A stretch of 64,000 nt of DNA. Source: Parasphingorhabdus flavimaris. GTDB lineage: Bacteria; Pseudomonadota; Alphaproteobacteria; Sphingomonadales; Sphingomonadaceae. The stretch's first letter is position 1, and every line of letters starts with the position of its first letter. The position numbers and the translations under genes are program-made. Positions 1 to 64,000 of the stretch are shown here, in pieces. The notes under the pieces were generated by a model. It had not been told where the DNA came from. It searched no databases and worked only from the letters and a program-made list of their open reading frames with translations. The stretch is taken from assembly GCF_013371215.1 (NCBI RefSeq), contig NZ_JABWMH010000001.1, positions 62,001 to 126,000 on the forward strand, read 5' to 3'.

Positions 1-71
1 GGGCTGATAACGCAGGACGCAACTTTGGGTTGACTTTCCCTGCAAAGCGAAGCAATTCGCGCCCTCTCTCC

Positions 72-145
72 GGCCCGATGGCGGAGTGGTGACGCAGCGG
101 ATTGCAAATCCGCGCACCCCGGTTCGATTCCGGGTCGGGCCTCCA
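72..145 (+). tRNA. tRNA-Cys (anticodon GCA)
   Basis: The acceptor stem GGCCCGA (72-78) pairs with TCGGGCC (135-141), followed by discriminator T and an encoded CCA. The anticodon arm GCGGA/TCCGC encloses the loop TTGCAAA, which gives anticodon GCA (104-106) for cysteine. The T arm CCCGG-TTCGATT-CCGGG is canonical. The tRNA stands alone, about 255 bp before the next gene. That gap shows no convincing coding sequence. Confidence 0.96.
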
Positions 146-401
146 GAGAGATCATTCTCCCCAGACACAGTGCGAGCATCTGATTGCCAGGACAGGCTCT
201 GTTGTGCGGTGCCACCCATTCGGTAACGCCGTTCCGTTACGCATTGCCTGCGCCAGCCAGCACGCGTCTGACCAGTTATCGTGAAGCATGATTATTTGGC
301 ACCGGTTGTTCCCGACAGCGTTCACGCGGGGATGATCCTCATTCCACGGATATCGCCATTGGCTATCTTCCCATAGCAACCTGCCCGCGTTACAATCGCG
401 C

Positions 402-1199
402 ATGACCGATGAAAATACGATGACCTATGCGCGCTATCTGGCGCTCGACACATTGCTCGATGCGCAGCATCCCCGATCGGATCTGGACGACGAGATGCTG
501 TTCATTGTCATCCATCAGACAAAAGAACTCTGGCTCAAGCAGATCATCCGCGAGATGCGCTTCGCGAAGCAGCAGATAGCGGCGGATGCGCTTGTGCCAG
601 CCTATAAGGCGCTGGCGCGGGTCAGTCGTATCCAAGCGGTTATGACACTGAGCTGGGACGTGCTGTCGACAATGACGCCCAGCGACTATACGCGGTTCCG
701 TCATGTCTTGGGACCGAGTTCCGGTTTCCAATCCGACCAGTTCCGGACGGTGGAATATATGCTCGGCCTCAAGGACAAGGCTTTTCTGAAATATCAGGAC
801 GATCGCCCCGAAGCACAGGCGGCGATGCAGGCGGCGCTCGACCAGTCGAGCATCTGGGATGATGCCATCGCCGCGCTGGCGCGGGCCGGCTTTGATATTG
901 CTCCGGATCTGCTGGATCGTGATTTTGCGCAATCCCATCAACCATCCGAACAGGTCGAGGCGGCTTTTCTGGAAGTCTATCGCAATCCCGAAAAATATTG
1001 GGAGCTCTACCAGCTGGCCGAGAAGCTGGTTGATCTGGACGATGCGATGGCGACCTGGCGGCACAAGCATGTGCTGACGGTCGAGCGGATCATCGGCGGC
1101 AAAATGGGTACGGGCGGAACTGCGGGTGTTTCCTATTTGCAGAGCACGGTGGGCAAGCGCGCCTTTCCGGAGCTTTGGTCGCTGCGTACCCAGTTATGA
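402..1199 (+). CDS. kynA: Tryptophan 2,3-dioxygenase
   Basis: Haem enzyme of the cytosol that opens the tryptophan indole ring to N-formylkynurenine, the first step of the kynurenine pathway. The 265-residue protein has the family's early FIVIHQTKELWLKQ block (about residues 34-47) and the C-terminal block with the haem-ligating His near 223, followed by VERIIGGKMGTGG. Length matches bacterial TDOs. The start at 402 has no clear Shine-Dalgarno; an in-frame ATG at 420 is the alternative. Its stop overlaps the next start as ATGA, so it is translationally coupled to the kynureninase-like gene. Confidence 0.95.
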   Translation: MTDENTMTYARYLALDTLLDAQHPRSDLDDEMLFIVIHQTKELWLKQIIREMRFAKQQIAADALVPAYKALARVSRIQAVMTLSWDVLSTMTPSDYTRFRHVLGPSSGFQSDQFRTVEYMLGLKDKAFLKYQDDRPEAQAAMQAALDQSSIWDDAIAALARAGFDIAPDLLDRDFAQSHQPSEQVEAAFLEVYRNPEKYWELYQLAEKLVDLDDAMATWRHKHVLTVERIIGGKMGTGGTAGVSYLQSTVGKRAFPELWSLRTQL

Positions 1200-2317
1200 G
1201 CTGGAAACATCTGTTCTCCAGATCTCTTGCGGCCAATCCGGATCGTTTGCATTTTGCCGCGCACAGCCAGCATCTCTGGCCCGACGCGAGCCATGACGGC
1301 CATGTGGCGGCGTGGCAGGACGCGGCGGCGCTGGCGGATCACAAATGGGACAAGATCATGGGACCAGTCTGGTCCGAGGCGCAGCAACATGTAGCTGATG
1401 AACTGAAATTGCCCGATCCCGCAACACTGAGCTTTGCACCCAACACCCATGATTTTATCGTCCGCATATTTTCAGCCATTCCAGGGCGACCGGTTCGGGT
1501 GCTGGCAACCGACGGCGAATTTCACAGCTTCCGCCGGCAAATGGAGCGCTGGGTCGAGGCGGGAGAGGTCGTCTTGCAGACGGTGTCGCCTGATGATCTG
1601 CTCGATAGCGCCCGATCTGCTGACTTCGATCTGATATTTGTCAGCCAGGTGTTGTTCAATTCCGGCACTATCATCTCCGCGCTGGACGAGCTGGCGGCGC
1701 TGGCCCGTCCCGAGGGCCCCTGGGTGGTGATCGACGGCTATCACGGCTTCATGGCGATCGAGACCGATCTGTCGCAAATCGCCGATCGGGTGTTTTACCT
1801 CTCGGGCGGTTATAAATATGCGATGGCGGGGGAAGGGGCCTGTTTTCTGCACGCGCCTCCGGGCTATGCCGAACGGCCCGTCGTGACCGGCTGGTATGCC
1901 GCATTCGACGATCTCGCCCTAGCCCCCGGAGAGGTCGGTTATGCGCCGGACGGACGGCGGTTTCTGGGCAGTACATTTGATCCATCCGGTCTTTACCGCT
2001 TTAACGGGGTGCAGAACATGCTGGATAGCGAAGGTCTGACAACGGCGTTGATTTCAGATCATGTTGCGAGCCTGCAGGCGCAGTTTCTGGACATTGACCC
2101 GTTGCCGGGCTTTGGATTGCTCAACCCGCTTGGCGACGAGCAACACGCGCGCTTTCTCGCTTTTCGGGGCGAAACAGCGTCAGCACTCCATGACAGGCTG
2201 GCCGAGCAGAATGTCGTGACCGATGTCCGTGGTGATGTTTTGCGGATTGGCTTCGCCCTTTATCATGATCGGGAGGATGTGGAGCGTTTGCTGAAAATTA
2301 TTGGGCAACTGGTCTGA
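1196..2317 (+). CDS. kynU: Kynureninase-like PLP enzyme (class V aminotransferase fold)
   Basis: The 373-residue PLP enzyme has the class V Schiff-base lysine in GGYKYAMAGEG (about K207) and the upstream Asp in VVIDGYH. Kynureninase cleaves kynurenine or 3-hydroxykynurenine to anthranilate or 3-hydroxyanthranilate plus alanine. The functional assignment rests mainly on the 4-bp ATGA overlap with kynA. The protein is shorter than the roughly 415 residues of classical KynU, so it may be a sphingomonad-type variant. The ATG at 1196 is preferred over an in-frame TTG upstream because of the coupling. No kynurenine formamidase gene is next to it. Confidence 0.75.
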   Translation: MSWKHLFSRSLAANPDRLHFAAHSQHLWPDASHDGHVAAWQDAAALADHKWDKIMGPVWSEAQQHVADELKLPDPATLSFAPNTHDFIVRIFSAIPGRPVRVLATDGEFHSFRRQMERWVEAGEVVLQTVSPDDLLDSARSADFDLIFVSQVLFNSGTIISALDELAALARPEGPWVVIDGYHGFMAIETDLSQIADRVFYLSGGYKYAMAGEGACFLHAPPGYAERPVVTGWYAAFDDLALAPGEVGYAPDGRRFLGSTFDPSGLYRFNGVQNMLDSEGLTTALISDHVASLQAQFLDIDPLPGFGLLNPLGDEQHARFLAFRGETASALHDRLAEQNVVTDVRGDVLRIGFALYHDREDVERLLKIIGQLV

Positions 2318-2460
2318 ACGATTTGCCGCTACGGACTGTCGACCTCATGCTCTTATTCAGCAGATTTCGGGACCTTTGTCGCTGATTTTTCCGTTGACCT
2401 GATGGATTCTGGCAATAGGCTTAACTGAACAATTAAAAGCCGCGTTGAAAAGGACAGACA

Positions 2461-3153
2461 ATGAGCATTTCCGTCGATATCCAGAATGATGTTGCCCTGA
2501 TCACCATGGACGATGGCAAAGCCAATGCCGTCAATTTCGATCTGATGATCGCGCTCAATGAAGCGCTGGACAAGGCCGAGGCTGACGCCAAGGCGATCGT
2601 TCTGACTGGCCGCGAAGGCCGTTTTTCCGGCGGCTTTGATCTCGGCATGATGAGTGGGTTTACGCGTGAGGATTCTGTTCGTCTGCTCGATCGGGCGTCA
2701 GAGCTGGTGCTTCGTCTCTACGGCGGACCAATGCCGGTTGTCGGGGCTTGCAACGGGCATGCGATCGCCATGGGCGTGTTTCTCCTGATGGCCTGCGACA
2801 CGCGGATTGGTGCGGCGGGCGATTTCAAGCTGGGTGCGAATGAATCGATTACCGGCATGACGCTCCCGGTATTTGCGGTCGAGCTGGCGCGCGACCGGCT
2901 CAGTCCGCTGCACCAGACCCGGGCGATGATCCAGGCGTTCATCTATGACCCGAAAGGCGCGGTCGAGGCGGGATATCTGGATATGCTGGTCGAGCCGGAC
3001 AAGGTCATCGGGCAGGCGACCGCGATTGCGGGGCAACTCGCCAAGCTGCCGGGCCATGCCTATGCCTATCAGAAATCGGCGATGCGCAAACCGGCGCTCG
3101 ATGCGATCCGGGCAAGCATCGGCAATCACCCGAATCTGCGCAAATTGGCCTAG
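2461..3153 (+). CDS. Enoyl-CoA hydratase/isomerase (crotonase) family protein
   Basis: A 230-residue crotonase-fold protein. It shows the family's oxyanion-hole regions [10 protein letters not shown] (about 59-68) and the [19 protein letters not shown] helix (about 96-114). Members hydrate or isomerise acyl-CoA thioesters. The usual catalytic Glu pair is not obvious here, so the exact substrate cannot be given. AGGAC precedes the ATG. The gene converges on the VOC gene, and the two TAG stops share one CTAG tetranucleotide at 3150-3153. Confidence 0.85.
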
Positions 3154-3518
3154 CGGTGCTGGTCGATCAGGATCGGATTGCCGTCGGGGTCGGTGACCAT
3201 GATGCTGGCCGGACCCTCGCCGTCATCAGCCTTGCTGTCGAGATTCACTCCCGCTGCCAGCAATGATTTCTGAATATCGCGGACATCATCGAAATCATCG
3301 AGATTCTGGCCATCCTGATCCCATCCTGGATTGAAGGTCAGCATATTCTTGGGAAACATGCCCTCGAACAGGCCGATCAGCGTCTCACCGTTTTTCAGGA
3401 TCAGCCATTTCTGGTCCTGATCGCCGCCGAATTGAACAAACCCCAGCTTTTCATAAAAGGCTCTGGAAGCAGCGATATCCTTGACTGACAGACTGATCGA
3501 AAAGGCTCCGAGTTTCAT
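3150..3518 (-). CDS. VOC-family (glyoxalase/bleomycin-resistance fold) protein
   Basis: The 122-residue single VOC domain begins [27 protein letters not shown] and ends with [14 protein letters not shown], the typical last strand carrying a metal-ligand acid position. The start at 3518 follows a good GGAGAAAG ribosome site; a longer in-frame reading upstream has no family similarity. Substrate unknown. It is the last gene of the minus-strand run beginning with the S9 peptidase, 23 bp after the DUF4199 gene. Its stop overlaps the convergent crotonase stop. Confidence 0.88.
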
Positions 3519-3541
3519 TGTCTTTCTCCCCATAGTAACGC

Positions 3542-4072
3542 TTATTGCCGTACCGGCAGGATTTTCGGATTTTGCAAAACCGCTGCCGACAGGATGGCGA
3601 TGATCAGGCCGACCGGGAAAATCTCCAGAAATGTCATTGGCATACGGATATAGATTTTGCCGTAATCGGATCGCATCTCTTCCAGAGTCGCGATCTCCTC
3701 CGCCAGCTTTTCCGCCGAAAGACCAGCTGCTTTCTTCGCCTCGATCGCGCTGTTCACATAGCTGTCGATAAAGGCGTAGCCGTTGCTCATCGAATATAGC
3801 TCCCATACCAGCGTATATATGATCCCCGCGATCACCGCGATAGCGAGCCCCATGGCGAATGCAGGCAGAAACCGGATCACTCCGCCCCGTTCCTGATCGC
3901 GATAGCGCTTGATGCCGATGAATATCATCGACAACGCGACCAGCATGATCAGATAGCCGAACAGCTCCGACGACAGAAAGCTGCCTCCGTCGCTGACCAT
4001 CAGTCCCAGGATCATCGTCAGAATGACGATGGATCCGGAAAGCACTCCATAGGTTAGGGCAATTTTCTGCAT
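3542..4072 (-). CDS. DUF4199-like membrane protein
   Basis: The 176-residue protein has four predicted membrane helices (about residues 4-27, 36-56, 66-90 and 150-170). A charged extra-membrane segment ([23 protein letters not shown]) lies before the last helix, an arrangement typical of DUF4199. Function is not established. The start at 4072 has GGAGG upstream. It lies directly downstream of a membrane-linked LuxR regulator and behind a 10-bp-arm palindrome, suggesting that regulator controls it. Confidence 0.8.
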
Positions 4073-4122
4073 GATATTCCCTCCGTTAATGCGTTGGTTA
4101 TGGCACCTGCATAGGCGCTTGC

Positions 4123-4144
4123 AAATCACCCGGACGGGTGATTT
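4123..4144. promoter_or_regulatory. Perfect inverted repeat, candidate operator
   Basis: AAATCACCCG (4123-4132) and its exact reverse complement CGGGTGATTT (4135-4144) are separated by only GA, a DNA-binding-site geometry rather than a hairpin terminator. A further half-site ATCACCC lies at 4152-4158. It sits in the 93-bp gap between the LuxR-type gene and the DUF4199 gene, about 50 bp before the latter's start. The LuxR protein encoded next door is the obvious candidate binder; that link is inference. Confidence 0.6.
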
Positions 4145-4165
4145 GGTCCATATCACCCCTATATA

Positions 4166-4591
4166 TCACGGTATCAGATGCAGGGACCTTGCTTCCTCGA
4201 TCGCCCGGACACGGCCACTGACCTGTAATTTTTCGTAGAGCCGGGAGATGTGGGTTTTGACCGTATTGGGCGAGATATCGAGTGTCCTTCCGATCTCCTT
4301 GTTGGATTGGCCGTCGGCCAGCGCCTCGAGCACTTCCAACTCCCGCCCCGATATGCCCAGTGATTTGAGCGCGGCGCTATTCTGCTCAAACGGGCCGCGC
4401 GGCTTTTTCGCGGTCAACCTGTGCCCCACCCAGATGCCGAGCGAGGCAAAGCCCAGCGCGATCAGGACCACATAGAGTTCGACCGAATAGGCCTTGGCGA
4501 AATATTGATATTGCAGCCACTCCAGCGCGAAGGCAGCGCAGGCCAACAGCAGCGCATAGATAATGACAATCCGGATCATCGGGCGCGACAT
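4166..4591 (-). CDS. Membrane-anchored LuxR-family transcriptional regulator
   Basis: The 141-residue protein has two N-terminal membrane helices (about 6-22 and 34-54) followed by a C-terminal LuxR HTH: SGRELEVLEALADGQSNKEIGRTLDISPNTVKTHISRLYEKLQV. There is no receiver or PAS domain, so sensing probably occurs through the membrane part or a partner. The ATG at 4589-4591 is two bases after the stop of the DUF2339 gene, so the genes are probably coupled. It likely regulates the neighbouring DUF4199 gene through the palindrome at 4123-4144. Confidence 0.88.
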   Translation of the reverse strand: MSRPMIRIVIIYALLLACAAFALEWLQYQYFAKAYSVELYVVLIALGFASLGIWVGHRLTAKKPRGPFEQNSAALKSLGISGRELEVLEALADGQSNKEIGRTLDISPNTVKTHISRLYEKLQVSGRVRAIEEARSLHLIP

Positions 4592-4593
4592 GG

Positions 4594-7278
4594 TCAAGCC
4601 ACGCTCGCCTCGTCTTCGACATGGGCTTCCCGCCTCATGATCTTGCCGTAGATCCAGCCAATTCCGATGAGTGCGATACCGAGGCCGAGGAAGGACAGAA
4701 TACGCAGAACGCCTTCCAGTTGCGCCGCATCAACAAGGAAAACCTTGAATGTGACCAGTGTCAGCAGCAAAAGTCCCGCGATCCGGAGCATAGCATTGGA
4801 CGTCTGGATTCCGCGTGCCAGCCAGGCTATCGCGAGAAGCAGAAGACCGGCGCTGTACAGATATGTTTCTGTGGTAGTATATCCAAATCTGTCGATGTTC
4901 ATCAGATCGTCGGGATCACTGGCAGATATCATCACTGTCGCCAAATTCGTGCCGTGTACAGCCTGCCGGACGGTCACCAAGACGGCTGCGATGGTTGTGA
5001 GCAGGCTGCCTATTTCGAGCGGACGAACCCATTTGTTTGCGCGGTCACCAGACGCCGCCGAACTGGCAAACAACCATAGCCAAATGGCCGTACCGAAATA
5101 ATGCAGGGTCGCGAGATTGGCGAACGGCGCAGGTCCCACGGCTTGGTAAACGCTGGTCGGGCTGAGCAGCATCAGATCGAAATAGACAAAACGGAACAGC
5201 GCCACTCCTACCAGTGCCCACCCCAGTTTCGTCGCTGCGTCGGCCCAGTCCGCAGGCCAGGTCCGGCGCAGCAACAGCCATCCGGCCAGCGCCAGCAAAT
5301 GGGTAAATGTGATTCGTTCGGCAAAGCCAAATTGCATGAACTGGTCGATGGGACCGATCGCCAATATCTGCTTGAGCAACAGATAGGCAAAGCTGCCTGT
5401 GCCTATCACCCCCGCAGCTGCGATGGCCGCTGAGGAGCGTTTGTCCAGTGTCCCACCGAATATACCGGCGAGCGCGACAAGAGCAAAAGACGGGATCAGC
5501 AATTTGACAATCATCGGGCCGACAGCCGGCAGATAGCTGTATAAATCGGTCTCGCCGGCCAGCGACGCGAATAAGGCGCTGATCATTTCAACAGAAAGAA
5601 CGGCCGCTATCAAGCCGCCTGTCATGGCTGCTGCAAAGGTTTGCAGCGCCAATGTCCTGTTGTCACAATGACGCGCCCAGGCCGCCAGTCCGAATGCCAC
5701 GGCTACCGGAATTATCGCGGCCAACCTGTCCGGGGTCCACAGCCACAAGGCAGCGGCAAGCAAAATCGCGGTGATCGCGCTTGCCAGCGGCATGACGGGT
5801 GATTTCATTATCAGATGCGTGCGCCAGGCCATGATCGCCGCGGTGGCCGCAACAACGGAGCAGACTGCTCCCCAGATATTCTCGCTCCAGTCAAACCGGC
5901 CGAGCAGTGCCGTCAGAACCAGCATCCCGACCGGGGCGGCCAGACCGATGAGTCCCCACATCCTGCCGCTTTTTTCCCGCAGCGCAAAGATGTGTCCGGC
6001 GAGGCCGAAAAGTATCGCAAATCCGATCGCCGGAAGCAGGTCGCCATGATCCGGTCCATAGTCCGACAGCGCCGCACCCACCATTGCGAATGCCAGTCCC
6101 AAGGCGCCCGCCGCTGCCGGTGTCATCTCCTCGTCGCGCCAGCCAAGGGCAATTGCAAAAACCGCGAGCACGGCAAAAAACAGCCAGCTGACCGGCGAAA
6201 ATTGAATCAGAGGCGCAAGCATGATGAGCTGGACCAGTCCAGCGACCAGTGGAATGCTCCGTATGGCTGATTTCGGCAAACCGTAATTCTGGCCGGTACG
6301 GGACAGCGTCAATACGCCACCGATTGCCAGTAGCATGATGAACAGTCCGACGATCGAGCTGTCTTCGGCTATGTCCATGAACAATAATGCCGAGGTCCAG
6401 ATCACGCTGCCGCCGGTTGCGAGCAGCGCCAACCAGGCCCAGCCGCGATGGATGGCGAGACCGAACAGGCCTGCGGTAAACACTCCCAGGTAAATGACCA
6501 GCGGCGCAACCGATTCAGGACCCAGTCCAGCAACATAAGGCGCCGCGAAACCGCCGAGCAACCCCATGATGGCTGTCGGTGGACCATGTTTCCGGGACAG
6601 GATGAAGGCCAATATGGTGACGGCGATAACGCCCACCAGAGATGCGGTCAGTCCGAACAGCCCGTATAGTTCGCTTGCCATGTACAGGGTCGCATAAAGC
6701 ACCGCGATACCGGCTCCTGCGATACTATGACCGATGCGTAGATCATCGGTGAAAATGGCGCCAAAGCGCGGAATCCGGTTGCCAAATTCGGCAAGCCCGA
6801 TAAGCAGCAGGCCGAACATCGCGGCGGTGAGGCAGCGAGCAGCGGGGCCAAACAGGCCCGCCTCGATCGAGAAACGAACCAGAAAGAAACCGGCAAATAC
6901 CAGCGCAACGCCGCCTATCCATATCGGCAGCTTGCCGCCAATCAGGTCTTCGAACCGCTTGCTCGCACTAACCGCGGGCCGGCTCGCTTCGCTGGTCCGT
7001 GCTTCCGCGGCTGCTTCGCGCGCCACAGGTTCTGGAATTGGCTCATCGGTGGGCGGCGCAGCGATGCTTTCGGCCGGTTCGGAGCGTTTGGCGCGAATGG
7101 TAGCCGGTGCGGGCTGCGCCCTGCGATTGGCAGCAGCCGCCAAATCGTCGCTGCGGGTCGCAATCTCCAGACTATGTTCCAGATTCTCGATCTGGGTACG
7201 GAGAAGCCGGATATTTTTCCGGCTATCGAAAATCAGCACAGCCAGGACGATGAATCCGCAAAATAGCAGAAATAGCAC
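4594..7278 (-). CDS. DUF2339 polytopic membrane protein
   Basis: An 894-residue integral membrane protein. An N-terminal helix and coiled-coil stretch (RLLRTQIENLEHSLEIA) are followed by a Pro/Ala/Glu-rich linker (about 55-105) and then some two dozen hydrophobic helices starting at GGKLPIWIGGVALVFAGFFLVRF. This is the DUF2339 architecture; its function is unknown. The start is GTG at 7278, two bases after the stop of the S9 peptidase gene, which indicates an operon. Confidence 0.88.
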   Translation of the reverse strand: MLFLLFCGFIVLAVLIFDSRKNIRLLRTQIENLEHSLEIATRSDDLAAAANRRAQPAPATIRAKRSEPAESIAAPPTDEPIPEPVAREAAAEARTSEASRPAVSASKRFEDLIGGKLPIWIGGVALVFAGFFLVRFSIEAGLFGPAARCLTAAMFGLLLIGLAEFGNRIPRFGAIFTDDLRIGHSIAGAGIAVLYATLYMASELYGLFGLTASLVGVIAVTILAFILSRKHGPPTAIMGLLGGFAAPYVAGLGPESVAPLVIYLGVFTAGLFGLAIHRGWAWLALLATGGSVIWTSALLFMDIAEDSSIVGLFIMLLAIGGVLTLSRTGQNYGLPKSAIRSIPLVAGLVQLIMLAPLIQFSPVSWLFFAVLAVFAIALGWRDEEMTPAAAGALGLAFAMVGAALSDYGPDHGDLLPAIGFAILFGLAGHIFALREKSGRMWGLIGLAAPVGMLVLTALLGRFDWSENIWGAVCSVVAATAAIMAWRTHLIMKSPVMPLASAITAILLAAALWLWTPDRLAAIIPVAVAFGLAAWARHCDNRTLALQTFAAAMTGGLIAAVLSVEMISALFASLAGETDLYSYLPAVGPMIVKLLIPSFALVALAGIFGGTLDKRSSAAIAAAGVIGTGSFAYLLLKQILAIGPIDQFMQFGFAERITFTHLLALAGWLLLRRTWPADWADAATKLGWALVGVALFRFVYFDLMLLSPTSVYQAVGPAPFANLATLHYFGTAIWLWLFASSAASGDRANKWVRPLEIGSLLTTIAAVLVTVRQAVHGTNLATVMISASDPDDLMNIDRFGYTTTETYLYSAGLLLLAIAWLARGIQTSNAMLRIAGLLLLTLVTFKVFLVDAAQLEGVLRILSFLGLGIALIGIGWIYGKIMRREAHVEDEASVA

Positions 7279-7280
7279 GA

Positions 7281-9227
7281 CTATTTCGCCCCATTGAGGA
7301 GATATTTCTGCCAGAAAATCAGGCTCGCCCAGAATTGATAATCGGCATTGGCCTTCTTGCGGAACCCGTGACCCTCATTCTCCGCCAGCAGATGCCAGGC
7401 GGGACGTCCATTGGCGCGGACGGCAGCGATGATCTGGTCGGCTTCGCTCGCCGGGACGCGGGGATCATTGGCGCCAGTGACAACCATCAGCGGTATTTTG
7501 ATCTCGCTGGCGCGGAGCAGCGGGCTGATTTCCTCCAGTTTTGCACGCTGTTCGGGGACGCGTTCGTCGCCATATTCCACGCGCCTCAGATCGCGGCGAT
7601 AGGCTTCGGTGTTTTCCAGAAAAGTGACGAAATTGGAGATGCCGACGATTTCCAGTCCGGCTTTCAACTTGCTGCCATAGTGCAGCATCGAAGCGAGCGT
7701 CATATAGCCGCCATAGCTGCCGCCCGTGACTGCGATCCGTTTGCGGTCTATCCGCTTGTCCTTGCGCAAATGGTCGAGAAACGCACCGATATCGAGCACG
7801 CTATCCTCGCGCCGCCAGGGGCCGTTGTCGAGCGAGACAAATCTTTTGCCAAAGCCGGTCGAGCCGCGGACATTGGGGTAGAAGATCGCGATGCCCAGCT
7901 CGTTGATCAGATGATTGTCGCGGCCCAGAAAACGCGGTGTCGCCTGACCTTCGGGACCGCCGTGAATATTGATGATCAGCGGCCGCCTCCCTTTGTGCCG
8001 GGAAGGATCGGGTCGATAGAGAAAACCCGACATTTTTTCGCCGTCGAAGCTCTCGATCTCGACCAGTTCGGGCGCAACATTGTCGGCGGCATCGAGTCCG
8101 CCGGTTTCGCTCCTGGTCCAGCGGGTGACCGCCAATGTGTCGGGGTTTATACTATAGGCATCGGTGCCGGTCTGGTTGCTGTTCAGCGTCAGTCCCAGCT
8201 CGCCCCAGGGAGAGAATTTGGCACCGCTGACCACGCCGGCCGGAAGCCCGTCTGCGGTGCGGACCTTGCCGCTTTTCATGTCGTAGAATTTGAGCAGCGA
8301 ACGCCCCGCCTGATTGACCTCGAAGGCGATCCAGCGACCGTCCGGGCTGATGTCGAAATCGGTGATGTCCCAGATTTTCTCGTCGACCACCGGTTCGAAC
8401 AGGGAAGTTTCGAGATTGACGACGCCCAGCCGCTTGACGTCGCTGCCATCGTCCGATGCCGCCCAGAGCCTGCCGTCCGGGGCGAATTGCAGACCTTCAT
8501 AGGCGACCGGATTGCTGCTGTCCGTCAGTTTGCGGGAGACGCCGCCGGCGATGTCGATCAGATAGAGCTGGTTGTCGGTGACCGAAACATAGTTGAACAC
8601 GAGCAATTGTTTGTCATCCGGGGAAAAATCGATCGGAAACCAGCCGCCTCCGGTCGAGGCGATCAGCATCTTTGCGCCTTCCGGATTCGCCGGATTCATC
8701 AGGTAGATGTCGTTATAACGACCGGTGCGTTTGTTCGAGCCGAAGGCGAGCAATTTGCCGCTGCTCGACCAGGGACCCAGGCTGTTGCGGCTCTGGCCGT
8801 CGGTGAGCAATTTTGGCTGGCCGTTCTCCAGCGCGAAAATCTGATGGACCTCGTTGCCGCCGCTGTCTTTCTGGAACAGCAGCGCCGAACCGTCGGGTGC
8901 ATAGCGGGCGCTGCTGACCGGTTCGCTGGCGAAGGTCAGTTGCTCGCGCTGTCCCATTGGAGCGGCAACGCGGTGCAGCTGGCGGGTTTCGGCGAAGCGG
9001 GTGGAGATCAGCATCGCCTTGCGCTTCGGGTCCCAGTCGACGAAACTGGCGGTGCGATATTCCATATAGGGGCGGGTCTGGTCGACGATTTCCAGCGGAA
9101 TGTCCGGGACCTGGTCAGCGACCAGCGCGGCCGGGCGAGGGGTGATGTCACCCGTTTCTGCCTCTGCTGGCATAGCGGCAAATAGCGATAATATAAGGCC
9201 AATCTGCCAAGCCGGTCCAAAACGCAT
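7281..9227 (-). CDS. S9-family prolyl oligopeptidase, secreted
   Basis: The 648-residue serine peptidase carries an N-terminal signal peptide ending near MPAEAETGD, so it should act in the periplasm. A WD40/TolB-like beta-propeller (about 60-390) shows repeated blade motifs such as FSPDDKQLLVFN. The C-terminal alpha/beta-hydrolase domain has nucleophile GGSYGGYM (Ser504), Asp588 in GANDPRV and His620 in NEGHGF. GAGGA lies just before the ATG. It heads the compact minus-strand run with DUF2339, LuxR, DUF4199 and VOC. Confidence 0.94.
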   Translation of the reverse strand: MRFGPAWQIGLILSLFAAMPAEAETGDITPRPAALVADQVPDIPLEIVDQTRPYMEYRTASFVDWDPKRKAMLISTRFAETRQLHRVAAPMGQREQLTFASEPVSSARYAPDGSALLFQKDSGGNEVHQIFALENGQPKLLTDGQSRNSLGPWSSSGKLLAFGSNKRTGRYNDIYLMNPANPEGAKMLIASTGGGWFPIDFSPDDKQLLVFNYVSVTDNQLYLIDIAGGVSRKLTDSSNPVAYEGLQFAPDGRLWAASDDGSDVKRLGVVNLETSLFEPVVDEKIWDITDFDISPDGRWIAFEVNQAGRSLLKFYDMKSGKVRTADGLPAGVVSGAKFSPWGELGLTLNSNQTGTDAYSINPDTLAVTRWTRSETGGLDAADNVAPELVEIESFDGEKMSGFLYRPDPSRHKGRRPLIINIHGGPEGQATPRFLGRDNHLINELGIAIFYPNVRGSTGFGKRFVSLDNGPWRREDSVLDIGAFLDHLRKDKRIDRKRIAVTGGSYGGYMTLASMLHYGSKLKAGLEIVGISNFVTFLENTEAYRRDLRRVEYGDERVPEQRAKLEEISPLLRASEIKIPLMVVTGANDPRVPASEADQIIAAVRANGRPAWHLLAENEGHGFRKKANADYQFWASLIFWQKYLLNGAK

Positions 9228-9298
9228 TCCTCAAGCCCCCGATGTTTCTTTCGCCAAGCTTATGGACGAATGGTGTGAAAAGCAATTAGGGGTGGTTG

Positions 9299-11143
9299 AT
9301 GTTCGATGGAAATTCTCCCTTTGTCCTGCTCGACGATGCCCGGGCCTCTGATGCAGCGCCAGCGCGACTTTACCGGGACCCGGTGGACATCATCCGGGCC
9401 GACAAAATGGAAGAATTGGAAGCATGTTTTGCCGCCCTGACGCGGGCGCGATTGGCGGGGCAGCATGTGGCGGGCTATCTGTCCTATGAGGCGGGGCTGG
9501 CGCTGGAAGGGCGGTTGCAGGGCAAAATGCCGGCGGATTTGCCTGCGCCGCTGGCCTGGTTCGGAATATTTAACGATTACAAAGAGCTAACACCCGATGC
9601 GGTGGCCGAGGCGCTGCCCGACCGCAACGGGGCTTGGCTGGGGCGGCTCGAACCGGTGATTTCCCGCGAGGCTTATGAGGCGGCGTTCGAAAAGGTGCAA
9701 AATTATATCCTTTCCGGCGATATCTATCAGGCCAATCACACTTTCCGGGCAGAAATGGACTTTTCCGGGCATCCTTTGGCACTTTATGCCGCGATCCGCG
9801 ACCGCGCGCAGGCCGGCTATGGCGGCGTGGTCCATGACGGGACCAACTGGATGCTGTCCTTCTCGCCGGAACTCTTCTTCGCGCTGAAGGACGGGCGGCT
9901 CACCGCCAAGCCGATGAAGGGCACCGCCGCCCGCGTGGCTGACCCCGAAGCCGACGCCAAGGTGCAGGCGCAATTGCATGGCGACCCGAAACAGCGGGCG
10001 GAGAATCTGATGATCGTCGACCTGCTGCGCAACGACCTGTCGCGGGTGGCCCGGCGCGGCAGCGTCGCGGTGCCGCATCTGTTCCAGATCGAAAGCTATC
10101 CGACCATCCACCAGATGACCTCGACCGTCAGTGCGCAGCTAAAAGACGGCTTCGACGCGGTCGACGTGATCCGGCAGATTTTCCCCTGCGGATCGATCAC
10201 CGGCGCTCCGAAAATCCGCGCGATGGAGATTATCGACGAGCTGGAAAGCGCCGCCGACGGCGCGGCCGGCGAGCACGGTCCGCGCGGCATTTACTGCGGC
10301 TCGGTCGGCCGGATCGACGCGGCGGACGCGCAGGGCCGCTCCGACGCCGCCTTCAATGTCGCGATCCGCACCCTCTTCTTGCAGGAGGGCAAAGAAAGGC
10401 TTTCCATCGGCCTCGGCTCTGGCATAGTGGCGGACTCGGACGGGGAAGACGAGTGGCGGGAATGTCTCGCCAAGGGGAGATTTGCGAAAGTGGATGTCAA
10501 TGCAGGGGGCAATGTCGGGGCCAATGTCGGAGGAGGCCATCATGTCGACCTGATCGAGACCATGGCCTTTGATCCGGCGCGCGGCATCGCCCGGCTGGAA
10601 GCGCATCTCGAGCGGATGAAGACCAGCGCCGCCACCCTGCAATTCGAATTCGACCGCCACGCCGCGCGCAACGCGATCCAGGCGATCACCTTTCACCAGG
10701 AAAGCCCCGCCATGGTCCGCCTGCACCTCGGCCAGTCCGGCGCGCTGGCGATCGAGCTGAAACCCATGCCGGAACCGCAAGACGGCCCCGTAAAATGCCA
10801 GCTGGTACCGATGCAGGTCGAACCACAGGATTTCCGCCTGCACCACAAGACCAGCGATCGGCGGGTCTATGCAGTCGAGGGGTTAGGCGAGGGCGTCCAC
10901 CCGATCTTCGTCGATGGCGAGGGTTTCGTCACCGAGGGCGCGATCTGGAATGTGTTCGTCGAGCGTGACGGGGTGTTGTTGACGCCGAAACTGGAACGCG
11001 GCGTGCTGCCGGGGGTGCTGCGCGCGGAATTGATCGCAAGCGGACAGGCGGTCGAGGGGGATTTGACTGCGGCGGATCTGGCTGGCGGGTTTTTTGTGGG
11101 AAATAGTGTGAGAGGGTTGGTGCTTGCGGAGATAGCTAGTTAG
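9299..11143 (+). CDS. pabBC: Fused aminodeoxychorismate synthase component I / aminodeoxychorismate lyase
   Basis: The 614-residue fusion has an N-terminal chorismate-binding PabB domain (to about residue 390), with KPMKGTAAR, IVDLLRNDLSRV and IFPCGSITGAPK. A C-terminal class IV PLP domain (about 410-614) carries TEGAIWNVFVERDG. The parts make 4-amino-4-deoxychorismate and convert it to p-aminobenzoate for folate. The short glycine-rich linker is GGNVGANVGGG. The ATG at 9299 follows AGGGGTGG. A glutamine amidotransferase partner (PabA) is not adjacent. Confidence 0.94.
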   Translation: MFDGNSPFVLLDDARASDAAPARLYRDPVDIIRADKMEELEACFAALTRARLAGQHVAGYLSYEAGLALEGRLQGKMPADLPAPLAWFGIFNDYKELTPDAVAEALPDRNGAWLGRLEPVISREAYEAAFEKVQNYILSGDIYQANHTFRAEMDFSGHPLALYAAIRDRAQAGYGGVVHDGTNWMLSFSPELFFALKDGRLTAKPMKGTAARVADPEADAKVQAQLHGDPKQRAENLMIVDLLRNDLSRVARRGSVAVPHLFQIESYPTIHQMTSTVSAQLKDGFDAVDVIRQIFPCGSITGAPKIRAMEIIDELESAADGAAGEHGPRGIYCGSVGRIDAADAQGRSDAAFNVAIRTLFLQEGKERLSIGLGSGIVADSDGEDEWRECLAKGRFAKVDVNAGGNVGANVGGGHHVDLIETMAFDPARGIARLEAHLERMKTSAATLQFEFDRHAARNAIQAITFHQESPAMVRLHLGQSGALAIELKPMPEPQDGPVKCQLVPMQVEPQDFRLHHKTSDRRVYAVEGLGEGVHPIFVDGEGFVTEGAIWNVFVERDGVLLTPKLERGVLPGVLRAELIASGQAVEGDLTAADLAGGFFVGNSVRGLVLAEIAS

Positions 11144-11176
11144 AGCACTGACACTGTTAACTCTGTCAAACTGCTG

Positions 11177-11557
11177 TCAATCTTCCGGCACAACCGACGG
11201 TCCACCGACCTCGCGGCATTTAAGATCGATCACCCGCCATTCGAGATCGCTGGGCGGGCGGTCAAGCCGTTCGATTTCCTCGTCCACGCAACGCTCTGAC
11301 GGGGTTCTGTCATCTTTCTCCCGAAGCGCTTTTTTGAGTCTCAACAAAGCGCGGCGTTCTTCCTCGGAAATCTGACCCGGTGGCAATTGGTGATCGGGAC
11401 GTGTCGCGTCAGCAGGTGCACGGTCCATTTGCGTGGAATTCTCCGCCGCGTTTCCCATCACTGACAATCCCGTCGCCATTACGAGAATCATTCGGCGCAA
11501 GTTCCGAGTTTGAGGGGTTTGATATCGACCGCCGTCGTTCGGGGTTTTCAGCATCAT
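11177..11557 (-). CDS. Hypothetical small exported protein
   Basis: A 126-residue protein with a hydrophobic stretch near residues 22-36 (RMILVMATGLSVMGNAAENS) that could be a signal peptide after a basic N-terminal extension. The rest is charged and proline-rich, with ISEEERRALLRLKKALREKDD and two cysteines near the C-terminus. I do not recognise the family. Tandem ATGs occur at 11557 and 11554, with AAGAAG upstream. It converges on pabBC. Confidence 0.6.
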   Translation of the reverse strand: MMLKTPNDGGRYQTPQTRNLRRMILVMATGLSVMGNAAENSTQMDRAPADATRPDHQLPPGQISEEERRALLRLKKALREKDDRTPSERCVDEEIERLDRPPSDLEWRVIDLKCREVGGPSVVPED

Positions 11558-11662
11558 CTGTAATCTTCTTTACCTGTTTCCGGGCATTTGATCGAATTGT
11601 AACACCCTATAATCTCCCGTCGTACCGATCACCAGTTGCTTCCCGAAGCCGAAGCTAGCTGT

Positions 11663-11731
11663 AATTCCGGTGACAATATATTAAATGCCCCCATTCAATG
11701 AATAGGGAATATTGCAATTGTCACCGGAATT
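11663..11731. repeat. 15-bp perfect inverted repeat
   Basis: AATTCCGGTGACAAT (11663-11677) is exactly complementary to 11717-11731. A nested CAATAT/ATATTG pair (11674-11679/11709-11714) lies inside, and a further TTTCACCGGAAC copy occurs at 11742-11753, just before the stop of the oxidoreductase gene. It lies downstream of that gene, so it may act as transcript-end structure. There is no U-tract. Confidence 0.5.
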
Positions 11732-11754
11732 CAGAAGCTACTTTCACCGGAACC

Positions 11755-12771
11755 CTAAACCTTAACCAGCATCTTGCCCGTGTTGGCGCCGGCAAACAGT
11801 CCGATGAACGCGTCCGGTGCTTTTTCCAGCCCCTCCATCACCGTCTCGCGGCCCTTGACCGCGCCCGATGCGATCAACTCCGCCATACCGGCGTTGAATT
11901 CGGGCACTTGCGCGGCGAAGTCGGGATAGAGGAAGCCTTCGATCTTTATGCGCAGGCCAATGATCATGGTCAGATATTGCATCGATTGCGGCTTTTGATC
12001 GTTGTAAACGTCAATCATCCCGCAAATCGCCACGCGGGCGCGTTCGTTGGCGCAGGCGAGCGCCGCATCGAGATGTTCGCCGCCGACATTGTCAAAATAG
12101 ACATCAACGCCGGATTTACCGAGGCTTTTCAGTGCTGCGCGCAATTGCGGCAATACCGGACCGGCCTTGTAGTCGATGCAAGCATCCGCGCCGATTTCTT
12201 TAACCCAGGCGCATTTATCCGCGCCACCGGCTGACCCGATTACGGTCATGCCCTTGGCCTTGGCGATCTGGGTCACGGTTGAGCCAACCGCGCCAGCCGC
12301 GGCCGATACGAAAACGGTTTCGCCTTCTTTGGCCGCACCGACGTTCAGCAAACCGAACCAGGCGGTGCCTCCGGGCATGCCGATGATGGACAGCCAGTGC
12401 TGATCGGCAACATCGAGATCGGGAAGCTTCACCGGTGGCATTCCGCCTATCGGAGGGTTGCTGCCGCCAGCGACGGCAGTGTCGCGCCAACCCGCCATAT
12501 GGAGCACTTTGCATCCGACCGGATAATCGGCGTTGTTGCTTTCGGTCACCGTGCCGACCGCGCCGCCGGTCATTGCTTCACCGATGCCGAACGGGGGCGC
12601 ATAGCTTTTTACGTCATTCATCCGACCGCGCATATAGGGGTCCACCGACAGCCAGCTATTTGCGATGCGAAATTCGCCTTCGCCAATCGGGGCATCCGGT
12701 GCCTCTATCATCTGGAAATTATCAGCCACCGGGGTACCGGCGGGACGACTCTTCAGGGCCCATGCACGCAT
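11755..12771 (-). CDS. NADP-dependent oxidoreductase (zinc-independent MDR, CurA/YfmJ-like)
   Basis: A 338-residue medium-chain reductase. The N-terminal catalytic domain has the subgroup signature NSWLSVDPYMRGRMND. The Rossmann nucleotide-binding motif is AAAGAVGSTVTQIAKAKG, followed by FDNVGGEHLDAAL and a C-terminal RETVMEGLEKAPDAFIGLFAGANTGKMLVKV. The subgroup reduces alpha,beta-unsaturated carbonyls with NADPH. AAGGAC lies before the ATG. It appears monocistronic. Confidence 0.92.
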   Translation of the reverse strand: MRAWALKSRPAGTPVADNFQMIEAPDAPIGEGEFRIANSWLSVDPYMRGRMNDVKSYAPPFGIGEAMTGGAVGTVTESNNADYPVGCKVLHMAGWRDTAVAGGSNPPIGGMPPVKLPDLDVADQHWLSIIGMPGGTAWFGLLNVGAAKEGETVFVSAAAGAVGSTVTQIAKAKGMTVIGSAGGADKCAWVKEIGADACIDYKAGPVLPQLRAALKSLGKSGVDVYFDNVGGEHLDAALACANERARVAICGMIDVYNDQKPQSMQYLTMIIGLRIKIEGFLYPDFAAQVPEFNAGMAELIASGAVKGRETVMEGLEKAPDAFIGLFAGANTGKMLVKV

Positions 12772-13180
12772 ATCAATGTCCTTTTTGGTTTCGTTTATTC
12801 GCTGTTCTAGCGGCTATTTGCGAAATGCACCAACTTTCCGCGCGATCTACTTCAAGACAACCAATATCGCGCCGGCAAAAGCCGCGATTAGAAATCGCAG
12901 CTGTTAATGCCAGCTAACCACCCGATTGCGGTCAGTGACTTGAGAAAGGTTTCACGTTTGCAATTTTTGTCAAAACGGGAAGGCTGCGCTTGTTTCATCC
13001 CCCATGATCTAGCGACGCAATATTCAACATCAAACCGGGAATCGATCATCGCGGACCGAGTTTTCCGATCATGGTCAATCTTCCTCAAAACCCTGCCCGC
13101 GCCCGCGTCCAGCAAAACCCGCACAGGGTCACTCACGCCGCTATCGGCGCACTCCGAACCGCCCCCACAGGACCACGGCC
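12772..13180. other. 409-bp intergenic region, no gene seen
   Basis: The region lies between the divergent oxidoreductase and topoisomerase genes. It must hold both promoters, but I could not pick out convincing boxes. An 82-codon minus-strand reading frame (12888-13136) lacks a ribosome site and family features. Confidence 0.5.
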
Positions 13181-14203
13181 TTGATTCAGCTTAGCCAAAA
13201 CGGGACCGAATTCCGTATTCCCAGCCTTGTGTACACCAGCGACGAAGAGCCGGGCATCTCGCGGGTACGGCGGGGGCGGGGGTTTCAATATTTTCTGCCC
13301 GACAGAAGTCATCTGAAATGCAGCGTCGAACTGGCGCGGATCAAGGCGCTGGGGGTGCCGCCGGCCTATAAGCATGTTTGGATTTGTCCGAAGGCCAATG
13401 GCCATATCCAGGCGACCGGCTATGATGATGCGGCGCGCAAGCAATATCGCTATCATGATGACTGGCGGGTGTTTCGCGACCGGCAGAAGTTCGATCAACT
13501 GGCGGAATTTGCCACGGTGCTGCCTCGGATCCGGCGCAAGGTGAACGCGCTGCTCCGGCCCGATGGCGCGACCGATGAAGGGCCGGGCAAGGAGGTGGCG
13601 CTTGCGGCGCTGGTGCGGCTGATCGACCGGACCGCGATCCGGGTCGGCGGCAGCTCGCGGGTGAGCAAGGGGGCGACGACGCTCGATGGCGGCAATGTTC
13701 TTTATGAGGAGGACCGGCTGCGGCTGCGCTATCGCGCCAAGGGTGGCAAAAGAGTGAGCTGCAGCCTGCGCGATGCGCGGCTGCAGAAGATATTGGAGCA
13801 GATCGACGATCTGCCCGGCAAGCGCCTGTTCCAATATGTCGGCGCGGACGGGGAGGTGCATCCGCTCGACAGCGGTGATGTCAACGACTGGTTGAAAATG
13901 GTGTCCGGGATGGACAGCCTGAGCGCCAAGATGTTCCGCACCTGGCACGGCAGCGTCGCCGCGCTCGACGCGATCGCGGCGGAGGACAAGCCGACGATCA
14001 AACAGGCCTGCGAAGCCGCCGCTGCCGCCCTGCGCAACACGCCGGCGATATGCCGCAAGAGCTACGTCCATCCGGCGGTGTTCGAGCTGATCGACCTGGC
14101 GGCGGACGAGCGGATCGCGATGCTTGAGGGGCAGGCCGCGCAAATCACCGGGTTGCGGGTGGGCGAGAACCGCTTTGTCGGGTTGATTGGCGGGGGGCCT
14201 TGA
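13181..14203 (+). CDS. DNA topoisomerase IB (poxvirus/eukaryote type)
   Basis: The 340-residue enzyme relaxes supercoils through a 3'-phosphotyrosine intermediate. The N-terminal domain has YTSDEEPGISRVRRGRGFQY. The catalytic domain has the Arg in RTAIRVGGS, Lys in the KGGK loop, a TWHGS motif and nucleophile Tyr in CRKSYVHP (about Y295). The start is TTG at 13181 with AGGACC upstream; no better ATG is in frame. Bacterial type IB enzymes are common in alphaproteobacteria and usually accessory. Confidence 0.92.
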   Translation: MIQLSQNGTEFRIPSLVYTSDEEPGISRVRRGRGFQYFLPDRSHLKCSVELARIKALGVPPAYKHVWICPKANGHIQATGYDDAARKQYRYHDDWRVFRDRQKFDQLAEFATVLPRIRRKVNALLRPDGATDEGPGKEVALAALVRLIDRTAIRVGGSSRVSKGATTLDGGNVLYEEDRLRLRYRAKGGKRVSCSLRDARLQKILEQIDDLPGKRLFQYVGADGEVHPLDSGDVNDWLKMVSGMDSLSAKMFRTWHGSVAALDAIAAEDKPTIKQACEAAAAALRNTPAICRKSYVHPAVFELIDLAADERIAMLEGQAAQITGLRVGENRFVGLIGGGP

Positions 14204-14227
14204 GGGTAGCTTTCGCGGCTATTTAGA

Positions 14228-14317
14228 TCGTCGTCCCAGCCTAGGCCGGGACCTAACCCGGTCTTGCTTTCGTTCGCCGCCAATTGGTTTGGATCCCGGC
14301 CTTCGCCGGGATGACGA
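14228..14317. repeat. REP-like inverted repeat pair
   Basis: Two about 27-bp units built on CCCGGCcttcGCCGGGAT and flanked by TCGTC lie in opposite orientation at 14228-14254 and 14291-14317. This is the familiar alphaproteobacterial 'TCATCCCGGCGAAGGCC' repeat family; the left copy is degenerate. The pair could end topoisomerase transcription. The rest of the 302-bp gap to 14505 holds only the candidate leader of the PRC-barrel gene. Confidence 0.75.
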
Positions 14318-14505
14318 AGCTGGGCGAGCCGGTCATTGCTCTCCTCCGGCCACCCGTGCAAAAATCCCGACATTTTACGGAACGATCGGCGGGGTCGTCG
14401 GTAGATTCCGTGTAGCCACATGGCATCGGCCCTCCCCCTCCCTTTACGGGCCGCCGTGGGGCTATCCCCGACAGCAAGGGGCCCTGAAACCTAGAGGAGA
14501 GAAAA

Positions 14506-14871
14506 ATGATGTTACAGGATGAAAAAAACCACAGTGTCATCGCCAGCGACCGTGTTGACGGAACGACCGTCTATGGCCCGGACAAGGGCAAGATCGGTTC
14601 GGTCGACAAGGTTCTGATCGACAAGCGCGGCGGCAACGTGACCGATGTGGTGATTTCCGCTGGCGGTTTTCTCGGCATCGGCGACGAGAAGCACAGCATT
14701 CCGTGGTCGAAGCTGGATTATGACACCGAGCTCGACGGCTACCGGATCGATGTGACCAAGGAGCAGCTGATGGACGCGCCGCGCTTCGACAGCAACGAGC
14801 CGAACCGGGTCTATGACCGCGACTATCAGTCGAGCGTCTATAGCTACTGGACGGTGAACCCCTACTGGTAA
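14506..14871 (+). CDS. PRC-barrel domain protein
   Basis: A 121-residue protein with one PRC-barrel (about residues 9-80), as in SDRVDGTTVYGPDKGKIGSVDKVLIDKRGGNVTDVVISAGGFLGIG, and a polar, tyrosine-rich tail. Such single-barrel proteins are commonly stress induced in sphingomonads; the biochemical role is unknown. The ribosome site GAGGAG is excellent. A GGAAC at 14379-14383 could be half of a stress promoter, but its -10 is poor. The gene ends at a bidirectional terminator. Confidence 0.88.
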   Translation: MMLQDEKNHSVIASDRVDGTTVYGPDKGKIGSVDKVLIDKRGGNVTDVVISAGGFLGIGDEKHSIPWSKLDYDTELDGYRIDVTKEQLMDAPRFDSNEPNRVYDRDYQSSVYSYWTVNPYW

Positions 14872-14901
14872 GCGCCTCTCGGCGGTTGCGCCAAAAACAA
14901 A

Positions 14902-14931
14902 AAGCCGGGCGAAAGCGATTTCGTCCGGCTT
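14902..14931. terminator. Bidirectional rho-independent terminator
   Basis: A 13-bp stem with one G-U pair (14902-14914 with 14919-14931) and GCGA loop is followed by CTTTTTG on the plus strand and, on the minus strand, by a T-rich tail (the complement of CAAAAACAAA). It separates the convergent PRC-barrel and DUF3008 genes. Confidence 0.9.
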
Positions 14932-14963
14932 CTTTTTGTCCGCGTTGTTCGCGCGACCGGCAG

Positions 14964-15155
14964 TTAATCGTCGTCTTCGACTTTATCGGGCAGACCGTCG
15001 TGATCGGTGCTGGCATAATCTTCCAGCTCCTCTTCGGTCATGCTGTCATACATGTCCTTCGACGCGCCCTTGAGGTCGCCGACCTTGGTCTCGCCGCGCT
15101 TGGCGGACAGGGCCGCGCCGGCGGCGCGTTGCTGGGCTTTGGATTGGGCTGGCAT
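14964..15155 (-). CDS. DUF3008 family small protein
   Basis: A 63-residue protein beginning MPAQSKAQQRAAGAALSAKRGE and ending in an acidic tail. It matches the DUF3008 pattern, including KDMYDSMTEEELEDYA. The family is small, cytosolic, and often found with stress genes in alphaproteobacteria; its role is unknown. GGAGAAA lies before the ATG. Its neighbours (PRC-barrel, MgtC, PPOX stress protein) support a stress island. Confidence 0.85.
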   Translation of the reverse strand: MPAQSKAQQRAAGAALSAKRGETKVGDLKGASKDMYDSMTEEELEDYASTDHDGLPDKVEDDD

Positions 15156-15201
15156 GATGTTTCTCCTTTGCTTGCTGGTGGTGGTTAGGGGACTGGCTGG
15201 A

Positions 15202-15687
15202 TCAGGACGGCGGCTTTCCGCTTTCTTCGCCCGGGTCCCAGTGGGCGGTGAAGGGCGCGCTGGTGATCAGGACGGTGAGGATGACGGCGGTTATGATCGC
15301 GGCCAGCCAGATTTCGCCGAAACCGCAGATCAGGCCGATGGCGCCCGCCGCCCAGATCGACGCGGCAGAGCCGGCGCCCTGGACAAAGCTGCCCTCGCGA
15401 AACATCGCGCCGGCGCCGAGAAAGCCGATGCCGGTGATCACGCCCTCGAAGACGCGGCTGGGGTCGATGTCGCTCTGCGGATCGCTGGTCGATTCGAGCA
15501 GTTCCATCGCGCCGATCGCCAGTGCGCAGGCAGCGATCGAGATGATCACGAAGGGCCGGAAGTCGATCGGCTTGCGGCGGATGAACCGCTCGAGGCCGAT
15601 CAGAAAGGGCAGCAGGGTCGCTGCGCCCAAGCGCCACAGCGCCTCCGCCCACGATATTGTATCGGGCCCGGCAAATATATCCGTCAT
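15202..15687 (-). CDS. MgtC/SapB family membrane protein
   Basis: A 161-residue inner-membrane protein. It has the MgtC signature LLPFLIGLERFIRRKPIDFRPFVIIS (about 25-50) and VITGIGFLGAGAMFREG (about 83-99), with four to five membrane helices. MgtC proteins modulate F-ATPase or ion homeostasis in pathogens; the role in environmental bacteria is unsettled. It lies 46 bp upstream of the DUF3008 gene on the same strand. The 168 bp upstream of it contain no gene. Confidence 0.88.
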   Translation of the reverse strand: MTDIFAGPDTISWAEALWRLGAATLLPFLIGLERFIRRKPIDFRPFVIISIAACALAIGAMELLESTSDPQSDIDPSRVFEGVITGIGFLGAGAMFREGSFVQGAGSAASIWAAGAIGLICGFGEIWLAAIITAVILTVLITSAPFTAHWDPGEESGKPPS

Positions 15688-15855
15688 GGCAAAGAAACGC
15701 GCCGGCGAGGGATTTGTTGCAGTGGCTCCACGAGAAAAAGCGGGGACCGCGGAAGGCGGGAGCGAAGCGAGATCTGGTCCGGCCTGTGATGCCGGCGTTC
15801 GCTGCGTTCCGTTCTTCTGCGACCCCCGCGGACTGCTGTCAGATGGCGCTGATCC

Positions 15856-16350
15856 CTATAGCGGGACCCGGGCGTGGTCGCCCATTTCGTCGCCCTTCAT
15901 CGTCATGCCGGTCATCATCTTGAACAGACCGGTGATGCCAGGATCGGCTTCCCAGATTTCCGCGTTGCCGAGATCGAGGCGCAGCATCAGCAGGCTCGGG
16001 TCCTGACGGCCATGTTCATACCAGGCCTCGACCGGCTTGCTCCAGTGCTTGTCGATGATCGCCGGGTCGGTTTCCTCGGTGAGGTTGCCAGATACGCAGG
16101 CGAACAGGTCGTGTCCCTTGGACGCATATTGCATCATCGCCGGGCCGCCCTTGGCCAGCCGGTTGTCGCGCGAGGTGTAGAACCAGATCGCGCTGTTGGC
16201 GTCCTTGTCGAGCTGCGCGCGCATCGGGATGCTGTGCTGGCGGCTGTTGTCGAGCGCGATCATCACAAACGGGCTGTCGGCGATCGATTCCCAGAATTCC
16301 TCGCGGATTTCGTCGGGGTTGGTGCTGTGTTTCATATCGGCGTCGCTCAT
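15856..16350 (-). CDS. Pyridoxamine 5'-phosphate oxidase-like general stress protein
   Basis: A 164-residue flavin-binding split-barrel protein of the 'general stress protein 26' type. It has FWESIADSPFVMIALDNS, WFYTSRDNRLAKGGPAMMQYASKGHDLFACVSGN and a Trp-rich C-terminal half (HWSKPVEAWYEHGRQDPSLLMLRLD). These bind FMN/FAD rather than make PLP; the substrate is unknown. GGAGAAAG precedes the ATG. A stress-promoter-like GCAAC-N15-CGTT lies about 30 bp upstream but departs from consensus. Confidence 0.88.
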   Translation of the reverse strand: MSDADMKHSTNPDEIREEFWESIADSPFVMIALDNSRQHSIPMRAQLDKDANSAIWFYTSRDNRLAKGGPAMMQYASKGHDLFACVSGNLTEETDPAIIDKHWSKPVEAWYEHGRQDPSLLMLRLDLGNAEIWEADPGITGLFKMMTGMTMKGDEMGDHARVPL

Positions 16351-16454
16351 GGTCTTTCTCCTTTTTGACTATTGCTAAACCAACGCACAGGACGAAAAAG
16401 GTTGCACGGAAAACGGAGAGAGGCCCGACGGATTATGGGATAACCGATGCCGGA

Positions 16455-16727
16455 TCAGCCAGCCTCGCTCGCGTTGCCACCGCCCTTGGGCTTGCGCAGC
16501 AGATAGCGATAGATCCCGAAAATATTGATCCCGAACAGTACCAGATTCTGGACCGCCAGCGGGTTGTTACCGTCGATCAGCGAGGCGGCAATCCAGACTA
16601 TCGACGAGCCGGAAAATATGATGAAGCCGATGCCGGTGATCCGGGCGCCGGCGTTGAGCGAAACCAGTACGGCGGCGACCATGCCGCTGATGCTGGCAGT
16701 CCAGCGCAATATATCGATGAGGTCCAT
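16455..16727 (-). CDS. Small three-helix membrane protein, stress regulated
   Basis: A 90-residue protein with three hydrophobic helices (about residues 5-25, 31-50 and 58-77), a glycine-rich turn (NAGARITGIGFIIFSGSS) and a basic tail. I do not recognise a named family. It is directly behind a perfect EcfG-type promoter (16781-16805), so it is likely a general-stress-response member. There is no close downstream partner. Confidence 0.75.
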   Translation of the reverse strand: MDLIDILRWTASISGMVAAVLVSLNAGARITGIGFIIFSGSSIVWIAASLIDGNNPLAVQNLVLFGINIFGIYRYLLRKPKGGGNASEAG

Positions 16728-16780
16728 GATATTGCTTTCCTTCGTGTCGGTGCGCGGGTTTTCGGCGCTAATGGGGATGC

Positions 16781-16805
16781 AACGGCGGGAGCGGCCTTTG
16801 GTTCC
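16781..16805 (-). promoter_or_regulatory. EcfG (general stress sigma) promoter
   Basis: Read on the minus strand, -35 GGAAC (16805-16801) and -10 CGTT (16784-16781) are separated by exactly 16 bases, the established EcfG consensus of alphaproteobacteria. The start codon at 16727 would leave a leader of about 45-50 nt. It drives the small membrane protein gene. Confidence 0.85.
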
Positions 16806-16840
16806 GCGTCACTGAAAGCCCGACCCCGATGATAAGCTTG

Positions 16841-16901
16841 GTTGCGGTGAGGGCGCATTGATATTAGGCACGCTGCTTACTTCTTTGCACAAGGACGCAT
16901 C
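16841..16901 (+). promoter_or_regulatory. metY promoter/leader, shared with aspC
   Basis: GTTGCGGTG (16841-16849), TGATATTAGGCA (16859-16870), CTTTGC and AGGAC appear at the same offsets from the ATG as in the leader of the aspartate aminotransferase gene at 18491-18551. ATATTAGGCA is exactly 41 bases before the ATG in both. TATTAG is a plausible -10, with the GTTGC box upstream. Confidence 0.65.
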
Positions 16902-18175
16902 ATGACCGATCATCTCGAAACCATGGCTGTACATGCCGGCACCGAACCCGATCCGACAACCAACGCGCGGATCACGCCGATCTACCAGACGGCGTCCTAT
17001 GTTTTCGATGATGTCGAGCATGCTGCCGACCTGTTCAATCTCGATGCGTTCGGCAATATCTATACCTGGATCATGAACCCGACCAACGGCGCGCTGGAAG
17101 GCAAGATTGCGGCGATGGAGGGCGGCATCGCGGCCCTCGCAGTGGCTTCGGGCCATGCCGCGCAAATCATCGTCTTCCACGTCCTGATGGACCCGGGCGC
17201 GCATATTGTTGCGGCGAAGAAACTCTACGGCGGCTCGCTCAACCAGCTCGCCCATTCGGTTAAGAAGTTCGGCTGGAATGTTACGTTCGTCGACGCCGAC
17301 AATATGGACGAGGTCAGGGGCGCGATCACCGATGATACGCGCTGCGTGTTTATCGAGAGTCTCGCCAATCCCGGCGGCGTTGTCCAGGATATCGCGGCGA
17401 TTGCCGATATCGCCCATGAAGCAGGCATCCCGCTGGTGGTCGACAATACGATGGCCTCGCCGATGCTCTGCCGCCCGATCGAACATGGCGCGGATATCGT
17501 CGTGGAAAGCGGCACCAAATTTCTCGGCGGCCATGGCAACAGCATCGGTGGCCTGATCATCGACAGTGGCAAGTTCGACTGGACCAAGAGCGAAAAATAC
17601 GCGTTCCTCAACCAGCCCAACCCGTCCTATCACGGCAAGGTGTTTACCGATGCCTTTGGCGAGCTGGCTTTCATCCTCGCGGCGCGCGCCCTGTCCCTGC
17701 GCGATCTCGGACCGGCGCTGGCCCCGTTTAACGCCTTCCAGATATTGACCGGCATGGAAACGCTGGCGCTGCGGATGGAGCGGCATTGTGAAAATGCGCT
17801 GAAAATGGCTGAGTGGCTGCAGGGTCGCGACGAGGTCAGCTGGGTGTCCTATGCCGGGCTGCCGGACAGCGATTATCACGCGCTGGCGCAGAAATATCTC
17901 GGCGGCAAGGGCGGCGCGGTGTTCACTTTCGGCCTGAAGGGCGGATTTGAAGCGGGCACCAAGCTGGTGTCGGCTGTCAAACTGTTCAGTCATCTCGCCA
18001 ATATCGGCGACACGAGATCGCTGATCATCCACCCCGCCTCGACCACCCACAGCCAGTTGTCCGGCGAGGAACTTGTCGCTGCTGGCGCCGGGCCGGATGT
18101 GGTGCGTATCTCTGTAGGGATCGAGCATATCGACGATATTATCGCCGATATGCAGCAGGCGCTGGAATCCTTGTG

Positions 18176-18176
<1 letters not shown>
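16902..18176 (+). CDS. metY: O-acetylhomoserine sulfhydrylase family enzyme
   Basis: A 424-residue PLP enzyme of the Cys/Met metabolism family. It has YQTASYVFDDVEHAADLF (about 29-46), VDNTMASP, and the PLP lysine in ESGTKFLGGHG (about 207). C-terminal motifs are SLIIHPASTTHSQL and VRISVGIEHIDDII. It joins O-acetylhomoserine and sulfide to make homocysteine for methionine synthesis. Its stop overlaps the next ATG by one base. The promoter resembles that of aspC. Confidence 0.92.
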
Positions 18177-19754
<1,578 letters not shown>

Positions 19755-19755
19755 G

Positions 19756-19964
19756 CCTCAGGCGCCGGGCGCGGACATCCGTCCGCTTGGCTTTCGCGCC
19801 ATAAGGCGCGGCGGCCGGTCGGCCTTGCCTCGGCCGCGCCTCGGTCGGAAACTAACTGTGAGTGTGAGCGCCGAACCGACGCGAAGCGGAGGCAAGCGCG
19901 ACCGCGCGTCCGAGCTTATGCGAGGATAGCCAAGCGGACGGATGTCCGCGCCCGGCGCTTGAGG
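19756..19964. repeat. 209-bp palindromic repeat element (MITE/ERIC-like)
   Basis: The outer arms 19756-19792 and 19928-19964 are reverse complements with 36 of 37 positions matching. The interior (19793-19927) continues as an imperfect palindrome around a short centre, with matching CATAAG, CTTGCCTC and CGCGTCGG-like blocks on both sides. It starts two bases after the aspC stop. Reading frames on either strand are by-products of the symmetry. The rest of the gap to 20170 holds one minus-strand terminator and no gene. Confidence 0.8.
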
Positions 19965-19974
19965 TTCGAATAAA

Positions 19975-19994
19975 AACGCCCCGTCGGAGGCGTT
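19975..19994 (-). terminator. Minus-strand terminator-like hairpin
   Basis: AACGCC (19975-19980) pairs with GGCGTT (19989-19994) across an 8-nt loop. Read on the minus strand it is followed by TTTTTATT. No minus-strand gene is evident upstream, so it may belong to the repeat element or to an unrecognised RNA from 20000-20150. Confidence 0.5.
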
Positions 19995-20170
19995 CGCGCA
20001 GCGAACTGCCGCGAGACACGGTAAACACCCCTCCGATAGAAAATCTTCGCGCGGCCAAACTGAATATGCCCATGTGATCAGGTTCACAGCGGGGACAGGA
20101 AAACTATATTAATGGATGTAACCTACAGGCGGGATGGTTCGAACAGTTGATGGCCCCCAAGGAACAGACA

Positions 20171-20329
20171 ATGATGAAAATATTCAAATCCGATTTGACC
20201 TACAGCCTCGGCGGCGGCTTTATCGCCGGTGCATTGGTATTGTTTTTCATGCAACCTGCCGAGCAGCGGCCTGACCTCGGTCAGAACCTGTCGTCGACGG
20301 TTAGCTCGGCTTCGCAGCTGATCGGTTAG
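20171..20329 (+). CDS. Small single-helix membrane protein
   Basis: A 52-residue protein, MMKIFKSDLTYSLGGGFIAG..., with one membrane helix (about residues 10-28) and a Gln/Ser-rich exported tail. AAGGAA lies 6 bases before the ATG at 20171; a longer start at 20147 has no ribosome site. Its stop is 3 bases before the MsrA start, so the two are probably co-transcribed. I do not recognise the family. Confidence 0.65.
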   Translation: MMKIFKSDLTYSLGGGFIAGALVLFFMQPAEQRPDLGQNLSSTVSSASQLIG

Positions 20330-20332
20330 ACA

Positions 20333-21073
20333 ATGATGGGGCCGTTTCTCTCCAGAACAATCATGTTTGGCGTCAGTATCGCCTGCGTTGGAGCGATATG
20401 GGCCGGCGTGCAGACAGCGCTGCCTGCTGATCAGGGCGCGAATCGCGCGTTCGTTGGCGAAGCCCAAGCAGCCGAGAAGGCAACGATCATTCCCAAGCCT
20501 CGTGTCGACGCTGAGGAATCAGGAAAGCGTGCCGTGGCGATATTTGCCGGCGGCTGCTTCTGGGGTGTCGAAGGCGTGTTTGAACATACGAAAGGCGTCG
20601 TCAGTGCCTCGTCCGGCTATCATGGCGGCACCAAACGCAGCGCATCCTACAAGCTGGTCAGCGCAGGCCTGACCGATCACGCCGAAGCAGTGCGAGTGGT
20701 CTATGACCCCAGCCAGATCAGCTATGGCGAGCTGATGCAGATATTCTTTTCGGTGATCGCCGATCCGACCATGCTCAACGCCCAAGGCCCCGATCGCGGC
20801 AAACATTATCGCAGCGCGCTGGTGCCGGTCAATGCGCAGCAAGCAAAAGCCGCTCGTGCCTATATCGCGCAGCTGGACAAGGGGCGCTATTGGAAGCGCC
20901 CGATCGTGACCAAGGTTGAAGCTTACAAGGCCTTTTATCCGGCCGAGTCCTATCATCAGGATTTCATCCAGAAAAACCCCCGCCAGGGCTATATCGTGCG
21001 TTGGGACAAGCCCAAGATTGCCAATCTGAAGCGCCATTTCCCGCAGCAATATCGGGCCAAGCCGGTCGGCTGA
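20333..21073 (+). CDS. msrA: Peptide methionine sulfoxide reductase MsrA, exported form
   Basis: A 246-residue enzyme reducing Met-S-sulfoxide in proteins. An N-terminal hydrophobic signal or anchor (about 7-28) is followed by the catalytic domain with nucleophile Cys in FAGGCFWGVEGVFEHTKGV (about 67-85), then SSGYHGG and GLTDHAEAVRVVYDP. The C-terminal YHQDF is present, followed by a basic tail. The leader implies periplasmic action, unlike cytosolic MsrA. It follows a small membrane protein gene by 3 bp. Confidence 0.94.
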   Translation: MMGPFLSRTIMFGVSIACVGAIWAGVQTALPADQGANRAFVGEAQAAEKATIIPKPRVDAEESGKRAVAIFAGGCFWGVEGVFEHTKGVVSASSGYHGGTKRSASYKLVSAGLTDHAEAVRVVYDPSQISYGELMQIFFSVIADPTMLNAQGPDRGKHYRSALVPVNAQQAKAARAYIAQLDKGRYWKRPIVTKVEAYKAFYPAESYHQDFIQKNPRQGYIVRWDKPKIANLKRHFPQQYRAKPVG

Positions 21074-21160
21074 AAAGCGCGCATATCATGCAAATGGTTT
21101 AAGAGGACGTTAGCTTTCGCCTGTTAATCTGGTGCCACGAGGCGATAAACAGGGGTATCG

Positions 21161-21256
21161 ATGATGGTAAACCACGAATTTGAAATCATGATCGCATGTG
21201 CGGCGTTGCTCGTGGGTGTCGGCATGTTGTGGATGGCGCGGAGCCAGCCCGACTGA
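21161..21256 (+). CDS. Candidate 31-residue membrane peptide
   Basis: The frame reads MMVNHEFEIMIACAALLVGV and continues to RSQPD, with one hydrophobic helix spanning about residues 8-26. CAGGGG lies 7 bases before the first ATG. It sits between MsrA and the infC terminator. The evidence is a good ribosome site plus a membrane-like composition; there is no family support. Confidence 0.4.
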   Translation: MMVNHEFEIMIACAALLVGVGMLWMARSQPD

Positions 21257-21292
21257 GCAAGGGCCCGGGCTCTGCTGAAGCGGCAAGCCGGC

Positions 21293-21322
21293 AAAAAAAA
21301 AGGCCCTCGTCGCCGAGGGCCT
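21293..21322 (-). terminator. infC rho-independent terminator
   Basis: The stem AGGCCCTCG/CGAGGGCCT (21301-21309/21314-21322) has a 4-nt loop. On the minus strand it is followed by a run of nine T, just after the infC stop codon. Confidence 0.95.
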
Positions 21323-21329
21323 GTTTGGA

Positions 21330-21869
21330 TTATTTCGGGCTGAGTACCATCAGCATCTGACGGCCTTCGAGCTTCGGATAAGCTTCAACCTTCGCGGTTT
21401 CCTTCATGTCTTCCTGCACCCGCACGAGCAATGCCATGCCGAGTTGCTGGTGTGACATTTCACGACCGCGGAAGCGCAGGGTCACCTTGACCTTGTCGCC
21501 ATTGTCGATGAACTTGTTCACGTTGCGCATTTTGACGTTATAATCATGATCGTCGATATTCGGACGCATCTTGATTTCCTTGACGTCCTGAACCTTCTGC
21601 GTCTTGCGCGCGGCATTGGCCTTTTTCTGGGCCTCATATTTGAATTTGCCGACGTCGAGATATTTTGCAACCGGTGGCTGCGCGTTCGGAGAAACCTCGA
21701 CCAGGTCGAGGCCAACTTCTGCTGCTCGCTCGATCGCTTCCCTCGTGTTCATCACGCCAAGGTTTTCACCCTTGTCGTCGATAACTCTGACGGTGTCGGA
21801 ATTGATCAGATCATTGAAGCGCGGGCCACCTTTTACAGGCGGCGTGGGGCGACGAGGTGGTGCAGCTAT
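21330..21869 (-). CDS. infC: Translation initiation factor IF-3 with AUA start codon
   Basis: IF-3 binds the 30S subunit and proofreads start-codon choice. The frame gives 179 residues, normal for the family, only if read from ATA at 21869-21867, with AGGAG eight bases upstream. It then reads [39 protein letters not shown] and the IF-3 core [28 protein letters not shown] at 21755 would remove 38 conserved residues. Non-canonical starts in infC are the known basis of its autoregulation; AUU is classic and AUA is rarer. It lies 139 bp after thrS. Confidence 0.9.
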
Positions 21870-22008
21870 GTTAAATACTCCTGAGTGGTTGTCTATGGTG
21901 GCTCATTAGCCGCAAAGTTTACACGAATAAAGCCTTCTTGATGGCGAAAGAGATATTAGCCATCAGGATTGTGGTGAGAATGCCACAGCTTCCCTGCTCA
22001 TATGGTCG

Positions 22009-24012
22009 TCATGCGACCGATTTCAAGTCCGGCGGCAGTGCTTCGTTCTTCAACATGGCCACGACCTCGTCAAGGGTCAGGAATTCCTGGTCCTTCTGGC
22101 CGAGCCGACGCAGCGCAACCTTGCCCTCTTCCGCTTCGCGCATGCCAACCACGAGGATATTCGGGACTTTTCCGACCGAATGTTCGCGCACCTTGTAGTT
22201 GATCTTTTCGTTGCGCAGATCCGCCTCGACCCGGATGCCGGCGGCTTTCAGTCTTTCAACCACCTGCTCGGCATAAGGATTGGCGTCGGTCACGATCGTA
22301 GCGACCACAGCTTGAGTCGGCGCGAGCCAGAGCGGCAGCTTGCCGGCATAATGTTCGATGAGAATGCCGATAAACCGTTCGAAGGAGCCGAGAATCGCGC
22401 GGTGCAGCATGATCGGCTGGTGGCGTTCGCCATCCTCGCCGACATAGGTCGCGTCGAGACGTTCCGGCAGTACCGTATCGGTCTGGATCGTGCCGACCTG
22501 CCAGGTCCGACCGATTGCGTCGGTCAGGTGGAATTCGAGCTTGGGCGCATAAAAGGCACCTTCGCCGGGCAATTCTTCCCAGCCATATTCTTCGGTGTCA
22601 CGCCCGGTCGCCACGACGGCGTCGCGCAGGGACTGTTCCGACCAGTCCCACATTTCGTCGCTGCCGATGCGCTTGTCGGGGCGGAGCGCCAATTTGATCG
22701 CGTAATTTTCGAAGCCGAGATCGCGGTAGCAGCGGTCGAGCATGTCGCAGAACAGGCCAACTTCCTCGATCAATTGTTCCCTGGTGCAGAATATATGCGC
22801 GTCATCCTGCGTGAATTGCCGCACCCGCATCAATCCGTGCAGCGCGCCATGTGGCTCGTTGCGATGGCAGCAGCCGAATTCGGCCATGCGGATCGGAAGG
22901 TCGCGATAGCTCTTGATGCCCTGGCGAAAGACCAGAACATGGGCCGGACAGTTCATCGGCTTGATCGCCATCATGTCGGACGTGCCGGTGACAACGGGGC
23001 CGTCGCTCTCGGCATCGGGAACCTCGTCGGGCACGGCGAACATATTCTCGCTATATTTGCCCCAGTGGCCAGATTGCTCCCATTGGCGCACGTCCATCAG
23101 CTGCGGCGTCTTGACCTCTTCATAGTCGGCCTCGATCTGGCGGCGGCGCATATATTGCTCGAGCGCCTGCCAGATCACATAGCCCTTGGGATGCCAGAAA
23201 ATGCTGCCCTGCGCTTCGGACTGGATATGGTAGAGATCCATTTCCTGGCCGAGTTTGCGGTGGTCGCGCTTGGCCGCTTCCTCGAGCCGGACGAGATGGG
23301 CACCCAGCTGTTTCTTGTTGAGCCAGCCGGTGCCGTAGATGCGTGACAGTTGCGGGTTGCGCTGGTCGCCGCGCCAATAGGCACCAGACACGCGCATCAG
23401 CTTGAACGCCTTGGGATCGAGCTTGCCGGTCGAGGCGAGATGCGGGCCGCGGCACATGTCCATCCAGTCGTTTCCGGACCAGTAGACCGTGATCTCGTCG
23501 CCCTCGGGCAGCTCTGCAGCCCATTCGGCCTTGAACGTCTCGCCATCCTTCTGCCAGCGGGCGATCAGATCGTCGCGCTGCCAGACTTCGCGGCGAAGCG
23601 GCTTGTCGGCGGCGATGATCCGCTGCATTTCTTCCTCGATCTTCGGCAGATCCTCGTCGGTGAACGGGTCGCCGGCGGGCGCGAAGTCATAGTAAAAGCC
23701 GTCGTCGGTCGACGGGCCAAAGGTGATCTGCGTGCCGGGGAAGAGATTCTGCACCGCCTCTGCCAGGATATGGGCATAGTCATGGCGGGCCAGTTCCAGC
23801 GCGTCTTCCTCGTCGCGGGAGGTGACCAGCGCCAGTTCCGTGTCTTCCGTCAGCGGCCGCATGATATCGCGCAGCTCGCCGTCAATCTTCGCGGCCAGCG
23901 CGGCTTTGGCAAGGCCCGGTCCGATGTCGGCGGCAATCTGTGCGGGGGTAGTGCCCATGGCCACTTCACGCGCGCTGCCGTCGGGAAGGGTGATTGTGAT
24001 CATCTCGGTCAT
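22009..24012 (-). CDS. thrS: Threonyl-tRNA synthetase
   Basis: A 667-residue class II synthetase. An N-terminal TGS domain ([17 protein letters not shown]...) is followed by the editing domain ([17 protein letters not shown], about 78-94). The catalytic core has zinc-ligand Cys in [12 protein letters not shown] and motif 2 [26 protein letters not shown]. The C-terminal anticodon-binding domain has [21 protein letters not shown]. Length is near the family's roughly 640-660. It is followed by infC, an arrangement also seen in enterics. Confidence 0.96.
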
Positions 24013-24161
24013 GGGCTCAGGTCATCTCAAAGTTTGTCAAAGTTGGGGCCAAGGAAGGGCGTTCTGCAGTCCTTACAAGGGTGGATTGGACTTAGACTTT
24101 TGCGGTTTCAAGTCAACCAAATCAGGGAGATCGCAGAACTTATGTGGAAAGTGTCATATTC

Positions 24162-24228
24162 ATTATGTCATGTTCACTTGACATTTGCGCGCGAATCGCG
24201 CAAATAAGTCAAGTAGACATGACATAAT
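24162..24228. promoter_or_regulatory. 67-bp three-part palindrome in the thrS divergent region
   Basis: Three nested pairs share one centre near 24194-24195: ATTATGTCATG/CATGACATAAT (24162-24172/24218-24228), ACTTGAC/GTCAAGT (24176-24182/24208-24214) and ATTTGCGCG/CGCGCAAAT (24183-24191/24197-24205). A TTGACA at 24178-24183 could be a rightward -35, and its mirror TTGACT a leftward one. It lies upstream of the tiny ORF and the membrane/XRE pair, a likely operator region. Confidence 0.7.
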
Positions 24229-24255
24229 GTCCATGTCGCTTGATGGAGGAAGATC

Positions 24256-24351
24256 ATGAAATCGAAACGCTGCTGGGGCCGGGCGATGACGCCCAATGAA
24301 AATATCGCCATGTGGGCGGCACTGGTGATCCTGTTTCTGGGGGCTATGTGA
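24256..24351 (+). CDS. Candidate 31-residue membrane peptide
   Basis: It begins MKSKRCWGRAMTPNENIAMW, with a basic start and a hydrophobic C-terminal helix ending FLGAM. GGAGGA lies 6 bases before the ATG, and the ORF is the first one after the 67-bp palindrome. It is 58 bp ahead of the membrane protein gene at 24410 and may be its co-transcribed leader. No family is recognised. Confidence 0.5.
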   Translation: MKSKRCWGRAMTPNENIAMWAALVILFLGAM

Positions 24352-24409
24352 ACGGCGGCAGCACGGCCGAGAGCCTCGTTATTTCTGTCATGAACGGAGG
24401 GAGATTGCC

Positions 24410-25015
24410 ATGATCAATGGAAATGAAGGTGAAAAACAAACAGCCGTCTGGGGCGGGCGGCTAAAGCTGTTCGGCATGGCATCAATCCTCTGTCTGGCGC
24501 TTTCCATGGTCTTTGTGCTCACCCAATCACCGCCCGATTGGCAACGCGGACTGATTGCCGTTGTAAACGTCATCCTGCTACTCGCGGCCGGCTGGTCAAT
24601 GATGCGGCTGATGGAGGTCAACCGGGCGGCAACGACAGCGTCTTCCCGTTACCTCAAACGCATGATGCTGGTCATGGTCATTTACGTCGCCGGTGTTTTT
24701 TTTGCAGAGTTTCTGTTTGATCATTACGCGGTGACCGGGATTCTTGCCTTTGTCGTTGCCCTTGTTCCCGCGCTCGGAGTTCTCGGATTCATAGGGGCGA
24801 TCGGGCGATATTTGCTGGAAGAACAGGACGAATATATCCGGATGCGCGAGACGCAGAAATTCCTGATCGCTACCGGATTCATGATGGTGATCATCACGGT
24901 TTACGGCTTTTTTGAACAATATGATCTTGTACCCCACATACCGGTCTATTTCGCTTTTGTGGTCTGGTGCGCTGGCCTGGGCGTGGCCAGTCTGTTCCAG
25001 TGGAGGCGGGGATGA
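24410..25015 (+). CDS. Membrane protein coupled to an XRE regulator
   Basis: A 201-residue protein with about six membrane helices (starting near residues 21, 47, 82, 106, 146 and 174). Conserved-looking acidic and aromatic turns such as LEEQDEYIRMRETQKF occur before helix 5. Similar membrane proteins paired with a short XRE regulator are widespread, and the membrane partner is thought to modulate the regulator; the function here is unknown. GGGAG lies before the ATG. The stop overlaps the regulator start (ATGA). Confidence 0.78.
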   Translation: MINGNEGEKQTAVWGGRLKLFGMASILCLALSMVFVLTQSPPDWQRGLIAVVNVILLLAAGWSMMRLMEVNRAATTASSRYLKRMMLVMVIYVAGVFFAEFLFDHYAVTGILAFVVALVPALGVLGFIGAIGRYLLEEQDEYIRMRETQKFLIATGFMMVIITVYGFFEQYDLVPHIPVYFAFVVWCAGLGVASLFQWRRG

Positions 25016-25203
25016 AAAACCGCCTCAAGGTTCTCCGCGCCGAGCGCGACTGGTCGCAGGCTGATCTCGCCGAACGGCTCAAGGTTTCCCGGCAGAGCGT
25101 CAACGCGATCGAAACCGGCAAATATGATCCGTCGCTGCCGCTGGCATTCCGGATCGCTGACCTTTTCGAAATGCCGATCGAGGAGATATTCCAGCGCGAC
25201 TGA
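25012..25203 (+). CDS. Short XRE-family transcriptional regulator
   Basis: A 63-residue protein that is almost only an HTH: LRAERDWSQADLAERLKVSRQSVNAIETGKYDPSLPLAFRIADLFEMPIEEIF. This is the YozG/Cro-like compact class. The start at 25012 overlaps the membrane protein stop, inside its GGCGGGG ribosome site. It probably binds the palindrome at 24162-24228 and autoregulates the unit (inference). Confidence 0.9.
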   Translation: MKNRLKVLRAERDWSQADLAERLKVSRQSVNAIETGKYDPSLPLAFRIADLFEMPIEEIFQRD

Positions 25204-25255
25204 TCGACGGAAAAATTGTGATGCACTGGCGCCCATGTTGTTTTAAGCTCCGTAA

Positions 25256-25603
25256 ATGTCTGATGTAGCAAATATCTGGCTGGTGGATGGCGATAACGCG
25301 CTGAAGCGCCGGGTGCGGATCGAGGTGATCGGCAAATCCTTTGCGCTGTATGAACAGCAATGGCGCAGCGAAGCCTATTTCTTCGGCGATCTGGTCTATC
25401 TCGGCAAGCAAGGCGAGTCCCATGTCTTCGGTCTCGATGACGGTATTAAGGCGCGGCCGAAATGGAAGCTGGGGTTCAGGGGTGATATTCCAGCCGAGCT
25501 GACGGCAATGCTGCCCAAGGTCAAAAAGCCGGCGATATCCAATATCGGCATGCTGATCATTGCCTTTCTATGTCTGGCGATTGTCTATTTTGCCGCGCGC
25601 TAA
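25256..25603 (+). CDS. Hypothetical protein with C-terminal membrane anchor
   Basis: A 115-residue protein. About 90 soluble residues (IEVIGKSFALYEQQWRSEAYFFGDLVYLGKQGESHVFGLDDG) precede a single C-terminal helix (about 95-112) and a basic end, suggesting a tail anchor. I do not recognise a domain. Ribosome site weak. The following 158 bp show no further gene. Confidence 0.65.
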   Translation: MSDVANIWLVDGDNALKRRVRIEVIGKSFALYEQQWRSEAYFFGDLVYLGKQGESHVFGLDDGIKARPKWKLGFRGDIPAELTAMLPKVKKPAISNIGMLIIAFLCLAIVYFAAR

Positions 25604-25761
25604 AGCGCGGGCATGTGTCAGCCCCGTGCTGCAAAGCCAGGGCTGACTGGTTGATGTCCGCACAAGCGGCCAGCCGGCGCACCTTCTCATCCGCTATTTT
25701 TTGATTATAGGGCGGGAGATGAATCCCCGCCTTCGCGCGGCAAACCTATACGGAAAAATCT

Positions 25762-26508
25762 ATGGAAGACGACATTCTCTATCTCGACCGTCCCGGCGGA
25801 CCTTCGCTGGCTTATTGCTACACTCCGGCGAAACCGGGCGTGAAGGGGACCACTATCGTATTCCTGCCCGGCTATATGTCGGACATGGAAGGCGGCAAGG
25901 CGCTTGCGGTCGATGCCTGGGCGAAGCAGCAGGGCAGGGCGATGCTGCGGCTCGACTATGCCGGCTGCGGCGCGAGCGGTGGCGAGTTCGAGGATCAGAG
26001 CCTTATCGACTGGCGCGATGATGTGCTGTTCCTGATCGACAAGGTGACTTCGGGGTCGATCACCCTGGTCGGTTCGTCGATGGGTGGCTGGCTGATGTTG
26101 CTGGTGGCGCTGTCGCGTCCGATGCGGGTCAAGCATCTGATCGGCATCGCCGCCGCGCCGGACTTCACCGACTGGGGCTTTACCCAGGAGCAGAAAATGA
26201 CGATCCTGCGCGACGGCAAGCTGGAGGAAGACAGCGAATATTCCGACGAACCCTATGTCACGACCCGGACATTCTGGCAGTCGGGTGACAGCAACCGGTT
26301 GCTCCACAAGGAAATTGCTTTCGACGGTGCGGTGCGGCTGCTGCATGGCCAGAAGGACATGGATGTGCCGTGGGAATATAGTCTCGAGACGGCGAAGAAA
26401 ATCCGTTCAGATGATGTGCAGGTCCATCTGGTAAAGGACGGCGATCACCGCTTGTCGCGGGATCAGGATATTGCCCTGCTGATTGATATTCTGTCGCGTC
26501 TGGGGTGA
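25762..26508 (+). CDS. Alpha/beta-hydrolase
   Basis: A 248-residue alpha/beta-hydrolase with oxyanion region FLPGYMSDMEGGKA and nucleophile elbow GSSMGG (Ser106). Asp in LLHGQKDMDVP (about 198-200) and His in KDGDHRLSR (about 230) complete a triad. It resembles palmitoyl-thioesterase/ABHD10-type enzymes, but the substrate is unknown. No signal peptide. The TPR gene follows 40 bp after its stop. Confidence 0.88.
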   Translation: MEDDILYLDRPGGPSLAYCYTPAKPGVKGTTIVFLPGYMSDMEGGKALAVDAWAKQQGRAMLRLDYAGCGASGGEFEDQSLIDWRDDVLFLIDKVTSGSITLVGSSMGGWLMLLVALSRPMRVKHLIGIAAAPDFTDWGFTQEQKMTILRDGKLEEDSEYSDEPYVTTRTFWQSGDSNRLLHKEIAFDGAVRLLHGQKDMDVPWEYSLETAKKIRSDDVQVHLVKDGDHRLSRDQDIALLIDILSRLG

Positions 26509-26548
26509 GCCCGGTCCGGTCAACCCAAGCCTTGTAACGGATATTCCC

Positions 26549-27379
26549 ATGATTTCATCCTTGCTCCTGCCCCTGTTGATGCAATCGGTTACCCCTTATG
26601 GTTCGCCGATCGACCCCGTGCTGCTGCCTTCGAAACCCAAGAACGAACAGCCCGTCGAAGCTGCCGCGCCGGTAGCGAAAACAGCGACCGATATCCGCTT
26701 TGAACAATGTCTCGACCAGGCGGCTGACGATCCGGCCAACGGCTTGCTCGTCGCCAACAAATGGCAGATCGAAGGCGGCGGCTATCTGGCGCGCAATTGC
26801 CTCGGCTTTGCCTATGCCGGACAGGAAGACTGGGCAAAGGCGGTTGCCGAATTCGTTCAGGCCGCGGATGGCGCGCAAGCGGCGGGCGACGAACGCGCCG
26901 CGATTTTCTGGTCGCAGGCCGGTAATGCCGCATTCGCCGGGAATGACGAGCAGGCCGCCCTCAAATATCTGGCCACTGCGCTGGAGCAGGATACGCTGGA
27001 CGGATTGCTGAAAGGCGAAGTCCATCTCGACATGGCGCGCGTCCACGTCGCCTTGAATCAATATGACGAGGCGAAGCGGCAATTTGCTCTGGTCCACCAG
27101 CTGGTGCCGGAAGATCCGCTCGGCTGGTTGCTGTCCGCGACATTGGCGCGCCGGATGGGCGATCTTGCACAGGCCAAAACCGATATCGCGACGGCGGCAC
27201 GGCTGGTGACCACCGATCCGGCCATCGCGCTCGAGGCGGGGAACATTGCCTATGAAGCCGGTGACTTGGTGAACGCGAAGGGCAGCTGGCAGCAGGCGGT
27301 CAAATTTGGACCCGACAGTCCGGCAGCCAAGGCGGCAACCCGCTATCTGGCACAGCTCGAAGACAGCATGGCGGAATGA
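26549..27379 (+). CDS. TPR-repeat protein, probably exported
   Basis: A 276-residue protein. A hydrophobic N-terminus (MISSLLLPLLMQSVTPYG) reads as a signal peptide. Tandem TPR-like helix pairs (about 85-265) follow, e.g. YAGQEDWAKAVAEFVQAADGA and LNQYDEAKRQFALVHQLVPEDPLGW. TPR arrays mediate protein contacts; the partner is unknown. The start at 26549 is preferred over an upstream in-frame codon inside the hydrolase gene. GTGCCAAG/CTTGGCAC (27391-27398/27425-27432) forms a weak hairpin after it. Confidence 0.82.
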   Translation: MISSLLLPLLMQSVTPYGSPIDPVLLPSKPKNEQPVEAAAPVAKTATDIRFEQCLDQAADDPANGLLVANKWQIEGGGYLARNCLGFAYAGQEDWAKAVAEFVQAADGAQAAGDERAAIFWSQAGNAAFAGNDEQAALKYLATALEQDTLDGLLKGEVHLDMARVHVALNQYDEAKRQFALVHQLVPEDPLGWLLSATLARRMGDLAQAKTDIATAARLVTTDPAIALEAGNIAYEAGDLVNAKGSWQQAVKFGPDSPAAKAATRYLAQLEDSMAE

Positions 27380-27675
27380 AAATCCAGCCGGTGCCAAGGC
27401 GGCGGCTTCGAGGATAAAATACGGCTTGGCACTGTCTTGTGACGTACCATTTTCGTCGCGGCACGGCTCGCGATGTCAGGCGACAGCGATCGGCACAATC
27501 CTGTTACAACAGGTCAATGGCTCAAAAAATTGGCCTTTTTCTCCAGCGCCATAGGGTGAAAGTCGCGGTTGTCGATTGACGGCAACAGGAGCAATGGGAT
27601 AGAATTTAGTCGGGTCGCTCCAGGACCTAGACCAACAATGGCGGGTCAAAACTCAAAGTAAATGGAGCGAAATCA

Positions 27676-29124
27676 ATGGCAACTCATCATGGAATGAAAG
27701 AATTCAAGGGGCTACCGGCCCTTTGCACCAGCGGCACCAACAGGAGTGACCGCTTTGGGCGAATGTTTGGTGACCTTCCCCCTCTCTATATCGACCCCAA
27801 TGCGCTGGCGGCGATCGGTGCACGAGACGGCCCTATGAAATCAACCGGCGCTGCCGAGAAGACAGACCATATTCCCGTAGCACATATCTTTTTCGGCCAG
27901 TTCGTCGATCATGATATTACACTGGACCTGACCAGCAGCTTCGCACGACTGGACCGGCCCGAACTGACGACCAATTTCCGGACGCCGACTCTGGATCTCG
28001 ATTGCATCTACGGCGACGGGCCGGAAGGTTCTCCCTTCATGTATTACCACGACCGACCGGAGTTTAACGGAGCCAAGCTGCTCACCGGTGCTGATATGCC
28101 GAGCGCAACGACCTTCCAAGCAGAGGATCTTTTGCGATCACCGGATTATCGCGCGGTCATTGGCGATCCGCGCAACGATGAAAACCGGATTATCTCGCAA
28201 TTGCAACTGGGTATCATCCGCTTCCACAACAAGGTTGTGGATCATCTTGACGGTGCCGGTATTGAAGCAGCCCATCTTTTTGAGGAGGCCCGGAGGGTGA
28301 CCACCTGGCATTACCAGTGGGTTGTGGTGAACGACTATCTGCGGGCCCTGGTGGGGAAACCGCTGCTTGACGATATTTTTGGCAATGGCCGCTTCATCTA
28401 TCGGCCGGAAGATTGTCATTTTGGCGAGCATTATGGAGCCGACCCTTTCATTCCGGTCGAATTTTCGGTCGCGGCATACCGGTTCGGCCATTCGATGATT
28501 CCGCAGCGCATCCAGATTCAGGCTGGGAAACCGGCGCTCGAGGTTTTCGGGCCCACGCTTGGCGAAGGGTTTGCGGCCTTGGGCGACGCAGATGCCGTGG
28601 TGCAATGGCCGCAAGTGCTCGACCTGACTGATCCGACCGTCGACCGTGCAGACAAGCTCGATGTCAAAATGGCGAAGGATTTGCTGAATCTACCCTTTGT
28701 AACCAATGGTGAAAAATCGCTCGCAACCCGGAACTTCCTGCGCGGTCAGGCCTTTCGGCTGCCCTCTGGTGAAAATATCGCGGAAGCCTGCGAACGGCCG
28801 GATACTGAAATCGAACAGGTTTCCGATGTTGCCAAAGCGCTGGCATCTTCTGCCTCGCCTCCCGCCAGTCTCGATGCCGGGACGCCTTTGTGGTTGTATA
28901 TCTTGGCGGAAGCCAGCGCGATCGGTCAGGAGGTTTCTCCCGGAACCTTTGTCCAGGGTGAGGGCCTCGGCCCAGTTGGCGGGCGGATAGTGGCGGAGAC
29001 CATTATCGGGCTGCTCGAGCTTGATGATGGCTCTTATCTAGGATCAAACCGCCAATGGTCGCCGGCTAACGAAGAGCATCCGCTCGGCACCGTCAATGAC
29101 CTGCTGTCGCTGCTGACCTTCTAA
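27676..29124 (+). CDS. Animal-type (peroxidasin-family) haem peroxidase
   Basis: A 482-residue peroxidase of the animal haem peroxidase superfamily. It has distal His79 in FGQFVDHDIT (with Asp80 as expected calcium ligand), catalytic Arg166 and Glu169 in GDPRNDENRII, and proximal His272 in YRFGHSMIP. The family oxidises halides or organic donors with H2O2. There is no signal peptide and no extra adhesion repeats. Codon use is ordinary for the window. The 296 bp upstream contain no gene. A related bacterial group is known as peroxicins; the role here is unknown. Confidence 0.9.
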   Translation: MATHHGMKEFKGLPALCTSGTNRSDRFGRMFGDLPPLYIDPNALAAIGARDGPMKSTGAAEKTDHIPVAHIFFGQFVDHDITLDLTSSFARLDRPELTTNFRTPTLDLDCIYGDGPEGSPFMYYHDRPEFNGAKLLTGADMPSATTFQAEDLLRSPDYRAVIGDPRNDENRIISQLQLGIIRFHNKVVDHLDGAGIEAAHLFEEARRVTTWHYQWVVVNDYLRALVGKPLLDDIFGNGRFIYRPEDCHFGEHYGADPFIPVEFSVAAYRFGHSMIPQRIQIQAGKPALEVFGPTLGEGFAALGDADAVVQWPQVLDLTDPTVDRADKLDVKMAKDLLNLPFVTNGEKSLATRNFLRGQAFRLPSGENIAEACERPDTEIEQVSDVAKALASSASPPASLDAGTPLWLYILAEASAIGQEVSPGTFVQGEGLGPVGGRIVAETIIGLLELDDGSYLGSNRQWSPANEEHPLGTVNDLLSLLTF

Positions 29125-29179
29125 CAGTGGCGATGCGAGCCGATCCGGGCCAGTCGCCGGATCGGTTTGCACCCCGCTT

Positions 29180-29899
29180 TCAATCAAGATAGAAGTTCAC
29201 TGTCGTCACCACCCGGACCTTTTTATACGGCGTATCGGTCACGCCATAGCCACCGGCATCGCCGTCGCGGCTGTTGATGCTGAAATAGCCCTGGGTGGCG
29301 GATTTGATCCCTCCGACATCGGTGCCGCTGTCTTCGGCAAATTGTTCGGCAGACTTGCGGGCATCCTTGGTGGCAGCAGCGACCATTTCGGGCTTGATTT
29401 CGTCCAGTTTGGTGAAGGTGTAGCTCATCCCCGAACCGTCCTCGAGGACGACGCCGCGGCGGACCAGATCGAACTGGCGAGCGACAGCGGCCTGTGCCTT
29501 GTCGATATCATTGGTGCGCAGGCTGAGCCGCTGGCGGATGGTATATTGCGGGACGCCGTTGGAACTATACTGGTTGACGTTGGCCCCGGTTGGTTTGAGC
29601 GCGTCGGCCTGGAAGCCCAGCTCCTTGAAAAAGGCGGTGATCGCATCGGTGTCGCGGTCAATATCGGTCTGGGCGCTCTGCAGGTCGGTCGACTGCGCGC
29701 TATAGGCAATGGTCCAAGTGGCGAGGTCGGCGGTCACTTCGCGCTCGGCCAGGCCGCGCACGGTGACACTGCGATCCGCCATTTTCGCCCGCAACAGGCC
29801 ATCACCCAGCAGATAGCCGCCGATGATCAGCCCGACCGTCAGCAGGCCCGCGCTCGCCAGCCAGACCTTGTTCCTGCTCTCGATAAAATTCTCGCTCAT
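29180..29899 (-). CDS. SIMPL-domain (YggE-like) protein
   Basis: A 239-residue protein with an N-terminal membrane anchor (about 12-33) and a periplasmic SIMPL domain, as in SVTVRGLAEREVTADLATWTIAYSAQSTDLQSAQ, ending PYKKVRVVTTVNFYLD. E. coli YggE of this family lowers oxidative stress; the mechanism is unknown. ATG at 29899 is preferred over GTG at 29902, with GGGAAAGAG upstream. Divergent from gloA. Confidence 0.88.
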   Translation of the reverse strand: MSENFIESRNKVWLASAGLLTVGLIIGGYLLGDGLLRAKMADRSVTVRGLAEREVTADLATWTIAYSAQSTDLQSAQTDIDRDTDAITAFFKELGFQADALKPTGANVNQYSSNGVPQYTIRQRLSLRTNDIDKAQAAVARQFDLVRRGVVLEDGSGMSYTFTKLDEIKPEMVAAATKDARKSAEQFAEDSGTDVGGIKSATQGYFSINSRDGDAGGYGVTDTPYKKVRVVTTVNFYLD

Positions 29900-30008
29900 C
29901 ACTCTTTCCCTCAGTTCAAAAGCCGCTTAGGCTGGATGAAACGACCCGGTTCGAACTTGCGATATCTGCGATGAACCGTTTCTGAATAGCGATGAATGGA
30001 GAATAGCC

Positions 30009-30452
30009 TTGGCCATAAAATATCTGCACAGCATGCTCAGGGTCAGCGATCCGGACGCCAGCGTTGCATTTTTCGAACTGCTCGGCCTTGAAGAAGTCCG
30101 TCGCTATGACAGCGAGCAAGGCCGCTTCACACTGATCTTTCTTGCCGCTCCCGGCGAGAAGGATATTGCCGAGGTCGAGCTGACCTATAACTGGCCGGCC
30201 GAAGACGGCAGTCCGGACGAGCAATATGGCGGTGGCCGCAATTTCGGCCATCTCGCTTATGCGGTCGATGACATTTACGCCTTGTGCCAAAAGCTGATGG
30301 ATGCCGGTGTGACAATCAACCGGCCGCCGCGCGATGGCCACATGGCCTTTGTGCGATCGCCGGACAATATCTCGGTCGAGCTGCTGCAAAAGGGTGATCG
30401 GCTCGCGGTCCAGGAACCCTGGGCGAGCATGGAAAATATCGGCGAGTGGTAG
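30009..30452 (+). CDS. gloA: Glyoxalase I (lactoylglutathione lyase)
   Basis: A 147-residue metalloenzyme converting the methylglyoxal-glutathione hemithioacetal to S-lactoylglutathione. It has HSMLRVSDPDASVAFFELLG (metal-ligand His about 7), VELTYNW, FGHLAYAVDDIYALC (second His) and PDNISVELLQKG (Glu ligand). TTG start at 30009 with GGAG upstream; no ATG is in frame nearby. Glyoxalase II lies 2.3 kb downstream, beyond an opposite-strand diguanylate cyclase gene. Confidence 0.93.
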   Translation: MAIKYLHSMLRVSDPDASVAFFELLGLEEVRRYDSEQGRFTLIFLAAPGEKDIAEVELTYNWPAEDGSPDEQYGGGRNFGHLAYAVDDIYALCQKLMDAGVTINRPPRDGHMAFVRSPDNISVELLQKGDRLAVQEPWASMENIGEW

Positions 30453-30465
30453 GACCTGTCGGTCG

Positions 30466-32190
30466 CTAGATCGCGGCCTTGCCGGGTCGCTGTGACGGAG
30501 TGGCCTGCGAAATATCGATCCACACGACCTGGTTGCGGCCATTATTCTTGGCATCATAGAGGCGCCGGTCGGCGGTCGCCATGACGCTGCGCAACGTGGC
30601 GCGCCGGGCAATTTCGGCAACGCCAACCGAGAATGTGACCGGCTCCTGTATCTCCGGTACCCGTTCGCGCACCGCCTTGATCAGCGCCTGGCAGATTTCG
30701 GTCAGCTCGTTCGCAGGATATTTTCTCCGGTCGTGGCGATTGTCATTGCGCATCAGCAGGGTGAATTCCTCGCCGCCGATCCGCGCGGCGAAATGGTACG
30801 TCGAATCCAGCTCTTTGCCGACGACCCGCAAGACCTCGTCGCCGATCTCGTGGCCGTAAAGGTCATTGACCCGTTTGAAAAAATCAATGTCGATAATCGC
30901 AAGATGACTGTAGCGGTGCTCGTGCTGGTTATGCTCATATTCCCTTTCGAAGGCACGGCGGTTGCTCATCATCGTCAATCCGTCGGTGTCGGCGAGCAGG
31001 GTCAGTTCGACCTGTTTGCGCAATATGCTCTCATTCTGCTGGCGCAGGCGGAGAATCCGATTGGCAACCCCGAGCGCGAGAATGATGGTTTCCAGTACCA
31101 GCGCGAAATAAAGGCCATAGTCGAGCACCGCCCAGCCGACGTATAAATCCATGCCGCGTGCGACCCGGTCCAGTCCGAAAATGATGATCGGTGTCCAGCC
31201 TGCGATCTGAAACCAGATCGCGTTGCTGCCCCGGCGCAATGCATGGCCCATTGTATATAATACCATGCAAAAGGCGGGCAGGAATGACGCGTGATAATAA
31301 GCGCGTGCGTGGATGCTGTGGCCCCCGTCGATCTGCATGACGAACGCCGTGACGAGCAGCGGCAAAAGGGCGCCTATCAATATGACGGCCCGAAGCCAGG
31401 GTGCAATTTTGCCCCGTTCGACGAAGCGGACGAGGAAAAAGCCGCCGGCTGCAAAACCGGCCGCGAGGGTCCAGTGATTGAACAGCATCTTGGTGGTCAG
31501 GCTGGTCTCGGGAAAGGCGATGAAGATCAGGCCGGAAGAGCTGAACGTATAGGCGACGGTCGCACCGATCATCAGGCTGTGCCAGAGCATGAAACTGTAA
31601 CGCAGCGCTCCGTAGAAGAACAGATTATAGATCAGCGGCATGATCGCCATGCCGCACAAAACCGCAAACATCACCGAGAGCGGGAGTTTCAGGTCATCCC
31701 ATTTCTGCCTGGATGCCAGTTCGATAACCGACACCGAGTTGAGCGTGCGCGGATTGTCGATCGTCACATAGACTTGCTCGACACGGTTTCGGGTCCCGGG
31801 CTTTTCTGTTCCCGGCACGGCAAGCCCGTATCGACCTTTTGGCCGCCAGCTGTCGATCACGGCCTGCTCTGAAAAATAGGATGACAATATCGTGCCATCG
31901 TCGAGAACCGCATGGACCTGCATCGTCGTAAGACCGTTGTTCTCTCCCTGGACTTCCACCGTACCGGGCTCGATTGTGTCGGCGTCGAAAGGCAGTCTGA
32001 CCCATGCGCGGGGACTCGTGATGGTCCCGTTATTCTTTGAACAGTCGAAGGGCTGGCCAGCCTCCAGCAATGTCGGCAAGGACGTGTCTTTGGCGCTGCT
32101 CAACGTGCATATGCTGTTTACCGCCGGCGCTTCGGCGTGAGCCGGGGAGCAGAGACAGAAATATACAAGAAATGCAATCAACAAGCGCAA
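30466..32190 (-). CDS. Diguanylate cyclase with 7TM-DISM sensor
   Basis: About 574 residues. The signal peptide (to about ...CSPAHA) is followed by an extracellular DISM-like beta domain (about 20-180), seven membrane helices (about 185-385), a short coiled coil (NRILRLRQQNESILRKQVELTLLA) and a GGDEF domain with an intact GGEEF motif (about 472). It should make c-di-GMP at the inner face of the membrane in response to a periplasmic ligand. The allosteric RxxD I-site is absent. I chose TTG at 32190, which has GAGGGA upstream; TTG at 32220 is the alternative. Confidence 0.88.
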   Translation of the reverse strand: MRLLIAFLVYFCLCSPAHAEAPAVNSICTLSSAKDTSLPTLLEAGQPFDCSKNNGTITSPRAWVRLPFDADTIEPGTVEVQGENNGLTTMQVHAVLDDGTILSSYFSEQAVIDSWRPKGRYGLAVPGTEKPGTRNRVEQVYVTIDNPRTLNSVSVIELASRQKWDDLKLPLSVMFAVLCGMAIMPLIYNLFFYGALRYSFMLWHSLMIGATVAYTFSSSGLIFIAFPETSLTTKMLFNHWTLAAGFAAGGFFLVRFVERGKIAPWLRAVILIGALLPLLVTAFVMQIDGGHSIHARAYYHASFLPAFCMVLYTMGHALRRGSNAIWFQIAGWTPIIIFGLDRVARGMDLYVGWAVLDYGLYFALVLETIILALGVANRILRLRQQNESILRKQVELTLLADTDGLTMMSNRRAFEREYEHNQHEHRYSHLAIIDIDFFKRVNDLYGHEIGDEVLRVVGKELDSTYHFAARIGGEEFTLLMRNDNRHDRRKYPANELTEICQALIKAVRERVPEIQEPVTFSVGVAEIARRATLRSVMATADRRLYDAKNNGRNQVVWIDISQATPSQRPGKAAI

Positions 32191-32302
32191 TAGACGTCCC
32201 TCTCTCAAAAGGCTCTGCAACCGAATGGATTTTGATAGGAGTGAAGTGTTATTTTGAGGTTAACCATCGACAGTTCTGGATTTGCAGAGTAATTTGACCG
32301 TC

Positions 32303-33025
32303 ATGCTTGAAATTATCAGAATTCCCGTATTGTCCGACAATTATGTCTGGCTGGTCCATGAACCGGAATCGCAGGAGACGATGGTCGTCGATCCGGCGGT
32401 CGCCGAACCGGTGCTGGCCGAGGCGGAAAAGCGCGGCTGGACCATCACCCAGATCTGGAACACCCACTGGCATCCCGACCATACCGGCGGCAATGCCGCG
32501 ATCAAGGAAGCGACCGGCTGCCATATCACCGGCCCGGAAGCCGAGAAGGAACGTATCCCGACGCTCGACACGATGGTCCGGGAAGGCGACACGGTCCGGC
32601 TGGGCAATGTGGTTGCGGAGGTGATCGACGTACCGGCGCACACCGCCGGCCATATTGCCTTCCACATCCCTTCGGAAAAGGTCGCCTTCGTCGGCGATAC
32701 GCTGTTCGCCATGGGTTGCGGGCGGCTGTTCGAGGGGACGGCGGAGCAGATGTACAATAATATGCGCAAGCTCGAGGCGCTGCCCGACGCCACCAGGATA
32801 TACTGCGCCCACGAATATACCCAGGCCAATGGCGAATATGCGCTGGTCGCGGAGCCGGACAATCTCGCGCTGAAGGAGCGGATGGCCGAGGTGCTGACGC
32901 TGCGCGCACGCGGCGAGGCGACGGTGCCAACGACGATCCGGCTGGAGCGCGCCACCAACCCGTTCATGCGGGCGAAATCGGCGGCGGAACTGGGCGAGCG
33001 GCGGACCGCGAAAGACAATTTCTAG
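32303..33025 (+). CDS. gloB: Glyoxalase II (hydroxyacylglutathione hydrolase)
   Basis: A 240-residue MBL-fold hydrolase releasing D-lactate and glutathione from S-lactoylglutathione. It has the metal motif THWHPDHTGGN (H55, H57, D59, H60), PAHTAGHIAFHI, VGDTLFAMGCGRLFEGT (bridging Asp) and CAHEYTQAN, with a C-terminal glutathione-binding segment (RAKSAAELGERRTAKDNF). ATG at 32303 chosen by family start; ribosome site weak. It completes the pathway started by gloA. Confidence 0.94.
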   Translation: MLEIIRIPVLSDNYVWLVHEPESQETMVVDPAVAEPVLAEAEKRGWTITQIWNTHWHPDHTGGNAAIKEATGCHITGPEAEKERIPTLDTMVREGDTVRLGNVVAEVIDVPAHTAGHIAFHIPSEKVAFVGDTLFAMGCGRLFEGTAEQMYNNMRKLEALPDATRIYCAHEYTQANGEYALVAEPDNLALKERMAEVLTLRARGEATVPTTIRLERATNPFMRAKSAAELGERRTAKDNF

Positions 33026-33109
33026 CGCCGCCCCCCGCATTTCATCCCCGGTTCAGTCGCATTCATGTTATATGACTGGCTGACGGGGGCTGGATAGAGG
33101 AGACAGGTG

Positions 33110-33520
33110 ATGAGAAAATTGCTTTTGACGATTCCCGCGGTGATGCTTTTTGCCGCACCCGCGATGAGCGAGGAAAAGATCGAGCTCACCGAAAAACAGC
33201 AGACAATGCTCGACAAGCGCCTCGAGGGGCGAACGGCCGGTGAGCCCAGATCCTGCATCAACGGCAATGACCAGCGCAACATGACGGTTATCAGCGACGA
33301 TATATTGATCTTCGGATCGAGCCGGAACGCCCGCACCATCTATGTCAACATGCCCTATGGCGGCTGCCGCAACGCGGACCGCAATATATTGGTCTACAGC
33401 CGCCCGACATCCTCGCTATGCAAGGGCGAGATCATCAGGCTGGTCGATAATCACAGCGGCATCACCATGGGCAGCTGCTCCTTTGGTGAATTCGTGCCCT
33501 ATACCAAGGACGCGGACTGA
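33110..33520 (+). CDS. Periplasmic DUF6491-like protein
   Basis: A 136-residue protein with a signal peptide (MRKLLLTIPAVMLFAAPAMSEEK). The mature part is conserved-looking, with RLEGRTAGEPRSCI, ARTIYVNMPYGGC and LCKGEIIRLVDNHSGITMGSCSFGEFVPY, containing four cysteines that may form disulfides. This resembles DUF6491, from memory of the family pattern; the function is unknown. GAGGAGA lies before the ATG. Followed by a strong terminator. Confidence 0.78.
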   Translation: MRKLLLTIPAVMLFAAPAMSEEKIELTEKQQTMLDKRLEGRTAGEPRSCINGNDQRNMTVISDDILIFGSSRNARTIYVNMPYGGCRNADRNILVYSRPTSSLCKGEIIRLVDNHSGITMGSCSFGEFVPYTKDAD

Positions 33521-33571
33521 ATTTAACCAGCCGACCGGGGTGGAATAGACGCCCGCATCTGCAAGGCAAAA

Positions 33572-33600
33572 GCCCCGACTCCGCATGTGCGGGCCGGGGC
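33572..33600. terminator. Bidirectional terminator
   Basis: The outer stem GCCCCG/CGGGGC (33572-33577/33595-33600) plus inner CCGCA/TGCGG is flanked by AAAA on the left and GTTT on the right. It separates the convergent DUF6491-like and DUF2171 genes. Confidence 0.85.
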
Positions 33601-33625
33601 GTTTGATCGAATTGGCGGTTCGGAC

Positions 33626-33883
33626 CTATTGGGCTTCTTCAAACATGTTTACCGCATTTTCGCCGGTGGCGGAGAGGCGCAGCTGGTCGCCCTCTGCCTC
33701 GGCGACCAGTTCGATCGGCAGATAATGATGGAAGGCGCCTTTGCCGCCCTCGGTCTGCGGGCTGTCATGCTTGGTCAGCTTGATCCGCTCGCCGCTGTCG
33801 TCGAGATGGTCGACGGTGCCGACGTGCACGCCGTCCGCGCCGACGACTTCCATATGTTCCCTGATCTGGCTTTTATCAAACAT
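33626..33883 (-). CDS. DUF2171 family stress protein
   Basis: An 85-residue protein, MFDKSQIREHMEVVGADGVHVGTVDHLD and GERIKLTKHD, matching DUF2171, a PRC-barrel-like small domain of unknown function. The start at 33883 has AAAGGAAA upstream. A longer frame from 33916 would begin at the predicted transcription start and is rejected. A perfect EcfG promoter lies 36 bp upstream. Confidence 0.9.
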   Translation of the reverse strand: MFDKSQIREHMEVVGADGVHVGTVDHLDDSGERIKLTKHDSPQTEGGKGAFHHYLPIELVAEAEGDQLRLSATGENAVNMFEEAQ

Positions 33884-33918
33884 GTCGATTTCCTTTTCTG
33901 TTTCGTTTCTGGTCAACC

Positions 33919-33943
33919 AACGTGCGGGAGGCGATCCTGTTCC
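33919..33943 (-). promoter_or_regulatory. EcfG (general stress sigma) promoter
   Basis: On the minus strand, GGAAC (33943-33939), 16 bases, then CGTT (33922-33919): a full consensus match. It would start transcription about 25-30 nt before the DUF2171 ATG at 33883. Confidence 0.87.
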
Positions 33944-33976
33944 GGAAAAAGCGGAAGAAGAAACGAGGGAAGGGCG

Positions 33977-34291
33977 CTAGTCGCGATCGAGCAGGTCGTC
34001 GGTCACCTCCATCAGCAGCAGCGGCTCGTCGGCGGTATCGGCGATCGCGTCGACAAAGGCGGCGCGGGTGTCCGGGTCGTCATAGGCCATTTTGGCGTCA
34101 AAGGCCTTTTGCCAGGTCGCCTCGTCCGGCCATTCGGCGACGCCGATGAAGCGGCCCTCCTTGTCGCGGTGGAGGCGGGAGCCGAGGCTGCCGTATTTTT
34201 CGCGGATCAGCGCTGTGCCGCGCCGCCAGGCGGTGCGGAACTGCTCTTCCTTGCCGGGATGGACTTTCCACCAATAGGCTGCAACGAACAT
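33977..34291 (-). CDS. Antibiotic biosynthesis monooxygenase (ABM)-like protein
   Basis: A 104-residue ferredoxin-like dimeric alpha/beta-barrel protein. It begins MFVAAYWWKVHPGKEEQFRTAWRRGTALIREKYGSLGSRLH and continues FIGVAEWPDEATWQKAF. ABM-fold proteins range from true monooxygenases to haem or stress proteins; the substrate is unknown. GAGGAGAAG lies before the ATG at 34291. It is 29 bp downstream of the extensin-like gene and probably shares its stress promoter. Confidence 0.82.
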   Translation of the reverse strand: MFVAAYWWKVHPGKEEQFRTAWRRGTALIREKYGSLGSRLHRDKEGRFIGVAEWPDEATWQKAFDAKMAYDDPDTRAAFVDAIADTADEPLLLMEVTDDLLDRD

Positions 34292-34320
34292 GGTTTCTTC
34301 TCCTCTATGCTTGCCGGTTG

Positions 34321-35028
34321 CTAGCGGCAATATTGGTAGCCGCCGCGCCGGGCCTGGTCGAAATGCAGATGGTCGGCGTGCGCCTTGTTATAATCCGGCG
34401 ACAGGGTGGTTGCGAAAATATCGCAGGCGCCGTCGCGGACCGCCTTGAGAAAGCGCGATCGTTCATCATCCGCATTCCAGTGGCCGGCGACCGAGACGCT
34501 GCGCCCGTCGGCGAGGCGGAAGGCGGCGATGTCGATTGCGTTGGCGGTGGCATGTTCGCTGAAATTGCCGCTTTCCCCGCCGCCGATCCGGCGGCAGCTG
34601 TAGCTGCCATAGGTGATGATCTGCGCGACCGTGGTGCCGAGATGCTCGCGGGCCGCGGCTTTGACGATCTGCTTTTCCCACAGCACCAGACTGGCCGCCA
34701 TCGGGCAGCTTGTCTTCGCGGCGGGGCTGTAGGCGATGGATCGCGGCTGGTCGCGGGTCAGCGTGACGCCATTGGCATAGCCGCAATTCGGCCCGGCGCT
34801 GACCGGGGGCAGGGTGGAATAGCCTATCGACGCGGCCTCGAGCAGGCCGTGGCACTGCGGCGTGTCGTCGGCGAGCGCGTCGATCTTGCGGGTGGTGAAC
34901 GGCCCGACCGGATCGGCCAGCGTCAGCGGTGTCCAGGGCATGCGGTGGTCGTGGCTGATCCACTCGTAGCCGCGCAGCAGCAGCGCGAGGAGGATGACGA
35001 GAAGGATGGTGCGGAAGGAGATGGTCAC
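34321..35028 (-). CDS. Extensin-like C-terminal domain protein
   Basis: A 235-residue protein with an N-terminal membrane anchor (about 5-19) and an exported extensin-like C-terminal domain. Potential zinc-peptidase-like motifs are SEHATANAIDIAAFRLADG and HADHLHFDQARRGGYQYC. The domain resembles D-Ala-D-Ala-type metallopeptidases and may act on peptidoglycan. A perfect EcfG promoter 45 bp upstream places it, with the ABM gene, in the general stress response. Confidence 0.88.
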   Translation of the reverse strand: MTISFRTILLVILLALLLRGYEWISHDHRMPWTPLTLADPVGPFTTRKIDALADDTPQCHGLLEAASIGYSTLPPVSAGPNCGYANGVTLTRDQPRSIAYSPAAKTSCPMAASLVLWEKQIVKAAAREHLGTTVAQIITYGSYSCRRIGGGESGNFSEHATANAIDIAAFRLADGRSVSVAGHWNADDERSRFLKAVRDGACDIFATTLSPDYNKAHADHLHFDQARRGGYQYCR

Positions 35029-35072
35029 TGATCCTTGTGCAGCGCGTGCGGGGTTTGGGGACTTGTTTATGC

Positions 35073-35097
35073 AACGGTCGCAGGTGGGAAAAGTTCC
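35073..35097 (-). promoter_or_regulatory. EcfG (general stress sigma) promoter
   Basis: Minus-strand GGAAC (35097-35093), 16 bases, then CGTT (35076-35073), with about 40 nt to the extensin-like gene's ATG at 35028. Confidence 0.87.
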
Positions 35098-35172
35098 CCG
35101 GCGGCGGGGGTCGCCGGGATAGTGCGTTTATGGGACTCGCACGAAGACACGAAGCCGCGAAGGGGTTGTTCA

Positions 35173-35429
35173 CCTTCTCCCGTGAGGGAGAAGGATACGA
35201 AGCCTTATCCGAAGCCTCGGCGAAGGCGGCTAGGCGCAGTTGGATGAGGGTGTTCCGCTGGTGATTATCCGATAGTGGTGGGCCTGTCGAACCACGCCTC
35301 TCGTCGATGGGCGCCCTTCGACAAGCTCAGGACTAACGGATATGCGCGAGGTCCGCTAAACCCTCACCCAGCTCCGACTAGCCAGCAAGCTGCCAAGTCT
35401 GCACAACCCTCTCCCTTGAGGGAGAGGGG
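35173..35429. repeat. Composite inverted repeat, copy 1
   Basis: The left module (35173-35250) begins with a CCTTCTCCC/GGGAGAAGG hairpin and ends GTTGGATGAGGG. The right module (35361-35429) begins CCCTCACCCAGCTCC and ends with a CCCTCTCCC/GGGAGAGGG hairpin. The right module is a diverged reverse complement of the left. Between them lies a CTTCGACAAGCTCAGG motif. A second copy is at 60993-61151. The 423-bp gap also holds the EcfG promoter and no gene. Confidence 0.8.
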
Positions 35430-35451
35430 ATTGGTGTATCCCGTAAGCTTT

Positions 35452-35898
35452 CTAATCATCCGCAGGAGGCCATTTGAACATTTCCGTGAACTCTGCGGAA
35501 AGCCGATTTTTGAATTCGATTGCTTCTCGTTCCAAAGCGGTGATTAATTTCACCCTCAGAGCATGGCCTATCTTCTTGGATGAATCGACTGTGCGTTGGC
35601 CTGTCATGTGCGCAATTTGAGTATTAAGCTTGTCCCTCTCAGCTCTTGTGAGGTTTGCTAAATGGGTCGCCTGATAGCTTCCGCCAGTATAATCTTTGGC
35701 GTGCCTGCCTTGCTTGTTTTCGAAGAATTCGAGCAGCAGTCGCGCATGGATGCAGAAAGACTCGATTAGTGCGTTGCGTAGCACCATATCGGCTGGAGGC
35801 GACCGCAATTTTTCATATGTCTGTCGAAGCATCCAAAACTCGTACGGCAGATGTTCGCCAAGAATCTCCTCGTCTGTCGCGATGCTTGGCTTGATCAA
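35452..35898 (-). CDS. Hypothetical protein, atypical composition
   Basis: A 148-residue soluble, mainly helical protein with FCIHARLLLEFFENKQG, YQATHLANLTRAERDKLNTQIAHMTGQR and ALEREAIEFKNRLSAEFTEMF. I do not recognise a family; the helical pattern with RxxxH-like segments recalls HEPN-type proteins, but that is speculative. Its DNA is noticeably more AT-rich than its neighbours and it abuts a repeat element, both consistent with acquisition. Confidence 0.68.
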   Translation of the reverse strand: MIKPSIATDEEILGEHLPYEFWMLRQTYEKLRSPPADMVLRNALIESFCIHARLLLEFFENKQGRHAKDYTGGSYQATHLANLTRAERDKLNTQIAHMTGQRTVDSSKKIGHALRVKLITALEREAIEFKNRLSAEFTEMFKWPPADD

Positions 35899-35988
35899 TT
35901 CTAACGGTCCTTCGTTTTGATTCGAATTTCAGCCATTCGCTATACTGTGGCAGACATTTTGTTTCTTTCCGATCGTTGGAGCCTCCCT

Positions 35989-37809
35989 CTACTTCTTATA
36001 CAACCCGTCCAACCGCTCCTGATACCGCTCCCGGATCACATGCCGCCGGATCTTCATGCTCGGGGTCAGCTCCTCATTCTCGATCGCGAACGGTTCGTCG
36101 GCGAATTCGAAGCGGCGGACTTTTTCGACGACCGAGAGGTTCTTGTTGACCCGGTCGACCGCTTCGCCGACCGCGGATTTGAAGGCCGGGTTGGCTTGCA
36201 GCTTGATGAAATCATAGGCCATGCCTTGCTCGCGTGACCATTCGAGGGCCCATTCCGGGTCAGGGACGATCAGGCCGACCATATAGGGGCGCTTGTCGCC
36301 GGCGATCATGGCCTGGAGGATTTGCGGCTGGATGGTGAGCATGCCCTCGACCTTTTGCGGGGCGATATTGTCGCCCTTGTCGTTGACGATCAGGTCCTTC
36401 TTGCGGTCGGTGATCGCGACCCGTCCGGCCTCGTCGATATGGCCGATATCGCCGGTGTGCAGCCAGCCGTCCTTGAGCACCTTGTCGGTCTCTTCCTGGT
36501 TGCGCCAGTAGCCGTGCATGACCAGCTCGCCGCGGACGAGGATTTCGCCGTCCTCGGCAATCTTGACCTCGGTATCGACCATAGGCGGGCCGACCGTATC
36601 CATCTTCAGGCCGGTGCGCGGGCGGTTGCAGGCGATGATCGGACCGGATTCGGTCTGGCCATAGCCCTGCAGCAGGGTCAGGCCGAGCGACTGGAAGAAG
36701 GTGCCGATTTCCGGATTGAGCGGCGCGCCGCCGGAGACCATCGCCTTGATCCGGCCGCCGAAGCGCTGCTGCACCTTGGGGCGCAGGGTCTTGTCGAGGA
36801 ACAGGTCCATCAGCTTGTCGCGCTTGCGGCCCTTGCCTTCGGCTTCGCGGCTGCCGATGGCGAGCGCCTTGCCGAGCAGATAATTGGGCATCTTGCCCTG
36901 TTTCTCGACCGTCTTGATAAGGCGGGCGCGCAGCACCTCGAACAGGCGCGGGACCACGACCATGATCGTCGGCCGGACTTCCTCGATATTGGAGGCGAGC
37001 TTTTCGAGGCCTTCGGAATAGAAAATCTGCGCGCCGAGACCGATCGGGAAGAACTGGCCGGCACTATGTTCATAGGCGTGGCTCAAGGGCAGGAAAGAGA
37101 GAAAGACTTCCTCGTCCCAGCCGAAGTCGGTTTCGATGACCTCGGCTGGGCCCTTGGTATTGTGCAGGATCGCGCCGTGATGCTGCATGACGCCGCGCGG
37201 CTTGCCGCCGGTGCCGCTGGTGTAGATGATGCAGGCGGTCTGATCGCGGGTGATCACGGAGACCTCCTCGGTCACCTCGGCAACATCCTCGTCGCTGCCC
37301 CGGGTCAGCTTTTCCCAGCTGTAGAGATCGAAATCACCGGACTGGCCGATGCGCAGATCGGATATGCCGATGATGATATTGGCGTCGGAGGAGCCGATCA
37401 CCGAGGGAAGAAGATTCTGTGCCAGCTTGGCGTTGGACACGATGACCGCGTGGGCGCCGCTATTGTCGAGAATATGCTGGTGATCGGAGGCGGTGTTGGT
37501 GGTGTAGGTCGGCACGGTGATGCAGCCGGCGGCCATGATGCCGAGATCGGCGATACACCATTCGGGGCGGTTTTCGGAGACCAGCATCACGCGGTCGCCC
37601 TTTTTCAGACCGATGCGTTTGAGCGATTTGGCGAAGGCGGCGACCTGACGGGCGGCTTCGGCCCAGCTGATCGGCTGCCACGCGCCGTCGATCTTGGCGC
37701 TGAGAAACGGCTTGTCGCCGCCCTGGCTGGCGCGGTCGAAGAACATGGATACCAGATTCTGATATTGGTCTATTTCCAGATAGCGGTTTTCTGCTCTTTT
37801 CGTGACCAC
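35989..37809 (-). CDS. Long-chain fatty-acyl-CoA ligase (AMP-forming)
   Basis: A 606-residue ANL-family ligase activating fatty acids to acyl-CoA. It has the P-loop IIYTSGTGGKPRGVMQHHGA (about 192-211), LLQGYGQTESGPIIACN, WLHTGDIGHID and ITDRKKDLIVNDKGDNIAPQKVE. It resembles the FadD15 type. GTG start at 37809 with AGAGGAAA upstream. Divergent from the gamma-glutamyltransferase gene. Confidence 0.92.
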   Translation of the reverse strand: MVTKRAENRYLEIDQYQNLVSMFFDRASQGGDKPFLSAKIDGAWQPISWAEAARQVAAFAKSLKRIGLKKGDRVMLVSENRPEWCIADLGIMAAGCITVPTYTTNTASDHQHILDNSGAHAVIVSNAKLAQNLLPSVIGSSDANIIIGISDLRIGQSGDFDLYSWEKLTRGSDEDVAEVTEEVSVITRDQTACIIYTSGTGGKPRGVMQHHGAILHNTKGPAEVIETDFGWDEEVFLSFLPLSHAYEHSAGQFFPIGLGAQIFYSEGLEKLASNIEEVRPTIMVVVPRLFEVLRARLIKTVEKQGKMPNYLLGKALAIGSREAEGKGRKRDKLMDLFLDKTLRPKVQQRFGGRIKAMVSGGAPLNPEIGTFFQSLGLTLLQGYGQTESGPIIACNRPRTGLKMDTVGPPMVDTEVKIAEDGEILVRGELVMHGYWRNQEETDKVLKDGWLHTGDIGHIDEAGRVAITDRKKDLIVNDKGDNIAPQKVEGMLTIQPQILQAMIAGDKRPYMVGLIVPDPEWALEWSREQGMAYDFIKLQANPAFKSAVGEAVDRVNKNLSVVEKVRRFEFADEPFAIENEELTPSMKIRRHVIRERYQERLDGLYKK

Positions 37810-37989
37810 GCAACTTTTCCTCTCTCATGCTCCGGTCGTGCCGGGCTCGGATTATCTGCAACGGACTAGCGCGGTTCGAACGGGCGGGCAATTATTTTGG
37901 TGATATCCGGCGACGTGGGGGCGGACAAGCTATCCGGCGCTCGTGCGAATGGACATCGCCTTTCGACCTGGTCTATAGCTGCCCGCCAT

Positions 37990-39741
37990 ATGAAAATGAT
38001 CCGTCTCGTCGCTGCCGTGGCAGCGCTACTCACCACTTCCTGCACCTCCAATATGGCGACCGGACCGGCCGCTGCGCCGCCACCGGAAGCCGCTGCGACG
38101 CCGCGGGCTGCGGTTCAGGAGACAGAGCCCTTCGTGATCGCCGCCAATCCGCTGGCCGCCAAGGCCGGGCAGGATGTCCTGAAACGCGGCGGCAGCGCGA
38201 TCGATGCGGCGATTGCGGTGCAGGCGATGCTGTCGCTGGTCGAGCCGCAAAGTTCCGGACTCGGCGGCGGCGCGTTCCTTACCTATCTCGACGGCGCGTC
38301 GGGCAAGCTGACCATTTATGACGGCCGGGAAACCGCGCCGGCGCAGGCCAGTCCGTCGATGTTTCTCGGGCCGGACGGCAAGCCGCTCGGCTATCGAGAA
38401 GCGGTCACCAGCGGGCGCGCGACCGGCGTGCCGGGTGCGGTGGCGATGCTGGCGATGGTCCACGCAGAACATGGCGCGCTCGACTGGAGCAGCCTGTTTT
38501 CGGCGGCAGAGCGGACGGCGGAAGAGGGATTTGTCATCAGCCCGCGTCTCGGCCGTTTTCTCGGCATTGCCTTTCCGCAGCTGGGCACGCCCGACGCGAC
38601 GGCCTATTTTGCCGATGCCGATGGCGAGCGGAAGACCACCGGTGACCGGCTGAAAAATCCCGAATATGCAGACTTCGTGAGGCGTCTGGCGGCCAATGGT
38701 CCCGGGGCGCTTTATGGCGGCTCGACGGCGGCGAAAATTGTCGCCAAGACCCGCGCCGCGCCGCTGGAAGGCCGGATGACGATGGCCGATCTGGCAGGCT
38801 ACAAGCCGGTCAAGCGCGAGGCGCTGTGCAACCCCTATCGCGTCTATCTGGTCTGCGTGCCGCCGCCGCCGTCGAGCGGCGTGGCGCTTTTGCAACTGCT
38901 GGCGATGCTGGAAAAAACCGATATCGCCACGCGCGGCCCGGAAGACGCGCAGGCCTGGTTCCTGTTCGCCGAGGCGAGCCGGCTGATGTATGCTGACCGC
39001 GATCAATATATCGGTGACCCCGCTTTTGCGTCGATTCCGGTACAGGGCCTGCTGGAACCGGCCTATGTCGCCTCGCGGGCGGCCTTGATCGGCGAAAGTG
39101 CCGCTTCTTCTCCACCGGAAGCGGGGACCCCGCGCGGAGCGGTGCTGGCGGCAGCGGATAAGACATTAGAACCCGCCGGGACATCCCATTTCATCGTCCG
39201 CGATGCGCAGGGCAATGTGGTGTCGATCACGACGACGGTGGAATCGATCTTCGGCAGCGGCCGGATGGTCGACGGTTTCTTCCTCAACAACCAGCTTACC
39301 GATTTCTCTTTCAGCCCGGTTGACGACAACGGTCGTCCTGCCGCCAATGCGGTGGCACCGGGCAAGCGGCCGCGCTCTTCGATGACGCCGACCATATTGC
39401 TCGACAGCGACGGCAAGTTTGCGGGGGCGATCGGATCAGCCGGCGGCAACAGCATCCTTGCCTATGTGGCGAAATCGCTGGTTGGCGCGATCGACTGGGA
39501 CCTGTCGATGCAGGAGGCGCTGGCGCTGCCCAATCTGGTGGCGCGAGGCTCCAGATTTGGCGGGGAACTGGATAAGTTCGCTCCGGGAGTTGCCGACGGG
39601 CTCGCAGCCCGCGGTGTCGATCTGAAGCCGGGGCAGGGTGAGGATAGCGGCGTGCATGCCGTGATCATCCGCGATGGCAGGGTCGATGGCGGCTACGATC
39701 CGCGCCGCGAGGGCGTGGTGCTGGTGGGAACCGGAGAATAG
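37990..39741 (+). CDS. ggt: Gamma-glutamyltransferase, lipoprotein signal
   Basis: A 583-residue Ntn-hydrolase precursor that cleaves glutathione in the periplasm. The N-terminus has a lipobox-like LLTTSCTS. The family core includes GGSAIDAAIAVQAMLSLVEPQSSGLGGGAF and the glutamate-binding YDGRETAP. The autocleavage and nucleophile Thr is in AGTSHFIVRDAQGNVVSITTTV (about T398). The glycine loop is GSAGGNSI. ATG at 37990 is chosen because the signal peptide follows immediately. Confidence 0.92.
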   Translation: MKMIRLVAAVAALLTTSCTSNMATGPAAAPPPEAAATPRAAVQETEPFVIAANPLAAKAGQDVLKRGGSAIDAAIAVQAMLSLVEPQSSGLGGGAFLTYLDGASGKLTIYDGRETAPAQASPSMFLGPDGKPLGYREAVTSGRATGVPGAVAMLAMVHAEHGALDWSSLFSAAERTAEEGFVISPRLGRFLGIAFPQLGTPDATAYFADADGERKTTGDRLKNPEYADFVRRLAANGPGALYGGSTAAKIVAKTRAAPLEGRMTMADLAGYKPVKREALCNPYRVYLVCVPPPPSSGVALLQLLAMLEKTDIATRGPEDAQAWFLFAEASRLMYADRDQYIGDPAFASIPVQGLLEPAYVASRAALIGESAASSPPEAGTPRGAVLAAADKTLEPAGTSHFIVRDAQGNVVSITTTVESIFGSGRMVDGFFLNNQLTDFSFSPVDDNGRPAANAVAPGKRPRSSMTPTILLDSDGKFAGAIGSAGGNSILAYVAKSLVGAIDWDLSMQEALALPNLVARGSRFGGELDKFAPGVADGLAARGVDLKPGQGEDSGVHAVIIRDGRVDGGYDPRREGVVLVGTGE

Positions 39742-39755
39742 CGTAACAACAGGCT

Positions 39756-40793
39756 TTATGCCGTTCCGACAGCCTCGGCGATATTGGCAAAGCCGTCCTT
39801 TTTGACCAATTTGGCCAACTGACAGTTCATCGCGGCGGCGATGGCCGGGCCTTCGTAGATCATCGCGGTGTAGAGCTGGACCAATGACGCACCGGCGCGG
39901 ATGCGTTCGTAAGCGTCTTCTGCCGTCGCGATTCCGCCAACGCCGATCAGCGGGATTTCGCCGCCACTGGCCTTGCGAAAATCCTTCAGCCGTTGCAGCG
40001 CCAGATCCTTCAGCGGCGCGCCGGAGAGGCCTCCGGTTTCGGTGCGGTTGGCGGACTTCAGGTCGGGCCGGGTGATGGTGGTGTTGGAAATGATCAGCGC
40101 GGCGATCTTCTGGCCCATGGCGACATCGACAATATCGTCGATATCAGCGGGTTCGAGATCGGGGGCGACTTTCAGGAAGACCGGGGTTTTCGATTTGCCC
40201 ATCGCGTCCATCACCGCGGCGAGCAGTTCGGCCAGCGCACCCTTGTCCTGCAGCGCGCGCAGGCCCGGCGTGTTGGGAGAGCTGATATTGACGGTCAGAT
40301 AGTCGGCCAGCGGGGCCATGTTCTTCGCGCCGGTGACATAGTCGGCGATCCGGTCGTCGCTGTCCTTGTTGGCGCCGATATTGATGCCGAGCACACCCTT
40401 GCCCATCCGTCCGCGCATCTTTTTCAGGCGGGGCAGGGCTTCCTGCTGGCCGCGATTGTTGAAGCCGAGCCGGTTGATCACCGCCTTGTCCTCGACCAGC
40501 CGGAATATGCGCGGCTTCGGATTGCCCGCCTGTGGCAGCGGGGTCAGCGTGCCGACCTCGGCAAAACCGAAACCCATGCGGATCAGCGCATCGGGCACTT
40601 CGCCATTCTTGTCGAAACCGGGGGCCATGCCGATCGGGTTGACGAAGTCGAGACCGGCGACACAGGTTGCGAGAACCGGGTCCGATTTGGGGGCAGGGCC
40701 CATTGGCACGGTCTTCAGGCCGGCGATGGTGAGACCGTGCGCGCGTTCGGCTTCGAGCGCGAAAATGAAGGGCTTTGCGAGATTGTAGAGCAT
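39756..40793 (-). CDS. pyrD: Dihydroorotate dehydrogenase (quinone), class 2
   Basis: A 345-residue FMN enzyme at the inner membrane, oxidising dihydroorotate in pyrimidine synthesis. It has an N-terminal helix (MLYNLAKPFIFALEAERAHGLTI), GMAPGFDKNGEVPDALIRMGFGFAEVGTLTP, RLGFNN and the class 2 active-site loop VNISSPNTPGLR. C-terminal FMN phosphate-binding motifs are IGVGGIATAEDAYERI and LVQLYTAMIYEGP. Start at 40793 fits the family; an upstream in-frame start adds 13 atypical residues. Confidence 0.95.
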   Translation of the reverse strand: MLYNLAKPFIFALEAERAHGLTIAGLKTVPMGPAPKSDPVLATCVAGLDFVNPIGMAPGFDKNGEVPDALIRMGFGFAEVGTLTPLPQAGNPKPRIFRLVEDKAVINRLGFNNRGQQEALPRLKKMRGRMGKGVLGINIGANKDSDDRIADYVTGAKNMAPLADYLTVNISSPNTPGLRALQDKGALAELLAAVMDAMGKSKTPVFLKVAPDLEPADIDDIVDVAMGQKIAALIISNTTITRPDLKSANRTETGGLSGAPLKDLALQRLKDFRKASGGEIPLIGVGGIATAEDAYERIRAGASLVQLYTAMIYEGPAIAAAMNCQLAKLVKKDGFANIAEAVGTA

Positions 40794-40886
40794 GGCCGCG
40801 CTATGGCACTGGACCACGTTGCGCGCAAGCACTGGAAACGGCTTTGCAATCTGCTAAAGCGGGGCAGATTTATTGAGGAACGAACG

Positions 40887-42050
40887 ATGATTGCCACTCC
40901 ACAATTTGACTTTCAGCTCGGCGAAATGGCCGACCAGATCCGCGACACCACCCGCCGCTTTGCCGAAGAGAAGATCATGCCGCTGGCCCAGAAAATGGAC
41001 CGCGAAGACTGGTTCCCGCGCGAGCTGTGGACGCAAATGGGTGATCTTGGGCTGCATGGAATCACGGTGGACGAGGAAGACGGCGGGCTTGGGCTCGGCT
41101 ATCTGGAACATGCGATCGCGGTCGAGGAAGTCAGTCGCGGCAGCGCGGCGCTCGGCCTCAGCTATGGCGCGCACAGCAACCTGTGCGTCAACCAGATCCG
41201 CCGCTGGGCCAGTCCGGAGCAGAAGGCCAAATATCTGCCCAAGCTGATCTCGGGCGAGCATGTCGGAGCGCTGGCGATGTCGGAAGCCGGGGCCGGCTCA
41301 GATGTCGTATCAATGAAGCTCAAGGCCGAAGCGGTGCAGGGCGGTTATGTGCTCAACGGCACCAAATTCTGGATCACCAACAGCACCGATGCCGACACAT
41401 TGGTGGTCTATGCCAAGACCCGGCCCGACGCGGGTTCGGGCGGGATCACTGCCTTCCTGATCGAAAAGGGCATGAAGGGTTTCTCCATCGGCCAGAAGAT
41501 CGAGAAGGTGGGGATGAAGGGCAGTCCGACGGCGGAGCTGGTATTCGACGATTGCGAAGTGCCGGAGGAAAATGTCATGGGACCGCTCAACGGCGGCGTC
41601 GGCGTATTGATGTCCGGCCTCGATTACGAGCGCGCGGTGCTGGCCGCGATCCCGCTCGGGCTGATGCAGGCCTGTCTCGACACGGTCATTCCCTATGTTC
41701 GCGAGCGCAAGCAGTTCGGCAAGCCGATCGGCACGTTTCAGCTGATGCAGGGCAAGATCGCCGACATGTATGTCCGCCTGAACAGCGCCCGCAGCTATGT
41801 CTATAATGTCAACAAATCCTGCGATGCCGGGCAGACCACCCGCTTCGATGCGGCGGGCGCGGTGATGTTGGCGAGCGAGAACAGCGTGCGGGTCGCGGAA
41901 GAGTCGATCCAGGCGCTGGGCGGTGCGGGTTACACCACGGACTGGCCGGTGGAGCGTTACTGGCGGGACAGCAAGCTGCTCGATATCGGCGCTGGCACCA
42001 ATGAGATCCGCCGGATGCTGATCGGGCGGGAATTGATCGGGGCGGGCTGA
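40887..42050 (+). CDS. Acyl-CoA dehydrogenase, isovaleryl-CoA type
   Basis: A 387-residue flavoenzyme introducing a double bond into (branched) acyl-CoA. FAD motifs are AMSEAGAGSDVVSMKL and FWITNSTDADTLVVYAKT, with C-terminal IQALGGAGYTTDWPVERYWRD and GTNEIRRMLIGREL. The Glu in LDYERAVLAAIPLGLMQ occupies the isovaleryl-CoA dehydrogenase-type catalytic position, supporting leucine catabolism. ATG at 40887 follows GAGGAA. The frame extends upstream without stop but that part is antisense to pyrD. The next gene overlaps by one base. Confidence 0.92.
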   Translation: MIATPQFDFQLGEMADQIRDTTRRFAEEKIMPLAQKMDREDWFPRELWTQMGDLGLHGITVDEEDGGLGLGYLEHAIAVEEVSRGSAALGLSYGAHSNLCVNQIRRWASPEQKAKYLPKLISGEHVGALAMSEAGAGSDVVSMKLKAEAVQGGYVLNGTKFWITNSTDADTLVVYAKTRPDAGSGGITAFLIEKGMKGFSIGQKIEKVGMKGSPTAELVFDDCEVPEENVMGPLNGGVGVLMSGLDYERAVLAAIPLGLMQACLDTVIPYVRERKQFGKPIGTFQLMQGKIADMYVRLNSARSYVYNVNKSCDAGQTTRFDAAGAVMLASENSVRVAEESIQALGGAGYTTDWPVERYWRDSKLLDIGAGTNEIRRMLIGRELIGAG

Positions 42051-43036
42051 TGCGCATTCTGCTGACCGGTTCTTCGGGTTGGCTCGGGCGGTTTCTCGCC
42101 CCGAAATTGCAGGCGCATGGGCACGCGGTGATCGGGCTGGATGTCGCGCCGGCAACCCAGACCGATATTGTCGGAACGGTTGCTGATGCCCACCTTGTTG
42201 ATCGCGTTTTCCGGGAACAGGGGATCGAAGCTGTGATCCATGCCGGTGCGCTGCACAAGCCGGATATTGTGCGTTATCCGGCGCAGGCGTTTGTCGATGT
42301 CAATGTGGCGGGGACATTGAACCTGCTGGAGGCTGCGACGCGGGCCGGTCATGAACGCTTTGTCTTTACCTCGACCACCTCGCTGATGATCAGCGACCAG
42401 GTGCGCGCCGGGAAATCCGGTGGTGCCGCGGAGGCGTTCTGGCTGGACGAAGACTTCGGGCCGCTGAAGCCGCGCAATATTTACGGCGTGACCAAGCTGT
42501 CGGCAGAACATCTCTGCCGTTTGTACAGCAAGCTGCACGGCATGGATGTCGCGATTTTGCGAACGGGACGGTTTTTCCCGGAGGATGACGACACGCTGGA
42601 GAAACCTTCCGGTCCCAATCTCAAGGCGAATGAATTTCTGAACCGGCGGCTGACCGTCGAGGATGCCGCCGACGCGCATATTGCCGCGCTTGAGAATATC
42701 GCTGGTCTCGGCTGCGAGACATTCATCCTGTCAGCACCGCCTCCGTTCGAGCGCGCGGAGTGCACCAAATTGGCAGGTGACGCGCGCGCGGTCATTGCGG
42801 GGAAATATCCGCAGGCCGAAGGAATTTACCGCAAGCGCGGCTGGGTGCTTCCCGATATCATCGAGCGTGTCTATGATCCCGGCAAGGCGGAGCGCCTGCT
42901 CGGCTTTCGCTGCAAAACCGATTTTGCGGCGATACTTTCGGCATTGGAACAGGGCGGGGAACAGGGCAGGGAACTGCCGTTCCACCATGACCCTGCCTAT
43001 GTGTCGCCGAAAGAACCGGCCGGCGTGCCTTGCTGA
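42050..43036 (+). CDS. NAD-dependent epimerase/dehydratase (extended SDR)
   Basis: A 328-residue protein with Rossmann motif TGSSGWLGRFL (about 6-16), DVNVAGTLNLLEAA, Ser/Thr in TSTTSLMIS and catalytic YGVTK (about 145-149). The C-terminal part is loosely conserved (YPQAEGIYRKRGWVLPDIIERVYDP). Substrate unknown; sugar-nucleotide epimerase-like. Its ATG shares a base with the acyl-CoA dehydrogenase stop (TGATG), implying co-translation. Confidence 0.87.
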   Translation: MRILLTGSSGWLGRFLAPKLQAHGHAVIGLDVAPATQTDIVGTVADAHLVDRVFREQGIEAVIHAGALHKPDIVRYPAQAFVDVNVAGTLNLLEAATRAGHERFVFTSTTSLMISDQVRAGKSGGAAEAFWLDEDFGPLKPRNIYGVTKLSAEHLCRLYSKLHGMDVAILRTGRFFPEDDDTLEKPSGPNLKANEFLNRRLTVEDAADAHIAALENIAGLGCETFILSAPPPFERAECTKLAGDARAVIAGKYPQAEGIYRKRGWVLPDIIERVYDPGKAERLLGFRCKTDFAAILSALEQGGEQGRELPFHHDPAYVSPKEPAGVPC

Positions 43037-43048
43037 CAGAAGAAAATA

Positions 43049-44446
43049 TCAGGCCCGCAACGTCTCCCACGGCCCGGTAATCGCAACCGTATATCCGGGC
43101 TGCTGGATATTGACGAACATCGTCGTGCCGTCGGGCGAGAAGCAGGCGCCGCAGAATTCGCTCTGGTCCTTGTGCGCGTTGCGGGCGATGTCGTAGATTT
43201 TGCCGTCCGGTGTCAGACCGCGGAGATATTGGTCGCCGCGCCCGTCTTCGCAGAGGATGATGTCATTCCACGGCGCGACCACCAGATTGTCGCACATGTC
43301 GAGGGAATCGGCGCTGGTCGATTCAAAGAACAGCTGCAACGTGCCGCCCGCTTCTGCGCCTTCGTCCGGCGTGTAGCGCCAGATCTGGCCGACACGCTCC
43401 GCGCCACCTTCGGTGCAGGTGAAATAGAAATCGCCGGTTTCGCCATCCATGCGCACGGCGTAATCCAGTCCTTCGCCGCGCATGAACCGGGCTGCGCCGG
43501 CGGCATGGCCGCGATGGGCGAGATCGCCTTCGGGGGCTTCGACATCGTTGAGGTCAATCCATTCAGCGACATGGTCCTGTCCGACGACAAATGTTTCGGG
43601 CCCGTTGCCGCCCCAGTCTTTCGGCCAGTTGGAGGTGATGGCTGATTTCCTGCCCTTGAGCGCGAGCGCCTGCAGGCGGCCGCCTTCCTGCAACTTGCCC
43701 GGTACGTTCGGGATGAACCGGTAGAACAGGCCGTGGCGGGCGTCTTCGGTCATGTACACGATGCCGGTTTTCGGATCGACCGACGCGGCCTCATGCGTGA
43801 AGCGGCCCATGGCTTTCAGCGGGATCGCGTCAATCAGGCCGGTGGCATCTGACGGGGTCTCGAAGACGAAGCCGTGATATTTGCCCGGGCCTTCTGCGGG
43901 GGTGAGCATTTCCTCTTCACAACTGAGCCAGCTTCCCCAGGGGGTCGGTCCGCCGGCGCAATTGGCGGCGGTGCCGGTCAGCACGAGGAAATCCCGCTCC
44001 ATGCGTTTATGTTTCAGATCGTAGACCACCTTGCTCACGCCGCCGAAAAAGGGCGAGCCGTCTTTCTTGCGGTCGTAGAGCTGGCTTTCGGAAACCCGGT
44101 CGAGCAGTTCGTTGCCCTTGCCGAACGGACTACCGGTCGGGACGCTGTTCCAATTTTCGTGATTGCGCATCAATATGCATTTGTCGCTATCATCGGGATG
44201 GGCGAAGCAGGCCATGCCGTCGGGGCGGCCGGGACGGTAAAAGCCGTCGGACATCATCCCGCCGGCCTCGCTGACCATTGTATAGGAAAAGCCTTCGGGC
44301 AGATCGAGCCGCCTGGCGGGGTCGGGAATCAGGGCGAACGAGCGATTGGCGCTGTGCGCGCGGGCGCATCCTGCGATCGACACGGAAGCGTAGAACAGGC
44401 CCACGGCCTGAGCGGAGCGGATGAAATCTCTTCTGGATAAAGTCAT
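43049..44446 (-). CDS. PhoX-family (DUF839) phosphatase, Tat exported
   Basis: A 465-residue protein with twin-arginine signal SRRDFIRSAQAVGLF and a lipobox-like AGC. PhoX/DUF839 features include MRNHENWN, GGVSKVVYDLKHKRMERDF, NCAGGPTPWGSWLSCEEE, GRFTHEAASVDPKTGIVYMTED and DNLVVAPWNDIILCEDG, where acidic and Cys residues ligate Ca/Fe in characterised PhoX. Likely a periplasmic alkaline phosphatase or related esterase. Converges on the epimerase gene. Confidence 0.9.
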   Translation of the reverse strand: MTLSRRDFIRSAQAVGLFYASVSIAGCARAHSANRSFALIPDPARRLDLPEGFSYTMVSEAGGMMSDGFYRPGRPDGMACFAHPDDSDKCILMRNHENWNSVPTGSPFGKGNELLDRVSESQLYDRKKDGSPFFGGVSKVVYDLKHKRMERDFLVLTGTAANCAGGPTPWGSWLSCEEEMLTPAEGPGKYHGFVFETPSDATGLIDAIPLKAMGRFTHEAASVDPKTGIVYMTEDARHGLFYRFIPNVPGKLQEGGRLQALALKGRKSAITSNWPKDWGGNGPETFVVGQDHVAEWIDLNDVEAPEGDLAHRGHAAGAARFMRGEGLDYAVRMDGETGDFYFTCTEGGAERVGQIWRYTPDEGAEAGGTLQLFFESTSADSLDMCDNLVVAPWNDIILCEDGRGDQYLRGLTPDGKIYDIARNAHKDQSEFCGACFSPDGTTMFVNIQQPGYTVAITGPWETLRA

Positions 44447-44526
44447 CGTGCAATTTTCCTGAATTCGGTGTTATTGTCATCCGGTTCGAATGTAGCCACT
44501 CGTTAACGGCCGAAAAAAACAGAAAT

Positions 44527-45210
44527 ATGACATACACGCTGATCACTGCCAACCGCAATTATTCCAGCTGGTCGCTGCGGCCCTGGATATTGATGAAGGC
44601 GCTGGATATCCCGTTTGCCGACCAGATCATCTATTTCGAGGAGGATAATTACGAGCGGTTCCGGGAATTTGCGCCCAATGGTCAGGTGCCCTGTCTGAAG
44701 GACGGAGACCGGACGATCTGGGATTCGCTGGCGATCATGGAATATCTGGCGGAGCGGCATCCGGGCTGCTGGCCGGAAGAGGAAGCGGCGCGGACATGGG
44801 CGCGCTGTGCCACGGCGGAAATGCACGGTGGCTTCGCGCCGTTGCGCAATATCTGTCCGATGAATGTCGGTGTGCGGGCCGAATTGCACGAAATCGCGCC
44901 CGCCTTGCAGCGCAATATTGAGCGGATCGGCGAGCTGTTCGCGCAGGGGCTGGATGATTTCGGCGGGCCGTGGCTGGCGGGGGAGCGGTTCACGATTGTC
45001 GACGCCTATTATGCGCCGGTCGCTTATCGGGTGCGCAGTTTCGATCTTGATATCGGGGCCAAAGGACGCGCGTGGGTAGATCATGTCATCGCTCATCCGG
45101 CGATGCAGCAATGGGAAGGGCAGGCGCTGGCCGAAACGCAGCGCGAGATCGGTCATGAGGAGGAAATTGCCGCGGTGGCGACGGTGACGGCGGATTATCG
45201 GGCGGGTTAG
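44527..45210 (+). CDS. Glutathione S-transferase family protein
   Basis: A 227-residue GST with an N-terminal thioredoxin-fold domain (ITANRNYSSWSLRPWILMKALDIPF), a glutathione-binding cis-Pro region GQVPCLKD, and DSLAIMEYLAE. The C-terminal helical domain has FTIVDAYYAPVAYRVRSFDL (the N-capping Asp of the GST motif). The start resembles the YfcF/zeta-like group with SSWSLR. Substrate unknown. No close operon partner. Confidence 0.9.
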   Translation: MTYTLITANRNYSSWSLRPWILMKALDIPFADQIIYFEEDNYERFREFAPNGQVPCLKDGDRTIWDSLAIMEYLAERHPGCWPEEEAARTWARCATAEMHGGFAPLRNICPMNVGVRAELHEIAPALQRNIERIGELFAQGLDDFGGPWLAGERFTIVDAYYAPVAYRVRSFDLDIGAKGRAWVDHVIAHPAMQQWEGQALAETQREIGHEEEIAAVATVTADYRAG

Positions 45211-45285
45211 GGCCGGAGAATAGCCTCTCGTCGCCAGGCGTGGTTCGACAGGCTCACCACGAACGGAGAATGGTCGCCACCGACT

Positions 45286-45323
45286 GTGTGCTCCGCACTT
45301 GATGCGGAGCGCTGGAGGCTGGA
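45286..45323. repeat. Small palindromic repeat, left of sulP
   Basis: A GCTCCGCA...TGATGCGGAGC core with a following GGAGGCTG matches the copy at 47028-47064 and, inverted, 47090-47108. Immediately left of it, 45240-45264 carries a TTCGACAGGCTCACCACGAACG motif related to the one at 35284. Two or more copies flank the sulP gene. Confidence 0.7.
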
Positions 45324-45425
45324 GATGGCGTTGCGGCGGCAGGGCTGCACATCGCGTGCGCGGCACAGTTTGGTTGCCAAGCAAGGTCTCTGAACTTGAC
45401 TGAATCCCGCCCTTCCGGCAAAGGC

Positions 45426-45443
45426 GCAACATTCCGATGTTGC
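45426..45443. promoter_or_regulatory. Inverted repeat upstream of sulP
   Basis: GCAACAT and its exact complement ATGTTGC (45426-45432/45437-45443) are separated by TCCG, 38 bp before the sulP start. The geometry fits an operator; the binder is unknown. Confidence 0.4.
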
Positions 45444-45480
45444 ATCGCAGCATATCCCAGATCTTGACGAAGGACAGCCC

Positions 45481-46968
45481 ATGGCGATTCACAGCGATTT
45501 TCAGCGCGACTGGTTGTCCAATCCGAAAACCGAATTTCTGGCCGGCCTGGTGGTCGCGCTGGCGCTGATCCCGGAAGCCATCGGCTTCGCGATCATCGCC
45601 GGGGTTGATCCGCGGGTCGGGCTTTATGCCAGCTTCTCGATTGCGGTGATCATATCGCTGGTCGGCGGGCGGCCGGGGATGATCAGCGCGGCCACCGCCG
45701 CGGTGGCGGTGCTGGTGGTGCCGCTGGTGCGCGACCATGGCGTCGAATATTTGTTCGCAGCGACCATATTGATGGGGATTTTCCAGGCGATTGCGGCGCT
45801 GCTTCGGCTCGACCTGCTGATGCGCTTTGTCTCGCGTTCGGTGATAACCGGCTTTGTCAACGCGCTGGCGATTCTGATCTTCATGGCGCAGATACCGCAG
45901 ATGACCGGCGAGGCCTTTACCTGGCAGACCTATGCGATGATCGCGGCAGGACTGGCGATCATCTATGGCCTACCCAAGATCACCACCCTGGTGCCGTCGC
46001 CGCTGGCGGCGATCGTCGTGCTGGCCGGGGTCAGCATGTATTTCCGCGCCGATGTGTTCACCGTTGGCGACATGGGCGAACTGCCCGACAGCCTGCCATG
46101 GCTGCATATCCCGCAGGTGCCGATCACCTGGGAAACGCTGCAGATCATCGCGCCTTATGCGCTGGCGATGGCGGCGGTCGGCCTGCTCGAATCGCTGCTG
46201 ACGGCCTCGATTGTCGACGACATGACCGAGACCCGCAGCGACAAGAAGCGCGAAACCTATGGCCAGGGCATTGCCAATTTTGTGACCGGCTGGATCGGCG
46301 GCATGGGCGGCTGCGCGATGATCGGACAGTCGGTGATCAACATCAAGTCCGGCGGCCGGCGGCGGCTGTCGACCTTTGTCGCCGGTGCCATGCTGCTGAT
46401 GCTGATCGTCGGGCTTGGCCAGTGGGTCGCGCAAATTCCGATGCCGGCGCTGGTCGCGGTGATGATCTTTGTCTCGATCAGCACTTTCCGCTGGAAGAGC
46501 TTCACTGAAATTACCCACCATCCCTGGCCGTCCAATTTCGTGATGATCGCTACCGTGATCATGGTCGTGGCGACGCATGATCTGTCGATCGGCGTCCTGA
46601 CCGGCGTGCTGCTGTCCGGCATCTTCTTTGCCTGGAAAGTGCGGCAACTGGTCACGATCCAGGATTTCGTCGAGGTTACCACCCATCGCTATGTGTTCGG
46701 CGGCCAGATTTTCTTCGGCTCGGTCGACATGCTGTACGAAGCGATGGAGTTTAACGAGGAAGGCATCGACAAGGTCATCATCGATGTCCACGACGCCCAT
46801 TTCTGGGACATCAGCGCGACCGGCATGCTCGACAAGATTGTTGACCGGCTGAAAAACGAGGGCAAGACGGTTGAGCTGATCGGCATGAACCAGGCCAGCG
46901 CGACCTTGGTCGAGAAATATAGCGAGAATGACAAGCCGTTCGAGAGTCTGGGCGTCGTCGGGCACTAG
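45481..46968 (+). CDS. SulP-family anion transporter with STAS domain
   Basis: A 495-residue inner-membrane transporter. It begins [34 protein letters not shown], typical of SulP, and has about 10-14 helices. A C-terminal STAS domain (about 400-485) includes [31 protein letters not shown]. SulP members carry sulfate, bicarbonate or other anions; this short bacterial type could be a BicA-like bicarbonate carrier, unproven. AAGGAC lies before the ATG. Palindromic repeats flank it on both sides. Confidence 0.9.
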
Positions 46969-47027
46969 CGGTTCGCCCCGGGGTGTGTGTGCCCGTGCGC
47001 TGGCAGGGGCACTGATTGTGAAGCGTT

Positions 47028-47108
47028 GCTGTGCTCCGCACCTGATGCGGAGCCATGGAGGCTGAAGATACTAATTTGGTCACAGAACGCCGCATCAAGT
47101 GCGGAGCA
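47028..47108. repeat. Small palindromic repeats, right of sulP
   Basis: A direct copy of the left-flank element (GTGCTCCGCACCTGATGCGGAGC, about 47030-47052, then GGAGGCTG) is followed by an inverted copy GCCGCATCAAGTGCGGAGC (47090-47108). Together they can form a larger stem-loop after sulP. Confidence 0.7.
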
Positions 47109-47174
47109 TAATGTTCGGTTGACCGCGTCCCGCCTTTGCCGCACATCAGCGCCAAAGTTTTCAAGGAGCCCCAT

Positions 47175-47807
47175 ATGATCAAGCTGCACCATCTCGGATA
47201 TTCCCGCTCGTCCCGCATTATCTGGCTCTGCGAGGAAGGCGGCATCGAATATGAGATGATCAGCTATCAACGTGATCCCAAGACCCGGCGGTCGCCGCCC
47301 GAACTGGCGGACGCGCACCGGCTGGCCAAGGCGCCGACGGTCGAAGTCGATGGCCATGTCATGGTCGAATCCGGCGCGATTATCGAATATCTGGTCGAAA
47401 AGCATAGCGATGGCGCGCTCGGCGTGGCGCCGGATCATCCGGAGCGGGCGAAATATCTCGAATGGCTGCACTTTGCCGAGGGCACGATGGGGATGAGCTT
47501 CATCATCACCGGCATTGCACCGATGCTCGGCGGGCTGCCGGACGTGATGAACGGTTTTCTCAATGCCGAAGTCGAGAAGCTGATGGATCATCTGGAAGCC
47601 GAACTGGAGGGCAAGGATTTCATCGTCGCCGACAAGTTCACCGGTGCCGATATCAATCTCCACTATATGCTCGAAGGCCGTTCGGCGCTGGGCCAGCTGG
47701 AAAGCCGTCCCAATTGCAAACGCTATTTTGACGCACTGGTCGCCCGGCCCGGCTATCAGAAGACGGTGGAGCTTGGCGGGCCGGTCTTGATGACCAGGCC
47801 CAGCTGA
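47175..47807 (+). CDS. Glutathione S-transferase family protein
   Basis: A 210-residue GST. The N-terminal domain begins MIKLHHLGYSRSSRIIWLCEEGGIEYEM, with KAPTVEVDGHVMVESGAIIEYLVEK forming the glutathione-binding turn. The C-terminal domain has FTGADINLHYMLEG. AAGGAG precedes the ATG at 47175. It is 5 bp upstream of the EamA transporter gene, so they are likely an operon. Resembles beta/GST-3-type enzymes; substrate unknown. Confidence 0.9.
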   Translation: MIKLHHLGYSRSSRIIWLCEEGGIEYEMISYQRDPKTRRSPPELADAHRLAKAPTVEVDGHVMVESGAIIEYLVEKHSDGALGVAPDHPERAKYLEWLHFAEGTMGMSFIITGIAPMLGGLPDVMNGFLNAEVEKLMDHLEAELEGKDFIVADKFTGADINLHYMLEGRSALGQLESRPNCKRYFDALVARPGYQKTVELGGPVLMTRPS

Positions 47808-47812
47808 ACCCA

Positions 47813-48679
47813 ATGGAGTCCGGGCACGGCGGCTGGCGATCGACCGGATTGCTGTTTGTCGTGCTGGCGGCCTTTGCCAGCAATTCGCTGCTCAACCGCG
47901 CCGCTCTGGTCGGCGGACAGATTGACTGGGCGAGCTTCACGATCATCCGGCTGCTGTCCGGCGCGCTGATCCTCGGTCTGTTTCTGGGTGTTCGGCACGG
48001 CAAGGCAGTCTTGCCGCGCCGGGGCGACTGCGTCGGCGCGATGTCGCTGTTCGCTTATGCGGGTGCTTTTTCCGCTGCCTATATCAGTCTCGATGCCGGG
48101 GTGGGGGCGCTGATCCTGTTTCCTGCGGGTCAGATCAGCATCCAGCTGATCGGTCTGACCCGGTCTATCATTCCGACAAGGGGCCAGCTGGCGGGTGCCG
48201 CGATCGCCCTGACTGGACTCGTCGTTCTGATCGCGCCCGGTGCGACAGCTCCTCCCCTGTGGAGCGGGTTGTTGATGGCTTTCGCCGGAATTGCCTGGGG
48301 GTTCTATACCTGGGCGGGCAAAGGCGTGGCTGATTTTCCATTGGCCACCGCAAGATATTTTGTCGGCGCCGGCCTGTTGGCGCTGTTGCTGGTTCCGTTT
48401 GCCGTCACATCCACGATTACCTGGCATGGGGTGCTGCTGGCCGTCATCTCCGGTGCTTTCACTTCGGCGCTGGGCTACGTCCTCTGGTATCACGTGCTCG
48501 CGCGCATCTCGATCGCCACAGCGGCGGTATCGCAATTATCGGTGCCGGCCATCGCAGGACTTGGTGGCGTGCTTCTGCTCGGGGAAGTCCTGACCATGCG
48601 GATGATTACCGGCGGGATGATTATTTTTGCCGGCATAGGTTTGGCGATCTGGGCATCGGCGGGACGGAAAGCAGCCTAG
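47813..48679 (+). CDS. EamA-family (DMT) transporter
   Basis: A 288-residue membrane protein with ten helices in two EamA repeats, e.g. FIIRLLSGALILGLFLG... and ALGYVLWYHVLARISIATAAVSQLSVPAIAGLGGVLLLGE. Probable exporter of small metabolites. It follows the GST gene by 5 bp. Its TAG stop shares a CTAG with the stop of the convergent crtZ gene. Confidence 0.9.
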   Translation: MESGHGGWRSTGLLFVVLAAFASNSLLNRAALVGGQIDWASFTIIRLLSGALILGLFLGVRHGKAVLPRRGDCVGAMSLFAYAGAFSAAYISLDAGVGALILFPAGQISIQLIGLTRSIIPTRGQLAGAAIALTGLVVLIAPGATAPPLWSGLLMAFAGIAWGFYTWAGKGVADFPLATARYFVGAGLLALLLVPFAVTSTITWHGVLLAVISGAFTSALGYVLWYHVLARISIATAAVSQLSVPAIAGLGGVLLLGEVLTMRMITGGMIIFAGIGLAIWASAGRKAA

Positions 48680-49191
48680 CCAACCGCATCCCGCACGACC
48701 GCAACCCCGGCCTCCCGCTGCACCTTCAATTCCGCTTTCAGCTTCGCCGGATCGCGGGCGAAGACGAAGCCGAAGCTGACCCCGCCTTGCTTGCCGACGG
48801 TCGCATGATGCAGCTTGTGGGCTTGCACCAGCCGCTTGGCATAGCCGCGCTTTGGCACATATTTGAAATAGCGCTGGTGCACCAGGCCATCGTGTATCAG
48901 CGTGTAGATGATGCCGTAGAATAATATGCCGAGGCCGATCCATGTGCCCGGCTCCCATGCGCTGGCACCCATGATCAGGGGGCTGCCGATGGCGAACATC
49001 GAGATGCTCATCACCGCGCCGGCGATGCCGTAAAGGTCGTTTTTCTCGAGCTTTTTGTCATGCGGTTCGTGATGGTCGCGGTGCCAGCCCCAGCCGAAAC
49101 CGTGCATGATATATTTGTGGCTCGCCCAGGCAACACATTCCATCGCAATGACGGAAGCAAGGATAGTGGCCAGGATCGCAAAAATGCTCAT
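48676..49191 (-). CDS. crtZ: Beta-carotene 3-hydroxylase (CrtZ-type)
   Basis: A 171-residue di-iron membrane hydroxylase of the fatty-acid hydroxylase superfamily, with four His motifs: HKYIMH (about 23), HRDHH, HDGLVH and HKLHH. CrtZ adds 3-hydroxyls to beta-ionone rings (zeaxanthin, nostoxanthin precursors), typical of yellow sphingomonads. Start at 49191 matches the family; an ATG at 49221 would add ten residues. No other carotenoid gene is adjacent. Confidence 0.9.
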   Translation of the reverse strand: MSIFAILATILASVIAMECVAWASHKYIMHGFGWGWHRDHHEPHDKKLEKNDLYGIAGAVMSISMFAIGSPLIMGASAWEPGTWIGLGILFYGIIYTLIHDGLVHQRYFKYVPKRGYAKRLVQAHKLHHATVGKQGGVSFGFVFARDPAKLKAELKVQREAGVAVVRDAVG

Positions 49192-49293
49192 AGGGCGAAG
49201 ATAGGCGCTTTCGATTGGCATTTGAAGGCAATTCTAGCTTGCGCCAGTGATTGATCCGGCTAAACGAAACCCCATATTGATTGTCAGGAAGCT

Positions 49294-50724
49294 ATGAAAC
49301 AACCGAAGACTCTGTACGAGAAAATCTGGGATGCCCATGTTGTCGACCAGCGCGACGACGGCACGGCGCTGATCTATATCGACCGGCATCTGGTCCATGA
49401 AGTGACCAGCCCGCAGGCTTTCGAGGGGCTGCGCAACGCTGGCCGCAAGGTGCGGCGTCCGGATCTGACGCTCGCGGTACCCGATCACAATCTGCCGACA
49501 ACCCCGCGTCTCGATGCGAAGGGCAACAATATCCCGATCGCCGATCCGCAGAGCGCGGCCCAGCTGGAAGCATTGGAAGCCAATGCGCCGGCTTTCGGCA
49601 TCAAATATATCGGCGCCAGCGACATCAATCAGGGCATTGTCCATGTTATCGGACCGGAGCAGGGCTTTACCCTGCCGGGTACGACCCTGGTCTGTGGTGA
49701 CAGCCATACGGCAGCCCACGGCGCTTTGGGTGCTCTGGCCTTCGGTATCGGCACCAGCGAAGTCGAGCATGTGCTGGCGACGCAAACGCTGCAACTCACC
49801 CGCTCCAAAGCGATGGAAATTCGTGTGGATGGCCTGCTCGGCCCCGGCATCAGCCCGAAAGACCTGATTCTCCACATCATCGGGGTGATCGGTACCGCTG
49901 GCGGCACCGGCCATGTCATCGAATATCGTGGTGAAGTGTTCGAGCAAATGTCGATCGAGGGCCGTCTGACGGTGTCCAACATGTCGATCGAAGCGGGCGC
50001 ACGCGCCGGCCTGATCGCACCGGACGACAAGACTTTTGCCTATCTCGAGGGCCGTCCGATGGCCCCCAAGGGCGCGGACTGGGACGCGGCGGTGGCTTAT
50101 TGGAAGACGCTGCCAACCGATGATGGCGCGGTGTTTGACAAGAGCGTGACCATCAACGCAGCTGACGTTGCCCCGACCGTGACCTGGGGCACCAGCCCGG
50201 AAGATGTCGTGCCGGTAAGCGGAACCGTACCTTCGCCGGAAAGCTTTGCCGATCCCTCCAAACAGGATGCGGCGCGCAAGTCGCTGGACTATATGGGACT
50301 GGAAGCGGGGCAGGCGTTGCACGATGTCGCGGTGGAAAACATCTTCATCGGCAGTTGCACCAACAGCCGGATCGAGGATCTGCGGGCTGCGGCTTCGATC
50401 CTGAAAGGGCGCAAGAAGGCCGACAATGTCAAATGGGCTATCGTGGTGCCTGGCTCGGGTCTGGTCAAGGCGCAGGCCGAGGCCGAAGGACTCGACCGGA
50501 TATTTACCGATGCCGGGTTTGAATGGCGCGAGCCGGGCTGTTCCGCCTGTCTCGGCATGAACCCGGACAAGGTCCCCGCAGGCGAACGTTGCGCATCCAC
50601 TTCCAATCGCAATTTTGTTGGACGGCAGGGGCCGGGTGCTAGAACACATTTGATGTCACCCGCAATGGCTGCTGCTGCAGCGGTGACGGGCAGGCTCACC
50701 GACGTACGTGAATTGACAAGATAA
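49294..50724 (+). CDS. leuC: 3-isopropylmalate dehydratase large subunit
   Basis: A 476-residue aconitase-family subunit for leucine synthesis. It has [45 protein letters not shown] and the [4Fe-4S] ligands in [17 protein letters not shown] and [10 protein letters not shown]. Length as expected. AGGAAG lies before the ATG. It forms an operon with the small gene at 50734 and leuD. Confidence 0.97.
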
Positions 50725-50733
50725 GAGGTTGAA

Positions 50734-50988
50734 ATGAGCGACGACAACAAGAATGACAAATCGTCTGAAAAGCCGGCTCCCGCAACAGGCGGGTCCGGGA
50801 AATGGTCAACGGGTGCCAAGGTCGGCGCCGCCATCGGCTCGGCCGCGATTGCGGCCGCTCTGATGTATGCCGGACGCCATCAGATGAAAAAACATGATGA
50901 CTTCAAGCCGGTCAAGGACAAGCCGCTGCCGAAATATGAGAACGAGCCGGATTATGACGACGGCGACGATTACGGCGAAGAAGAATAG
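50734..50988 (+). CDS. Small membrane-tethered acidic protein between leuC and leuD
   Basis: An 84-residue protein. A polar Lys/Ser/Pro N-terminus is followed by one Gly/Ala-rich helix ([19 protein letters not shown], about 31-49) and a charged C-terminus ending in a run of Asp/Glu/Tyr. AGAGGT precedes the ATG. It is 9 bp after leuC and 2 bp before leuD, so co-translation with the isopropylmalate isomerase is likely. I know no function; it may be conserved in sphingomonads. Confidence 0.78.
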
Positions 50989-50990
50989 AG

Positions 50991-51584
50991 ATGAAACCCG
51001 TCACTCGCGTTGAAGGTCGCGCCATCCCCTTCGGTCAGAAAAATGTCGATACCGACGTCATCATCCCCGCCAAATGGCTGAAGACCATATCGCGGGAAGG
51101 CCTGGGCGAGGGCGCTTTCGAAGCGATCCGCGCCGAGGAAGGCAATATATTCGACGATCCCGAATATGCCGGCGCCAATATTTTGATCGCCGGCGATAAT
51201 TTCGGCTGTGGTTCGAGCCGGGAGCATGCCGCCTGGGCGCTGGCCGACCTCGGTATCACGGCGGTCATCGCGCCAAGCTTCTCCGATATTTTCTCGGGCA
51301 ATGCCTTCAAGAACGGACTGCTCGCGATTGCGGTGCCGCAGGCAGCCATCGACCGGTTGATGGAGGTCGCCAGGACCGATCCGATCACCATCGACATGGA
51401 AAGCATGAGCGTGACCACACCGTTTCAGGACCGCTTTACATTCGAGATGGACCCGTTCCGGCATCAGTGTCTGGTCGAGGGGCTGGATGAAATAGACCTG
51501 ACAATGGCGAAATCAGATGCCATAGAGCGGCACGAGAAAAACAGCGATTCTGCAAAACCCTGGCTCACGCCGGTGGCAGCATAA
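50991..51584 (+). CDS. leuD: 3-isopropylmalate dehydratase small subunit
   Basis: A 197-residue swivel-domain subunit pairing with LeuC. It has [61 protein letters not shown] and [21 protein letters not shown] lies before the ATG, 2 bp after the small membrane gene. Confidence 0.96.
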
Positions 51585-51614
51585 TATCCAATAATATTCC
51601 AGAGGGGAAATGAG

Positions 51615-52616
51615 ATGAAGGCCTTGATGTCAACCAAAGTAGGCGGACCCGACACGCTGGAGATGCTGGACGTCGCCGATCCGGTTGCGGGCAAGGGGCA
51701 AGTCGTTATCGACGTCAAAGCCTGCTCGATCAACTATCCCGATGTCCTGATCATTCAGGATATGTACCAGTTCAAGCCACCACGGCCTTTCGCTCCGGGC
51801 GGTGAAGTGTCCGGCGTCGTTAGCGCTGTCGGCGACGGCGTTACCGATCTCAAGGTCGGTGACCGCGTCGCTTCGACAACCGGCCATGGCGGTCTGGTCG
51901 AAAAGGTCGCCGTCGACCAGAATGGCGTGTTCAAGATTCCCGACAGCGTCAGTTTTGAAGATGCGTCGGCGCTGATCCTGACTTATGGCACGTCGATCCA
52001 CGCTCTCGTCGATCGCGGCCATATCAAGGAAGGCGAAACCCTGCTGGTACTCGGTGCCTCGGGCGGCGTCGGTATCGCGGCTGTCGAATTGGGCAAAGCC
52101 TTTGGCGCCCGCGTTGTTGCCGCCGTATCATCCGAAGAAAAGGCTGCCTTTGCGAAAGCCGCAGGCGCTGATGAAACCGTGGTTTACGAGCGCGCACCGT
52201 TTGACAAGGACCAGTCCAAGGCGCTGGCGGCCCAGTTCAAGGCAGCTGTCGGTCCGGGCGGAGCGGATGTCATCTATGATGCAGTCGGCGGCGACTATAG
52301 CGAACCGGCCGTCCGTTCGATCGCCTGGGAAGGCCGCTTTCTGGTGGTCGGTTTCCCGGCCGGCATTGCCAAATTGCCGCTCAATCTGACCTTGCTGAAA
52401 TCCTGCGATGTCTGCGGCGTGTTCTGGGGCGCTTATGCGGCGCGCGATCCAAAGGGCAACCGGGCGCATATCGACCGGCTGTTCAAGCTCTGGAACCAGG
52501 GCCTGATCCAGCCGCGTGTGTCGGAGACATTTTCATTCGAAAACGCCGGTCAAGCCATTCAGAAGATGGCTGATCGTGGCGCTATCGGTAAACTGGTCGT
52601 CAAGATCGCTGACTGA
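51615..52616 (+). CDS. NADPH:quinone oxidoreductase family protein
   Basis: A 333-residue medium-chain reductase without the structural zinc cysteines. It has PRPFAPGGEVSGVVSAVGDGVTDLKVGDRVAS, nucleotide-binding LVLGASGGVGIAAVELGKAFGARVVAA, DVIYDAVGGDYSEPAVRSI and a C-terminal QAIQKMADRGAIGKLVVKI. Likely reduces quinones or enoyl substrates. GAGGGGA lies before the ATG. It is 31 bp after leuD. Confidence 0.92.
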   Translation: MKALMSTKVGGPDTLEMLDVADPVAGKGQVVIDVKACSINYPDVLIIQDMYQFKPPRPFAPGGEVSGVVSAVGDGVTDLKVGDRVASTTGHGGLVEKVAVDQNGVFKIPDSVSFEDASALILTYGTSIHALVDRGHIKEGETLLVLGASGGVGIAAVELGKAFGARVVAAVSSEEKAAFAKAAGADETVVYERAPFDKDQSKALAAQFKAAVGPGGADVIYDAVGGDYSEPAVRSIAWEGRFLVVGFPAGIAKLPLNLTLLKSCDVCGVFWGAYAARDPKGNRAHIDRLFKLWNQGLIQPRVSETFSFENAGQAIQKMADRGAIGKLVVKIAD

Positions 52617-52686
52617 TTACCCGCGCGCACTTGCAGGAAGCCTCGGTAATGCCTATTTTTATGACCATATTGATCAAGGGAAAACC

Positions 52687-53013
52687 ATGACAGACTTTAA
52701 TGATCGTGAACGTGCGTTTGAAACGAAATTCGCGCGTGATGAAGAAATGGAATTCAGGGTTACCGCGCGGCGCAATCGTCTGCTGGGCCAGTGGGCTGCC
52801 GAAAAAATGGCGCTGACAGCGGAAGAAACCGCCGCTTATGCGAAAGAGGTCGTTGCGGCTGATTTTGAAGAAGCGGGTGATGAAGACGTCATTCGCAAGC
52901 TTCTCGGCGATCTGACTTCCGCTGGCGTCGAAATCGATGATTCGGCAATCCGTACCGCCCTGACCGAAAAAATGGTTGAAGCGCGGCGTCAGTTTATCGA
53001 AGAGGCCAGCTAG
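52687..53013 (+). CDS. F1-ATPase inhibitor zeta subunit (DUF1476)
   Basis: A 108-residue protein starting MTDFNDRERAFETKFARDEEMEFRVTARRNRLLGQWAAEKM, the DUF1476 pattern. In Paracoccus the family is the zeta subunit that blocks ATP hydrolysis by inserting its N-terminal helix into F1. Almost wholly helical. AAGGGAAAAC lies before the ATG. It is followed 4 bp later by BolA. Confidence 0.92.
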   Translation: MTDFNDRERAFETKFARDEEMEFRVTARRNRLLGQWAAEKMALTAEETAAYAKEVVAADFEEAGDEDVIRKLLGDLTSAGVEIDDSAIRTALTEKMVEARRQFIEEAS

Positions 53014-53017
53014 GCCG

Positions 53018-53251
53018 ATGCCCATGGCAAGCGCAGATATCGAGGCGATGATATTGGCCGATTTCCCGGACGCGGTGGTAGAAATTACCGACCTTGCCGG
53101 TGATGGCGATCATTATGCCGCCAAGGTCACGTCTGCCTCTTTTGCGGGGATGAACCGGGTCAAACAGCATCAGGCAGTTTACGCTGCGTTAAAGGGCAAA
53201 ATGGGTGGTGAATTGCACGCGCTGCAACTCACCACGGCCGTTCCCGACTAG
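53018..53251 (+). CDS. BolA/IbaG family protein
   Basis: A 77-residue BolA-fold protein. It has IEAMILADFPDAVVEITDLAGDGDHYAAKVTSASFAGMNRVKQHQAVYAAL; the His in KQHQAVY is the conserved ligand for a shared [2Fe-2S] cluster with monothiol glutaredoxin. The GDHY motif resembles the H/G variant. The grxD gene follows after 10 bp, supporting a BolA-Grx4 complex in iron-sulfur trafficking. Confidence 0.92.
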   Translation: MPMASADIEAMILADFPDAVVEITDLAGDGDHYAAKVTSASFAGMNRVKQHQAVYAALKGKMGGELHALQLTTAVPD

Positions 53252-53261
53252 GAGAATAATT

Positions 53262-53594
53262 ATGAGCGACGTTAACGCAAAAATCGAAACCGTGGTCAAA
53301 AGCAACGACGTGGTGCTGTTCATGAAGGGCACGCCGCTGTTCCCGCAATGCGGTTTTTCCAGCCGCGCCATAGCCATTCTGGAACATCTCGGAGTCGCGT
53401 TCGAGTCGTTTGACGTGCTGCAGGACCCGGAAGTGCGCCAGGGCATCAAGGAATATTCCGATTGGCCGACGATTCCGCAGCTATATGTCAAAGGCGAATT
53501 TGTCGGCGGCAGCGATATCATGATGGAAATGTATGAAGCGGGCGAACTGGGCGAATTGATGGCCGAGAAAAAGGTCGCACCAGCCGAGGCCTGA
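53262..53594 (+). CDS. grxD: Monothiol glutaredoxin (Grx4 type)
   Basis: A 110-residue glutaredoxin with the CGFS active site (C30 in FPQCGFSSRA), WPTIPQLYVKGEFVGGSDIMMEMYEAGEL and an acidic tail. It binds a bridging [2Fe-2S] cluster with glutathione and hands it to BolA or apo-proteins. TAGGAGAA lies before the ATG. It ends at a strong terminator. Confidence 0.95.
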   Translation: MSDVNAKIETVVKSNDVVLFMKGTPLFPQCGFSSRAIAILEHLGVAFESFDVLQDPEVRQGIKEYSDWPTIPQLYVKGEFVGGSDIMMEMYEAGELGELMAEKKVAPAEA

Positions 53595-53634
53595 GCCTCG
53601 GCGGTTTATTCCGCACAACAGACCAAGACAAAGA

Positions 53635-53668
53635 AAAACGGCTCGATCTAGGAGGATCGAGCCGTTTT
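53635..53668. terminator. Bidirectional rho-independent terminator
   Basis: A perfect 14-bp stem AAAACGGCTCGATC/GATCGAGCCGTTTT has a 6-nt loop. It ends grxD on the plus strand. On the minus strand it carries an even better U-tract (TTTTTCTTTG), so it could also end an RNA from the intergenic region to the right. Confidence 0.93.
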
Positions 53669-53781
53669 GATTCTGGGTAGGGTTTGTAGAAACTGGAATG
53701 AGAGGGGACCGCGGAGACCAGTACGCCGTCCCCCTCATTTCTACCTCCTGAAAGGAGGGTCTGTGTGAAAAGTCAGAGACA
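53635..53781 (-). ncRNA. Candidate structured RNA between grxD and blaI
   Basis: Three hairpins lie in tandem: CTGTGT/ACACAG (about 53761-53766/53779-53784), CCTCCT-GAA-AGGAGG (53744-53758), and a 14-bp stem with one bulged A (53695-53709/53728-53741) extended by GCG/CGC. They end at the terminator on the minus strand. A sigma-54-like CTGGCACG-N4-ATGCA box (minus, 53808-53792) with correct GG-GC spacing would start an RNA of about 145 nt. A Shine-Dalgarno AGGAGG and ATG (53738-53736) give a frame with no stop before the terminator. The strand is a judgement. Confidence 0.42.
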
Positions 53782-53955
53782 CAGGATACGTTGCATTGCG
53801 CGTGCCAGTTTCTTGAATCCACTATATTTCAATGGTTTGGATGGTTTAAGCGCTGTTAATATTCTCCGGACTGTAAGGGATTTCGACACCGGACGGCTTT
53901 TCGACAAACAATCGCCCCCAGTCCACCAACGACATCGCAAATCGATTTGACGGTT

Positions 53956-53987
53956 TACATTTGTAGACAATGAAACTACAGATGTAG
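53956..53987. promoter_or_regulatory. Twin BlaI/MecI-type operators
   Basis: Two perfect TACA-N2-TGTA palindromes, TACATTTGTA (53956-53965) and CTACAGATGTAG (53976-53987), have centres 21 bp apart, two helical turns. This matches BlaI/MecI operators. A TTGACG -35-like box (53947-53952) overlaps the first. They lie 33 bp before the blaI start. Confidence 0.85.
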
Positions 53988-54019
53988 TCACTGACGATAT
54001 CCGTGGAGGGAAAAACATC

Positions 54020-54388
54020 ATGACCGAACGCATTAGCGATGCAGAACATGCGGTCATGGAAGTTCTCTGGAAACGCGCGCCCCTGACCGCGACGGAAGTG
54101 GCGGATCAGGTGGTTCAGCAGAAAGACTGGTCGCTTCAGACGGTAAAGACATTATTGTCCCGGCTGGCGGCAAAGGCGGTGGTCGGCACCGAGCGCGACG
54201 GTCGTCGCTTTCTATATTCTCCGCTGGTGGAACGGGATGATTATCTCACCGGCGTGTCACGGAATTTCGTGGACCGACTTTTCGGGGGAAAAGTCATGCC
54301 ATTGGTTGCCCATCTGGCCGAGGCCGATGAACTGAGCGCCGATGACATCCGCGAAATCGAGGAGCTTTTGAGGGAGTTGAAAAAATGA
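54020..54388 (+). CDS. blaI: BlaI/MecI/CopY-family repressor
   Basis: A 122-residue winged-helix repressor. It begins ISDAEHAVMEVLWKRAPLTATEVADQVVQQKDWSLQTVKTLLSRLAAKAVVGTERDGRRFLYSPLV, the classic family pattern, and ends with a dimerising, acidic C-terminus. In the paradigm it is cleaved after signalling by the membrane peptidase encoded next. Ribosome site GGAGGG. It overlaps the M56 gene by 4 bp (ATGA) and presumably autoregulates from the twin operators. Confidence 0.94.
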   Translation: MTERISDAEHAVMEVLWKRAPLTATEVADQVVQQKDWSLQTVKTLLSRLAAKAVVGTERDGRRFLYSPLVERDDYLTGVSRNFVDRLFGGKVMPLVAHLAEADELSADDIREIEELLRELKK

Positions 54389-56223
54389 GCGGCGAATTGA
54401 ACCAATGGATTTGGGATACCATGTTCTCGATGACCCTGCTGATGCTGCTGGTCCTGATGATCCGCAAACCGGTCGGCCATTTTTTTGGGGCGCGCATTGC
54501 CTATTTGCTGTGGCTGTTACCGCTCGCGCGGCTGTTCATGCCGACGCTGACTCTCGAGGCACCCGCAGAAGTCGAGCCCGCAGCCACATTCATGCCGGCA
54601 GCGATCGGATCGGATCTGGTCGCGGCAGCGCCGGCGCAGGCAACCACCTTCAGCGCACTCGCCTCGCTCGACTGGATGATGATCGCGACGATCCTGTGGC
54701 TTGGTGGCGCTGGTCTGCTGTTCATCAGCAAGCTTGCCTCCTATCTGCAATTTCGCGAAGATATCGTCGCCGACGGACGATTGATCGGTCGCCATGGCAA
54801 TATCAATATCCTCGAAACCGCAGCCGTTGGCGGCCCCTTGGCTTTTGGCGTGTTCGAAAAATATATTGCGGTTCCGACCCATTTCTTCCGCGACTATGCG
54901 CCGCGCGAGCGCGAACTGGCGCTGGAGCACGAGATTGCCCATCATGAATCGGGTGATCTGGCTGCCAATTTTGTCGGGCTGACGATATTGTCCCTGCATT
55001 GGTTCAATCCGGTTGCGTGGTTTGCCTGGATTTCATTCCGGCAGGATCAGGAAACGGCTTGCGACGCGCGCGTACTGGAGCAGAGCGGTCGTGACGTCCG
55101 TGCTGTTTACGGCCGGACGATCGCCAAATCGGCCAGCGGTCACCGGCTCGGCCTTGCCAGTCCGTTGAACCAGAAGGACAAGATCAAGGGCAGACTGAAA
55201 ATGCTGGGTCAAACCGAGAAGTCCACGCTGCGCCGTCGACTGGGGGCCGGTCTGGTCGCCGCCGGAACCGTCATCAGCCTGCCGCTCACCGCGACGATCA
55301 CCTATGCCGAAGCGGTCGATCCGGCCGATGTCGCGGTGCCGCTTGCACCGACACCCCCTTTAGCCCCGGCTGCACCGGTAGCGCCACTTGCTCCGGAAGA
55401 GCCATCGGCACCTTCTGCTGCTGCAATCGATGATGATCCGGTCAATATCACGATGCTCAACGGACGCAAAGACGCTGACCTGTCGAACGATTATGTTCAC
55501 AAGGTGAAGCATAATGGCCGGACGGTAATCCTGCGGACCGACCAGCGGCTGAGCGACAAGGAAGTTCGCAAAATGGTCGCGGAAGCCGAAAAATCGCGGC
55601 TCGCGGCGGACAAGGCGTTGCGCGAAAGCAAGACCGACCGCGAGCATATGGGATCGACCATGCGCGAGGTCGAACGGGAACTGGCTCTCGCCAGAAAAGA
55701 GATGGAACAGGGCTTGCGGGAGGCTGAGCGGGAAGTGCGTGAAGCCTTGCGCGAAGCCGAGGAAGTCCGCCGCGAAGCGCTGGAAGAAGCGCGTGAAGCG
55801 CAGCTTGAAGCTTTGGAAGAGGCCCGCGAAGCCCGGCAGGAAGCATGGGAAGCCAAACAGGAAGCACGTCAGGGAAGCCAGACAACAGCGCGCGTGTCGT
55901 CGATATCCTATAGCAGCCGCAACGCCGTATCCCGCACCACCAGCAACAAGATCAAGGGCCCCGATTGCGTGGCGATGAATCGCCAGATCGCGATGGGCGG
56001 CGAAAATGGTCTGGCCGGACAGGCCTGGGCCGTGGTTGCAGGTTGTGGCGGATTTGAAGTCAAGATCGACCAGGCCGCTGTGCTCAAACAGGCGTTGGTC
56101 GGCTTGGAGAAGGGTCGCGCCGAGGCGGTAAAATGCAAGTCTGACAAGGTCGAGCGCGCCAGGAAGATCAAGGATTTCGACCGCAGCATCGCCAAAGTGA
56201 AGGCACAGCTGTCGATGACCTGA
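54385..56223 (+). CDS. M56 (BlaR1/MecR1-type) metallopeptidase with coiled-coil tail
   Basis: A 612-residue protein with N-terminal membrane helices (about 12-30, 36-53, 95-118) and an M56 zinc motif HEIAHH (H182, E183, H186) with E223 in QETACDARV as third ligand. Another helix (about 286-308) precedes a Pro/Ala-rich linker (316-345). Instead of the penicillin-binding sensor of BlaR1 comes a soluble region dominated by a Glu/Ala/Arg coiled coil (about 395-500, many EAREA-like repeats) and a Cys-containing C-terminal domain (GPDCVAMNRQ, VVAGCGGFEVKID). It probably senses a non-beta-lactam envelope signal. Confidence 0.9.
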   Translation: MSGELNQWIWDTMFSMTLLMLLVLMIRKPVGHFFGARIAYLLWLLPLARLFMPTLTLEAPAEVEPAATFMPAAIGSDLVAAAPAQATTFSALASLDWMMIATILWLGGAGLLFISKLASYLQFREDIVADGRLIGRHGNINILETAAVGGPLAFGVFEKYIAVPTHFFRDYAPRERELALEHEIAHHESGDLAANFVGLTILSLHWFNPVAWFAWISFRQDQETACDARVLEQSGRDVRAVYGRTIAKSASGHRLGLASPLNQKDKIKGRLKMLGQTEKSTLRRRLGAGLVAAGTVISLPLTATITYAEAVDPADVAVPLAPTPPLAPAAPVAPLAPEEPSAPSAAAIDDDPVNITMLNGRKDADLSNDYVHKVKHNGRTVILRTDQRLSDKEVRKMVAEAEKSRLAADKALRESKTDREHMGSTMREVERELALARKEMEQGLREAEREVREALREAEEVRREALEEAREAQLEALEEAREARQEAWEAKQEARQGSQTTARVSSISYSSRNAVSRTTSNKIKGPDCVAMNRQIAMGGENGLAGQAWAVVAGCGGFEVKIDQAAVLKQALVGLEKGRAEAVKCKSDKVERARKIKDFDRSIAKVKAQLSMT

Positions 56224-56254
56224 AGTCTCTGGATCACTTCCCGAGGGGGCATAG

Positions 56255-56285
56255 GGGCGGTCCGTTTTGCGGGCCGCCCTTTTTC
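56255..56285 (+). terminator. Rho-independent terminator of the blaI-M56 operon
   Basis: GGGCGGTCC/GGGCCGCCC (56255-56263/56271-56279, one G-U pair) with a 7-nt loop is followed by TTTTT. Confidence 0.92.
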
Positions 56286-56296
56286 ATGGTTGTTTT

Positions 56297-57196
56297 ATGG
56301 GCTGGATATGCCACATCAATCCCATGGACTTTGACCCTTCGAAATATCCCACCGGTCTGTGCGAACAGATGGAGCCGCTTGTCGCCCGCGTGCTGGCCGG
56401 CAATCCCAGCCCCTATACTTATACCGGAACCCAGACCTATATCGTCGGCAACCGGAGCGACCGCGCGATCATCGATCCGGGCCCGGCGATTGACGAGCAT
56501 ATCGACGCGATCATCGCGGCCGTTGGCGACGCCAAAATCACGGCGATTATGTGCACCCACACCCATCGCGACCACAGTCCCGCCGCCGCGCCGCTGGCTG
56601 CGCGCACCGGCGCGCCGATCATCGGCTGCGCGCCGCTGGTGCTGGCAGATGACGGACCGCGCGCGGACGAGAGTTTCGACAAGGACTATAGGCCCGACCA
56701 GGTGCTGGCCGACGGCCAAACGGTAGCGGGCGACGGCTGGACCATCGAAGCGGTGGCAACTCCCGGCCACACGTCCAATCATCTTTGTCTGGCGGTGCAG
56801 GAATCCGGCGCGATGTTTACCGGCGACCATGTCATGGCCTGGTCGACCAGCGTCATTGTCCCGCCCGACGGCGATATGGCCGACTATATGGCGAGCCTGC
56901 AGAAGCTCTACGAGCGCGAGGACAAGGTCTATTATCCTGCCCATGGCAAGAAGGTGACCAATCCGCAGCAGCTGGTGCGCGGAATGATGGGGCATCGCAA
57001 GCAACGTGAACGGCAGATATTGAAGCTGCTGGAACAGGGCTCCGCGGCGATCGTCGATATGGTGCCGCAAATGTACAAGGGCCTCGATCCGCGTCTGAAC
57101 GGCGCCGCCGGGCAATCGGTGCGCGCGCATCTGATCGACCTGCAAAATCGGGGGCGGGTGACGTTATCGGATGATGTCTGGGCGATGGCTGAATGA
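56297..57196 (+). CDS. Metallo-beta-lactamase-fold hydrolase (LACTB2/GloB-like)
   Basis: A 299-residue protein. It has MBL metal motif THTHRDHS, PGHTSNHLCLAV, TGDHVMAWSTSVIVPPDG and HGKKV, plus a C-terminal winged-helix-like region (RQILKLLEQGSAAIVDMVPQMY), as in the LACTB2 ribonuclease/thioesterase group. Substrate unknown. No clear Shine-Dalgarno; ATG at 56324 (MDFDPSKYP) is an equally good start. It overlaps the DUF4230 gene by 4 bp (ATGA). Confidence 0.88.
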   Translation: MGWICHINPMDFDPSKYPTGLCEQMEPLVARVLAGNPSPYTYTGTQTYIVGNRSDRAIIDPGPAIDEHIDAIIAAVGDAKITAIMCTHTHRDHSPAAAPLAARTGAPIIGCAPLVLADDGPRADESFDKDYRPDQVLADGQTVAGDGWTIEAVATPGHTSNHLCLAVQESGAMFTGDHVMAWSTSVIVPPDGDMADYMASLQKLYEREDKVYYPAHGKKVTNPQQLVRGMMGHRKQRERQILKLLEQGSAAIVDMVPQMYKGLDPRLNGAAGQSVRAHLIDLQNRGRVTLSDDVWAMAE

Positions 57197-57909
57197 ATAT
57201 ACAGCCCTCTCGGCGCCTGTGGGTTCCGGTAGTGATTGTCAGCGGGATATTGATCCTGCTTGGAACGCTCGCATGGCTGCTGTTCTCCCGCGTCGAAAGC
57301 AGCATCAGCCCCGATCCGGTGTCGATTGCCAATGCCAGCCTGACCAATTTGCAGGAACAGAACCGGCTGACGATATTTTCGGCCAGCTACAACGCCACGG
57401 TGACCACGACATTGAGCAAGCTCGGGCTGTCGGCGCGCAAGACCCTGATCATGCCCGGCACGGTGCGTTATGAAATCGATCTCGCCAAGCTCGGCGCGGA
57501 CGATGTCCGCTGGGATGCGCGCGACAATATATTCTATGTCCAGATGCCCGCGATCGAGATCGCCCGGCCCGAGGTCCATATCGAACAGATCCAGACTTAT
57601 GATGATGGCGGCATATTGATCGCCCTGACCGATGCCGAAAAGGTCCTCGATCAGGCCAATCGCAAGAAGGGCGTCGCGGAACTTGCCAGGCAGGCCCGGA
57701 ATCCGCTGCAGATGCGGCTGGCGCGGGAATCTGCGCGCCGCGCGGTGCGCCACAATTTCGCTCTGCCGCTGCAGGCCGCCGGCGTCGAGGCGAAGATTGA
57801 TGCCTTTTTCCCTTATGAGCGTAGCCGTTATGAAGACCGGTGGGATTATTCGCGACCGATCAGGGATGTTCTGGCAGAGCAGCAGAAAACAGGAGGAGAG
57901 GCTCAATGA
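57193..57909 (+). CDS. DUF4230 membrane-anchored protein
   Basis: A 238-residue protein with one N-terminal helix (about 10-32) and a periplasmic DUF4230 region, as in LTIFSASYNATVTTTLSKLGLSARKTLIMPGTVRYEIDLAKLGADDVRWDA and ARESARRAVRHNFALPLQAAGVEAKI. Function unknown. It is coupled on both sides by ATGA overlaps, to the MBL gene upstream and the Kelch lipoprotein gene downstream. Confidence 0.88.
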   Translation: MNIQPSRRLWVPVVIVSGILILLGTLAWLLFSRVESSISPDPVSIANASLTNLQEQNRLTIFSASYNATVTTTLSKLGLSARKTLIMPGTVRYEIDLAKLGADDVRWDARDNIFYVQMPAIEIARPEVHIEQIQTYDDGGILIALTDAEKVLDQANRKKGVAELARQARNPLQMRLARESARRAVRHNFALPLQAAGVEAKIDAFFPYERSRYEDRWDYSRPIRDVLAEQQKTGGEAQ

Positions 57910-58997
57910 CTTTTGGAGCAATTAATGCGAGCGTCCGCTTTGGTGTGGTAATCGCTCTTGGTTTCTCGCTGGCGGCCTGCGAGCAGAGCGCGACGCCGGA
58001 GCCGGTTTCCGAAACTCTCGGCTTTGCCCTGCCGGAACCGATCAGCAACAATGCGGTGGCGGTCGCCGACGGTCCCGATGGCCCGACCCTTTACAGTTTC
58101 AACGGCCTGAAAGCGGGCAAGACATGGACCGATACCAGCAACGCGGCCTTTGCCTGCGTGATCGCGACCGAAGCGTGCAAGGCGATCGCGCCGGTGCCGG
58201 TCCCGCAAGGAAGACTGGCCAGTGCGGCGGTCAATGTTGCGGGGAAAATCTATATTTTTGGCGGTTATACTGTAGCTGCCAACGGCGACGAAGTGTCGAC
58301 ACCGGAGGTTTTCGCCTTTGATCCGGCAACCGGTTCCTACGCCCAGCAAGCGGACATGCCGACTCCGGTCGATGATATGGTTGTCGTGCCGTACCAGAAC
58401 CGGTTCATCTATCTGGTCTCCGGCTGGCATGACGAGGGCAATGTCAGCGTCGTGCAATTGTTTGACACCCAGACCGGGGCCTGGACCGAGGCTACCCCGT
58501 TCCCGGGCACGCCGGTGTTCGGCCACGCTGGGGGGATCGCTGGCGACAGCATGATCATCAGCGACGGCGTCGCGTCGGTCTTCGCCGACGGCAAACGCAA
58601 ATTCGTGGCGGCGAAGCTGAGCTGGCGCGGCGATATTGATCCGAAAAACCCGACCCAGATTGCCTGGCGCAGCGTTAACAGCCACGCCGGCAGCGCCCGC
58701 TACCGGATGGCCGCAATCGGCGACAATGCCGGCAAACGGATCATATTTGCAGGTGGCGGCGACAATCCGTATAATTATGACGGCATCGGCTATGACGGCG
58801 TGCCCGCAAAACCGTCCGGCGGCTTTTTTGCCTATGATCTCAAAACCGACCGGTGGCAGGAACTGGGCCGGCTGGCCGAACCGAGCATGGATCATCGCGC
58901 GCTCGGAAAAGTCGGTCAGGAATATTATATCGTCGGCGGCATGGATGCGGAGCAGAATGTGACCGACCGGATCACGAGGTTTCGCGCCGGTCCCTGA
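57906..58997 (+). CDS. Kelch-repeat lipoprotein
   Basis: A 363-residue protein with a lipoprotein signal (LGFSLAACEQS, acylated Cys about 25) and a Kelch beta-propeller. Repeats include VAGKIYIFGGYTVAANG, NRFIYLVSGWHDEG, KRIIFAGGGDNPYNYDG and QEYYIVGGMDAEQN. Such propellers bind partners or glycans in the periplasm. AGGAGGAGAGG precedes the ATG. It is the third gene of the MBL-DUF4230-Kelch unit. Confidence 0.88.
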   Translation: MTFGAINASVRFGVVIALGFSLAACEQSATPEPVSETLGFALPEPISNNAVAVADGPDGPTLYSFNGLKAGKTWTDTSNAAFACVIATEACKAIAPVPVPQGRLASAAVNVAGKIYIFGGYTVAANGDEVSTPEVFAFDPATGSYAQQADMPTPVDDMVVVPYQNRFIYLVSGWHDEGNVSVVQLFDTQTGAWTEATPFPGTPVFGHAGGIAGDSMIISDGVASVFADGKRKFVAAKLSWRGDIDPKNPTQIAWRSVNSHAGSARYRMAAIGDNAGKRIIFAGGGDNPYNYDGIGYDGVPAKPSGGFFAYDLKTDRWQELGRLAEPSMDHRALGKVGQEYYIVGGMDAEQNVTDRITRFRAGP

Positions 58998-59104
58998 ACC
59001 GCCGGCCGCCGCGATGGACATTTATAGGTGATCGGCGCTATGTTCTCGATCGATCCCGATGGGGTCAGGGTCGCTTCAAGGGAGTTTTCTCAGGAGCTGC
59101 GAAC

Positions 59105-59851
59105 ATGGGGGTTACAGATAATATAGGCAGACCGGCATCAAGCCCGGGAACGGGATTTGCGCAGGATCAGCAGTTTTTTGTCCGGTTTTCGATCGTCATG
59201 GCGGCGGTCATTGTCTTCGGCTTTGCCCAATTCAGCGCGCGGGGCATGGTGGATTTGCCTGCTGTGCCCATCTGGGTGCATCTGCACGGCCTGCTGATGC
59301 TGGCCTGGCTGGGCCTGCTGGTCACGCAGAATCTTTTGATCCAGCGCGGCAATATCGGCCTGCACCGCAAGATTGGCTGGCTGGGTGGCATACTGGCGCT
59401 GACGATATGCGCGACCGGACTTTACACCGGCTATATGGCGGTTCGGCTACAGCGCTTTCCACCTTTTTTCGACAATAGCTATTTTCTGGCCCTGAGCTTT
59501 GTCGAACTGTTGGTTTTTGCCGCCATGGTGGTCTGGGCGATCATGCTGCGGCGGCAAACCCAGTGGCATCGCCGGATCATGATCGGGGCCACCATAATTG
59601 CGCTGGAACCGGCCTTTGGCCGATTGCTGCCGATGCCGCTTCTCGGGGGCTGGGGCGAGTGGATCATATTGATTATCCAGCTGGCGTTCGTGGCCGTGCT
59701 GGCGCGGCATGACCGGAAAATCTCGGGGGCGATCCATCCGGCAACGCTGGCATGCGGTGTGATCGTAACCGCCGTGCATGTGGTGATCACCGGCCTGTCC
59801 CTGTTTTCGCCGTTTCAGCAGTTCGCCGACTCGATCGCCGCGTCCGGCTAG
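59105..59851 (+). CDS. Hypothetical seven-helix membrane protein
   Basis: A 248-residue protein with about seven membrane helices (from near residues 28, 56, 91, 120, 157, 182 and 213). His-bearing helix ends occur in WVHLHGLLMLAWLGLLVTQNLLIQRGNIGLHRKIGW and QWHRRIMIGAT, which could bind haem or metal. I do not recognise the family with certainty. CAGGAG lies 8 bases before the ATG at 59105. Confidence 0.78.
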   Translation: MGVTDNIGRPASSPGTGFAQDQQFFVRFSIVMAAVIVFGFAQFSARGMVDLPAVPIWVHLHGLLMLAWLGLLVTQNLLIQRGNIGLHRKIGWLGGILALTICATGLYTGYMAVRLQRFPPFFDNSYFLALSFVELLVFAAMVVWAIMLRRQTQWHRRIMIGATIIALEPAFGRLLPMPLLGGWGEWIILIIQLAFVAVLARHDRKISGAIHPATLACGVIVTAVHVVITGLSLFSPFQQFADSIAASG

Positions 59852-59973
59852 GGGCCGGTGGCCGTTTCTTTGCGAATATTTACGGCAATTAACGCGGAGA
59901 CGGGCGTTCGGCACAAGACAAATGGCGTTTCGCTTCCTATATGAACCAGGCACGCATGACAGAGGAATGAAAA

Positions 59974-60987
59974 ATGGACGCACGTGGTGGAATTGGCGGC
60001 AGCCTGGCCGGGGTCGACATTGTCGAGGAAATCAACAAGCTGCGCAAGGAACGCAACGCGATCATCCTTGCCCATTATTACCAGAAGCCGGAAATCCAGG
60101 ATATTGCTGACTTCGTCGGTGACAGTCTCGAACTGTCGCGCAAGGCAGCGGAAACCGATGCCGACGTGATTGCCTTCTGCGGCGTCAAATTCATGGCCGA
60201 AACCGCGAAAATCCTTTCGCCGGAGAAGATTGTCGTGCTGCCGGACATGGACGCCGGCTGTTCGCTTGAGGACAGCTGCCCGCCGGACAAGTTCAAGGCG
60301 TTCCGCGACGAGCATCCAGACCATATCGCGCTGACCTATATCAACTGCTCGGCCGAGGTGAAGGCGCTCAGCGACATCATCGTCACCAGTTCATCGGCGG
60401 AACATATTCTCTCGCAGATTCCGCTCGACCAGAAGATCATCTTTGGCCCGGACAAGCATCTCGGCGGCTATATCGCCAAGAAAACCGGTCGCGACATGCT
60501 GCTCTGGCCCGGCGTCTGCATTGTGCACGAAGCGTTCAGCGAGACCGAGTTGCTGAAACTGCAGGCCCAGCATCCCGGCGCACCGGTTGCCGCGCATCCC
60601 GAATGTCCGGCTTATATTCTGGATCATGCGGATATGGTCGGCTCGACCAGCGCGATCCTGAAATATGCCAAGGAATTTGAAGGCGACACGATCATCATCG
60701 CCACCGAACCGCATATCATCCACCAGATGGAAAAAGCGGTGCCGGAAAAGAATTTCATCGGCGCGCCCGGCGCGGACGGCAACTGCAATTGTAATATCTG
60801 CCCCTATATGGCGCTGAACACGATGGAGAAGCTATACGTGGCGCTCCGCGATCTCGAGCCACGCATCGAAATGGACGAGGAACTGCGCTTGCAGGCCCGC
60901 AAGTCGATCGACAAGATGATGGAAATGGCCAGCGCGACGGTCGGGCAGGGGGATTTGGGGCCGACTGATCTGGCGCATGAGGGGTAG
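59974..60987 (+). CDS. nadA: Quinolinate synthase
   Basis: A 337-residue [4Fe-4S] enzyme condensing iminoaspartate with dihydroxyacetone phosphate to quinolinate. It has ILAHYYQKPEIQDIADFVGDSLELSRKAAE, FCGVKFMAETAKILSP, DMDAGCSLEDSCP, WPGVCIVHEAF and the C-terminal CNCNICPYMALNTME. AGAGGAA lies before the ATG. nadC lies 2.2 kb further on; nadB is not in this window. Confidence 0.96.
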   Translation: MDARGGIGGSLAGVDIVEEINKLRKERNAIILAHYYQKPEIQDIADFVGDSLELSRKAAETDADVIAFCGVKFMAETAKILSPEKIVVLPDMDAGCSLEDSCPPDKFKAFRDEHPDHIALTYINCSAEVKALSDIIVTSSSAEHILSQIPLDQKIIFGPDKHLGGYIAKKTGRDMLLWPGVCIVHEAFSETELLKLQAQHPGAPVAAHPECPAYILDHADMVGSTSAILKYAKEFEGDTIIIATEPHIIHQMEKAVPEKNFIGAPGADGNCNCNICPYMALNTMEKLYVALRDLEPRIEMDEELRLQARKSIDKMMEMASATVGQGDLGPTDLAHEG

Positions 60988-60992
60988 TTTTT

Positions 60993-61151
60993 CCTTCTCC
61001 CGTGAGGGAGAAGGATACGAAGCCTTGTCCGCAGGATTAGGCGCAGTTGGATGAGGGTGTTCTGCACTCTGAAGCGAAGTACGCCCTCACCCAGCTCCGA
61101 CTAGGCAGCAAGCTGCCAAGTCTGCGCAACCCTCTCCCGCACGGGAGAGGG
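60993..61151. repeat. Composite inverted repeat, copy 2
   Basis: The same two modules as at 35173-35429 are closer together here: a left module with CCTTCTCCC/GGGAGAAGG hairpin through GTTGGATGAGGG (60993-61057), and an inverted right module CCCTCACCCAGCTCC through CCCTCTCCCGCACGGGAGAGGG (61084-61151). It fills the space between nadA and the XRE gene and could end transcription from both sides. Confidence 0.85.
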
Positions 61152-61156
61152 ACAAA

Positions 61157-61441
61157 TCACCCCGCCATCACCCGCCTCACCACGTCGGGTTCGGCGCGGA
61201 TTACCTTGAGATAGGCGCGGACCGCGGGCGGGGGCATGTGACGGCCAATTTCATATTGGCGGATATTGGCGAGCGGGATGCCGTAGATCTTGGCAAATTC
61301 ATCCTGCGTCAGGCCGAGATCATAACGCAGTACCCGAATGAAGCGGCCCATATTGGCGCGTTCAAGCGCGGCCACGCTGACATCCCGGTCTTCTGGATCA
61401 TTCGGATCTGCCGGTATCGCGATGGTAGTTTCTTTGTTCAC
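61157..61441 (-). CDS. XRE-family regulator, probable antitoxin of BrnT
   Basis: A 94-residue protein with a C-terminal HTH: FIRVLRYDLGLTQDEFAKIYGIPLANIRQYEIGRHMPPPAVRAYLKVI. GTG start at 61441 with GGAGGAG eight bases upstream. It overlaps the end of the brnT gene by 44 bp, so translation is linked. Canonical BrnT partners are BrnA proteins of a different (ribbon-helix-helix-like) fold, so an HTH partner is a variant pairing. Confidence 0.85.
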   Translation of the reverse strand: MNKETTIAIPADPNDPEDRDVSVAALERANMGRFIRVLRYDLGLTQDEFAKIYGIPLANIRQYEIGRHMPPPAVRAYLKVIRAEPDVVRRVMAG

Positions 61442-61682
61442 TGCTGTTACTCCTCCGGACCGAGATGAACCTGATGATTTCACCGCGCCAGGTGTGGATC
61501 GCCGTGAAGAGTTTGCCATCGACTTCTCCGATCAGTTTGAAGCGTTGCTCCTCATCTTCAAGCCGAATTGTTTCGGTTATCGTGTAGAAAGGATCATCGA
61601 AAATCCGTTGTCCAAAAGACAGCGGCAATCGATGCTTCACCCGGTTGATCGCATCCTTGTCCGGATCAAATTCAAAGTCCAC
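61398..61682 (-). CDS. brnT: BrnT-family toxin
   Basis: A 94-residue protein, FEFDPDKDAINRVKHRLPLSFGQRIFDDPFYTITETIRLEDEEQRFKLIGEVDGKLFTAIHTWRGEIIRFISVRRSNSSEQRNYHRD. It matches BrnT's KxxxNxxKH start, ERF, IG, TxRGxxIRxISxR and ERxxY signatures. BrnT is a RelE-fold ribonuclease that stops translation. The active-site residues look intact. No ribosome site is obvious. Confidence 0.88.
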   Translation of the reverse strand: MDFEFDPDKDAINRVKHRLPLSFGQRIFDDPFYTITETIRLEDEEQRFKLIGEVDGKLFTAIHTWRGEIIRFISVRRSNSSEQRNYHRDTGRSE

Positions 61683-61846
61683 ATCTTCTTATAAGTGAAA
61701 CACATAGTTACCACAATTGTTGATCGCTCGCAAGCCATGACAGTTTCGGCCAATCCTGCTGCTCGTCCGAAGGTAACGAGTTGCCTCCTTCGCTCGCGCA
61801 ATCATTCCCGCTTCCCCCTCCACGCGTTATCGGTTAGCGTCCCCGG

Positions 61847-63190
61847 ATGATTGCCCGTATCCGTTCCGCTCTGCTGTCCATCAATGCCAGCTACTGGTTC
61901 TATCCGGCGTTGTTCTCGGCGATCGCCTTTTTCCTGTCCTTTTTCACCATCTATCTGGATCGCAACGGGGCGGCGGACTGGTTCACTACCTATGAATGGC
62001 TGCATGTCAGCCGTCCCAACGGCGCTCGCACGACCTTGACCGTGATTGCCGGTTCGATGATCGGGGTCGCCTCGACCGTCTTTTCGATCACCATCGCCGC
62101 CGTCGCCTATGCCAGCGGCAATTACGGACCGCGCCTTTTGACAAATTTCATGGAGGACAAGGGCAACCAGCTGTCCCTCGCGACCTTTATCGGGACTTTT
62201 GTCTATGCGTTGATGATTATCCGTGTTGTGCGCGACGAAGATGAACGGGCCGCGTCTGCCATCGATGCTTCGGCTTCGGTCCTGCCTGGGTTCACTCCGC
62301 AATTGTCGCTGCTGGTGGCCATGGTGCTGGCGATATTTGCGGTCGCGGTGCTGGTCTATTTCCTCCACCATATACCCGCGAGTATCCGGATCAACACGGT
62401 ATTGAAAGACATCGGCAAGCGGCTGATCCGCGACATAAAAGACCGCTATCCGAGCGAGATCGAAGAGCGCGAGCCGCGGGAACAGGCGCAGGGCGAGCCG
62501 ATCATCGCGACCGGCAAAGGCTATATCGACATCATCGATTTCGACACGCTGGATGAGGTGGCCCGCGAACATGAAGCGACGATCGCAATCAAGGTCCGGA
62601 CCGGGGATTTCATCCACCCCAATGTCACCATCGTTGAACTGTCCGGTATTGAAGCGGATGACAAAATTTCCGCCAAAATCGCCGACTGTTTCAGCGTCAG
62701 CGGCATGCGGACGGCGACCCAGGATCTGGAATATCTGATCGATGAACTGGTCGAGATCGCGCTGCGGGCGCTATCGCCGGGGATCAACGACCCGTTCACC
62801 GCGATCACCGCGATGCACTGGATGGGCGCTGCGCTGGCCGAACTGGGCAGCCGCGACCTTGATCGCGGACCGGAGCAGGAAGACTATGACTGGGATCGGG
62901 TGCAGCCGCTGAGCGACGATTTCAGCCATTATGTCGAGCGCAGCTTCGGCGCGATGCGGTCCGGTGTTGCGACCAACCGGATGGCGGCGATCAAATTCAT
63001 CCACGCTCTGTTTGCCGCCTCGACATCCTGCCGGTCGGAGCGTCGTTTGCGCCTGATCAGCGAAGAAGCCGAGACGATGGTGAGGCAGGCGCGTTATCAT
63101 CTGGTCGGTCCTTCGATGGAAGAACTGGAAGCCAGTCTGGTCGAATTCAACAAAGTAATGGATAATAGTAGCAATGCCCTTCTCGCTTGA
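61847..63190 (+). CDS. DUF2254 membrane protein
   Basis: A 447-residue protein with four N-terminal membrane helices (about 18-40, 66-90, 106-128, 142-172). A large cytosolic region follows with GYIDIIDFDTLDEVAREHEATIAIKVRTGDFIHPN and ALRALSPGINDPFTAITAMHWMGAALAEL, the DUF2254 pattern. Function unknown. It overlaps the nadC start by 17 bp. Confidence 0.9.
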   Translation: MIARIRSALLSINASYWFYPALFSAIAFFLSFFTIYLDRNGAADWFTTYEWLHVSRPNGARTTLTVIAGSMIGVASTVFSITIAAVAYASGNYGPRLLTNFMEDKGNQLSLATFIGTFVYALMIIRVVRDEDERAASAIDASASVLPGFTPQLSLLVAMVLAIFAVAVLVYFLHHIPASIRINTVLKDIGKRLIRDIKDRYPSEIEEREPREQAQGEPIIATGKGYIDIIDFDTLDEVAREHEATIAIKVRTGDFIHPNVTIVELSGIEADDKISAKIADCFSVSGMRTATQDLEYLIDELVEIALRALSPGINDPFTAITAMHWMGAALAELGSRDLDRGPEQEDYDWDRVQPLSDDFSHYVERSFGAMRSGVATNRMAAIKFIHALFAASTSCRSERRLRLISEEAETMVRQARYHLVGPSMEELEASLVEFNKVMDNSSNALLA

Positions 63191-64000
63191 AAACTTCGAT
63201 CTGGATGCCTTTGTCGCGGCGACGCTGACCGAGGATCTGGGCGCGCCTTATGGACAGGGTGGCCGCGACGTGACCTCCGAAGCCGTCATTCCCGCCGATG
63301 CGATATTTTCCGGCGTGATGGACAGCCGTCATGATGCGGTGATTGCTGGGCTGCCGATTGCGAGAGCATTTTTCCGTTATCTTGACCCGGATGTCGAGAT
63401 TGAACTGCTGGTTGCAGAAGGGCAGGCGGTCGCAGCGGGCAGTGATATCATGCGGCTGAAGGGCAAGGGCCGGGCGATGCTGACGGCGGAGCGCAGCGCG
63501 CTCAACACGGTGCAGCATCTCACCGGTATCGCGACCATGACCAATGAATATGTCCGGCGGATTGCCGGGACGGGCTGCACCTTGCTCGATACGCGCAAGA
63601 CGATACCGGGGCTGCGGGTGCTGGAGAAATATGCAACGCGGATGGGCGGGGCGCAGAACCACCGCATGGGCCTGTGGGATGCGGCGATGATCAAGGATAA
63701 TCATGTTGCGGTCGCTGGTTCGGTCGGCGAGGCCGTGCGGCGCGCCAAGGATGCAGGCGTCGAGAATATCATCTGCGAAGTCGACCGGGTCGACCAGATT
63801 GAACCGGCACTGGCGGCGGGAGCGACCCATTTGCTGCTCGACAATATGGAGCCGGCAACGCTGCGCGGCGCAGTGACGCTGATCGGCGGACGGGTAAAGA
63901 CCGAGGCGAGCGGAGGGGTGACGCTGGAGTCGATCCGCGACAAGGCGGAGACCGGGGTGGACTATATTTCGGTGGGGCGTTTGACGCAGAGCGCACCGGC
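63174..64000 (+). CDS. nadC: Nicotinate-nucleotide pyrophosphorylase (carboxylating), 3' end off window
   Basis: 275 codons are present and the frame runs off the window end. It begins MPFSLENFDLDAFVAATLTEDLG, with GRDVTSEAVIPADA, GRAMLTAERSALNTVQHLTGIAT, LLDTRKTIPGLRVLEKYATRMGGAQNHRMGLWDAAMIKDNHV and VEVD-like CEVDRVDQ. The enzyme turns quinolinate and PRPP into NaMN, the step after NadA. Family length is about 280, so only a few residues are missing. The start lies inside the DUF2254 gene's last codons. Confidence 0.95.
   Translation, partial: MPFSLENFDLDAFVAATLTEDLGAPYGQGGRDVTSEAVIPADAIFSGVMDSRHDAVIAGLPIARAFFRYLDPDVEIELLVAEGQAVAAGSDIMRLKGKGRAMLTAERSALNTVQHLTGIATMTNEYVRRIAGTGCTLLDTRKTIPGLRVLEKYATRMGGAQNHRMGLWDAAMIKDNHVAVAGSVGEAVRRAKDAGVENIICEVDRVDQIEPALAAGATHLLLDNMEPATLRGAVTLIGGRVKTEASGGVTLESIRDKAETGVDYISVGRLTQSAP

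Follow-up and report, generated by a model that had tools for sequence, protein, structure and literature searches.

A BlaI-type repressor gene and a coupled M56 peptidase gene, located behind twin operators in the 64,000-nucleotide stretch of DNA analysed here (the window), probably form a regulated-proteolysis circuit of the BlaI/BlaR1 type that has been rewired as a sensor of envelope quality. The predicted regulon would include a periplasmic protease/chaperone, as candidate operator sites stand before degP and before the gene of a small secreted protein. What the analysis shows directly is the genes, their sites and the conservation of both; that BlaI binds and is proteolysed, what the signal is and in which direction control runs are inferred. 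No published report of this circuit was found among the records listed in the literature searched, subscription journals and preprints lying outside its scope. M56/BlaI pairs readily receive the annotation of beta-lactam-resistance regulators, and the significance of this one lies in its non-penicillin sensor architecture, its predicted degP regulon and the way in which sensor domain and secreted target are repeatedly linked.

Two exact TACANNTGTA (TACA-N2-TGTA) sites precede blaI at a start-to-start spacing of 21 bp, exactly as the original prediction had described them (Table 1). Specifically, the window holds two such sites against 0.06 expected, a count reached by 1 of 100 shuffles. A search of the whole genome for further twin operators, proposed at the outset, found the motif at four places in 3,349,176 bases and the tandem pair once in 3.35 Mb; the remaining two exact core sites lie within open coding frames and were set aside. 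The operators had also been expected to persist in relatives that keep the genes. Among 34 scored loci, comprising 30 genus loci from the M56 search, one further genus locus and three from other genera, both operators are exact in 10 and within one mismatch in 24. Given the shuffles, the genome-wide rarity and the conservation across loci, a chance origin of the twin operators was rejected.

The operators putatively overlap the blaI promoter. The geometry TTTACA-N17-TAC(A/G), in which TAC(A/G) belongs to operator 2, recurs in all but two of the 34 loci, and the exceptions, a contig fragment with two in-frame TAG codons (L020) and a locus with operator 2 only (L144), were scored as misses. Placement of the -35 and -10 boxes in the left half-sites would account for the 21-bp operator spacing. 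The overlap is given here as putative because TACAGA, the second of the hexamers, makes a poor -10 and because a promoter scan left the TTTACA pair unlisted, its nearest promoter-like match being at 53883-53912. Further elements were observed in these upstream regions. TTTTCGACAAA occurs before blaI, and about a dozen relatives have TTTTCGAC(A/C)AA upstream of degP; an element common to both may be the mark of a second shared regulator. At loci L021-L033, operator 1 is immediately preceded in many of the long-type blaI promoters by an additional inverted repeat, AAATGTAAA...TTTACAT.

Table 1. Features of the blaI-M56 locus, in window coordinates
Feature	Position	Strand	Detail
TTTTCGACAAA element	53898..53908	+	also before degP in relatives
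TTTACA, -35-like hexamer	53954..53959	+	overlaps operator 1, 17 bp before operator 2 TACA; geometry in 32/34 loci
Operator 1, TACATTTGTA	53956..53965	+	<=1 mismatch in 24/34 loci
Operator 2, TACAGATGTA, within AACTACAGATGTAGTC	53977..53986	+	<=1 mismatch in 32/34 loci
BlaI/MecI-type repressor, 122 aa	54020..54388	+	PF03965, 7.8e-36
M56 membrane metalloprotease/sensor, 612 aa	54385..56223	+	PF05569, 1.4e-43; start 4 bp inside BlaI stop
HEIAHH zinc-protease motif, residues 182-187	54928..54945	+	invariant in 25-row genus alignment
Glu/Ala/Arg-rich helix, residues 391-500	55555..55884	+	composition; helix 391-494 in low-confidence model
C-terminal part with Cys528, Cys554, Cys584	55942..56220	+	three Cys in 27/27 aligned proteins
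Terminator-like hairpin, then T-run	56253..56281	+	-24.7 kcal/mol, z -3.3

The first gene of the pair encodes a repressor that matches the Penicillinase_R profile over positions 1-114 of 115, spanning the winged helix and the dimerisation domain, and that aligns with the MecI structure 1sd6 over residues 2-118 (1.3e-21). The TACA-N2-TGTA sites at its own promoter are those of the BlaI/MecI group at the level of sequence, and binding to them is predicted. The protein also matches the CopY/TcrY model TIGR02698 (1.6e-27), with a score of 96.3 bits that is below the equivalog cut-off of 121.95. In what we take to be the position of the dipeptide cleaved in the Staphylococcus proteins, N-F of MecI is aligned to H-L, and the dipeptide is not conserved in the window BlaI. 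PF03965 and PF05569 each have a single match in the genome at E<=0.001, and the operator sites therefore have one obvious reader. A weak match of the M56 query elsewhere in the genome (C2:533682) is of low complexity, lies in a DnaX-looking frame and was discarded.

The presence of a membrane-embedded HExxH protease domain in the second gene product is supported by the PF05569 match, by a profile comparison with BlaR1 (8exp, 6.9e-4) that covers the protease part and by a Foldseek match of the predicted model to 8exq (2.2e-6). This model is of low confidence (mean pLDDT 56.6, pTM 0.26) and was used for helix assignment and the fold search alone; the six Foldseek matches it gave at E<=0.001 were all BlaR1 chains. 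Residues E223, C226 and D227 downstream of HEIAHH are likewise invariant in the 25-row genus alignment, which omits two more close relatives (L027 and L030). Taken together with the 4-bp overlap of the two genes, these features bear out the complete circuit of BlaI repressor and coupled M56 peptidase with intact HExxH that had been proposed.

Following the protease domain and the last hydrophobic stretch, the M56 protein continues through a Pro/Ala linker, a short predicted-strand piece, the Glu/Ala/Arg helix and the Cys-bearing C-terminal part. Cys528, Cys554 and Cys584 are invariant in the 27 aligned genus proteins, which range in length from 596 to 729 aa (the 30 loci less L014, L020 and L025, which the extraction missed). 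The Glu/Ala/Arg helix with a Cys-bearing end, read earlier as a sensor other than a penicillin-binding one, is thus retained and refined to three invariant cysteines. A transpeptidase-like fold was sought in this region and not seen. Pfam gave no penicillin-binding domain in the M56 protein, motif inspection of its periplasmic part found no SxxK/SxN/KTG set, and the 36 matches listed in the fold search, obtained with the low-confidence model and given without aligned ranges, included no PBP/OXA entries apart from BlaR1. On these grounds a penicillin sensor was rejected as the C-terminus of the protein. The NF000326 model, which has a cut-off of 400, scores 86.9 bits, and the match is confined to residues 139-290; the class D beta-lactamase-like domain that forms the C-terminus of BlaR1/MecR1 receptors and bears SxxK, SxN and KTG was not found.

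With respect to the end of the operon, the terminator of the original prediction is upheld by a hairpin with a T-run, which 1 of 200 shuffles folded equally well, but not by a simple terminator scan, which left it unlisted and found three sites versus 3.3 in shuffles. Past this hairpin lies a gene (56303-57196) for a metallo-beta-lactamase-superfamily hydrolase with a winged-helix tail (PF17778). Membership of that superfamily is no evidence of a beta-lactamase; the earlier remark that no beta-lactamase gene is adjacent needs to be qualified by this neighbour. An M56 match was obtained in 30 of 31 other genus genomes, the exception (G001) being 89% complete. At the 30 genus loci, the metallo-beta-lactamase-fold hydrolase adjoins M56 in all 30, with blaI present in 29 and glutaredoxin in 27, counts that, like the others drawn from genus genomes, are not independent since the genomes are related; the missing blaI and glutaredoxin neighbours reflect loci at contig ends. 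The three loci from other genera all contain blaI, and one (G032) the metallo-beta-lactamase gene. Both the twin sites and the gene pair persist across the genus and extend to three other genera of the same family, and the locus is stable in its genus, presumably the Parasphingorhabdus/Sphingorhabdus group.

A scan of the genome with GACTACANNTGTAGTC, allowing up to three mismatches, returned 23 places, mostly with three mismatches. On contig C1, outside the window, GATTACACTCGTAGTC starts 57 bp before the gene of a 145-aa protein whose beginning resembles a signal peptide; GACTACATTTGTCGTC lies between hflC and degP. Another place with three mismatches, 38 bp before a listed GGDEF-type frame start (G000:C2:663868), was left as chance. 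Across 32 genus genomes, the extended operator GAYTACANNYGTMGTC occurs exactly at 35 places, 27 before the small protein, five between hflC and degP and three elsewhere, and it yielded 36 strand-hits versus seven for a reversed-pattern control. The three single-relative places (L080, L109 and L110) were set aside, being fewer than that control yields. The small protein itself is found in 30 of the 32 genomes, and in all 30 it is preceded by a site that departs from GATTACANNYGTAGTC, read on either strand, by at most one mismatch; 27 of these are exact, and G015, G025 and G020 complete the set. The twelve fixed positions of these sites are conserved at 0.99, a figure that is partly so by construction because the sites were found by a pattern, versus 0.66 and 0.64 in the 40-base flanks. 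The frame of the small protein is split in G003; G017 and G022 are without it and have M56, and the incomplete G001 has both target sites and no M56 match.

The small protein is predicted to form a helical hairpin (mean pLDDT 82), and its alignment (A2, 18 of 20 extracted proteins) contains Met at heptad spacing and an N-terminal His patch. A Pfam search gave no match above a cut-off, and a fold search gave 286 matches at E<=10 with none at E<=0.001. Its closest counterparts in named records include those of Parasphingorhabdus marina DSM 22363 and Sphingorhabdus spp. 109 and EL138.

The five exact extended-operator places in front of degP all read GACTACANNTGTCGTC. Sites with up to three mismatches precede degP at 26 of 27 genus loci with complete upstream regions, in 24 of the 26 between -256 and -258 relative to a GTG assumed as the start, and at the remaining locus a copy with five mismatches stands at -257; the 27 of 32 leave out L116, L139 and L140, where the upstream is missing or the start not reached, and two genomes given no degP locus. 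Markov shuffles gave up to three mismatches in 15 of 3000 and up to two in none, and control positions in the same loci gave no matches in 100,877. In other genera, where 30 genomes were queried and five had no degP match at the cut-off, 5 of the remaining 25 carry a site within three mismatches, compared with one match in 92,089 control positions and with a mean of 0.41 loci (maximum 3) in 200 runs of resampled upstreams. These sites are at -133 (G033 and G062, the latter a good site), -55 (G148), -50 (G285) and, inside hflC, -207 (G094). G032 and G035 possess the BlaI/M56 pair and lack the degP site, and since the site is conserved in the genus but missing from these two, degP would likely belong to the regulon in the genus, not universally. 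The genus site marks the left edge of a conserved upstream block, about 46 bp before TTGCGAA, a guessed -35. Between the site and degP, L111-L138 share a conserved ATTCAA..TTC.GTTCAT block of direct-repeat appearance, possibly a response-regulator site. Overall, where the original prediction had named the operon itself or distant genes as the target, the candidate sites point to both, with at least one and probably two distant targets in addition to the operon.

A further line of evidence came from a profile search with the small protein across 296 genomes of the order, which gave eight matches: two in the genus, two free-standing in one other genus and four in which it forms the C-terminal part of M56 proteins from a different lineage. 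By BLASTP, the small protein matches three of these four tails at 2e-16 to 2e-14 (the fourth, L184, was outside the comparison), and a VT...L(L/I)..(A/I)P.M..GA stretch, which is not simple coil, is common to the alignments. All four M56 genes (L183, L184, L185 and L188) have a BlaI-like neighbour, named by inspection of its sequence. Sites of TACA..TGTA type accompany them: L183 and L184 have twins at spacings of 16 and 17 bp, and L185 and L188 show a single clear site apiece. The four make up a second BlaI-like/M56 lineage in other Sphingomonadaceae. The free-standing copies have operator-like sites upstream, the exact TACAAGTGTA in G148 and two one-mismatch sites in G285. An M56 protein from another family (L145, G039) has what read as ankyrin-like repeats for an outer part, again with TACA..TGTA sites, and sensor parts seem to be exchanged.

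The sensor of BlaR1 resembles class D beta-lactamases according to PMC7593790, and in our reading the small-protein domain would, as an M56 tail, present a parallel to it. For the sensor of the window, homology to the small protein was not demonstrable (E 0.038). A tentative extension, which we hold as no better than possible, is that Sphingomonadaceae have a periplasmic folding response that works by BlaI proteolysis, in which the helical outer domains of a family of M56 sensors are kin to, or exchangeable with, the induced small protein, the sensor carries a copy of the effector's binding domain much as BlaR1 carries one that is beta-lactamase-like, and DegP belongs to the regulon.

In the mechanism that we propose, BlaI dimers would at rest occupy both operators at the blaI-M56 promoter, as well as one operator each in front of the small-protein gene and degP. 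The C-terminal part of M56 would read a signal in the periplasm, most likely envelope protein that is misfolded or damaged; possibly the three-Cys part would perceive thiol or metal damage. The M56 zinc protease would then inactivate BlaI, and the small protein would rise through lost repression. Expression of degP would change through lost repression or through loss of a BlaI effect like that of PetR, considered here because the genus degP site is far upstream of the likely promoter. More repressor and sensor would be produced, closing the loop. That degP and a periplasmic protein are among the predicted targets lends support to envelope stress as the putative signal suggested earlier.

Three other explanations deserve consideration. 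BlaI might control its own operon and the small protein only, the degP element being that of another regulator or a leftover terminator. The far-upstream position of the site, its deviant half (mostly TGTCGT), its resemblance, together with a T-run, to a weak terminator hairpin and its lack before degP in G032 and G035 all speak for this. We nonetheless regard it as rather doubtful: the inner TACA..TGT letters are conserved while the outer stem is broken in some loci, the distance to degP is constant while that to hflC varies, being about 20 bp in G000 and about 480 bp in G015, and in other genera the site turns up again before degP, at positions -133, -55 and -50.

It also seems unlikely that the circuit serves copper or silver stress, with the three-Cys part sensing periplasmic metal, the Met/His-bearing small protein binding it and BlaI acting like CopY or PetR. 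Such a role would agree with the three invariant Cys of the sensor, the heptad Met and N-terminal His patch of the small protein, the sub-threshold CopY/TcrY match (1.6e-27) and the copper link of PetR/PetP described in PMC7896320. Against these stand the four exact core sites, which are the two operators and two intragenic places with no metal gene marked, and the degP target, which suits protein damage at least equally well. Retention of the classical beta-lactam or cell-wall signal by another route is very improbable. The families of BlaI and M56 and the adjoining metallo-beta-lactamase-fold hydrolase speak for it, and in one genome (G019, L110) an operator-like palindrome lies about 41 bp before a lipoprotein that resembles, by eye, a serine beta-lactamase-family hydrolase. 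This palindrome is, however, one of the three extra places that fall under the reversed-pattern control, the hydrolase gene is beyond the hairpin, and the sensor has neither a Pfam penicillin-binding domain nor the SxxK/SxN/KTG set nor, BlaR1 aside, a PBP/OXA entry among its 36 listed fold matches. If the envelope-quality circuit that we favour is true, a proteolysis-driven branch would join the envelope stress systems of alphaproteobacteria, and caution would be due in equating blaR1 annotation with resistance.

In terms of known systems, the locus shares with BlaI/BlaR1 and MecI/MecR1 of Staphylococcus and Bacillus, whose classical operator consensus is TACA-N2-TGTA, the repressor family, an M56 protease with HExxH and E/CD motif and the coupling of the genes, and in BlaI/BlaR1 as here a sensor-type domain resembles a secreted protein. 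It differs from BlaI/BlaR1 in having a helix and a three-Cys part rather than a class D beta-lactamase-like sensor, and in its predicted targets elsewhere in the genome, a periplasmic helical protein and probably degP. CopY, the copper regulator of Enterococcus, belongs to the same transcription factor family and shares the operator core, the cop box; it itself senses metal, whereas the window BlaI falls under the CopY cut-off. The Cpx and sigma-E systems of Enterobacteria have a periplasmic sensor that controls DegP and a small periplasmic helical protein (CpxP/Spy); their parts are unrelated to those described here, and their signal passes through a phosphorelay or an anti-sigma factor rather than, as proposed here, through repressor proteolysis. 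A BlaI/BlaR1-like pair with no beta-lactam role is already known in PetR/PetP of Synechocystis, which PMC7896320 presents as a copper switch with a small regulon, PetR repressing one gene and activating another. The targets of that pair are photosynthetic and its cue is copper, whereas the distant targets predicted here, which are new, belong to the envelope.
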